NCBI RefSeq assembly: GCF_003003235.1
Contig: NZ_PVUE01000003.1
Location: forward strand, 245,150-281,107
Reading direction: 5' to 3'
DNA length: 35,958 nucleotides
From: Antricoccus suffuscus
GTDB lineage: Bacteria > Actinomycetota > Actinomycetes > Mycobacteriales > Antricoccaceae
The notes below the pieces were generated by a model. It was not told the DNA's origin. It was given only the letters and a program-made list of their open reading frames with translations, and ran no database searches. The position numbers and the translations under genes were made by a program. Positions 1-35,958 of this stretch are shown here, piece by piece (within the stretch, counting starts at the first letter, position 1; each line of letters opens with the position of its first letter).

Positions 1-1
1 C

Positions 2-391
2 TTCCTGCGCGAGTACCGAGGCGACTGTCACAACGCGGCGTGGGTTGCCGCCGGGCTGTCGGCCACTGATATCGGCCTACTCACCGAGCTCTATTGGGGC
101 ATGACGCTGCGCAGCTACAGTCGCTCGCGCGGCTGGACCGAAGCGGAGTTCGACGCATCCGAATCGAGATTGCGCGACAGGGGGCTGCTCGACGGTCCCG
201 GGCTGTCGGATGCCGGCCGGGAGCTCCGGGAGCAGCTGGAGGTCGCGACCGACGTGCAGATGCTTCCAGCGTTAAACGCGCTCGGCGAGGACGCGACCGA
301 GCTGTGTGAGTTGCTCGAACCCTGGGGCAAGACAATCCGAGCAGGACACGGTTATCTCGCGTCCGGACCGCACGACCTTGGTGGACGCTGA
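2..391 (+). CDS. SCO6745 family protein (SalK-like), 5'-truncated
   Basis: This is the C-terminal 129 residues of a gene that begins outside the window. The open frame runs from base 2 and reads FLREYRGDCHNAAWVAAGLS, then an LLTELYWGM segment and a YSRSRGW motif; this helical C-terminal region is typical of actinobacterial SCO6745/SalK-like proteins, whose biochemical role is not well established. The ATG at 101 lies inside the domain and is not the real start. The stop overlaps the 5' part of the phosphopantetheinyl transferase frame. Family assignment is from recognised motifs; function is not inferred. Confidence 0.72.
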   Translation, partial: FLREYRGDCHNAAWVAAGLSATDIGLLTELYWGMTLRSYSRSRGWTEAEFDASESRLRDRGLLDGPGLSDAGRELREQLEVATDVQMLPALNALGEDATELCELLEPWGKTIRAGHGYLASGPHDLGGR

Positions 392-1019
392 GCGCCTACC
401 CGGCAGCGGGAGGGTGATTAGTTACGCAATGGGGCTGCGCGGTCACACCAATGCGCTGATCGCTGCCGCACTGGCAATCCCTCAATCGAGTATCTGCATT
501 GGCAAACGGTGCGCGACGTGCGGTTCGACCGACCACGGCAAGCCGTACCTGGTCAATGCGCCGGGACAGGCGATCTCGATCGCGCACGCCGGGGACTGGA
601 CAGTCGTAGCGTCGTACGCCGGGCCGAGCCTCGGAATCGACCTGGAGTCGACCGACCACCCGATGCTCGAGCCAAGCGATCTGCTCACCGTCAGCGAGGC
701 GCGCCGGGTTGGCGAACTGCCTGCGGTTGACCGGTCCGACGCGTTGCGGCGACTTTGGGTGCGCAAGGAGGCGGTCGTCAAGGCGACCGGCACGGGACTC
801 GCAGTACCGCTGGCCTCGATCGCCCTCGAGCAGTACGACGAACGGCACTACCTCGCTTCGGGCCGGCTGCTCGAGCGGCCCATGAGAGTGATCGACGTGC
901 CGATGGGCACCGAATTCGACTGTGCCGTGGCGATCCCCGCGGATCAGGGCTTCGAACGGGTCGAGGGGCGGATTGCTAGTCCGCCGCCCCCGGGAAGGTC
1001 GTACGACGGAAGTGGGTGA
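306..1019 (+). CDS. 4'-phosphopantetheinyl transferase (Sfp type)
   Basis: Transfers the phosphopantetheine arm of CoA to a conserved serine of carrier proteins, turning apo- into holo-synthetases. Seen: a CATCG-x-TDHGKP segment (about residues 69-80), GIDLES with its Mg-binding acidic residues (110-115), and WVRKEAVVKATG (141-152), the WxxKEAxxKAxG signature. The start is uncertain: GTG at 306 gives 237 residues but overlaps the upstream gene by 86 nt; GTG at 381 and ATG at 429 are alternatives. Alignment of the LVDAER region with the N-terminal helix of Sfp-type enzymes favours one of the two upstream starts. The 3' end overlaps the convergent M1 peptidase gene by 76 nt. Its natural partner in the window is the carrier domain of the NRPS at 2317-6240. 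Confidence 0.86.
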   Translation: MSCSNPGARQSEQDTVISRPDRTTLVDAERLPGSGRVISYAMGLRGHTNALIAAALAIPQSSICIGKRCATCGSTDHGKPYLVNAPGQAISIAHAGDWTVVASYAGPSLGIDLESTDHPMLEPSDLLTVSEARRVGELPAVDRSDALRRLWVRKEAVVKATGTGLAVPLASIALEQYDERHYLASGRLLERPMRVIDVPMGTEFDCAVAIPADQGFERVEGRIASPPPPGRSYDGSG

Positions 1020-2320
1020 GTGTCCAGCCACCTGCGCAGCAGTACGACGGCCGCGTTGCCGAGCCGGTCGCCGACAAGGACGATGAAATCCAACGTGGTC
1101 GCCGTCGAGTGGCGATAGCGCGACACCCACTCCCGCAGGACGTCGAAGAACGCGGGATCGCCTGCGGTGCGCCGCAACGCGTGCAAGGCCAGCGCTCCGC
1201 GTTTGTAGAGGCGATCGTCGAACATGAGCTCCGGACCGGGGTCGGAGATCGCGAAGTCCTGCGGTAGCGCGGACAGCTTGTCGTAGTAGCGGCGAGCCCA
1301 GTAGTCGGCGGTGCGGTCGCCGGAATGCTCGGCCCACAGCCATTCGCTGTAGCAGGCGAATCCTTCGTTGAGCCAGATGTCCTGCCAACGCGTGAGGCCG
1401 ACGGAGTTGCCAAACCACTGGTGCGCAAGCTCGTGCGCGATGAGCCGATCCGAGCCGGACTGCCCATCCACATGGTTGGCGCCGAACGTCGAAAAACCCT
1501 GGGACTCAAGGGGAATCTCCAGCGCATCTTCGGTCACTACCACTTTGTACTCGGAGAATGGATACGCGCCGTACAACCCGGCGAACAGCTCGACCATCTC
1601 GTGTTGCCGCGCGAAGTCATGCTCAAACTTGGCCTGCAGCTGACGAGGGACCAGTGCCGTTTGCTTCACGGGGTCCTCGGCCAGGCCGACGAAGGGCTCC
1701 TGACCGATGTAGAGCGTGGCGAGGTAGGTCGCCATAGGTTCGTGCTGTTCGTAGATCCAGGTCGTCTGCGACGATCCGACGCGCTTAGACGTGAGCGTGC
1801 CGTTGGCGAGCACGGAGTACGGCGAATCAGTGGTGATCGCAAACCGGTACGGTGCTTTGCTGCTTGGGTGGTCGTTGCACGGGAACCAGGTCGAGGCGCC
1901 GGTCGGCTGGCTAGCGACCAGCGCGCCGTTGTCGAGCTCCTCCCAGCCGAGTTCCCCCCACGGGCTGGAGGCTGGCCGAGGATTGCCGCCATAGCTGACT
2001 TCTACCGAGATCGGTACGCCGGGGACGGTCGGACCGGCCGGCCAGATGTGCAGTTTGCCCGCTCGCGCGACGTACTTTTTGACTCGCCCGCCGTCGATGG
2101 TCACGCGCGATACCTTCAGCCCCGTGAGGTCGAAGGACAACCTGCTCAAAGCGCGGTGCGGGCGGACCGAGACAAGCGCCTTGGCGCTCAGTCGGTTGGG
2201 CGCGACTCGGTAGTTGAGTTCGAGGTAGTAGGAAAGTACGTCGTATCCGCCGTTTCCGTGTTTCGGCGTGTAGGGATCGCCGTACGTATCCGGACCGATC
2301 TCCGGCTCGCTCACACTCAC
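944..2320 (-). CDS. M1 family zinc metallo-aminopeptidase (compact form)
   Basis: A zinc aminopeptidase of 458 residues. HELAH (296-300) and the downstream glutamate E319 in LNEGFA supply the zinc ligands and catalytic base; PLESQG near 270-275 stands where the GAMEN exopeptidase motif normally lies, keeping the glutamate E272 that would bind the substrate N-terminus. It is about half the length of PepN, lacking the long C-terminal helical domain, and no signal peptide is visible, so it is probably cytoplasmic. Its ATG overlaps the NRPS stop codon (ATGA), so the two genes are probably translated together. In Streptomyces albulus a zinc aminopeptidase that degrades epsilon-poly-lysine is known; a similar role here is inference from context. 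Confidence 0.9.
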   Translation of the reverse strand: MSVSEPEIGPDTYGDPYTPKHGNGGYDVLSYYLELNYRVAPNRLSAKALVSVRPHRALSRLSFDLTGLKVSRVTIDGGRVKKYVARAGKLHIWPAGPTVPGVPISVEVSYGGNPRPASSPWGELGWEELDNGALVASQPTGASTWFPCNDHPSSKAPYRFAITTDSPYSVLANGTLTSKRVGSSQTTWIYEQHEPMATYLATLYIGQEPFVGLAEDPVKQTALVPRQLQAKFEHDFARQHEMVELFAGLYGAYPFSEYKVVVTEDALEIPLESQGFSTFGANHVDGQSGSDRLIAHELAHQWFGNSVGLTRWQDIWLNEGFACYSEWLWAEHSGDRTADYWARRYYDKLSALPQDFAISDPGPELMFDDRLYKRGALALHALRRTAGDPAFFDVLREWVSRYRHSTATTLDFIVLVGDRLGNAAVVLLRRWLDTHPLPSYDLPGGGGLAIRPSTRSKP

Positions 2321-5300
2321 GCATTTTCCTTCTGTGCCTCTGCAGTCGCCTGGTCGCCAACTGCGACATCGACCGACAGGTGGGGCATCTTTGGTGCATT
2401 TGTCGACCAGGGGCTGATGGGGTTACCCTGCCACAACGATCGGGCCGGTACCGACTCGCCTCGCATGACCAGGGACGCGGGGCCGACGGTCGCGTCGTCG
2501 TCGATCTGTGCTGCGGGCAAGATGACGCTGTGCGGGCCGAGGGTCGCGCCGCGGCCGAGTACGACGCTGTCGAGGCTCATTACCCGGTCATGGAACAGAT
2601 GCGTCTGTACGACGCAGCCTCGGTTGACGGTGGCGCCGTCTTCGAGCCGGACCAGATCGGCTTCGGGCAGCCAGTAGCTTTCGCACCACACCCCGCGACC
2701 GATGTGTGCGCCGATGGTGCGCAGCCACAGGTTAAGGACCGGAGTGCCGGTAGCCGGCGCGGCGAACCACGGTGCGGCGACAAACTCCACGAAGGTGTCG
2801 ACGACTTCGTTGCGCCAGACGAACGAGCTCCAGAGCGGGTGTTCCGATTTCGGTATGCGTCCGACGATCAGCCACTTCGCCGCCGTGGTGATGCCGGCGG
2901 CCACGGCGCCGACGACGGCCAGTACGACCCCGGAGAGCACGAATGCTTGCCATAGCCCGAGTTCGAGATGCAGCAGTTGGAGCGTGAGCAGCAGGCTCAC
3001 GCCGATCGCGCCCGAGACGATTACCGGTATCGCGCGGCACACCTCGACGAGCGAGCGCATCACCTTGAGCCGCTTGGAAGGCTTATGCGTCAGCGAAGAA
3101 TCGACGTCCTGTGCATTTCGGCGCAGCTTGACCGGCGGGCTACCGAGCCATGATGTGCCCGACTTCGACTTGTGCGGCGCCGCCGAAAGTACGGCGACCA
3201 GACCGTCTTTGGGCACCCGGCGCCCGCTGTGGGCCATGCCAGAGTTTCCGAGGAACGCACGTTTGCCGACCTTCGCCCTAGCTATCCGCATCCAACCGCC
3301 ACCGAGCTCGTACGAGGCGACCATAGTGTCGTCGGCGAGGAACGCGCCGTCGCGCACCTCGGTCATTTTCGGCACGAGTAGCACGGTGGAGGCCTCGACG
3401 TTCTTACCGATCTTGGCGCCCAACGCGCGCAGCCACACGGGTGTGAAGAGGCTGGCATAGATCGGAAACAACAGCGTGCGGGCGGTGTCCAGCAGCCGCT
3501 CGGTAGCCCAGACCTGCCAGCCGATCCGGCTGCGCACCGGATGCGCGCCCTCACGTAGGCCGAGTCCGAGTAGCCTCACGAATCCCAGGATCAGGACCGC
3601 GAGCGTGACAAACGCGGCGATAGAGCCCAGGGGCACACCGATCATTGCTCGGCCATAGCCCTGCGCCCAGGTGTTTGCATCGCCGACGAACAGCTTGACG
3701 ATCCACAGTCCGACGATCGCGGCGAGCACCGGCAGGAGCGCCATGACGAGCGATGAGGCGCCATAAGCCCACACCCACGCCGTGGCCCTCGGGGGTCGTT
3801 CCTCCGGCCACGGGTGCTTGACGCGGCCCATCCGCCGCGCCGGGGAGCCGCTCCAGAATTCGCCGGTAGGTACGTCGCCGAACACCGCCGATCCTGGCGC
3901 GACGTCGGAGTCTCTGCCGACCGATGACCCGGGCCCCATCGTGCTTCGGGAGCCTATCGTCGCGCGCGCACCGATCTTGATCGCACCGATGTGCACGAGG
4001 TCCCCGTCAATCCAGTAGCCGGAAAGATCCACCTCCGGTTCGACCGAACAGCCGCCGCCGAGCTCGAGCATGCCCGTGATGGGAGGCAGCGAGTGCAGGT
4101 CCACCCCTTTGCCGATCTTGCAGCCCAACGCCCGCGCGTAGTACGGAATCCAGGGTGCACCGGCCAGGTTGGCCGCGCCTACCGCGTCGGTGAGCCGCTC
4201 GGCCGCCCAGAGCTTGATGTGTGTCTTGCCGCCGCGGTCGTACGCCCCGGGGCGCACGCCATACAGCAACAGGCGGGTGCCGAGGACGGCGACCGTCATC
4301 CGGCCGAACGGCGTGAGCAGGATGAGTGCGCCGCCGCCGACGAGCCACCAGGACACCGGTGCCGGCCCGTAGTCACCAACGCCGCCGACGATGTTGGTCA
4401 GCAACAGGAGGATCACGACCCATCTGGCGCCGGCGATCGTGTTGATGATGACGCTGAGGCCGAGCTGCAGAAGCTGGGTGCGCCGCCGGGTCGGCTGGAC
4501 GGTGCCACGTTGGCTGGCGGGCTGGATGGTGCGGAACTTCGACTCGAGAAACTCGGTCATCGAGCCGACGGAAGGCTGTGCGTAGAGATCGGCGACCGTC
4601 ACCTCGGGGTAGCGCTGGCGGAGCTTGGACACCAGTTGAGCGGCGGTAAGGCTGCCGCCGCCGTTGGCGAAGAAGTCGTCAGTCCGGCTAGTCGGCGTGA
4701 CGCCGAGGACCTCGCCGAACCGGTCTGCGACCCAGGTCTCGGTCTCGGTGAGATCGTCGGGTTCGTCGTGCGCCGGTGCCGAGGCTATCGGCCAGGGGAG
4801 TGCGTCGCGGTCAACCTTGCCCGAGGTGCGGGTCGGGAGGGTGTCGACGGCGGCGAGCATCGGCACGAGTGCTGCGGGGAGTGCCTCGGTAAGGCGGGCC
4901 CGCGCGGCGGACTGGTCGAACGGTACGTCGTCGGCCGGTACGACGTAGCCGACGAGGACCTGGTTGCCGCCCGCCGTCGTCTTCACCGCTGCGGCGCCCC
5001 CGGCGATACCTGGAAGCGATTGCAGTGCCGCGTCTACTTCGCCGAGCTCGATGCGGCGACCGCCGAGCTTGATCTGTTCGTCCGCGCGGCCGACGAACAG
5101 CAGACCGGCCGCATCGTTTTGGACGAGGTCGCCACTTCGGTACGCGCGGTCCCAGCCGAGGGTCGGCATGGCGACGTACTTCTCGGCGTCCTTGATCGGG
5201 TCCAGGTAGTGCGCAAGCCCGACGCCGCCGATAACCAGCTCGCCTATCTCGCCTTCACCGACCGGCTCGGAGGTGTCTTTGTTGACGACGGCCAGATCCC

Positions 5301-6240
5301 AGCCGTCTAACGGAAGCCCGATTCGCACCGGGCCATCGCCGGTCAACTGTGCGGCGCACGCAACGACTGTCGCCTCTGTAGGGCCGTAGGTGTTCCAGAC
5401 TTCGCGGCTGTCCGTGACGAGCCGCTCGGCCAACTCCGGCGGACACGCCTCTCCGCCAAAGATCAGCAGCCGGACGTCGTCGAGGCTGTCGGCCGGCCAC
5501 AGCGCCGCCAAGGTCGGCACCGTCGACACGATCGAGATGTGTCGAGCGACGAGCCATGGCCCAAGGTCCATTCCGGTGCGCACCAATGCGCGCGGGGCCG
5601 GTACGAGGCAGGCGCCATACCGCCAAGCGAGCCACATCTCCTCGCAGGAGGCGTCGAACGCGACCGACAACCCGGCCAAGACCCGGTCACCGGGACCGAT
5701 CGGCTCGTCTTGCAGGAACAGCCGTGCCTCGGCATCTACAAATGCCGCGCCGGAACGGTGTGAGACGGCGACGCCCTTGGGTAGGCCGGTAGACCCTGAG
5801 GTGAAGATGATCCAGCAGTCGTTGTCCGGGGTTGGAGGTGACGGCGGCGCATCGGTGGCCGCGGCAAGTCGTCGTACCTGTTCGACGCTGTCGAGGATCG
5901 TCGTGACCGCCGCCTGGCCGAAGACGAGCTCGGCACGTTCCGGTGGGTCGTCTGCGTCCACTGGCACGTACGCCGCACCAGCGATCAGGATGCCCAGAAT
6001 CGCCAGATATAACTCGGAAGTGCCGGATGGGATCTGGATGCCGACACGGTCTCCCTGGCGCACACCGTCGGCCGCGAGCCCGGCGGCGATACGCTCCGCC
6101 GTTGCGGTCAGCTCGGCGTAGCTGAGGATCGACGTACCGTCATCCAGTGCCGGCTTGCCGGGGTACGCCGCGGCGGTTGCCCGGAGTACGTCGACAAGGG
6201 TCCGTTCGTCGGGCCGTCGGTCGCCGCGCAACATCGTCAT
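2317..6240 (-). CDS. Pls/PosA-type membrane NRPS (adenylation-carrier-three tandem TM/LbH modules)
   Basis: A 1307-residue single-module synthetase. The adenylation domain (about 15-485) shows IIFTSGSTGLPKG (144-156), FDAS (195-198), NTYGPTEAT (283-291), YRSGDL, GRADEQIKLGGRR and TSGKVDR with K475. The carrier domain has GGGS with the phosphopantetheine serine at S530. Three pairs of predicted membrane helices follow (about 593-618/630-660, 824-852/866-894, 1066-1092/1097-1127), each pair followed by a soluble left-handed beta-helix-like domain (about 690-805, 925-1037, 1165-1275). This is the layout of epsilon-poly-L-lysine synthetase, in which these domains replace normal condensation and thioesterase domains. 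Aligning to the PheA pocket gives D196 A197 E200 S239 I260 G262 T284 V292 V293 K475, which resembles lysine codes. The product is inferred, not shown. ATG at 6234 is an alternative start. Confidence 0.92.
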   Translation of the reverse strand: MTMLRGDRRPDERTLVDVLRATAAAYPGKPALDDGTSILSYAELTATAERIAAGLAADGVRQGDRVGIQIPSGTSELYLAILGILIAGAAYVPVDADDPPERAELVFGQAAVTTILDSVEQVRRLAAATDAPPSPPTPDNDCWIIFTSGSTGLPKGVAVSHRSGAAFVDAEARLFLQDEPIGPGDRVLAGLSVAFDASCEEMWLAWRYGACLVPAPRALVRTGMDLGPWLVARHISIVSTVPTLAALWPADSLDDVRLLIFGGEACPPELAERLVTDSREVWNTYGPTEATVVACAAQLTGDGPVRIGLPLDGWDLAVVNKDTSEPVGEGEIGELVIGGVGLAHYLDPIKDAEKYVAMPTLGWDRAYRSGDLVQNDAAGLLFVGRADEQIKLGGRRIELGEVDAALQSLPGIAGGAAAVKTTAGGNQVLVGYVVPADDVPFDQSAARARLTEALPAALVPMLAAVDTLPTRTSGKVDRDALPWPIASAPAHDEPDDLTETETWVADRFGEVLGVTPTSRTDDFFANGGGSLTAAQLVSKLRQRYPEVTVADLYAQPSVGSMTEFLESKFRTIQPASQRGTVQPTRRRTQLLQLGLSVIINTIAGARWVVILLLLTNIVGGVGDYGPAPVSWWLVGGGALILLTPFGRMTVAVLGTRLLLYGVRPGAYDRGGKTHIKLWAAERLTDAVGAANLAGAPWIPYYARALGCKIGKGVDLHSLPPITGMLELGGGCSVEPEVDLSGYWIDGDLVHIGAIKIGARATIGSRSTMGPGSSVGRDSDVAPGSAVFGDVPTGEFWSGSPARRMGRVKHPWPEERPPRATAWVWAYGASSLVMALLPVLAAIVGLWIVKLFVGDANTWAQGYGRAMIGVPLGSIAAFVTLAVLILGFVRLLGLGLREGAHPVRSRIGWQVWATERLLDTARTLLFPIYASLFTPVWLRALGAKIGKNVEASTVLLVPKMTEVRDGAFLADDTMVASYELGGGWMRIARAKVGKRAFLGNSGMAHSGRRVPKDGLVAVLSAAPHKSKSGTSWLGSPPVKLRRNAQDVDSSLTHKPSKRLKVMRSLVEVCRAIPVIVSGAIGVSLLLTLQLLHLELGLWQAFVLSGVVLAVVGAVAAGITTAAKWLIVGRIPKSEHPLWSSFVWRNEVVDTFVEFVAAPWFAAPATGTPVLNLWLRTIGAHIGRGVWCESYWLPEADLVRLEDGATVNRGCVVQTHLFHDRVMSLDSVVLGRGATLGPHSVILPAAQIDDDATVGPASLVMRGESVPARSLWQGNPISPWSTNAPKMPHLSVDVAVGDQATAEAQKENA

Positions 6241-6376
6241 CGTGGAGGTGCGTGCTCTTTCGGGTCGGGTTGTCCGTCGGATTGCGGAGGTCGATCCTCA
6301 ATTATGTATCAGGGGTGCCGTGTCACCCATTTGGCCAAGATGAACATTTGGTCGCCCGTGTGATGAACAATCGCGA
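6241..6376. other. Intergenic region upstream of the Pls-like NRPS operon
   Basis: The 136-nt gap between the ABC ATPase stop and the NRPS start holds no ORF. Its middle is AT-richer than its surroundings and contains a minus-strand TACATAAT stretch (about 6300-6307) that could be a -10 element of the NRPS-peptidase operon. No clear -35, Shine-Dalgarno or operator was recognised. The region just before the NRPS ATG is pyrimidine-rich on the coding strand, so a ribosome-binding site is not evident. Confidence 0.3.
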
Positions 6377-7183
6377 CTAGCCTCGGGTACGCCGTACCGG
6401 AATGATGATCGGGCCGTGCTGCGGCGACCCTTCGGGGGGCAGCAGTACGTCGAGGTGCGCGCCGTACGTCGCACGCAGCGTGTCGGGTCGTAGTACGTCG
6501 AGTGGCGCGCCAACCGTGACGACTTTGCCTCTGTGCATGAGCATCAGCCGGTCGGCGTACTCCGCTGCGAGGGTCAGGTCGTGCATCGTGCTGATGACGG
6601 TGAGCGCCGAGCCGCGGCGGAGCTCGTCGATCACCTCGAGGACCTCCTGTTGGTGGCCGATGTCGAGCGCGGAGGTGGGCTCGTCGAGGAGTAGGACCGT
6701 GGGCTCCTGGGCCAGCGCGCGGGCGATGAACACCCGCTGCAGTTCGCCGCCGGACATCGAACCGAGCATCCGGCCTGCGAATTCAGCGAGGTGGAGCCGG
6801 TCGAGCACGTCGGAGACGACCTGACGGTCTGTGGGGCCCTCGCGGTGCAGTGGGCCGAGATGTGGCGTACGGCCGAGGAGCACGTAGTCGGTCACGGTCG
6901 TGCCGGTTGGCACGGCGGGATTCTGAGCGACGACGGCGATCTGGCGGGCGATCTCGCGGCGCGGCATGCGGGTGATGTCCTTGCCTTGCAGGCTGACCTG
7001 ACCGGTGCAACGGAGCAGGCCGGCGACCGCGCGCAGCAGCGTCGATTTCCCGGCGCCGTTCGGTCCGATGATGCACAGCCACTCGCCCGGCAACGCGTGC
7101 AGGTCGACGTCGTCGATCAGCGTCGCGTGGTCGAGGACGACCGAGACGCCATGTGCCGCTAGCGCGGGAAGGGTGGCGGTCAT
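6377..7183 (-). CDS. ABC transporter ATP-binding protein (probable corrinoid uptake, BtuD/FecE type)
   Basis: Cytoplasmic ATPase of a type II importer, 268 residues. Seen: Walker A GPNGAGKST (about 40-48), a Q-loop region in VVAQNPAVP, signature MSGGELQRV, Walker B TVLLLDEPTSALD, and the switch histidine in STMHDLTLA. It overlaps the permease gene by 4 nt (ATGA), so translation is probably coupled. Family motifs alone do not separate iron-siderophore, haem and cobalamin ATPases; the cobalamin riboswitch at the head of the operon favours corrinoid transport. Confidence 0.9.
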   Translation of the reverse strand: MTATLPALAAHGVSVVLDHATLIDDVDLHALPGEWLCIIGPNGAGKSTLLRAVAGLLRCTGQVSLQGKDITRMPRREIARQIAVVAQNPAVPTGTTVTDYVLLGRTPHLGPLHREGPTDRQVVSDVLDRLHLAEFAGRMLGSMSGGELQRVFIARALAQEPTVLLLDEPTSALDIGHQQEVLEVIDELRRGSALTVISTMHDLTLAAEYADRLMLMHRGKVVTVGAPLDVLRPDTLRATYGAHLDVLLPPEGSPQHGPIIIPVRRTRG

Positions 7184-8253
7184 CGGCGCGAGGTCCGTAA
7201 CAGTATGAGGAAGAACGGCGCCCCCAAGAAGGCCGTGACGACGCCGATCGGGATCTCCGCGGGTGCCAGCAGCATCCGCGCCGCGATGTCCGCGATCACC
7301 AGCAGCGCGCCGCCGACCAGCGCCGACAGCGGGATGATCGAGCGGTAGCTGTGCCCGCAGATGAGCCGCACGAGGTGCGGCACGATGATGCCGACGAAGC
7401 CGATCAGCCCACTCACCGAGACGGCGGCGGCGGTGCCGAGAGAGGCCGCGACGATCAGCAGGATCCGGGCCCTCGCGGGGTGCATGCCAAGCGCACTGGC
7501 CTCTTCGTCGCCGAGCGCCATCACGTCGAGGACTCGGCGGTAGGCAAGCAGGATCCCGACGCTGACCACGGCGTACGGCAGGATCATCAGCACCTCAGAC
7601 CAGCCCGTCGTGCTCAACTTGCCGAGAATCCAGGAGTAGACCTGCTTCAGCGAGTCGGAGTTCTGCTGTACGACGAAGGTCTGGATGGCGGTCAGAAACG
7701 ACGTCACAGCGACGCCGGCGAGGATCAGGGTGGCGGTGCCGGACCGCATCCCCGTCGCACCGAGGAGGTAGGTCAGTGCCACGGCGACCAGGGACCCGAC
7801 GAAGGCGGCGATCGGGGTCAACGCGCCGCCCCAGCCGCCGGCGATCGCAAACGTGGCGCCTAGACCGGCTCCGGAGGCGGACCCCAGCAGATAGGGATCG
7901 GCCAGTGGGTTACGAAAGACGCCCTGGTACGCCGCACCGCAGATCGCCAGCAACATGCCGACCAGTACGCCGAGGATCACCCGTGGGAAACGGATCTGGG
8001 TGACGATCGCGGACTGCACTTCGGTCAGTCCGCTGTGGATATGTATGCCGGGAATGTGCCCGAGTAGCTCGGTGAACACGCCCCACGGGGGCAGCGCTAC
8101 GGCACCCATGGCGACGCCGAACACAACGGCGACGATCAGGATCACGAAGCAGATCGCGGTGTGCGAGAGCCGCAGCCGGGCCGGCCGGATCGTCGGCATC
8201 GCCGGGGCTGAGTGCCCCGTGATCGACTGCCGCGCCGTGTCCGGCCGTGCCAT
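7180..8253 (-). CDS. FecCD/BtuC-family ABC transporter permease
   Basis: Polytopic membrane permease of 357 residues, with many hydrophobic segments starting at about residue 30. Family landmarks include RFPRVILGVLVG after the first helices, the GAAYQGVFRNPLADPYLLG segment, the G-D-E-E-A region (ALGDEEASALG) that forms part of the coupling to the ATPase, and GLIGFVGIIVPHLVR. It starts 6 nt after the binding-protein stop and overlaps the ATPase by 4 nt, so it is the middle gene of a three-gene operon read leftward from the cobalamin riboswitch. Two copies would form the membrane channel. Confidence 0.92.
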   Translation of the reverse strand: MARPDTARQSITGHSAPAMPTIRPARLRLSHTAICFVILIVAVVFGVAMGAVALPPWGVFTELLGHIPGIHIHSGLTEVQSAIVTQIRFPRVILGVLVGMLLAICGAAYQGVFRNPLADPYLLGSASGAGLGATFAIAGGWGGALTPIAAFVGSLVAVALTYLLGATGMRSGTATLILAGVAVTSFLTAIQTFVVQQNSDSLKQVYSWILGKLSTTGWSEVLMILPYAVVSVGILLAYRRVLDVMALGDEEASALGMHPARARILLIVAASLGTAAAVSVSGLIGFVGIIVPHLVRLICGHSYRSIIPLSALVGGALLVIADIAARMLLAPAEIPIGVVTAFLGAPFFLILLRTSRR

Positions 8254-8259
8254 GGAGTG

Positions 8260-9225
8260 CTAGCCCGCGTGCTTTTTGACCGCGTCGCCTATTTCCTTGG
8301 CGAGGTCGGCGATCCGGGGGCCCCACCGCGAGGCGATGTCGTCGTTGATGGACACGATGCCGTCGTCCTTGACCGCGCGGGTGACGTCCCAGCCGGGTCG
8401 CGCCTTGACGGTCGCCGCATCCTGCCCGCAGCATTTCGTGTCGGCCAGGAAGATGAGGTCGGGGTCGGCGTCGATGACGTACTCGGCGGACAGCTGCGGA
8501 TAGCCGCCGGCGGTGTCGGGCGCCTTGTCGGCGATGTTCTCGAGGTTGAACTTCGAAAGGATCGAGCCGATAAACGTCTTGGACGTGACCGAGTAGCCGG
8601 TGCTGTCGAGCTCCCAGAAATACGTGAGCGGTTTCGATTTCGTTGGCGCGCTGGCGGCCGCGTCGTCGACGGACTTCTTGACCTTGGAAGCGAGCGCGGC
8701 GCCCTCGGTGTCATGGCCGGTGAGCTGGCCGATCTGCTTGAACTGGTCGTACGCCTCGTCCAGCGACTTCGGTGCGGACAGAACGACGGCGGTGATCTTC
8801 AGCTTCGCCAGTGCCTCGACGATGTTGTCCTGGTCATCGGTGAGCAGCACGAGGTCTGGCGCGAACGTCGCGATTGACTCGGCCTTCGGCGCGAAGGCGT
8901 CGAGGTCGGAGACCGGGGCGTCCTTTGGGTAGTTCGAGAGCTTGTCGACGGCCTTGACTTGGTCGCCCGCGCCGACGGCGTACACCGACTCGGTCAGCGA
9001 CGGCGACAGTACGACGATGGACTCGGGCAGCGCCTTGAGATGGATCTTCTTGCCCTCGACGGTGACATCCCGGGGAAACTTCGACGAGTCGCCGGATCCC
9101 TTGCCGGCGGTGCCGCCGCTGGAGTCCGATCCGCAACCGGCGAGGAGCGCAACTACGACGAGTAGGGCGGCGCCGAGAGCGGCAATCGCCGCTCGTCCTG
9201 GTCGTCTGTTGCGGGTGGTGGTCAT
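8260..9225 (-). CDS. ABC transporter substrate-binding lipoprotein (probable cobalamin-binding, BtuF-like)
   Basis: Extracytoplasmic binding lipoprotein, about 321 residues. A basic N-terminus and hydrophobic stretch lead to lipobox LLAGC with the lipidated cysteine at about C31. The mature part has the IVVLSPSLTESVYAVGAGDQV start of the periplasmic-binding fold used by BtuF/FhuD-type proteins, with a long central helix. ATG at 9225 is chosen because AGGAAGG lies 6 nt upstream and the signal peptide begins there; a frame extension to 9417 covers the riboswitch and is not coding. First gene of the operon. Ligand is inferred from the riboswitch. Confidence 0.9.
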   Translation of the reverse strand: MTTTRNRRPGRAAIAALGAALLVVVALLAGCGSDSSGGTAGKGSGDSSKFPRDVTVEGKKIHLKALPESIVVLSPSLTESVYAVGAGDQVKAVDKLSNYPKDAPVSDLDAFAPKAESIATFAPDLVLLTDDQDNIVEALAKLKITAVVLSAPKSLDEAYDQFKQIGQLTGHDTEGAALASKVKKSVDDAAASAPTKSKPLTYFWELDSTGYSVTSKTFIGSILSKFNLENIADKAPDTAGGYPQLSAEYVIDADPDLIFLADTKCCGQDAATVKARPGWDVTRAVKDDGIVSINDDIASRWGPRIADLAKEIGDAVKKHAG

Positions 9226-9351
9226 GTCGTGCCTTCCTGTCGGCTGAGGTGGTGCACTCGCTGACAGGAACCGCGCCGTGAGACCGGATGATCTTGGTGG
9301 CATAAGGACCGTCAAGCGATGAGCTCCGTGTCCTCGAGAGCGCTCGTCGCC
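9226..9351 (-). promoter_or_regulatory. Expression platform with ribosome-site-masking hairpin
   Basis: Leader between the cobalamin aptamer and the binding-protein ATG. On the minus strand TTCCTGTC (9263-9270) is exactly complementary to GACAGGAA (9234-9241), which contains most of the Shine-Dalgarno AGGAAGG of the gene at 9225. The eight-pair stem encloses a 21-nt loop. This suggests control of translation initiation rather than of termination; no U-run follows. Which state the ligand favours cannot be read from the sequence. Confidence 0.55.
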
Positions 9352-9465
9352 GTTGAATCCCAGGCGTCCTGGCTTTCCGACGCGAGTCGAGCCATTTCTC
9401 GTCAGGCGGTCGGTCACAGTTGCGGGTCAGCGCCGGACTTGCACCGGCTTCGCTGAGGAGTCAAC
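9352..9465 (-). promoter_or_regulatory. Cobalamin (B12) riboswitch aptamer
   Basis: Read on the minus strand. The core has GAAGCCGGTGCAAGTCCGG (about 9434-9452), then CCCGCAACTGTGA, and later GGAAAGCCAGGACGCCTG, which matches the B12 box (about 9362-9379). The outer stem can be closed by GTTGA (9461-9465) pairing with TCAAC (9352-9356), reinforced by TCC/GGA. These are the conserved elements of the cobalamin aptamer family; the peripheral arm is short. It precedes the binding-protein/permease/ATPase operon and is the main reason to assign that operon to corrinoid uptake. Confidence 0.88.
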
Positions 9466-9491
9466 AGCAGTACTGTACTAGGTTCGGCAGC

Positions 9492-10124
9492 ATGACCGTC
9501 GTCTCGTACCACACCGTCGCCGCCGACGTGGACGCCGAAATCGAGGTCAAGAAGTCCCGGTTTTTAGCGCGGGTACGACGTATCGAGTCCGAGGCTGACG
9601 CGCGGGCGGTGATTGACGGTTGCCGCAAGGAGTTCTGGGACGCTCGGCACCACTGTTCGGCGTACGTCATCGGGCCGGGCGCCGACCTGACCCGGTCCAA
9701 CGATGACGGGGAACCATCGGGTACGGCGGGCGCACCGATGTTGCAGACCATCGCCGGGCGTTCGCTCAGCGATGTCGTGGCGGTGGTGACGCGTTATTTC
9801 GGCGGCACGCTACTCGGCGCCGGTGGCCTCGTGCGCGCCTATTCCGAGGCCGTCGCGGAGGGACTCGACCGGGCCGGAGTGGTACGCCGCACCAAACGAC
9901 AGGTCGTGGAGATCAGGGTCGCGCCCGCAGTGGTTGGCAAGATCGAGAATCTCGTTCGTGCCAAGGGTTTTGGGATCGTCGGTACGTCGTACGCCGAGTC
10001 GGCGACGTTGGCGGTTGGCATACCGCACGGGCGGCTCGGCGAACTCAGAGCGGTTCTCGCGGGCGAGGGTGAGTACGCCGTGACCGGCGAGGCTTGGACA
10101 GACGAGCCGGCCACCTCGCAGTGA
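9492..10124 (+). CDS. YigZ/IMPACT family protein
   Basis: A 210-residue two-domain protein. The N-terminal UPF0029/IMPACT domain shows KKSRFLARVRRI, then a conserved HHCSAYVIG segment, NDDGEPSGTAGAPML and VVTRYFGGTLLGAGGLVRAY, followed by the C-terminal DUF1949-type domain. Eukaryotic IMPACT acts on GCN1/GCN2 signalling; the bacterial role is unsettled. ATG at 9492 is preferred over an upstream in-frame start at 9420, because the extra 24 residues would lie inside the riboswitch and do not match the family. It is divergent from the transporter operon. A strong hairpin spans its stop codon. Confidence 0.9.
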   Translation: MTVVSYHTVAADVDAEIEVKKSRFLARVRRIESEADARAVIDGCRKEFWDARHHCSAYVIGPGADLTRSNDDGEPSGTAGAPMLQTIAGRSLSDVVAVVTRYFGGTLLGAGGLVRAYSEAVAEGLDRAGVVRRTKRQVVEIRVAPAVVGKIENLVRAKGFGIVGTSYAESATLAVGIPHGRLGELRAVLAGEGEYAVTGEAWTDEPATSQ

Positions 10125-10147
10125 AGTGGCCGGCTCGTGGGTGCTTT
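10103..10147 (+). terminator. Hairpin terminator spanning the yigZ stop
   Basis: CGAGCCGGCCAC (10103-10114) pairs perfectly with GTGGCCGGCTCG (10126-10137), a 12-pair GC-rich stem with an 11-nt loop that contains the yigZ TGA. A short TTTT follows at 10144-10147 after a 6-nt gap. It lies between convergent yigZ and the SDR gene, so it may serve both directions. Confidence 0.7.
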
Positions 10148-10167
10148 TCGGTTAGGCAGATTTCGAG

Positions 10168-10932
10168 CTAGACGGTTTTGGTGTGCCCGCTTCCACCGTC
10201 GGCAACGAGGTTCTGTCCGGTGACCCAGGCCGCATCGTCGGACAGGAAGTACGCCGCGGCTGCGCCGATGTCCTCCGGTACGCCGAGCCGGCCGATCGGG
10301 TAGGCGCGAGCGACCTCGTCTTCCTTGTCGACGTACAGCGCCTCGGCGAACCGGGTCTTGACGACCGCGGGGGAGATCGCGTTGACGCGGACGCCCGGGG
10401 CCATGTCGTCCGACAGCTGCATCGTGAGGTGGATCAGTGCGGCCTTCGAGGTGCCGTAGATGCCGATCGGACCCGCCGATTTCAGGCCGCCGACGGACGC
10501 GATGATGACCATCGATCCACCGTTTTCCTTCCAGGTGCGGTGCCAGACCTGCTGCGCAAGGCCAAGCGTGGAGACCACGTTGGTATCGAGCACCTTGCGT
10601 GCTGTATCGAGCGGAAGGTCGAGCGTCGAGCCGTAGAACGGATTGATGCCGACGTTGCCCACGACGTGGTCGAGGCGGCCGAACTTGTCCATCGCGAGCT
10701 CGATCGCCTCGGCACGGTGGTCCTCGTGCGATGCGTTGCCGGCGAGCGTCAGCAGCCGGTCGCCCGCGTTGAGCCCCTTGGCGGCTTCATCGAGTGATTC
10801 TTGTTTGCGACCGGTGATGACGACCGATCCACCTTCTTGAAGGATCCGTTCGGCGATCCCGAGCCCGATACCACGGCTACCTCCGGTGACGAGTGCTGCT
10901 TTGCCTTCAAAACGGTTAAGTACGCCAGCCAC
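10168..10932 (-). CDS. SDR family oxidoreductase
   Basis: A classical short-chain dehydrogenase/reductase of 254 residues. Seen: TGGSRGIGLGIAE nucleotide-binding glycine motif near the N-terminus, GNVGINPF in place of the usual NNAG-type motif, a catalytic serine in IIASVGG, YGTSK with the YxxxK tyrosine and lysine, and the C-terminal VTGQNLVADGG typical of FabG-like members. GTG at 10932 is chosen because AAGGAG sits 5 nt upstream; longer in-frame starts reach into non-conserved sequence. Substrate unknown. Transcribed divergently from the GNAT gene. Confidence 0.9.
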   Translation of the reverse strand: MAGVLNRFEGKAALVTGGSRGIGLGIAERILQEGGSVVITGRKQESLDEAAKGLNAGDRLLTLAGNASHEDHRAEAIELAMDKFGRLDHVVGNVGINPFYGSTLDLPLDTARKVLDTNVVSTLGLAQQVWHRTWKENGGSMVIIASVGGLKSAGPIGIYGTSKAALIHLTMQLSDDMAPGVRVNAISPAVVKTRFAEALYVDKEDEVARAYPIGRLGVPEDIGAAAAYFLSDDAAWVTGQNLVADGGSGHTKTV

Positions 10933-11013
10933 ATGTACTCCTTCAGTCAGTTTGGTCGGGTTCGTCATGCGATCCCGATCGAGAGTCGATGCGCTCGATC
11001 TTGTCATGATGTT

Positions 11014-11028
11014 CCGAATCGGATTCGG
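11014..11028. promoter_or_regulatory. Inverted repeat in the SDR/GNAT divergent promoter region
   Basis: CCGAATC (11014-11020) and GATTCGG (11022-11028) form a perfect 7-bp inverted repeat around one base. It lies in the 198-nt gap between two divergent genes, where a regulator binding site would be expected. No regulator is encoded next to it and the binding protein is unknown. The rest of the gap holds no other clear element except the GNAT ribosome-binding site. Confidence 0.35.
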
Positions 11029-11130
11029 TTTGTGGTCAAAATCCCGCACACTAATTAGCCTCATGGGGACGACAACGATATGAGACAGTTTCATCGCGCC
11101 TATAGCGGGCGATAATCCAGGAGGTTGCAC

Positions 11131-11583
11131 ATGAAGATCCGCCGATACGAGGACCGTGACCGCGAACCGGCGCTCGCGCTAGCGCCCAGGTTGGTCGAGG
11201 GAATCGCCCCATGGCGCGATGAGAAGGCGGCGCGGGCGTCATACATCGATACCGTCGCGTGGTCGATCGACCATGGCGACGACGACGACATGGCCGTGTT
11301 TGTCGCCGAAGACGACGAGGGTTTCGCCGGCATAGTGACGGTGAAGGAGAAGGGTCACTTCACTGGCCAGAAGGACGCGTACGTCGAAGGCCTCGCCGTG
11401 CAGGAGCGCGTAGCGCGGACCGGGCTAGGCACCAAGCTTATGGATGCCTGCGAGGAGTGGGGCCGCCGTCGCGGCCATCGCCGGTTGATCATCAAGACCG
11501 GCGCCGGCAATAAGGTCGCGCGCGAGTTCTACGCCTCGATCGGCTACGAGGAAGAAGAGGTCAAGCTCAGTAAGGCGCTATAG
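11131..11583 (+). CDS. GNAT family N-acetyltransferase
   Basis: A 150-residue acetyl-CoA-dependent acyltransferase. The acetyl-CoA-binding motif A region reads YVEGLAVQERVARTGLGTKL (R/Q-x-x-G-x-G/A core), followed by a C-terminal FYASIGY segment common to the fold. ATG at 11131 has a full AGGAGG 6 nt upstream (11119-11124). The substrate cannot be deduced. It stands alone between a divergent SDR gene and lysS. Confidence 0.87.
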   Translation: MKIRRYEDRDREPALALAPRLVEGIAPWRDEKAARASYIDTVAWSIDHGDDDDMAVFVAEDDEGFAGIVTVKEKGHFTGQKDAYVEGLAVQERVARTGLGTKLMDACEEWGRRRGHRRLIIKTGAGNKVAREFYASIGYEEEEVKLSKAL

Positions 11584-11652
11584 CGCGCGATAGGCACACG
11601 TCAGGGCACCCTTGGATCATCCGCCGGTAAATCGGTCGCAGACCGCTTACCG

Positions 11653-11664
11653 TAGGGTTCAGGG
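11653..11664 (+). promoter_or_regulatory. Putative leaderless promoter -10 of lysS
   Basis: TAGGGT (11653-11658) fits the actinobacterial TAnnnT -10 hexamer and ends 6 nt before the GTG start at 11665, so transcription could begin at the start codon. No -35 match is obvious. A small palindrome, CGGTCgcaGACCG, lies about 10-20 nt upstream. Confidence 0.45.
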
Positions 11665-13188
11665 GTGCCAAAGGACGAGAAGAACCCCCAGGACTCAGCG
11701 CCCAACCCGGTCGAGGTTGACGACACACCCGAGCAGCTCAAGATTCGCCGCGGAAAACGCGAACGGCTTCTCGCCGAAGGTGTCGAGCCTTATGTAGTTG
11801 GTGTCTCGCGCACGCATTCTCTTGCGCAAGTGCGGGCGGCGTACCCCGATCTGGAAGCAGACCATGCGACTGGTGACCGGGTCGGTATCACCGGTCGGGT
11901 CATTTTCTTTCGCAATTCCGGAAAGCTCTGCTTCGCGACCTTGCGTGAGGGCGGCGTCGAACTTCAAGTGATGATTTCGCTGGCGAAGGTCGGCGAGGAG
12001 GCGCTCGCGCGCTGGAAGTCCGACATCGATCTAGGCGACCATGTATTCGCCGATGGCGAAGTGATCACTTCGAAGCGTGGCGAACTGTCGGTACTAGCCG
12101 ATCGCTTCGAGCTCACCGCTAAAGCGCTGCGTCCGCTTCCAGTCGCGCACAAACCAATGAATGAGGAAACTCGGGTCCGCCAGCGGTACGCCGACCTCAT
12201 CGTGCGTCCGGAAGCGCGACAGATGGTTGAAGTGCGCGGAAAAGCAATAGCCTCGATCCGGGAAACGCTTACGTCGCACGACTACATCGAGGTCGAGACC
12301 CCGATGCTTCAGTCTGTCCAAGGTGGCGCCACGGCTCGGCCATTTACGACGTTTTACAACGCCTACGGTCTTGAGGTGTTCCTGCGGATCGCCCCCGAGC
12401 TCTATCTCAAGCGTTGTGTGGTCGGCGGAATTGATCGGGTATTCGAAATCAATCGGAACTTCCGTAATGAAGGCGCGGACTCGACTCATTCACCGGAATT
12501 CGTCATGTGCGAGTTTTATCAGGCTTACGCCGACTACAACGTCATGGCGGACTTGAGCCGGGAGATCTACCAACGCGCCGCACAGGCGGCCTTGGGCAGC
12601 ATGGTCTTTGACCGCGCCGACGGTACGACGATGGACCTGTCCGGTGAGTGGCGCAGCGCTTCCCTGTATGAGATTACGTCGGAGGCGGCCGGCGTAGAAC
12701 TCACTCCGCAGACACCGCTGGAGACGCTGCACGAAGTCGCGACTCAGAATGGGGTCAAGTTCAGTCCGGATTGGGTAGCCGGAAAGGTGCTCGAGGAAAT
12801 TTTCGAGACGCTCTGCCGAGATCAGCTTCGTGGCCCGATCTTCATTCGGGACTTCCCGCTAGATACCAGTCCACTTGTGCGCTCGCATCGCAGCATCGAA
12901 GGCGTCGTCGAAAAGTGGGATCTCTACATCGACGGAATGGAGTGCGGGACCGGCTACTCCGAATTGGTTGACCCGGTTATTCAGCGCGAGCGGTTTATCG
13001 AACAATCCGCGGCCCGCGATGCCGGCGATAACGAGGCTATGCAAATCGATGAGGACTTCTTGCGTGCTCTGGAATACGGCATGCCGCCATCGGGTGGTGT
13101 GGGCCTCGGTATCGACCGGATGTTGCAAGTGCTGACCGGCCGCGGTATCCGCGAAACGATTCTCTTTCCGTTCGTCAGGCCGGAGTAA
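11665..13188 (+). CDS. lysS: Lysyl-tRNA synthetase (class II)
   Basis: Charges tRNA-Lys with lysine in the cytoplasm; 507 residues, the usual length. An N-terminal OB-fold anticodon-binding domain (about 55-170, including VGITGRVIFFRNSGKLCF) is followed by the class II catalytic core: motif 1 around YIEVETPMLQ, motif 2 FRNEGADSTHSPEF, and motif 3 GVGLGIDRML. The GTG start at 11665 follows a TAGGGT element and has no strong Shine-Dalgarno. The neighbours lsr2 and clpC match the conserved mycobacterial order lysS-lsr2-clpC. Confidence 0.97.
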   Translation: MPKDEKNPQDSAPNPVEVDDTPEQLKIRRGKRERLLAEGVEPYVVGVSRTHSLAQVRAAYPDLEADHATGDRVGITGRVIFFRNSGKLCFATLREGGVELQVMISLAKVGEEALARWKSDIDLGDHVFADGEVITSKRGELSVLADRFELTAKALRPLPVAHKPMNEETRVRQRYADLIVRPEARQMVEVRGKAIASIRETLTSHDYIEVETPMLQSVQGGATARPFTTFYNAYGLEVFLRIAPELYLKRCVVGGIDRVFEINRNFRNEGADSTHSPEFVMCEFYQAYADYNVMADLSREIYQRAAQAALGSMVFDRADGTTMDLSGEWRSASLYEITSEAAGVELTPQTPLETLHEVATQNGVKFSPDWVAGKVLEEIFETLCRDQLRGPIFIRDFPLDTSPLVRSHRSIEGVVEKWDLYIDGMECGTGYSELVDPVIQRERFIEQSAARDAGDNEAMQIDEDFLRALEYGMPPSGGVGLGIDRMLQVLTGRGIRETILFPFVRPE

Positions 13189-13315
13189 CTCGTAGCGGTC
13201 CGCATAATGCCGTTTCGCTCGGCAATTTGTGATGCCTGTGTGAATTGCAACGCGCCATCACGGAATGGCCGCGCGGCGCAGCCAAAACATGTGTATTGTT
13301 TCGCTACGAAATTGT

Positions 13316-13321
13316 TATCTA
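13316..13321 (+). promoter_or_regulatory. Putative lsr2 promoter -10
   Basis: TATCTA at 13316-13321 lies in an AT-richer stretch about 20 nt before the lsr2 ATG. GTATTG, 17 nt upstream, is a weak -35 candidate. A promoter of its own would fit the need for high nucleoid-protein expression, but the -35 match is poor. Confidence 0.35.
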
Positions 13322-13341
13322 GGCTACGGAAGTAAACACAC

Positions 13342-13665
13342 ATGGCACGCCAGATCCAAGTAAAGCTCATCGATGACATCGACGGATCGGAAGCTTCCGA
13401 GTCCGTTTCGTTCGGGCTCGATGGCGCGACGTACGAGATTGACCTGACGAAGAAGAATGCCGCCGCACTCCGCAACGCGTTGACGAAGTATGTCGGTGCG
13501 GCTCGCAAAGTCACCGGCGGGCGCAAATCTGCCGCCAAGTCCGCGACCGTCGACCGTGAAAAGAACAACGCGGTCCGTCAGTGGGCGCGCAAGAACGGCC
13601 ACAAGGTGAGCGATCGCGGGCGTATTTCTGCGGAAATAATGAGCGCGTACGACGCGGCGCACTAA
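13342..13665 (+). CDS. lsr2: Nucleoid-associated protein Lsr2
   Basis: Bridges AT-rich DNA and silences transcription, the actinobacterial counterpart of H-NS. At 107 residues it has the normal length. The N-terminal dimerisation domain contains VKLIDDIDGSEA and VSFGLDGATYEIDL; the C-terminal DNA-binding domain carries RQWARKNGHKVSDRGRI, whose RGR loop inserts in the minor groove. Followed by a strong terminator, so it is separated from the next gene. Confidence 0.97.
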   Translation: MARQIQVKLIDDIDGSEASESVSFGLDGATYEIDLTKKNAAALRNALTKYVGAARKVTGGRKSAAKSATVDREKNNAVRQWARKNGHKVSDRGRISAEIMSAYDAAH

Positions 13666-13683
13666 TTCCAGAGCCAGCGCAAT

Positions 13684-13715
13684 AAAGAGCCGGTCGCATT
13701 TGCGACCGGCTCTTT
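13684..13715 (+). terminator. lsr2 intrinsic terminator
   Basis: AAAGAGCCGGTCGCA (13684-13698) pairs with TGCGACCGGCTCTTT (13701-13715): 15 complementary bases in each arm around two bases, with the T-rich end forming the tail. It sits 18 nt after the lsr2 stop. Confidence 0.85.
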
Positions 13716-13765
13716 GCGATTGGGTAGTGTGGCGGATAAGAGTCCATCGTCACGAGGGAATGCCC

Positions 13766-15382
13766 ATGCAAGTCCATGAAGCGATAGCCGCCGCACTGCT
13801 CGAGCACGACGTTGACACAGTCTTCGGTCTGATGGGCGATGCCAACATGCTGTACCTGACCAGCTACCAAAAGCAGGGCGGGCGATTCGTGGGTGCCGCA
13901 CACGAAGGTAACTCGGTCGGCATGGCAGATGCTTATGCCCGCCTGACGGGGAAGACCGGCGTCGCGTCGGTGACGCACGGCCCCGCCCTGACCAATACTC
14001 TTACGTCGCTAGTCGAGGCGGTTCGAAGCCGTAGCAACGTACTTCTCATCACCGGCGATACGCCGCCCGAACCGACGTACTTCCAGCAGGTCGATATCGC
14101 GGCGGTCGCGGCCGCGGCGGGTGCCGGCTACGAGAAGGTGTACCGGCCGAAGACTTTGGTGCGAGATCTCAACCGGGCGTTGCAGCGGGTCACCTCCGAA
14201 CAACGCGCGATCGTGCTGGACATACCGATCTCGATGATGCAGGCCGACGTCGGAGATCAGGCGGTAGCCGGCCGGGCCGTGGCGCCGGCCCTCGGTACGC
14301 CGGATCAGGACGCGTTGGAGCGCGCCGTCGGGCTTGCGCTGAGCGCTAACCGACCGGTCGTGCTCGCCGGCCGCGGTGCCGTCGACTCGGGCGCGCGTGA
14401 CGAGCTTGTCGCGCTCGCCGAGAAGCTCGGTGCGCCGCTCGCGACGACCTTGCTCGGCAAGGACTACTTCGCCGGCCAACCGCAAAACCTTGGCATCTAC
14501 GGCAACCTTTCGCACAGTGTCGCCTCCGGCGCAATCGGAGAGGCCGACTGTGTGCTCGTCTTCGGTGCCAGCCTCAATGCGTATACGTCGCATGGTGGGT
14601 CGCTGTTTGCGGGCAAGAAGGTCGTCCATGTCGACGCGGACCCGGGGCGGTTCGGTTGGTACACGCCGGTGACCGAGCCGATCGCGGCGGACGCCCGACT
14701 GACCGCGGCGGCGATGAACGCGCTGATCGACGAGGCCGGCCACAAGCCCAACACCGGATGGGTCTCCGGCCTGCAGAAAGCGCTCGCCGAGTACTCGCCC
14801 CGGGACGCATTCAAGGACCGCTCGGGCGTGGACACCGTCGACATCCGTACGGCGATGATCCGGCTCAACGAGTTGTTGCCGGCGAAACACAACCTCGTCA
14901 CCGACATCGGCCGGTTCGTGCTCGGCGCGTGGCCCTACCTGCATGTGGCGGATCCGGCCGACTTCACCACGATGGGCGCATTCGGGTCGATCGGTCTTGG
15001 CATGGGCGGCGCGGTTGGCGTGGCGGTCGCCAAGCCGGACCAGCCGACCGTGGCGGTGTTCGGCGACGGCGGTTTCATGATGAACCTCGCCGACTTCACC
15101 ACCGCGATCCGGGAGAAGCTCAACATCCTGTTCGTCGTACTCAATGACGGTGCGTACGGCGCCGAGCACTACAAGTTGCGCGACTACGGCGTAGACCCGG
15201 ACTACTCGCTGACGACCTGGCCCGAACTTGCGCCGATGGCGGAGGCGATGGGGGCGCGTGCAGCGACGATCCGCAAGATCGAGGAGTTTGACGCCGTACC
15301 GGACCTGCTGGCCGCAGGTGAGGGTCCGTGCCTCATCGACGTACGTCTAGACCCCAATCTCAACATTCTCGACGAACAGTAA
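13766..15382 (+). CDS. Thiamine-diphosphate-dependent enzyme (acetolactate synthase/benzoylformate decarboxylase-like)
   Basis: A 538-residue enzyme with the three-domain layout of the acetolactate synthase/2-oxoacid decarboxylase superfamily. The N-terminal Pyr domain has the cofactor-activating glutamate in AAHEGNSVGMADAYAR; the C-terminal PP domain has GDGGFMMNLADF ending with NDGAYG, the GDG-x(about 25)-N signature for Mg-ThDP. ATG at 13766 is chosen because GAGGG lies 7 nt upstream; ATG at 13760 is too close to that site. The exact reaction is not clear from motifs. It stands between lsr2 and clpC, genes that are adjacent in mycobacteria, so it looks like a local insertion. Confidence 0.88.
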   Translation: MQVHEAIAAALLEHDVDTVFGLMGDANMLYLTSYQKQGGRFVGAAHEGNSVGMADAYARLTGKTGVASVTHGPALTNTLTSLVEAVRSRSNVLLITGDTPPEPTYFQQVDIAAVAAAAGAGYEKVYRPKTLVRDLNRALQRVTSEQRAIVLDIPISMMQADVGDQAVAGRAVAPALGTPDQDALERAVGLALSANRPVVLAGRGAVDSGARDELVALAEKLGAPLATTLLGKDYFAGQPQNLGIYGNLSHSVASGAIGEADCVLVFGASLNAYTSHGGSLFAGKKVVHVDADPGRFGWYTPVTEPIAADARLTAAAMNALIDEAGHKPNTGWVSGLQKALAEYSPRDAFKDRSGVDTVDIRTAMIRLNELLPAKHNLVTDIGRFVLGAWPYLHVADPADFTTMGAFGSIGLGMGGAVGVAVAKPDQPTVAVFGDGGFMMNLADFTTAIREKLNILFVVLNDGAYGAEHYKLRDYGVDPDYSLTTWPELAPMAEAMGARAATIRKIEEFDAVPDLLAAGEGPCLIDVRLDPNLNILDEQ

Positions 15383-15434
15383 CGCCAGGTCAGGGCGATG
15401 TTCGCTATCGGCGTAGCGACGAAACAGGCACAGT

Positions 15435-15461
15435 GGAACACCAGCCCGCGGATTACACGTT
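15435..15461 (+). promoter_or_regulatory. SigH/SigR-like promoter of clpC
   Basis: GGAAC (15435-15439), an 18-nt spacer, then CGTT (15458-15461) fit the GGAAY-N17/18-(C/G)GTT consensus of the thiol-oxidative/heat-stress ECF sigma factors SigH of mycobacteria/corynebacteria and SigR of Streptomyces. clpC belongs to such regulons in actinobacteria. The predicted start near 15468 would leave an 80-nt leader. Downstream, CGCAACACTGCG (15474-15485) is a small palindrome somewhat like a ClgR site but with a 6-nt rather than 5-nt spacer. Confidence 0.5.
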
Positions 15462-15546
15462 TAATGGGTTACTCGCAACACTGCGCACTGTCCCGTCGGC
15501 GGTCCAAGCCAGATCCGGCGCCGAAGACGGTATAAGGAGTTAATTC

Positions 15547-18105
<2,559 letters not shown>

Positions 18106-18125
18106 TAGCCGCTTCTAGTCACGTC

Positions 18126-18171
18126 AAAGTTCCCCTTGTATCGCCATCATCGGCGAGACAAGGGGAACTTT
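18126..18171. terminator. Bidirectional terminator between clpC and the FBP-domain gene
   Basis: AAAGTTCCCCTTGT (18126-18139) pairs with ACAAGGGGAACTTT (18158-18171), a perfect 14-bp stem whose loop can form an extra TCGCC/GGCGA stem. A/T ends on both sides allow it to work in either direction for the convergent genes clpC (+) and the gene at 18231 (-). Confidence 0.85.
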
Positions 18172-18230
18172 CTTGCGACAAGGGCGCGGACCCGACGGCG
18201 ACCGGTCGAGTAGCCCATCAGTGCGCCGGC

Positions 18231-18722
18231 TCAGGCAAGCCCGGCGACCTTCCGGGCAAAGCCCTCAAGGTGCTCTCGTAAACGCGCGATCCGAGTCTCG
18301 ATGAACTGTTCCGGATCGTCGCCTCCCTCCATCGGCGTCGGCTGACGGCGCACAAACCGCGAGCAGTCAAAGTCCGAATGGATCAGGGTGGCGACCGTAT
18401 CGCCTTTACGCCCGGCGGCGCCAGCGAGTTTAGCGGAGAACATGCCGACCTCGGAGGTCTCTTTGATGTCCTCGCACCAAACGCACATTGCGCGCTTGCC
18501 GATATTCGATTGCGTCGATGTCAGGATGAATCCGACCACCCGCTCGCGCGCCGGGGCCACGACGAATGAGCGCCGCCTGTCACGAGGGTCCGACCAGGCG
18601 AGGAGATCCAGGTTGTCCCAATCGCAGGTGTCAAGGTCGTTCGGGAGCGGCAGTTGAGCGACTTCGCGACGCGAGGCATTGACGAATGAATTTCGTATTT
18701 GTTTTTCGGTGAGTTCTTGCAC
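18231..18722 (-). CDS. FBP domain-containing protein (EF-G-binding treble-clef zinc finger)
   Basis: A 163-residue protein with the FBP C-terminal treble-clef zinc-finger fold known from FusB-type elongation-factor-G-binding proteins. Seen: LDLLAWSDPRDRRRSFVV, the CVWC knuckle (C80, C83), and FDCSRFVRR with C120. FusB proteins rescue EF-G from fusidic acid; in actinobacteria the homologues are widespread and their role is mostly unproven. GTG at 18722 is supported by AAGGA 7 nt upstream. It ends convergent with clpC. Confidence 0.8.
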   Translation of the reverse strand: MQELTEKQIRNSFVNASRREVAQLPLPNDLDTCDWDNLDLLAWSDPRDRRRSFVVAPARERVVGFILTSTQSNIGKRAMCVWCEDIKETSEVGMFSAKLAGAAGRKGDTVATLIHSDFDCSRFVRRQPTPMEGGDDPEQFIETRIARLREHLEGFARKVAGLA

Positions 18723-18777
18723 GATGTTGTCCTTAGGGATGAATGGACGAAGCCACCGCGATGTCTATGAGCTATCT

Positions 18778-18852
18778 CTATAGAAAAAGACCTAGTGGCA
18801 CCGTCAACGTCACAATTTGATTGGCGACACCGTTTGTCCTGCAGGCCCTCAT
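18778..18852 (-). CDS. Possible 24-residue peptide
   Basis: A short ORF with an AGGAGG Shine-Dalgarno 7 nt before its ATG at 18852. The peptide has a polar, basic start and a hydrophobic second half (VTLTVPLGLFL). The ATG overlaps the stop of a 10-residue ORF in ATGA form. It lies between mutY and the FBP gene, all on the minus strand, in a 266-nt stretch without a recognised gene. No family is recognised; it could be a leader peptide, a small membrane peptide or chance. Confidence 0.28.
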   Translation of the reverse strand: MRACRTNGVANQIVTLTVPLGLFL

Positions 18853-18881
18853 GGCCGCACCTCCTCTTCCGGAGTGACCAT
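18849..18881 (-). CDS. Possible 10-residue leader peptide
   Basis: MVTPEEEVRP, with GGGAG 7 nt before the ATG. Its stop overlaps the next short ORF's start (ATGA), and its own codons contain that ORF's ribosome-binding site (GAAGAGGAGGTG). This gives a nested arrangement typical of translational coupling. An inverted repeat overlaps its start. Too short for statistical support. Confidence 0.22.
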   Translation of the reverse strand: MVTPEEEVRP

Positions 18882-18910
18882 GGTGGTACTCCCTCAACCG
18901 GGGTGCCACC
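18882..18910. repeat. Imperfect hairpin downstream of mutY
   Basis: GGTGGTACTCC (18882-18892) can pair with GGGGTGCCACC (18900-18910) over 11 positions, counting three G-U pairs when read on the plus strand. No U-run follows in the minus direction. It overlaps the Shine-Dalgarno of the 10-residue ORF and could be a weak terminator of mutY or part of the leader. Confidence 0.35.
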
Positions 18911-18988
18911 TTACGCCGCGTATTGCGGTTGTCCGCGGCCCACTCACCGGCGCAGCTGTGCACTTGGTGTGCGCACCGTTGGCCGGGC

Positions 18989-19906
18989 TCAGTCTGGCAG
19001 CGCGAACAGCCCGTTTTCGTCGATGACGGCGAGCCCGTCGCGCAGCAGACCGTCCAGGGCGCGCTCGCGCTGGTCGGCGTCCTGCCAGACGACGTCGAGA
19101 TCGGCCTTCGTGACGGCGCGCTCGTTGTCGCGCAGCACATCCATGAGCAGGCCGCGCACCTGCCGGTCGGTGCCGGCGAACTTCTGCACGCGTTTAGGTT
19201 TCCCGTCGTACGCCGGCCGACCGGCCGCGACCCAGGCGCAGTCGGTCCGCAACGGGCATCGTTCACACACCGGGTTGGTCGCCGTGCAGAGCAGGGCGCC
19301 GAGTTCCATAAGCCCAATAGACATGCGGGCGGCGCGCTGCGGCGTACTCGGTAAGAGCGAGTCGGTCAGTGCAAAGTCCGCCTTGGTGGTCGACTGGCCT
19401 GCCTCCGCGGCGCCAAGAACGGCTCGATGTACGACGCGCCGTACGTTTGTGTCGACGACCGCGATCCGTTGCCCGTAAGCAAAAGAGGCGATCGCGGCAG
19501 CCGTGTAGTCGCCGACACCCGGCAGCGCCTTCAGGTCATCGACGTCGCGAGGCACGACGCCCCCGTGGTCGGCAACAATGGCTCCGGCGGCGGCGTGCAG
19601 GCGTAAGGCACGTCGCGGATAACCGAGCTTGCCCCACATGCGGACCGCCTCACCGACCGACTCCGCGGCGAGGTCAGCCGGAGCCGGCCACTTCACCATC
19701 CACGCCTCGAACACCGGAAGCACTCGGTTGACCGGCGTCTGCTGGAGCATGAACTCGCTGACCATCACCGCCCACGGGTCGACGTCGACTCCGCGCCATG
19801 GCAGGTCGCGGGCATTGACGTCGTACCAGTCGATAATCCGTTCGGCAAGAAGGTGGGCGCCGATCGCCGACTGCGTCGCATTTCGTGGCATGCCCATCTG
19901 ACTCAT
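18989..19906 (-). CDS. mutY: A/G-specific adenine DNA glycosylase MutY
   Basis: Removes adenine mispaired with 8-oxoguanine; about 305 residues from ATG 19906. Seen: catalytic glutamate in VSEFMLQQTPV, helix-hairpin-helix LPGVGDYTAAAIASFAYG, catalytic aspartate in VVDTNVRRVV, and the iron-sulfur loop C-x6-C-x2-C-x5-C in CTATNPVCERCPLRTDC. The first in-frame start at 20068 would run into the divergent PemK-like gene, so 19906 (or nearby ATG 19897/19891) is preferred; none has a good ribosome-binding site. The C-terminal MutT-like 8-oxoG recognition domain is short. Confidence 0.93.
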   Translation of the reverse strand: MSQMGMPRNATQSAIGAHLLAERIIDWYDVNARDLPWRGVDVDPWAVMVSEFMLQQTPVNRVLPVFEAWMVKWPAPADLAAESVGEAVRMWGKLGYPRRALRLHAAAGAIVADHGGVVPRDVDDLKALPGVGDYTAAAIASFAYGQRIAVVDTNVRRVVHRAVLGAAEAGQSTTKADFALTDSLLPSTPQRAARMSIGLMELGALLCTATNPVCERCPLRTDCAWVAAGRPAYDGKPKRVQKFAGTDRQVRGLLMDVLRDNERAVTKADLDVVWQDADQRERALDGLLRDGLAVIDENGLFALPD

Positions 19907-19933
19907 TCTGCCAAAGTGTCTGACCGGCTCCGG

Positions 19934-19946
19934 TAACGTGCGGGCC
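19934..19946 (+). promoter_or_regulatory. Putative leaderless -10 of the PemK-like gene
   Basis: TAACGT (19934-19939) is a TAnnnT hexamer 7 nt before ATG 19947, and no Shine-Dalgarno is present. It shares the 40-nt divergent gap with the mutY start. Confidence 0.4.
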
Positions 19947-20438
19947 ATGAGCATCAAATCGACCCTGAAGCGAGTGCTGGGACGTGGTGGCAACGCGCCA
20001 CGACAGCGCGCGGACGAGCACCACAAACCATTGACCGGTGCGAGCCCGCGGCCGCCCAAGGAGACCATCGCGATCAGCGAGGCAAGGCCGCAGATCGCCT
20101 ATGCGCCGGAGAAGGACGGGGACGCGGATCCGGGCGAGGTCGTCTGGACCTGGGTGCCTTATGAGGAAGATGCGAGCCAGGGCAAGGACCGTCCAGTTGT
20201 CGTCATCGGCCGGATCGGCGCCGACGTCGCGGCGCTGATGCTCACGACCAAACGGCACGATACGCCGACGTACTTCTCTATCGGCAACGGTCCGTGGGAC
20301 TCGTCCGGTCGGCCGAGTTGGGTGCGCCTGGACCGGGTGTTACGCCTGGAGCCCGATCAGATCAGGCGTGAGGGCGCCGTACTGGACCGGACCAGGTTTG
20401 ACCAGGTTGTCGGTGCGTTTGCGCACGGTGGCCGATGA
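19947..20438 (+). CDS. PemK/MazF family toxin-like protein, without adjacent antitoxin
   Basis: 163 residues. The C-terminal 110 form a PemK/MazF-like beta-barrel: DPGEVVWTWVPYEED, then KDRPVVVIGRIG (the RP-V/I-V core of the family) and LMLTTKRHD; the N-terminal 50 residues are basic and Pro/Arg rich. Many actinobacteria carry such a solitary, chromosomal homologue; whether it cuts RNA is unknown. No antitoxin-size ORF precedes it. Its stop overlaps the ATG of a pentapeptide-repeat gene by 4 nt, so that gene may be a functional partner. Confidence 0.8.
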   Translation: MSIKSTLKRVLGRGGNAPRQRADEHHKPLTGASPRPPKETIAISEARPQIAYAPEKDGDADPGEVVWTWVPYEEDASQGKDRPVVVIGRIGADVAALMLTTKRHDTPTYFSIGNGPWDSSGRPSWVRLDRVLRLEPDQIRREGAVLDRTRFDQVVGAFAHGGR

Positions 20439-21058
20439 GCGAACCGTCGAGCGTGCCCGTCGAGGGGGAGACGTTCAGCGGGAATGACTGGTACGCCGAG
20501 GAACTTGACCGCAAGGAATACACCAACTGCGAGTTTTTCGACATCGACCTGACCGAGTCGATCGTGCGGGGCTGCACCTTCACTGACTGCCATTTCGCTA
20601 ACGTGCGGTTCAACGCGAGCAAGCAGACCGCATCGGCGTACGTCGGATGCTCGTTCGTCGCGTGCAACTTCTTCGACACCACGTTCACCGGCTGCAAGCT
20701 CACCGGAAGCTCGTTCCGGGACTGCACGCTTCGTCCGATGCAGGTAAACGGCGGCGACTGGTCATTCGTCGGGCTTTCCGGAGCCGACCTTTCGGGCGAT
20801 CGGTTTGAGGAAGTGCGGATGCGTGAGGCGGATCTGGGACACGCGAAATGCGCGAAAAGCCGGTTCCTGGACGTGGATCTTGCCGGCGCCACAATTGAGG
20901 GTGCGGACTTCGCGAAGGCGGACCTGCGGGGGAGTGCGCTGCCGGAGTTTGACCCGCCAACGGTTGGCCTTGACGGGACAGTGGTCCTGCCAGAACAGGC
21001 GATCTTTATCGCCCAGTTGTTCGGCGTACAGATCGCCGAGCGGATGATCGAACGCTGA
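20435..21058 (+). CDS. Pentapeptide-repeat protein
   Basis: 207 residues. From about residue 40 nearly every fifth position is F or L: CTFTDCHFANVRF, CSFVACNF, FTGCKLTGSSFRDCTL, then GADLSGDRF, EADLGHAKC, RFLDVDLAGATIEGADFAKADLRGSAL. Such sequences fold as a right-handed quadrilateral beta-helix; MfpA and Qnr members mimic DNA and bind gyrase, but most members have no known role. The ATG overlaps the PemK-like stop (ATGA), indicating coupled translation. Confidence 0.88.
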   Translation: MSEPSSVPVEGETFSGNDWYAEELDRKEYTNCEFFDIDLTESIVRGCTFTDCHFANVRFNASKQTASAYVGCSFVACNFFDTTFTGCKLTGSSFRDCTLRPMQVNGGDWSFVGLSGADLSGDRFEEVRMREADLGHAKCAKSRFLDVDLAGATIEGADFAKADLRGSALPEFDPPTVGLDGTVVLPEQAIFIAQLFGVQIAERMIER

Positions 21059-21125
21059 CCGCCTGCATGTGAGTCAAAGTCGAGGCCGTACGGCGTTTTG
21101 ACAACGAATGCGGCCCGACACCGTC

Positions 21126-21137
21126 TAGTTTTCGATT
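21126..21137 (+). promoter_or_regulatory. Putative leaderless -10 before the exported-protein gene
   Basis: TAGTTT (21126-21131) ends 6 nt before the GTG at 21138. TTGACA occurs at 21098-21103, but the 22-nt spacing is longer than optimal. Confidence 0.4.
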
Positions 21138-21896
21138 GTGCTATCTCCGGTTGGACCGCTGCAACCGGCCGTGTACTGGCGTCGACGCGCCATTGCGCTG
21201 GCCGGTCTGATCGTCGCGCTCGCCCTGATTTTCTGGGGAGCCGCCCAGATCGGCTTCGCCGGATCTGGGACACCGGCCAGCGCCGCGGCGTCGGCCGCGT
21301 CCTCCTCGTCATCGACTGCTTCATCGACTGCTTCGTCGGAACCGTCAGTGTCGGGATCCGCAGCGGCGAGTGGTGGTCCGGCTTCTCCGGCCGATTCCGC
21401 CGTTCCTTCGGCCTCGGCGATATCGTCAGGGGCCGACGCGCCAGCCGGATCCGCTGCGCCCACCGCTCCAGGACCGCAAACTGCGGCGCCACCGCCGGCC
21501 GCGCCGGTCGCTTGCACACCCGACCAGCTCGAGGTGCAGGTCGCGACCGACAAGCCGGCCTACGTCGCCGGTGACAAGCCTCGGCTGATCCTGAGCGTGG
21601 TCAACAAGTCGACCGTCCCGTGCATCCGCGATCTCAACGCCGCCGGTCAGGAACTGCTGATCTTCGACGCGGCAGGCGGGCGGCTCTGGTCCAGCAATGA
21701 CTGTTATCCAGAAAGCAGTAACGACACCAGGACGCTAGCTGCCGGACAGAAGGTCGACTACACCGTGATCTGGTCGGGGAAGGTGTCGGAGCCGACCTGC
21801 ACGGCGCCCCGTCCACTGCTTGGCCCCGGCACCTACGCCGTGCAGGCCGTCCAGGGCGGAATCCAAAGCGCACCAGGGCAAATCGTCCTGCAGTAG
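21138..21896 (+). CDS. Membrane-anchored extracytoplasmic protein of unknown function
   Basis: 252 residues. RRRAIALAGLIVALALIFWG (about 16-35) is a single N-terminal membrane segment after a short basic start. A Ser/Ala/Pro-rich linker of roughly 80 residues (about 43-125) follows, then a compact domain from CTPDQLEVQV to the end with four more cysteines and beta-rich, Ig-like character (KPAYVAGDKPRLILSVVNKS), reminiscent of BsuPI/Ig-like domains. I do not recognise a defined family. The topology suggests a cytoplasmic N-terminus and an external domain held off the membrane by the linker. Confidence 0.8.
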   Translation: MLSPVGPLQPAVYWRRRAIALAGLIVALALIFWGAAQIGFAGSGTPASAAASAASSSSSTASSTASSEPSVSGSAAASGGPASPADSAVPSASAISSGADAPAGSAAPTAPGPQTAAPPPAAPVACTPDQLEVQVATDKPAYVAGDKPRLILSVVNKSTVPCIRDLNAAGQELLIFDAAGGRLWSSNDCYPESSNDTRTLAAGQKVDYTVIWSGKVSEPTCTAPRPLLGPGTYAVQAVQGGIQSAPGQIVLQ

Positions 21897-21933
21897 TTTC
21901 GTTTGCTTCAACGAGCAGATCGCCTCGGCACCC

Positions 21934-21962
21934 TTGACAAACAATAAAATGACAGTCACTAT
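21934..21962 (+). promoter_or_regulatory. Promoter of the DHA2 efflux gene
   Basis: TTGACA (21934-21939, exact -35 consensus), a 17-nt spacer, and CACTAT (21957-21962) as -10. The region 21930-21990 is strikingly AT-rich for this genome. The left arm of an inverted repeat covers the -10, so binding there would block RNA polymerase. Confidence 0.65.
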
Positions 21963-21996
21963 CAAAAACAAGCGACATTCAAAAACTAGTGACTGT
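21952..21996. promoter_or_regulatory. Probable TetR operator half-sites
   Basis: ACAGTCACTA (21952-21961) and TAGTGACTGT (21987-21996) are exact 10-base reverse complements with centres 35 bp apart. One covers the -10 and the other the start of the efflux gene. The TetR-family regulator at 23556-24191 is the obvious candidate binder. Confidence 0.6.
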
Positions 21997-23596
21997 GAGT
22001 ATTCTGATGCTGTCCAGCCCCAACGCCCGTTGGTGGGCTATGGCCGCCACCGCCATGAGCTTGCTCGTCGTCGGACTCGATATGACGGTGCTCAACGTGG
22101 CCTTGCCGGACATAGCCGTCGTCCTGCACGCGACCAACTCCGACCTGCAGTGGTTCGCCGATGCGTATTTACTGGTACTCGGCGCGCTCCTGCTGCCGGC
22201 CGGCATGCTCGGTGACCGGTATGGACGCAAACGTCTCACGCTGGGCGCGCTTGTCGTCTTCGGCGCCGGCTCGCTCTGGTGCGCGTACGCCGGTTCTCCG
22301 GCCGCCCTGATAGCCGCGCGGACCCTGCTAGGGGTTGGTGCCGCCGTGCTCATCCCGCTTGCGATGTCGTCGGTGGTTGTGCTTTTCGAACCAGAAGAGC
22401 GTCAGAAGGCGATCATGGTGCTCGGCGCCTCCACGATGATCGGGCTGCCACTGGGTCCGATCGTGGCCGGAGCGCTGCTACAACACTTCTGGTGGGGTTC
22501 GGTCTTCCTGATCAACGTGCCGGTCGTCTTGCTGGCGCTCATCGCGGTCTGGCTATTTCTTCCCGAAAGCACCTCTGGCGAAGGATCCCGCCGGTTCGAC
22601 CTTGCCGGTATCGGGCTGTCGTCGGCGGGTTTGCTCGGCTTCACCTTCGGCATGATCGAGGGCCCGGCTCGTGGCTGGTCGGACGGCGTCGTGGTCGGCT
22701 CGCTCATCATCGGCATCGCATTGCTCGTGGCCTTCTTCGTCTGGGAGCGTCGCGTGCAGGGGGTCGAGCCGGTCTTTGACGCCCGGTTGTGGAGCGATCG
22801 GTCATTCCGGTGGGGCAGTATCGGCGCGACGGTTGCGAGCCTGGCGTTCTTCGGGCTGATGTTCGTCGTACCGCAGTATCTGCGCGCCGTGCTTGGCGCC
22901 GACGCGCTCGGCACCGGGCTGCGCACGCTCCCCATGGTTGCCGGACTCATCGCCGGTATGCGCGGAAGTATGAAGCTGACCGACAGGTTCGGTGGGCGGA
23001 TCGTGGGTGCCGCCGGCTTCGCGGTGACCGCCGTTGGGCTGTTTCTCGGTACGACGACGCGACTCGGCGACGGCTACCTGCTGACCGCAATCTGGACCGC
23101 GATCGTGGGAATAGGGTTCGGCGCGGCGCTGTTCAGCGCGCAGAACGCGGCATTGCAGACGCTGCCCAAGGCCCGCGCAGGCGCAGGTTCGGCACTTATT
23201 CAGACACTGCGTCAAGTCGGCAGCGTCATCGGGATCGCCGGTCTGGGCGCGGTACTCAACGGTGTCTATCGGTCGCACGTGCAGGTCGCCGGGCTGCCGG
23301 CGACCGCGGCGCACGCGGTCCGGGACAACGTCGCATCGGGCGTCGCCGCCGGACAGGGCATCGGCTCGTCCGCGCTTGTGGACTCCGTGCGTAGCGCATT
23401 CGTCAGCGGGATGAGCGCGACTCTCTGGATCTCCTGTGGTGTCGCGATCCTAGGCGCCGTACTCACGTTGCTTTTCCTCCCGGACGGCAAGGACCGCACT
23501 ATCGACAACGGCGGGGGTGCTCAGGCCCCCGGCCCGGATGTAGCACAATCGATAGATGCCAGTGACACCCGCGAAGCCCACCCCGCCGCCGGCTGA
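21989..23596 (+). CDS. MFS transporter, DHA2 (14-TM) drug efflux family
   Basis: 535 residues with about 14 hydrophobic segments. Family motifs: LDMTVLNVALP in TM1 (D1-type motif of DHA2 pumps), GMLGDRYGRKR (motif A, loop 2-3), ARTLLGVGAAVLIP, and GASTMIGLPLGPIVAGAL (motif C of drug/H+ antiporters). Starts at 21989 (GTG), 21995 (GTG) and 22007 (ATG) are all possible and none has a strong ribosome-binding site. The 3' end overlaps the TetR gene by 41 nt. Substrate unknown. Confidence 0.92.
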   Translation: MTVSILMLSSPNARWWAMAATAMSLLVVGLDMTVLNVALPDIAVVLHATNSDLQWFADAYLLVLGALLLPAGMLGDRYGRKRLTLGALVVFGAGSLWCAYAGSPAALIAARTLLGVGAAVLIPLAMSSVVVLFEPEERQKAIMVLGASTMIGLPLGPIVAGALLQHFWWGSVFLINVPVVLLALIAVWLFLPESTSGEGSRRFDLAGIGLSSAGLLGFTFGMIEGPARGWSDGVVVGSLIIGIALLVAFFVWERRVQGVEPVFDARLWSDRSFRWGSIGATVASLAFFGLMFVVPQYLRAVLGADALGTGLRTLPMVAGLIAGMRGSMKLTDRFGGRIVGAAGFAVTAVGLFLGTTTRLGDGYLLTAIWTAIVGIGFGAALFSAQNAALQTLPKARAGAGSALIQTLRQVGSVIGIAGLGAVLNGVYRSHVQVAGLPATAAHAVRDNVASGVAAGQGIGSSALVDSVRSAFVSGMSATLWISCGVAILGAVLTLLFLPDGKDRTIDNGGGAQAPGPDVAQSIDASDTREAHPAAG

Positions 23597-24191
23597 GCCC
23601 CCGGTGCTTGGGCTGCGTGAGCGAAAGAAGGCCAAGACTAAGGCTGCGATCCAGCAGCATGCGTTGAAGCTGTTCCGCGAGCGTGGGTACGCCGAGACCA
23701 CAATCGAGCAGATCGCCGCGGCAGCCGAGGTGTCGCCGAGTACGTTCTTCCGCTACTACCCGACTAAGGAAGACGTCGTACTGACGGAGTTTATGGATAG
23801 CGAGACGTTTCGTCTGATGGTGGAGGCGCCGGCGGACTTGTCGCCGCTGCAGGCGGTTGCATACGCGATAGGGCAGACGTTCGGAAACATGCCCGACGAG
23901 GAACTCCAGCTCGAGTTCACTCGCAACGAGCTCATCCAGTCCGTCCCGGAACTGCGCCGGGGAATGCTCGCGGAAATCACTCGCCCGATCGAACTGCTCA
24001 CCGAGGCGATCGCGATCCGGCTGGATCGCCCGCTGGACGATCCAGACCTGCGGCTCTATGCCGGCGCGGCCATCGGCGGATTGATGATGCTGACCCGGCG
24101 CACCGCCGAGATGGGCATCCCCGAGATGATGCGGTCGCTCCGTGACGGCATCGAACGCTTGGAGCGCATGCTTACCCTCGGACCGGTCTAA
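23556..24191 (+). CDS. TetR/AcrR family transcriptional regulator
   Basis: 211 residues. After a proline-rich start, the DNA-binding domain (about 19-70) reads RERKKAKTKAAIQQHALKLF, then GYAETTIEQIAAAAEVSPSTFFRYYPTKEDV, the typical TetR helix-turn-helix with the conserved FFRYYPTKE. The C-terminal ligand domain contains the hydrophobic GAAIGGLMMLTRR stretch. Overlapping the efflux gene, it probably represses the pump, binding the repeat at 21952-21996, and is released by a pump substrate; this is inference. Confidence 0.92.
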   Translation: MPVTPAKPTPPPAEPPVLGLRERKKAKTKAAIQQHALKLFRERGYAETTIEQIAAAAEVSPSTFFRYYPTKEDVVLTEFMDSETFRLMVEAPADLSPLQAVAYAIGQTFGNMPDEELQLEFTRNELIQSVPELRRGMLAEITRPIELLTEAIAIRLDRPLDDPDLRLYAGAAIGGLMMLTRRTAEMGIPEMMRSLRDGIERLERMLTLGPV

Positions 24192-24221
24192 CCCGGCCCT
24201 GTTACGGGGTCGTCGGCAGCG

Positions 24222-25277
24222 CTAGACGTAACGCTCGAGGATGCTGGTCTCGGCCAGACGGGACAGACTCTCACGGATGCCCCGGCCGCGCGTCTCGCCC
24301 ACGCCCTCGACGTTCTGCAGCTCCTCGATCGACGCTGCCAACAGCTTCTGAAGGCTCTCGAAGTGGTCCACCAGACGATCGATGACCTGGGCCGGCAGCC
24401 GGGGGACCCGGGCCAACAGCCGGTAACCACGCGGGCTGATCGCGGTGTCGAGTGAGTCATTTCCGATTGGCAGCCCGATAATTCGCGCGAACTGCACCAG
24501 GTCGAGAAGCTCGATGGCGTTGAGCTCGCTGAGTTCGTCGAGCACTTCTTCGACGCTCTTGGCGTTCTTGCCCATCTCGAGATAGTCACGCAAGATCAGC
24601 TCGCGATCATCGACCACGCCGGCCATCAGCTCCTCGTGCTGCAGCGCGATCAGCCGGCCGTCGGTGCCCAGCTCGCTGACGTAACCGGCGATCTCGGCGG
24701 AGATCCGGCTGACCATCTCCAAGCGCTGGCTCACCGCGACCGCATCGCGCACGGTGACCAGATCCTCGATCTCGAGCGCGGCCAGGGTGCCGGCGACCTC
24801 GTCGAGACGGCGTTTGTACTTCTCAAGGGTGGCGAGGGCCTGATTGGCGCGGCCCTGGATGACCGTGGGGTGGTCTACCTGGTGGCGTTCGTCGCCGAGA
24901 TAGACACTGATTGCGTTCATCGACTGGCTGACGGCGATGACCGGGAATCCGGTCTCTCGGGCGACCCGTTGCGCCGTACGGTGCCGAGTGCCCGACTCGT
25001 CGGTCGGGATGGCGGCGTTGGGCATCAGGTGCACGCCCGCGCGGATGATCCGGGTGCCGTCGGTGGCCAGCACGATGGCGCCGTCCATTTTGGACAGTTC
25101 GCGCAGCCGGGTCGCCGAAAACTCGACGTCGAGCGGGAAACCACCGGTGCAGATCGATTCGACGGTCTTGTTCCAGCCGATCACGACGAGCGCCCCGGTC
25201 CGGCCTCTGAGGGTGCGTTCGAGGCCTTCACGCAGCGCAGTGCCAGGGGCTAGGGATGCGAGAAATGGGCGCAGCAA
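24222..25277 (-). CDS. disA: DNA integrity scanning protein DisA (diadenylate cyclase)
   Basis: Makes cyclic di-AMP from two ATP while scanning DNA for branched structures. 351 residues: DAC domain with DGA (65-67) and the GTRHR motif (96-100), a helical linker, and a C-terminal helix-hairpin-helix region (ELQNVEGVGETRGRGIRESL). The TTG start at 25277 has AAGGA 6 nt upstream, and its LLRPFLASLAPGT beginning matches the family N-terminus. It lies downstream of radA, as in mycobacteria, and RadA is known to modulate DisA. A minus-strand TATACG in the 104-nt gap may give it its own promoter. Confidence 0.95.
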   Translation of the reverse strand: MLRPFLASLAPGTALREGLERTLRGRTGALVVIGWNKTVESICTGGFPLDVEFSATRLRELSKMDGAIVLATDGTRIIRAGVHLMPNAAIPTDESGTRHRTAQRVARETGFPVIAVSQSMNAISVYLGDERHQVDHPTVIQGRANQALATLEKYKRRLDEVAGTLAALEIEDLVTVRDAVAVSQRLEMVSRISAEIAGYVSELGTDGRLIALQHEELMAGVVDDRELILRDYLEMGKNAKSVEEVLDELSELNAIELLDLVQFARIIGLPIGNDSLDTAISPRGYRLLARVPRLPAQVIDRLVDHFESLQKLLAASIEELQNVEGVGETRGRGIRESLSRLAETSILERYV

Positions 25278-25381
25278 GTGAATTCCTTAAACGACAGCAC
25301 GAACGCGGCAATCGTATAGGCAAATCGGCCGCGTACTCCGTTAGGCACGATAACGGTACGGCGACAGGCCATCGTGCGGCT

Positions 25382-26758
25382 CTAGCTAACTAGGCGGGCG
25401 GCGAGTAGCGCAGAGTGCAGATCGCGGGCCTCGGTGACCTGGATACCGGCCGCCTTGAGCTGGCGAGCCTTGAGTCCGGAGTCTGGCGGCACGATCGCTT
25501 TGCGAAAGCCCATCCGCCTTGCCTCGGCAATGCGTCGCGACAGTCCGCGTACCCGGCGCAGGTCGCCCGCCAGCCCGACTTCGCCGATCGCGACCAGGTC
25601 GACGGGGAGCGCGATGTCGAGCTCGGCCGATGCGATTGCCAGCGCGAGGGAGAGGTCCGCCGCAGGCTCGGTGATTTTTACTCCGCCGACCGTCGCGCAG
25701 AACACGTCCTTGGTGGCGAGGCTGAGCGTTGCGTGCTTGCTGAGGACCGCGAGCACCATCGCGACCCGTGCCGAGTCCAGCCCGCTCACCGCTCGTCGTG
25801 GCGTCGCCAGCGGCGAGGGCGTGACCAGAGACTGCACTTCGGCCGGGATTGGTCGGCGTCCCTCGACGGTGATGGTGATGCAGGTGCCGGGCACGGCGTT
25901 TTCGCGTTTGGTCAGAAATAGTCCCGAGGGGTCCGGCAGTCCGACGATGCCGTCGTCGACCATCTCGAAACAGCCGACCTCATCGGCCGGGCCGTATCGG
26001 TTTTTGACCGCTCGAATCAGCCGGAGAGTTGAGTGCTGCTCGCCCTCGAAATGCAGTACGACGTCGACGAGGTGCTCAAGCAGCCGTGGACCGGCGATCT
26101 GCCCGTCCTTGGTTACGTGCCCGACGATGATAGTGGCGATCCCGCGTTCTTTGGCCAGCGCGATCAGACCGGCTGCGACGGCGCGGATCTGAGTCATCCC
26201 GCCTGCCGTGCCCTCTGCCGCCGGCGAGGCGATCGTTTGGATCGAGTCAACGACCAGCAGCCCGGGTTTGACCGCATCGACATGACCGATCAACGCCGCG
26301 AGATCAGTCTCCGCGGCGAGGTAGAGGTCGGCGGCGAGGTTGCCGGTACGTTCGGCCCGCAGCCTAACCTGCGCCGCGGACTCCTCGCCGGTGACCACGA
26401 GCGCAGGGCTGCCGCGGTCGGCGTACTTGCTGGCCACATCCAGCAACAGGGTCGACTTGCCGACGCCGGGTTCACCGGCGACGAGTACGACCGAGCCCGG
26501 CACCAGACCGCCGCCGAGGACCCGGTCGAGCTCGTCGACGCCGGTAGGGCGGGCGCGTGCGGCGAGTATGTCGACCTCGCCGATCCGTTGAGCCGGCGCC
26601 GTGACCGCGCCGGCCGAGACAGAACGCAGCGCGACCGCGCCACCGCCGGACTCCTCGATCGTGCCCCAGGCCTGGCACTCCGGGCACCGGCCGAACCACT
26701 TGGCCGTGAGGTTGCCGCAGTCGGAGCACTTGAAGCTTGCCCGGGTTTTTGCACTCAT
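25382..26758 (-). CDS. radA: DNA repair protein RadA
   Basis: RecA-like branch-migration helicase, about 458 residues. Zinc finger CSDCG-x8-CPEC at the N-terminus, Walker A GEPGVGKST, the RadA-specific KNRYG motif, and a C-terminal Lon-like domain. ATG 26758 is preferred; GTG 26764 adds two residues. Upstream lies the lpqE-like gene and downstream disA, all on the minus strand. Confidence 0.95.
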   Translation of the reverse strand: MSAKTRASFKCSDCGNLTAKWFGRCPECQAWGTIEESGGGAVALRSVSAGAVTAPAQRIGEVDILAARARPTGVDELDRVLGGGLVPGSVVLVAGEPGVGKSTLLLDVASKYADRGSPALVVTGEESAAQVRLRAERTGNLAADLYLAAETDLAALIGHVDAVKPGLLVVDSIQTIASPAAEGTAGGMTQIRAVAAGLIALAKERGIATIIVGHVTKDGQIAGPRLLEHLVDVVLHFEGEQHSTLRLIRAVKNRYGPADEVGCFEMVDDGIVGLPDPSGLFLTKRENAVPGTCITITVEGRRPIPAEVQSLVTPSPLATPRRAVSGLDSARVAMVLAVLSKHATLSLATKDVFCATVGGVKITEPAADLSLALAIASAELDIALPVDLVAIGEVGLAGDLRRVRGLSRRIAEARRMGFRKAIVPPDSGLKARQLKAAGIQVTEARDLHSALLAARLVS

Positions 26759-26787
26759 AGCCACATCATTGCTGATCGGGCAGACAA

Positions 26788-26822
26788 AAACGCTGCGTCC
26801 ACATGCGGTGGAGGCAGCGTTT
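26788..26822 (-). terminator. Terminator of the lpqE-like gene
   Basis: On the minus strand AAACGCTGC (26814-26822) pairs with GCAGCGTTT (26788-26796), with a further TCCAC/GTGGA inner stem after one mismatch, and the arm continues into TTTTTGT. It separates the lipoprotein gene from radA. Confidence 0.75.
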
Positions 26823-26849
26823 CTGTGATTGCTAGCTGAAGGCAGTCGA

Positions 26850-27479
26850 TTAGTCGACCTCGCCCTGGTTCTCCTTGGGGTGCAGGTCGATCTTGTCGCT
26901 GTTGACCTTCGGCGCCTCAGTGATCGGCACGCCGATCGGCATGCTCATTTTGAGGTCGCCAGCGTCCTTGAAGGTGAGTACGACCTTGATGTACTGCGCG
27001 GGGTAGAACTTGCCCGCGGCATCCGCGGTAATCGTGTTGTCCTCGCCTATTGAGGTAATGCCCTGCTCGGCGATCGTGATCGTGGAAGCGAGTCCCGCGC
27101 CGGTGGACTCCGCGTTGCGCGGAGCGCTCGATGCGCTGGGACCCTCGAGCTTGGCGTCGACGCCGTCGATGGTCGCCGCGGTCAGTTGGTCCTCGGCCCC
27201 GTCATTGGCGATCTGCATTTCGAGGTACATCGTCGAGCCCTTGCTGAAGTAGTGACCCGACGTGGGCGGGCTAACTTCGGCAGCGCGGACATGCAGGTTG
27301 CCCAGATCAGCGGTCGTCCCGGGCACTTCGGAACGCTGGTCGGCGGTCTGAGTGATCTGGCCGGCGCTACAGCCGGCGAGCATCATCGTTGCGGCTATCG
27401 GCAGCGCCACGGCGGCGAATGCCTTTCGGCGTGGCCGGCGTGCTGGCGTGCTCGTCTTTACAGAAGCCGTCTGGCTCAC
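26850..27479 (-). CDS. LpqE-like lipoprotein
   Basis: A 209-residue exported lipoprotein: basic N-terminus, hydrophobic segment, lipobox LAGC at about C37, then a beta-rich extracytoplasmic domain (VRAAEVSPPTSGHYFSKGSTMYLEMQIAN). Position next to radA, disA and divergent carD is the same as that of mycobacterial lpqE, whose function is not defined; sequence and synteny support the assignment. GTG 27479 has AGGAGG 6 nt upstream. Confidence 0.82.
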   Translation of the reverse strand: MSQTASVKTSTPARRPRRKAFAAVALPIAATMMLAGCSAGQITQTADQRSEVPGTTADLGNLHVRAAEVSPPTSGHYFSKGSTMYLEMQIANDGAEDQLTAATIDGVDAKLEGPSASSAPRNAESTGAGLASTITIAEQGITSIGEDNTITADAAGKFYPAQYIKVVLTFKDAGDLKMSMPIGVPITEAPKVNSDKIDLHPKENQGEVD

Positions 27480-27792
27480 GATCTTCCTCCTGCGTTCTCG
27501 CGCGTCGGGTTACCCCGACGTACCTGCGTTACAGACTAGTGCGCCGGTTGTGCAGGCTCGTCGGCGCCTCGCCGTTGCGGTAGGACGCCGCTTGTTAGGG
27601 CCGCGAATTTCATTACTTAGGCGAGGTAACAGTTTCGTCGATTCCGCACCTTAATGCACGTGAGCCAATGATTGTCAAACTGGCAACTTACGTAAAAACA
27701 TGCTTTGACCTGCATCTTCGTATTCCCGGGCGATTTCAGTAAGCCCGATAAGCGTGTTAGAATTGACATAACCCGTAAGGAGAAAACACCAC
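27480..27792. other. Divergent promoter region between lpqE-like gene and carD
   Basis: No ORF of its own. Near the lipoprotein start is a perfect inverted repeat CGTCGGG-TTAC-CCCGACG (27503-27520), which could be a leader hairpin or operator. The carD half is AT-richer and has the likely promoter at 27735-27763 plus further TTGTCA/TTTGAC stretches (about 27674-27707) that may be extra start sites. Confidence 0.45.
27735..27763 (+). promoter_or_regulatory. Putative carD promoter
   Basis: TAGAAT (27758-27763), preceded by TG one base earlier (extended -10), with TTCAGT 17 nt upstream as a partial -35. The transcript would carry the AAGGAG ribosome-binding site about 9 nt before the carD ATG. 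Confidence 0.55.
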
Positions 27793-28275
27793 ATGGATTT
27801 CAATATCGGCGAGACCGTCGTGTACCCCCATCACGGCGCGGCGCTCATTGAGGCGATCGAACAACGCACGATCAAGGGTGAAGAGAAAACCTATCTGGTT
27901 CTAAAAGTTGCGCAAGGTGACCTAACGGTCCGGGTGCCTGCGGACAACGCTGAAATTGTCGGCGTACGCGACGTTGTCGGGCAAGAGGGCCTCGACAAGG
28001 TCTTTGAAGTTCTGCGCGCGCCGCACACCGAAGAGCCGACCAACTGGTCGCGCCGATACAAAGCAAATGTGGAGAAACTCGCCTCGGGCGACGTCAACAA
28101 GGTCGCCGAGGTCGTCCGTGACCTGTGGCGTCGCGACAAGGAGCGCGGCCTCTCCGCTGGCGAGAAGCGGATGCTGTCCAAGGCCCGTCAGATTCTGGTC
28201 TCCGAGCTTGCGTTGGCTGAGGGAACCAATGAGGATAAGGCCGAGACACTTCTCGACGAAGTTCTCGCTTCCTAA
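27793..28275 (+). CDS. carD: CarD family RNA polymerase regulator
   Basis: Binds the RNA polymerase beta subunit and stabilises open complexes at rRNA and many other promoters. 160 residues: N-terminal Tudor-like interaction domain ([20 protein letters not shown]) and C-terminal helical DNA-binding domain with the conserved tryptophan in NWSRRYKAN and [19 protein letters not shown]. Essential in mycobacteria. Followed by an intrinsic terminator inside the next ORF. Confidence 0.97.
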
Positions 28276-28289
28276 GTTCGGCCGCGCTG

Positions 28290-28691
28290 ATGCACTGGCA
28301 TGACCTGCGCCTAATCGTGCTAGCCGATGACCTCGGTGCCACATCGATCGCCCGTCCGCTTCATGCGGCGGGCGATCTTTTGTCTCTGGCCGACGACGCG
28401 ATCGTGGCCGTCGTGCCGGCCGGCACCGATCCGCCGCACGTCGATAATTCGGACCCATCAGTGGTCTTTGTGTCGATGTCTCCGATGACCGAGACGGTCA
28501 AAGAGGTACGCGGTGCGCAGATCCTGCACACGATCGACCGCGAGACGCTTTATGTCGCGTCGTTCCCGATCGTCACCTCCGGCGTGGTGCTGTCCGCTGC
28601 GGCCGGCTCGAGCCCGGCGCCGGACCAGCTGATAGAGATCCTTATTTCTGGTCGATGGCCAGTGCGTTCGCTCGCGCAAGATCGTCCTTGA
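28290..28691 (+). CDS. Short IspD-like ORF at the usual ispD position
   Basis: 133 residues starting 14 nt after carD. The middle reads PMTETVKEVRGAQILHTIDRETL, close in pattern to the P-x-x-DT-(I/V)K-x-V...R-x-x-L-x-A-x-Q-T-P segment of actinobacterial IspD, but the N-terminal CTP-binding loop, the HDAARP motif and QTPQ are missing. Third-codon GC is high, so it may still be translated. The carD terminator lies within its 5' part, and its last 50 nt overlap the true ispD on the other strand. It may be a decayed ispD, a diverged paralogue, or a chance ORF. Confidence 0.45.
   Translation: MHWHDLRLIVLADDLGATSIARPLHAAGDLLSLADDAIVAVVPAGTDPPHVDNSDPSVVFVSMSPMTETVKEVRGAQILHTIDRETLYVASFPIVTSGVVLSAAAGSSPAPDQLIEILISGRWPVRSLAQDRP
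28345..28381 (+). terminator. Intrinsic terminator downstream of carD
   Basis: GATCGCCCG (28345-28353) pairs with CGGGCGATC (28368-28376), extended by CCGC/GCGG past one bulged T, with loop TTCAT and a run of five T (28377-28381). A classical GC stem with U-run. Confidence 0.85.
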
Positions 28692-29358
28692 ACGTCACCT
28701 TGAGATTGCGGTCGTCCCCAAGTACGCCGACGATTTTCTCATCGTCACCGCAGACGCGTTCGACGTACGACGATGTGTCGGTGCCGACAAATCCTTCGCG
28801 CCGCGCCTCGTCATAGGCACGCAGCAGCAACCGCGCGTCGAAGGCCTGCGGTGTCTGTGCCCTGACCAGGCTCAGATGTCCGAGTGTGCGTACGTCGTCG
28901 TCGGCAAGCTGGATGAGCGGCGGTGACGCCAGGACTGGGATCGCCCCCACGATGCCGTTCTTGCCGCCAACGGCGTGAATAACCCGGTTGATCAGGTGAT
29001 GGTCGACCAACGGGCGAGCGCCGTCGTGGATCGCAACGAGACCGATGGTGCCGGACTCTATCCGCGTACGTAGGTGTTCGAGCGCGGCGCGTTCGGAGTC
29101 CGGCCGCTCGGCGCCGCCCTCGATGACGGCTATCGACTCATCGACCTTCTGCGCCACAAGCCTCAGGTCGGCCAGATCGTCGCGGTTGCCGATCACTACG
29201 ACCTCGTCAATGTCCGGATGTCCGGCGAACGCCTCGATGGCCCAGGCGATGATCGGCCGCCCGTGAAGGTCGTGCAGCACTTTATTGCGTTGGGCGCCCA
29301 TCCGCCGTCCGCGACCGCCGGCCAACACGATTGCCACACGATGTCGAATAGTCTCCAC
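28642..29358 (-). CDS. ispD: 2-C-methyl-D-erythritol 4-phosphate cytidylyltransferase
   Basis: Third step of the MEP isoprenoid pathway, making CDP-methylerythritol from CTP. About 238 residues. Seen: GGRGRRMGAQRNK (CTP loop with conserved Arg and Lys), IHDGARP, RAQTPQAF, GTDTSSYVER and NLKVTFKDDL with the substrate-binding lysine. GTG 29358 begins the conserved strand; TAGTGT 7 nt upstream on the minus strand suggests a leaderless transcript. It is inverted relative to ispF and carD, unlike the common collinear order. A related TarI-type activity is less likely given ispF next door. Confidence 0.88.
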   Translation of the reverse strand: METIRHRVAIVLAGGRGRRMGAQRNKVLHDLHGRPIIAWAIEAFAGHPDIDEVVVIGNRDDLADLRLVAQKVDESIAVIEGGAERPDSERAALEHLRTRIESGTIGLVAIHDGARPLVDHHLINRVIHAVGGKNGIVGAIPVLASPPLIQLADDDVRTLGHLSLVRAQTPQAFDARLLLRAYDEARREGFVGTDTSSYVERVCGDDEKIVGVLGDDRNLKVTFKDDLARANALAIDQK

Positions 29359-29437
29359 GATCCAGACACTAACCGGTGTCGACGTCGTGGTGGCGAACCC
29401 TTCTGCGCCGTAGCCGGCGTTGTGTAAAGGTTGGGGC

Positions 29438-29914
29438 ATGAGTATTCCGCGGATCGGCACTGGCACCGACGTACATCCGGTGGAGAAGGGCCGTCCCTGT
29501 CACCTCGCCGGCCTGCAGTGGGACGACGTCGACGGCTGTGCGGGTCATTCGGACGGCGATGTGGCGGCGCATGCACTTTGCGATGCGCTGCTGAGTGCCG
29601 CCGGGCTCGGCGACGTAGGTGCGGTGTTCGGTGTCGATGACCCTCGTTGGGAAGGCGTCAGCGGTCGCGAGATGCTCGTCGAGGTCGTTCGTCTGCTCGC
29701 CGAGAATGGCTACGTCGTAGGCAATGCCGCCGTGCAAGTGATCGGCAACCGGCCCAAGATTGGACCGCGGCGCGAGGAAGCGCAGCAGGCACTTGGTGAC
29801 GCGGTGGGAGCGCCGGTCGCGGTGTCCGGCACCACCACAGACGGACTTGGCCTGACCGGTAGGGGACAAGGAATCGCGGCCACCGCCGTCGCGTTGATCA
29901 TCGCCGCGTCGTAA
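29438..29914 (+). CDS. ispF: 2-C-methyl-D-erythritol 2,4-cyclodiphosphate synthase
   Basis: Fifth step of the MEP pathway. 158 residues, normal length: [10 protein letters not shown] carries the metal ligands of the DxH motif, [26 protein letters not shown] is the second signature with the conserved His, and [15 protein letters not shown] closes the active site. ATG 29438 is chosen over an earlier GTG-region start because AAGG lies 7 nt upstream and the family begins MxxRIGxGxDVH. Confidence 0.96.
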
Positions 29915-29971
29915 CGCTCGGCGGGCCGGCGAAGTTTGCGAGTGCGCCGCTCCTATGCCGCTCGCTCCTCC

Positions 29972-29977
29972 TATACA
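29972..29977 (+). promoter_or_regulatory. Putative -10 of the enoyl-CoA hydratase gene
   Basis: TATACA, 64 nt before the ATG at 30041, in the 126-nt gap after ispF. No good -35 is visible. AGAGGAG lies 6 nt before the start. Confidence 0.35.
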
Positions 29978-30040
29978 GTCGGAGAAAGTTGCTTGATCCG
30001 GTGAAATCTCACCCGCGATCCGTCATAAGAGGAGTGTCGA

Positions 30041-30805
30041 ATGTCAGAGTCCGTGTTGGTGGAAGTTACAGATGGCGTCGGTGTCATCACGCTCAACCGT
30101 CCCGAAGCGAAGAACGCGCTCAACCTCGATGTGGCCACCAGGGTCGCCGAAGCCGTCGACAAGTTTGAGGCGGACGACGCCGTCATCGCGATCATCATCA
30201 CCGGCGCCGGCAACACGTTCTGCGCCGGAATGGACCTCAAGGCATTCACCCGTGGCGAACGTCCGTCGATTGAGGGCCGCGGCCTGGCCGGGATCACCGA
30301 GGCGCCCCCGCAGAAGCCGCTGATCGCCGCTGTCGAGGGCTACGCGCTCGCCGGTGGCTGCGAGCTTGCGCTCGCCGCGGATATCATCGTGGCGGCCAAG
30401 ACAGCCTTCTTCGGGATCCCCGAGGTCACCCGCGGGCTCGTCGCCGCTGCGGGCGGCGTGCTGCGCCTGGCCAAGACCATGCCGTACGGCGCGGCCATGG
30501 AGCTCGCGCTCACGGGCGACCGGATCCCTGCTGAGCGCGCTCAGCAGCTCGGCATCGTCACCCGCCTGACCGAGGACGGCAAGGCGCTCGACGGTGCACT
30601 GGAGCTCGCGAAGCGAATCGCGCAGAACGCGCCGATGTCGGTCAAGGTCAGCAAGCAGCTCGTCGCCCGGTCGATCAACTGGACCGACAAGGAGCTGATC
30701 GAGTGGCAGAAGGGCGTGCTTGGCCCGGTCATGACCAGCGAGGACGCCATCGAAGGCGCGACCGCGTTTGCCGAGAAGCGTGCGCCTGTCTGGAAGGGCC
30801 GCTAA
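30041..30805 (+). CDS. Enoyl-CoA hydratase/isomerase (crotonase) family protein
   Basis: 254 residues. Oxyanion-hole segments CAGMDLKAF and GYALAGGCELALAADIIVA are present. The catalytic glutamate position of hydratases is occupied by E in GIPEVTRGLVAAAGG, the second catalytic glutamate site having A/G, as in many actinobacterial crotonases, so the exact reaction is uncertain. AGAGGAG lies 6 nt before the ATG. Transcribed alone. Confidence 0.9.
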   Translation: MSESVLVEVTDGVGVITLNRPEAKNALNLDVATRVAEAVDKFEADDAVIAIIITGAGNTFCAGMDLKAFTRGERPSIEGRGLAGITEAPPQKPLIAAVEGYALAGGCELALAADIIVAAKTAFFGIPEVTRGLVAAAGGVLRLAKTMPYGAAMELALTGDRIPAERAQQLGIVTRLTEDGKALDGALELAKRIAQNAPMSVKVSKQLVARSINWTDKELIEWQKGVLGPVMTSEDAIEGATAFAEKRAPVWKGR

Positions 30806-30816
30806 CCCTCACGTCC

Positions 30817-30900
30817 CGCGATCCGTCGCGTATGTCTCGCGATCCGTCGCGTATGTCCGGCGATCCGTCACGTATGTCTCGCGATCCGTCGATCCGTCAC
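30817..30900 (+). repeat. 21-bp tandem repeat array
   Basis: Three complete 21-bp units of CGCGATCCGTCGCGTATGTC plus one base (30817-30837, 30838-30858, 30859-30879) with few changes and a partial fourth unit to 30900. Starts 12 nt after the enoyl-CoA hydratase stop. Period 21 keeps frame, but no gene with this repeat is evident. Confidence 0.9.
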
Positions 30901-30940
30901 CCCGTGATGCGAGCGGTGGATACGTCGAACCGCATGTCTG

Positions 30941-30989
30941 AAAGCCGAAGCCCGACGGACGGACAAAAGCCGAAGCCCGGCGGAAGGAC
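30941..30989 (+). repeat. 24-bp direct repeat pair
   Basis: Copies at 30941-30964 and 30966-30989 match at 22 of 24 positions. The second copy is the left arm of the strong hairpin that follows; the first copy no longer has a matching right arm. Confidence 0.8.
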
Positions 30990-31011
30990 ATTGTCCTTCC
31001 GCCGGGCTTCG
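30971..31011. terminator. Strong hairpin between convergent genes
   Basis: A 20-base arm (30971-30990, beginning CGAAGCCCGG) is perfectly complementary to 30992-31011, separated by one base. It lies between the enoyl-CoA hydratase (+) and P450 (-) genes and probably terminates in both directions, although a U-run is lacking. Confidence 0.75.
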
Positions 31012-31026
31012 ACGTGAGAATTGCTT

Positions 31027-32265
31027 CTAGAGAATGCGGACCGGCAGCTGACGCGGGCCGCGGATCTGGCCGACACTCCATTCGACGGTGTCTGCGTCGA
31101 CGAGCTCGAAGTCGTTGAACCGGGCGAGGAACTCCTCGACCGCGATCCGTAGCTCAAGACGGGCCAGGTTGGACCCCAGGCAGCGATGGATGCCGAGCCC
31201 GAACGCCGAGTGCCTGTTGACTTCGCGGTCGATGATGACCTCGTCGGCGCGGTCGAACGCCTTGGGGTCACGGTTGGCGGCCGGGAAGGGCAGCAGCACC
31301 CACTCGTCGGTTTTCATCGGGCAGCCGTTGAACTCGTGGTCCTTGGCGACCAGCCGGGCCATCGTGACCGGTGCATAGGCCCGCAGCAACTCCTCGATCG
31401 CGAACGGCACGACGTCAGGGTCGTTGATCATCCGCTTGCGATCGTCCGGGTTTTGGGCGAGATGCCAGAGCGACGATCCGATTGCGCTCCACGTGGTGTC
31501 GATGCCGGCGATCAGCAGCAGCACCACCGATCCGCGTACGTGCTCATGGCTCAGCGGCTGACCGTTGAGCTCGGCATTGAGGAGGTAGCTGATCATGTCG
31601 TCGCGCGGGTTGGCGCGATGATCCTCGATCTGGATGTCGAGGTAGTCCTGAAGCCGTTCGGTGGCGCCGCGGCGTTCTTCTTCGGTGCCGCCGATTCCTT
31701 CAATCGAGTCGTGCACGAACTTGCGGAACAAGTCATCGTCGTTCGGCGGCAGTCCGAGCATGCGTGCGATAACCGTCACGGGAATGAACTGCGCGTACTG
31801 TTTCGCGGCATCAATGATCGTCGTACCCGGCTCGATTTCGCCCATGGCGTCAAGACGTTGCCGGCACAGCTTGCGTACTTCGTCTTCCCATCCGGCCATG
31901 GCTTGCGGCCGGAACAGCGGCAGCAGTAGCCGGCGGGCCAACTTGTGGAACGGCGGATCACTGGTGATTGGTGGGGCGCCGCCGATCCCGGGTGGGTCAT
32001 CGGCGCGAAGCGGGCTCACGATGACCTGGCGGCTGGTGTAGTTTTCGGTGTCGTAGGCGATGTCTCGGACTGCCTGATGGTCGACCGGCAGCCAGACGCC
32101 GCCGTAGCGCTCGGTGTGCGCGACCGGGCATTTCTCGCGCATGTCCTCCCAGATTTCATGGACATCGCGGTTGTAGTCGGGGTTGGCATGATCGAAGTCT
32201 GAGTGCCAGTCCGTGACCGGATCCACGGATATCTCAGACTGATAGGACTGCGGTTGAGCGGTCAT
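31027..32265 (-). CDS. Cytochrome P450
   Basis: Haem mono-oxygenase of 412 residues. I-helix LLIAGIDTT (about 250-258) with the acid-alcohol pair, ExxR in EELLR (292-295), and haem-binding FGLGIHRCLG with the thiolate ligand C362. Soluble bacterial class I type. Its start overlaps the ferredoxin stop by 4 nt (ATGA), so the two are co-translated and the ferredoxin is the likely electron donor; no reductase gene is in the window. Substrate cannot be deduced. Confidence 0.95.
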   Translation of the reverse strand: MTAQPQSYQSEISVDPVTDWHSDFDHANPDYNRDVHEIWEDMREKCPVAHTERYGGVWLPVDHQAVRDIAYDTENYTSRQVIVSPLRADDPPGIGGAPPITSDPPFHKLARRLLLPLFRPQAMAGWEDEVRKLCRQRLDAMGEIEPGTTIIDAAKQYAQFIPVTVIARMLGLPPNDDDLFRKFVHDSIEGIGGTEEERRGATERLQDYLDIQIEDHRANPRDDMISYLLNAELNGQPLSHEHVRGSVVLLLIAGIDTTWSAIGSSLWHLAQNPDDRKRMINDPDVVPFAIEELLRAYAPVTMARLVAKDHEFNGCPMKTDEWVLLPFPAANRDPKAFDRADEVIIDREVNRHSAFGLGIHRCLGSNLARLELRIAVEEFLARFNDFELVDADTVEWSVGQIRGPRQLPVRIL

Positions 32266-32459
32266 TCGTCTTCCTCGATCGATATCGCGAATTCAGGACA
32301 GTTGGCGACGGCCAACCGTGCCTTGTCCTGTAACTCTGGTGGGACGTTGTCGACGCGGGCCGTTGACTGGCCGAAATCGTCAATCTCAAATAGCTCAGGG
32401 GCCAGCGCGTAACAGCGGTTGTGGCCTTGGCACAGGTCTGGGTCAACACTCACTCTCAT
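32262..32459 (-). CDS. Ferredoxin, [3Fe-4S] type, P450 partner
   Basis: 65 residues. Cysteines C10, C16 and C54 with His13 in CQGHNRC (C-x2-H-x2-C...CP), the pattern of P450-associated ferredoxins that carry a three-iron cluster because the fourth cysteine is replaced. ATG 32459 is preceded at 6 nt by TACTGT (32466-32471, minus), suggesting a leaderless transcript. First gene of a two-gene unit with the P450. Confidence 0.9.
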   Translation of the reverse strand: MRVSVDPDLCQGHNRCYALAPELFEIDDFGQSTARVDNVPPELQDKARLAVANCPEFAISIEEDE

Positions 32460-32551
32460 TAACGGACAGTAACCCCTGTGCCCGACAACACACAAGAGCT
32501 TTTGGTCAATCGACCGATAAGTAGCGGAATTGGAGTCTGCCGTAAGTGATT
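32460..32551 (-). promoter_or_regulatory. Ferredoxin-P450 promoter region
   Basis: Contains the minus-strand -10 TACTGT (32466-32471), with TTGTGT 16 nt further upstream as a possible -35. A palindrome-like GGTCAATCGACC (32504-32515) upstream of these could be a regulator site. No ORF. Confidence 0.4.
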
Positions 32552-33223
32552 TCAGGCCTCGCGCATCAATCCAGACTCGTACGCCGTGATCACAATTTGC
32601 ACCCGGTCGCGCAGGTCGAGTTTGCGCAAGATGCTGCGCACGTGTGTCTTAACGGTGGTTTCGGACAAAAACAGTGCGCCGGCGATTTCCTGGTTGGACT
32701 GCCCGGTCGCGATCGCCCGGAACACGTCGGTCTCGCGCTCCGTGAGCGCGGCGAGCACGTCGTCTCGCCGGGTCGACTCGGCGTCGGCGGCGACCAGCCG
32801 GTCGAGCAACCGCTTCGTAGTCGACGGCGCGATCACCGCGTCGCCGCTGTGGACGTGGCGTATTGCCTCGACGATGTCCTCTCCGCGGGACTCTTTTAGC
32901 AAGAACCCGCTGGCACCGGCCTTCAGCGCGGCGAGCGCGTTCTTGTCGATGTCGAAAGTCGTGAGTACGAGGACCTTGGGCGGCGTCGGCAGTGCTTGCA
33001 GGTGCGCGGTTGCCGTGACCCCGTCCATCCGAGGCATGCGCACGTCCATGACGACGACGTCGACGCGAGTCGCGCGGAGCTTCTCCAACGCCTGCTGCCC
33101 GTCGGCTGCCTCGACGGCCACGTGCATGTCGTCCTGGGAGTCGATGATCATCTTGACGCCGGTGCGGATGAGCTCCTGGTCGTCGACGATGGCGACCCTA
33201 ATCGGTACGGCGTTGTCACTCAT
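32552..33223 (-). CDS. NarL/FixJ-family response regulator
   Basis: 223 residues. Receiver domain with acidic pair in AIVDDQ, phospho-acceptor D60 in [13 protein letters not shown], conserved T in VLTTFD and K in GFLLKES. LuxR-type helix-turn-helix at the C-terminus ([22 protein letters not shown]...[13 protein letters not shown]). ATG 33223 has GGGAG 5 nt upstream and overlaps the kinase stop (ATGA). Confidence 0.95.
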
Positions 33224-34509
33224 GGAGACTCCCGCGGGGTTCGTGCGTCGTAAGGGATCGTGCAGGACAGCTCGAAACCGGTCGCCCGAGCCGGAATCGC
33301 TAGCGTGCCGCCGACGGCTGCGAGTCGTTCGCGCAGCCCGATCAGGCCGACGCCGTGTTCGCCTGGAAGCGCCCCGACGCCGTCGTCGACGATGGCGATC
33401 TGTACCGCATCCGATCGCCAGTCCACGCTGACTGCGGCCTGTGCGTCCCGGCCGGCGTGTTTCACCACGTTCGTAATCGCTTCTTGTACGACGCGGTACG
33501 CCGTCAGTCCGCTGCCCGCTGGAAGTGGGCACGGCGTACCTGAGGCCTGCAGGGTGACGTCAAGACCTGCTTCGCGCGCTCGCGCGACCAACGCCTCGAT
33601 GTCGCCCGCGCCCGGTTGCGGACGCCGCTCGTTGGCAGCATCACCCTCGGGGTCGCGTAGCAACCCGACCATGGAGCGCATGTCGGCCAGCGCCGTGCGG
33701 CCAGTGGCGGAGATCGTCTCGAAGACGTCTGCGGACTGCGGGTCGCGGCTCTTCGCGCCCATGCGGCCGCCCTCGGCCTGCGCGATCACCACCGCGAGGG
33801 AGTGCGAGATGACATCGTGCAGCTCGCGCGCGATCCGGGTGCGTTCGGCGGCGACGACCTCGGCGGCTTCGCGCCGGCGGTCCTGCTCGGCGCGCCGGTT
33901 TTTCGACTCGAGCTCGGCGACGTATGCCGTACGAGTACGACGCAGCCGACCCAAGGCCCAAGTGCCGAAGACCGCGATGAACAACGTCGCGATGACCAGT
34001 GGCAGCCCGGCCGATTCGGCGAGGATCGTCGACCGGGCCGCGACTATCAGTTGAACGGCGACTATCACCGCGCCGACGAGCGCTATGAGGAGTGCCGCGC
34101 TCGCGGTACGTCGCCCGCGGACGGCGGCGATGCTGTAAAGCAGCACGAAAAAGACGATCGAGTTGGGTAGATAGACCGCCGGGACCTCGATGCCCCCGGA
34201 GGAGATGCTCGGACCCAAGGCCAACGCGCCCATGACGATCGCGCCGACGAGGTACGCCGCCTCAGGCTGGGCGCGGCGCAGCGCCACGCAGACGTGCAGG
34301 ATGCCCACCGCGACGTACAGGAACACCTGCGCGGCGTGGCTCGCTGCGGCGTCACCGATGACGCTGGCCGCCATCGGTACAAGGATGACGGCGTACATCG
34401 TGGCGATGGCGATGTCGACCGGCAACGGGTGCGCTTCGAGCCAGTCGTGCGCCGACGAGGTACGCCGCGTGGACACGGCGTACCTGTCGGATGTCTGAGG
34501 CGCGGTCAT
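33220..34509 (-). CDS. Sensor histidine kinase (HisKA_3 type)
   Basis: About 429 residues. Several membrane helices fill roughly residues 30-185, followed by a coiled linker rich in charged residues, the HisKA_3 phospho-acceptor in ERTRIARELHDVISHSLAVV, and the ATPase domain with N-box QEAITNVVKHAG and G-boxes VDDGVGALPGEHGVGLIGLRERL. The signal is unknown. A TAGGGT hexamer (34518-34523, minus) 8 nt before ATG 34509 suggests a leaderless start; GTG 34512 is an alternative. Pairs with the coupled response regulator. Confidence 0.94.
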   Translation of the reverse strand: MTAPQTSDRYAVSTRRTSSAHDWLEAHPLPVDIAIATMYAVILVPMAASVIGDAAASHAAQVFLYVAVGILHVCVALRRAQPEAAYLVGAIVMGALALGPSISSGGIEVPAVYLPNSIVFFVLLYSIAAVRGRRTASAALLIALVGAVIVAVQLIVAARSTILAESAGLPLVIATLFIAVFGTWALGRLRRTRTAYVAELESKNRRAEQDRRREAAEVVAAERTRIARELHDVISHSLAVVIAQAEGGRMGAKSRDPQSADVFETISATGRTALADMRSMVGLLRDPEGDAANERRPQPGAGDIEALVARAREAGLDVTLQASGTPCPLPAGSGLTAYRVVQEAITNVVKHAGRDAQAAVSVDWRSDAVQIAIVDDGVGALPGEHGVGLIGLRERLAAVGGTLAIPARATGFELSCTIPYDARTPRESP

Positions 34510-34531
34510 CACGTCGTACCCTACGGGGCGA

Positions 34532-35662
34532 TTACGGGGTACGGCGGTCGTCTACGGCCGCCAGCAAGTGTTCCTGGCGCTCGTCGTGCGCGGCGCGACG
34601 CCGGCGTTCGCGGTAAGCGAGGGCTGCGGTCGCCAGCGCCGCACCCCACAGCGGCCAGAACATCTCCGGCAGCCACGCGGCGACTTGGGACGCGGCACCG
34701 TTTGGTGCGAGGGCGAGGTCCCCGGACAGCGCGCCGCGGACGATGAAGATTCCGGCCGAGCTGACCAGCAGGCTCACGATGAGAGCGGAGTTGACCGCTA
34801 GCCCGACCGGCACGGGCCTGCCGCGCAGACCCAGCATCCACCGCGGGAAAATCGTTCCCCAGCGTTGGACCAAGCCAAGGGTCAGAATGGCGCCGACGAT
34901 GGCGAACAGGCCGAGGCCGAGACCGATGTTGGTGATCTGGTCGATCTCCTTGAGAAAGCTCTCCGAAATCCCGAGTGGGATGCCGAGTGCCCACGCGATG
35001 CGGGTCACGGCGTACCCCACCGGTATCGCGGCGGCGATGTACGCCGCCACCCGGCCGACAAGGAGCAAACGGGGCGTGGAGATCCGGGTCCGCGTCTTGG
35101 GCCACGAGCGCACGGCTAGCACCGTAAAGCACAGTCCGGCGAGTACGCCGGCGGCGAGGATGACGGTGCTTCCGGTCCAGACCTGACCGAAGATCGACAG
35201 CGATTCTGTGCCGCTGATGACCATGACGAGCATGACGGGGAGGTAGCCGACTGCCGCGAGAACGCGGTAGTCGGGGATGACGTAGATCAGCATGACAGGC
35301 AGCAGCAGGGTCGTGACCGCGAGCGTGCGGCTGCGGGGGGCCACGCGCAGGACATGCGGTGCGCTGAGCGCCAGACCGGCGATCGCGATGCCGAGCAGGA
35401 TGACCTGCGCCGTCGCGGGTGTGGTCGTGTCTAGTAACGAGGCGCCGGGGCCGTGGAACGGGAAACTCAGGACTCCGGTCAGCCAGAGGATGCTGAGTGC
35501 GCCGAGGAGCACTGACCAGACCAGCGCGAGCCACGCCGGCGTTTTCTTTCGGGGTCCGGCGGTAGCTAGCGCGTTTTGGGCTGGCCGGGGCGGTGTGAGT
35601 GTGCCTCCGGCAGGTGTGCTTCTGGTGGGCACGTTTTTGATGAGCATGTTTTTGGTAGGCAT
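34532..35662 (-). CDS. Multi-pass membrane protein of unknown function
   Basis: About 376 residues with roughly ten hydrophobic segments after a Pro/Thr-rich N-terminus, ending in a charged cytoplasmic tail (YRERRRRAAHDERQ). No family is recognised. ATG 35662 has GAGG 8 nt upstream; an in-frame ATG at 35731 would give 399 residues but its ribosome site abuts the start codon. It lies 22 nt upstream of the sensor kinase on the same strand, so it may belong to the signalling unit. Confidence 0.78.
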   Translation of the reverse strand: MPTKNMLIKNVPTRSTPAGGTLTPPRPAQNALATAGPRKKTPAWLALVWSVLLGALSILWLTGVLSFPFHGPGASLLDTTTPATAQVILLGIAIAGLALSAPHVLRVAPRSRTLAVTTLLLPVMLIYVIPDYRVLAAVGYLPVMLVMVISGTESLSIFGQVWTGSTVILAAGVLAGLCFTVLAVRSWPKTRTRISTPRLLLVGRVAAYIAAAIPVGYAVTRIAWALGIPLGISESFLKEIDQITNIGLGLGLFAIVGAILTLGLVQRWGTIFPRWMLGLRGRPVPVGLAVNSALIVSLLVSSAGIFIVRGALSGDLALAPNGAASQVAAWLPEMFWPLWGAALATAALAYRERRRRAAHDERQEHLLAAVDDRRTP

Positions 35663-35751
35663 GGAGATGGCCTCATTGGGATCGGCGTTGCTGATACCCA
35701 CATGCTCTGTCGGCCCACCGGCCGCAGACATCCTTCTTGGCGGCTGACTAC

Positions 35752-35958
35752 CTAGTCCTTATGGACGAGTTCGTCGCGATCGCGCTTCGGTGCGAATTGT
35801 GCGGAGTGCGCCTCGAGCGCCATCCGTTCGCGCATATGCGGATAGTGCAGCTCGAACGCGGGCCGTTCGGACCGGATCCGCGGCAGGCTCAGGAAGTTGT
35901 GCCGTGGCGGTGGACTGGTAGTCGCCCACTCCAGCGAGTTGCCGAAGCCCCACGGGTC
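35752..35958 (-). CDS. ctaD: Cytochrome c oxidase subunit I, C-terminal fragment
   Basis: The last 68 codons of an open frame entering from the right edge. [20 protein letters not shown] is the conserved segment near the C-terminus of actinobacterial aa3-type oxidase subunit I, followed by [19 protein letters not shown] and a charged tail. The frame has no internal start needed and ends at TAG (35752-35754). A different-frame ORF over the same bases is spurious. Confidence 0.87.

Follow-up and report, generated by a model that had tools for sequence, protein, structure and literature searches.

A predicted epsilon-poly-L-lysine synthetase gene coupled to an M1 aminopeptidase gene and adjoined by a phosphopantetheinyl transferase gene in Antricoccus suffuscus

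What would the products of a compact three-gene locus of Antricoccus suffuscus make, and do its genes belong together? We analyzed a stretch of 35,958 nucleotides (the window), in which a predicted epsilon-poly-L-lysine (epsilon-PL) synthetase gene, pls, is accompanied by genes for an M1 zinc aminopeptidase and a 4'-phosphopantetheinyl transferase (PPTase; Table 1). epsilon-PL serves in industry as an antimicrobial and is a natural food preservative; according to the accessible part of a 2022 review, little is still known of how Pls and Pld work or of how chain length is controlled (PMC9205021). pls with a trimming M1 peptidase is an already known two-gene unit; the arrangement is in print for Streptomyces albulus (PMC4361855) and, in the accessible part of a further report, for Corynebacterium variabile (PMC8117764). 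Very probably the window locus is of the S. albulus pls-pldII kind, with a PPTase that would load Pls, the product being a prediction. Chance does not account for the three-gene observation: the strongest family E-value is 5e-226 (TIGR02353) and the weakest 3e-10 (PPTase), and pls and the M1 gene stand together in 97 of 98 lysine-type loci.

Table 1. Features of the pls locus, in window positions
Feature	Position	Strand	Remarks
pls, predicted epsilon-poly-L-lysine synthetase	2317..6240	-	1307 aa, A-T-[2TM-LbH]x3
Adenylation (A) domain	4771..6240	-	residues 1-490; PF00501
Thiolation (carrier, T) domain	4546..4734	-	residues 503-565; PF00550 39.8 bits
NRPS_term_dom TIGR02353 membrane polymerisation domain	2416..4467	-	residues 592-1275; three helix pairs, LbH after each (C1, C2, C3)
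C3 motif Q1212-T-H1214-L-F-H-D1218	2587..2607	-	proposed catalytic site
M1 zinc aminopeptidase, PldII-like, leaderless	944..2320	-	458 aa; PF01433 + PF17900
Sfp-side PPTase	306..1019	+	PF01648; probable start 414 or 429

The first-pass annotation had placed a Pls-type NRPS, a compact M1 enzyme and a PPTase here; all three lie where it put them, and family, pocket, coupling and neighbor check out. The translational coupling that it read between the NRPS and the compact zinc aminopeptidase corresponds to a 4-nt overlap, in which the pls stop codon and the GTG start of the M1 gene share GTGA, and 4 nt is also the published overlap of S. albulus pls-pldII (PMC4361855). A purine-rich AGAAGGAAAA closely precedes this overlap. 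The Sfp-type PPTase said to face the pair was likewise recovered (PF01648, 40.5 bits, cut-off 25); its gene runs toward the M1 gene and shares 76 nt with the 3' end of the latter. Judged by eye, a start at 414 (GTG) or 429 (ATG) is likelier than one at 306. A scan for promoters and terminators returned sites no more numerous than in shuffles.

Pls matched TIGR02353 with 752.3 bits, against a curated cut-off of 423.1, over profile positions 3-695 of 695. At an E-value of 0.001, the only Pfam families found in Pls were AMP-binding (PF00501), PP-binding (PF00550), and Hexapep (PF00132), with no canonical condensation or thioesterase domain among the matches. The predicted phosphopantetheine attachment residue, Ser530 in NGGGSL, is kept in 106 of 106 aligned rows. 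Structure prediction of the C-terminal domains, which had been proposed as a check of the first reading, gave an AlphaFold2 model (mean pLDDT 85.8, pTM 0.88) with three predicted helix pairs and three left-handed beta-helix (LbH) regions; this layout agrees with the "(2TM-soluble)x3" order given earlier for the part behind adenylation and carrier domains, each helix pair of the model being followed by an LbH region. Five segments were marked by hydropathy toward the C-terminus, the second helix of pair one being predicted by the model only. C3 was aligned to maltose/galactoside O-acetyltransferases with a Z of about 11 across some 140 residues (VIA-align; single-domain matches), and a C3 profile matched hexapeptide transferases with an E-value of 1.4e-10, supporting the LbH fold independently of the model. 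Foldseek TM by query for the whole model was 0.07-0.16 among the 50 matches listed. Within C3, Q1212, H1214, and D1218 occur in all 106 aligned rows, H1214 being the sole histidine of the C-terminal part common to them all, and the motif is present also in two rhizobial/Azospirillum sequences. It may form the catalytic site of polymerization, for which these conserved residues are specific candidates.

The substrate is predicted from the adenylation pocket, whose residues (D196, A197, E200, S239, I260, G262, T284, V292, V293, and K475) spell DAESIGTVVK, a code found in 98 of 106 aligned synthetases, the window's counted. The best solved relative of Pls is 7wew_A, the S. albulus epsilon-poly-L-lysine synthase (629 bits); its A domain is 65.4% identical to that of the window over 483 aa, and the same ten pocket residues were read by eye from the alignment. 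At pocket position 2, lysine-activating enzymes were reported to have Ala, those for ornithine Met, and those for Dap/Dab Phe (PMC10522769). In a tree of 99 lysine-type and seven DF-type rows, none of them a characterized Dab, Dap, or Orn synthetase, the window falls in the lysine-type clade, apart from the DF-type rows (SH-aLRT 100, with a long-branch warning), and the 7wew A domain is 37-40% identical to the latter. Of the two products named at first, lysine or diaminobutyrate, the pocket thus leaves lysine as the predicted one.

The M1 enzyme has the active-site residues H296-E297-L-A-H300, E319, E272, and Y372, with LESQ in place of GAMEN, and these are invariant or nearly so in an alignment of 40 rows. 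Its model (pLDDT 92.6) matches the two-domain M1 peptidase 6koz of Deinococcus radiodurans with TM 0.89 and 32% identity. The PPTase scored weakly, and below all cut-offs, against HetI/AcpT/AusB and general PPTase-domain models; no acpS model was among its matches listed, in contrast to the assembly's two further PF01648 genes, and this enzyme is the sole non-AcpS-like PPTase found there. Pls is in turn the sole large carrier-bearing synthetase found in the assembly, where PF00668 (condensation domain) had no match, four other carriers lie in frames no longer than 128 aa, and no ketosynthase frame exceeds 465 aa.

That Pls should make another cationic homopolymer (delta-poly-ornithine, gamma-poly-diaminobutyrate, beta-poly-diaminopropionate, or epsilon-poly-beta-lysine) is very improbable in our judgment. 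TIGR02353 is indeed a whole-family model, named for both Pls and PosA, and a pocket code does not prove a substrate; the published codes for ornithine (DMEHNGTVSK), beta-lysine (DGESISVVNK), and Dap/Dab, however, all differ from that shared by the window and 7wew, and the seven DF-type synthetases of the same order are only 30-34% identical to the window. Equally improbable is an aminopeptidase of general function whose position next to pls has nothing to do with the synthetase. M1 enzymes are common, and two further M1 genes of the assembly have longer reading frames (826 and 852 aa), but a same-strand compact M1 gene after pls in 97 of 98 lysine-type and none of seven DF-type loci is hard to explain without a functional tie, and the equally placed PldII of S. 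albulus degrades epsilon-PL according to the accessible part of PMC9223678. The link has its limits: five of the 98 loci carry the M1 gene 0.3-2.1 kb from pls without overlap, and two pls copies on plasmids, identical in pocket, lack an M1 neighbor, so the link is not universal. Nor are M1 domains confined to lysine-type loci, since a divergent gene with an M1 domain lies 3.3-3.5 kb downstream in three of the seven DF-type loci (L141, L145, and L146; 26-35 bits against the window M1, 41-47 bits for PF01433), which speaks for the general enzyme. Where the peptidase of the preferred pls-pldII reading would act is a separate matter. Its gene order is that of S. albulus, hydropathy is a rough test and non-classical export is conceivable, yet export to the surface for self-protection, which is how PldII of S. 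albulus has been described, appears unlikely: no export leader was found in the window M1 (best N-terminal 15-aa Kyte-Doolittle mean 0.04) or in 97 relatives (maximum 1.08), whereas two Streptomyces-type PldII enzymes with a leader reach 1.59 (L150) and 2.09 (L155), both with a twin arginine. A twin-arginine pattern proved too unspecific for the 98 M1 N-termini, and hydropathy took its place; most of its 31 matches were, by eye, the pls 3' end translated in the other frame, and none was hydrophobic like L150 and L155. Because the leader is absent, we call the enzyme PldII-like rather than PldII; its role may differ from that of PldII, and surface self-protection cannot simply be transferred to it. 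Probably it would act in the cytosol. The idea of a trimming and self-protection set therefore largely holds, short of a plain transfer of the published surface self-protection.

The pairing of the PPTase with the Pls carrier has a more serious competitor in a general-purpose enzyme that adjoins pls by chance and has no special tie to Pls, which we regard as rather unlikely. In its favor, 73 of the 97 M1-bearing lysine-type loci have no PPTase in the fetched stretch (three of them had less than 1 kb of room), so a universal PPTase-pls link is rejected; on the other hand, a PPTase gene is adjacent and convergent in 18 of the 97, on the same strand in one, and 1.8-2.9 kb away in five, and three of seven DF-type loci show the same pair in a different arrangement, with a divergent PPTase frame at most 0.2 kb upstream of the synthetase frame. 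The linkage also accompanies a lack of strong condensation domains (E 1e-30, a threshold picked after the numbers were seen), which are absent from 21 of 24 PPTase-linked genomes and 3 of 37 others, kinship being ignored; at 1e-3, condensation matches occur in 10 of 24 and 37 of 37. The 61 genomes were chosen by us (the window's, 9, and 51 of 53, L030 and L022 being left out), and no PPTase near pls means none within the fetched stretch. The Fisher values for linkage against condensation domains (2.7e-10 and 8.7e-8) are not probabilities of independent events, since the genomes are related; this correlation is confounded by phylogeny, and three linked genomes do have strong condensation domains. 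Within one genus, nevertheless, G002 and G004 combine a PPTase near pls with an absence of condensation domains; in G003, which does have such domains, pls has no PPTase beside it, and a PF01648 gene lies about 3 kb from a condensation domain. We thus infer that the PPTase pairs with the Pls carrier.

Under this reading, the PPTase would put phosphopantetheine on Ser530 of the carrier, and the A domain would adenylate L-lysine and load it as a thioester. The membrane domain, with its three pseudo-symmetric LbH units, would then join the lysyl carboxylate to the epsilon-amine of free lysine or of the growing chain, with H1214/D1218 of C3 as the probable site. The polymer, 25-35 residues long in S. 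albulus, would exit the cell, and the coupled M1 aminopeptidase would take lysines off it; being leaderless and probably cytosolic, this enzyme may trim or recycle polymer kept inside. Pls and PldII activities were demonstrated for relatives by others. epsilon-PL as the product of the A. suffuscus locus is what its sequence leads us to expect; in the accessible part of PMC8117764, epsilon-PL was undetectable under the conditions tried in C. variabile and also in C. glutamicum with C. variabile pls, and for this reason the window locus may be silent.

Two neighbors were considered as further parts and set aside. For the siderophore/cobalamin-type ABC genes (6377-9417, same strand, upstream), ABC ATPase matches of the window type turned up in 14 of 105 loci; the nearest lies 0.9 kb upstream of pls in L129, the others farther, and none fell in the three closest relatives (L123-L125). 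A lysyl-tRNA synthetase gene (11665-13188), a candidate for lysine supply to the cluster, was matched in one of 105 loci and is hence ordinary.

The locus adds a producer candidate in whose assembly no other NRPS was seen. A broader proposal, which we put forward tentatively and hold at slightly less than even, is that beyond the S. albulus branch the M1 enzyme may be a cytosolic checker or recycler of poly-lysine rather than an enzyme of self-protection at the surface, and the PPTase the dedicated activator of pls where no other NRPS is present, the three genes forming a portable unit. It becomes testable whether the coupled peptidase is intracellular in most actinobacteria and whether co-expression of the native PPTase helps heterologous Pls.

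Among known systems, the D. radiodurans enzymes 6koz and 6a8z share the compact two-domain M1 fold with the window M1 (TM 0.89, 32% identity), and their PDB titles state no link to a poly-lysine synthetase. PosA, the delta-poly-L-ornithine synthetase of Acinetobacter baumannii, has the same family model name and predicted LbH/helix domain as the window Pls, but its pocket has Met, not Ala, at position 2, and its operon consists of a single gene (PMC10522769). C. variabile, likened here by description, is also a non-Streptomyces actinobacterium with a Pls and peptidase operon; the accessible part of the report mentions no PPTase, which the window has, and gives epsilon-PL as the product of C. 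variabile pls in a heterologous host (PMC8117764). Closest is S. albulus pls-pldII, for which Streptomyces L150 (A domain 89.5% identical to 7wew) served as a sequence stand-in. The M1 enzymes of L150 and L155 have a leader and that of the window has none; a PPTase adjoins the window pair, and none is annotated within 15.8 kb around L150. The window Pls and M1 are 52.8% and 41.6% identical to those of L150, where the pls-M1 order and overlap are the same, and S. albulus pls-pldII, like the window, combines a single-module A-T-membrane synthetase and an identical pocket with a downstream M1-type peptidase and a 4-nt overlap.

The first-pass annotation had described an NRPS, a coupled M1 peptidase and a PPTase at 306-6240, and these three genes are confirmed by profile matches and by the GTGA shared by the pls stop and the GTG start of the M1 gene, with AGAAGGAAAA immediately 5' of that start. 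The synthetase scored 752.3 bits against TIGR02353 ("Pls/PosA family non-ribosomal peptide synthetase"; curated cut-off, 423.1), the one match above cut-off in the host assembly (4.68 Mb, 43 contigs, 97.8% complete). The PPTase gene is convergent with the M1 gene, overlapping its end by 76 nt, and judged by eye it probably starts at 414 or 429, not 306. A 136-nt gap separates pls from same-strand ABC genes of the cobalamin/siderophore type directly upstream, which are not conserved at relatives' pls loci.

Features of the window and of three other loci mentioned in the text
Locus	Feature	Position	Strand	Domains or content
Window	Pls synthetase, 1307 aa	6240..2317	-	AMP-binding and PP-binding domains, full NRPS_term_dom TIGR02353
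Window	M1-family zinc peptidase	2320..944	-	PF01433, PF17900
Window	PPTase	306..1019	+	PF01648
Window	ABC genes	6377-9417	-	Substrate-binding protein, FecCD permease, ATPase
L148	Small cluster, contig C5 of the same genome	6597-13805		Hexapeptide transferase, AcpS-like PPTase, stand-alone carrier, acyl-CoA-dehydrogenase-like and class-II-aaRS-like genes
L151	Rhodococcus opacus plasmid pls	4965-8843
L152	pls region of M. intracellulare subsp. chimaera plasmid pFLAC0070_1	1-8855

The closest solved relative of the synthetase is the epsilon-poly-L-lysine synthase 7wew_A (629 bits; 65.4% identity over 483 aa). The ten pocket positions follow the Stachelhaus scheme. They were assigned by motif, with the pattern set against the published PosA code DMEHNGTVSK, and the window pocket reads DAESIGTVVK. 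This pocket occurs in 98 of 106 aligned synthetases (the window, 80 loci that are the best 80 of at least 587 and hence biased to close relatives, and 25 further loci), while DAESVGTVVK occurs in one and Phe stands at position 2 in seven (the DF type). Position 2 was reported to be Ala in lysine-activating members, Met for ornithine and Phe for Dap/Dab (PMC10522769). The 99 lysine-type rows form one clade (SH-aLRT 100), with a long-branch warning between it and the seven other rows; the window's neighbors are three genomes of its own family, and a fourth such genome, L122, sits on a long branch at the clade base. The Streptomyces L150 protein, annotated "epsilon-poly-L-lysine synthase Pls", has the same pocket, matches 7wew at 89.5% identity in its A domain, and is 52.8% identical to the window Pls over 1283 aligned residues. 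The Pls-family synthetases on Rhizobium (L153) and Azospirillum (L154) plasmids have the pockets DLEDIGTVVK and DLEDIGSVVK, the former type being among the unique signatures described in rhizobia and others (PMC10522769).

The AlphaFold2 model of the window Pls (53 aligned sequences; mean pLDDT 85.8, pTM 0.88) shows three pairs of helices with a beta-helix region after each pair (C1 to C3), as in the published layout of PosA (PMC10522769). C3 aligned to maltose and galactoside O-acetyltransferases (Z ~11, ~140 residues), and its profile matched hexapeptide transferases (E 1.4e-10). Polar residues common to both pocket types are W678 near C1, R938, D970, N999 and T1051 around C2, and R1143, E1145, T1166, R1174, E1193, Q1212, H1214, D1218 and W1270 in or around C3; L153 and L154 retain them all. 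H1214 is the sole histidine of the C-terminal part retained in 106 of 106 rows, and we infer that the catalytic site of Pls lies in C3.

The M1 model (pLDDT 92.6, pTM 0.91) resembles 6koz, a two-domain M1 peptidase from Deinococcus radiodurans (TM 0.89, 32% identity). H296, E297, H300, E319 and E272 are invariant in a 40-row alignment and Y372 nearly so; E272 sits in LESQ, the counterpart of GAMEN in other M1 enzymes. In 79 of the 80 loci from the genome-contig search, pls is followed by an M1 gene on its own strand; the contig of the 80th (L077) ends at pls. A compact M1 gene accompanies pls in 97 of 98 lysine-type loci and none of seven DF-type loci; it lies 0.3-2.1 kb away in five lysine-type loci (L016, L020, L023, L040, and L047), and 40 of the 97 M1 genes overlap pls by 4 nt when the start is taken, crudely, as the first in-frame one after -40. 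The link is not universal, because no M1 gene is annotated beside the plasmid pls of Rhodococcus opacus (L151) or Mycobacterium intracellulare (L152), both with the pocket DAESIGTVVK. The L152 pls is preceded by a giant NRPS, shares 4 nt with a PLP-dependent cysteine-synthase-family gene and has PE/PPE/WXG100 genes downstream; this Pls has perhaps been put to a different use, as part of a larger product.

PldII was reported to be located on the outer side of the membrane (PMC9205021, PMC9223678). Twin-arginine-like leaders are carried by the L150 PldII (VIRCSRRALIRGVALMPLAATAADG; best 15-aa hydropathy 1.59) and by the 67%-identical L155 enzyme (CSRRGLLTAAAALPLGAAVL; 2.09), whereas the window M1 appears leaderless by this rough test, reaching 0.04 up to residue 45. 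The maximum among its 97 relatives was 1.08, with up to 70 residues scanned and start position disregarded. Among the 30 best further M1 loci of a second search (L155-L184, of which at least three share a genome with the first set and L184, a short stretch, shows no pls), only L155 exceeded 1.22. We read the window M1 as a cytosolic enzyme whose substrate would be polymer that is retained or mis-routed.

Three PF01648 genes occur in the assembly. The first scores above cut-off as a holo-ACP synthase; another is hit by these models below their cut-offs, but passes the cut-off of TIGR00556, the general PPTase domain; the window PPTase has only weak matches, to HetI, AcpT, AusB and the general domain. 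A profile search of the assembly found no PF00668 condensation domain and no ketosynthase in a frame >465 aa, and four of the five carrier domains lie in frames of 99-128 aa, the fifth being that of Pls; thus, Pls is the sole large carrier-bearing synthetase found there, and the window PPTase is its obvious candidate activator. By eye, the L148 cluster of the same genome resembles amino acid:[carrier protein] ligase clusters.

Of the 97 M1-bearing lysine-type loci, 18 have an adjacent, convergent PPTase, one has an adjacent PPTase on the same strand, five have one at 1.8-2.9 kb and 73 showed none, three of these with <1 kb of room. Condensation domains were found in 3 of 24 genomes with a PPTase near pls versus 34 of 37 without at E <= 1e-30, and in 10 of 24 versus 37 of 37 at E <= 1e-3. 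Phylogeny confounds these counts, which set chiefly Micrococcales and the window's family against Mycobacteriales. Within one genus, however, condensation domains are absent from G002 and G004, where the PPTase lies near pls, while G003 has five condensation-domain matches, with a PF01648 gene ~3 kb from one. No paper linking a PPTase to Pls was found: a literature search for the two enzymes together gave no match, and among the matches listed for another search only PMC4361855 mentions the PPTase, as a gene-ontology class. In three of the seven DF-type loci (L141, L145, and L146; one family of the window's taxonomic order, with a Phe-type, Dab/Dap-like pocket), a PPTase frame lies divergently <=0.2 kb upstream of the synthetase frame, and 3.3-3.5 kb downstream there is a divergent M1-domain gene (26-35 bits against the window M1; PF01433, 41-47 bits); these genes may be a parallel set that makes, activates, and trims another polymer.

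The pls and pldII genes of S. albulus form one operon with a 4-nt overlap (PMC4361855), and repression of pldII reduced epsilon-PL tolerance (PMC9223678). The same kind of operon is found in C. variabile, whose product was epsilon-PL when made in S. coelicolor, and pls is present in many coryneform genera (PMC8117764), with homologs also listed in Nocardia (PMC4035055). Given these precedents, the window locus is a further member of a known system. The proposed synthesis, activation and trimming set stands in outline, its predicted product narrowed from lysine or diaminobutyrate to lysine and its enzyme activities likewise predicted. Two testable refinements are put forward: that the peptidase lacks a leader, and that the PPTase stays with pls in genomes that have no other NRPS.
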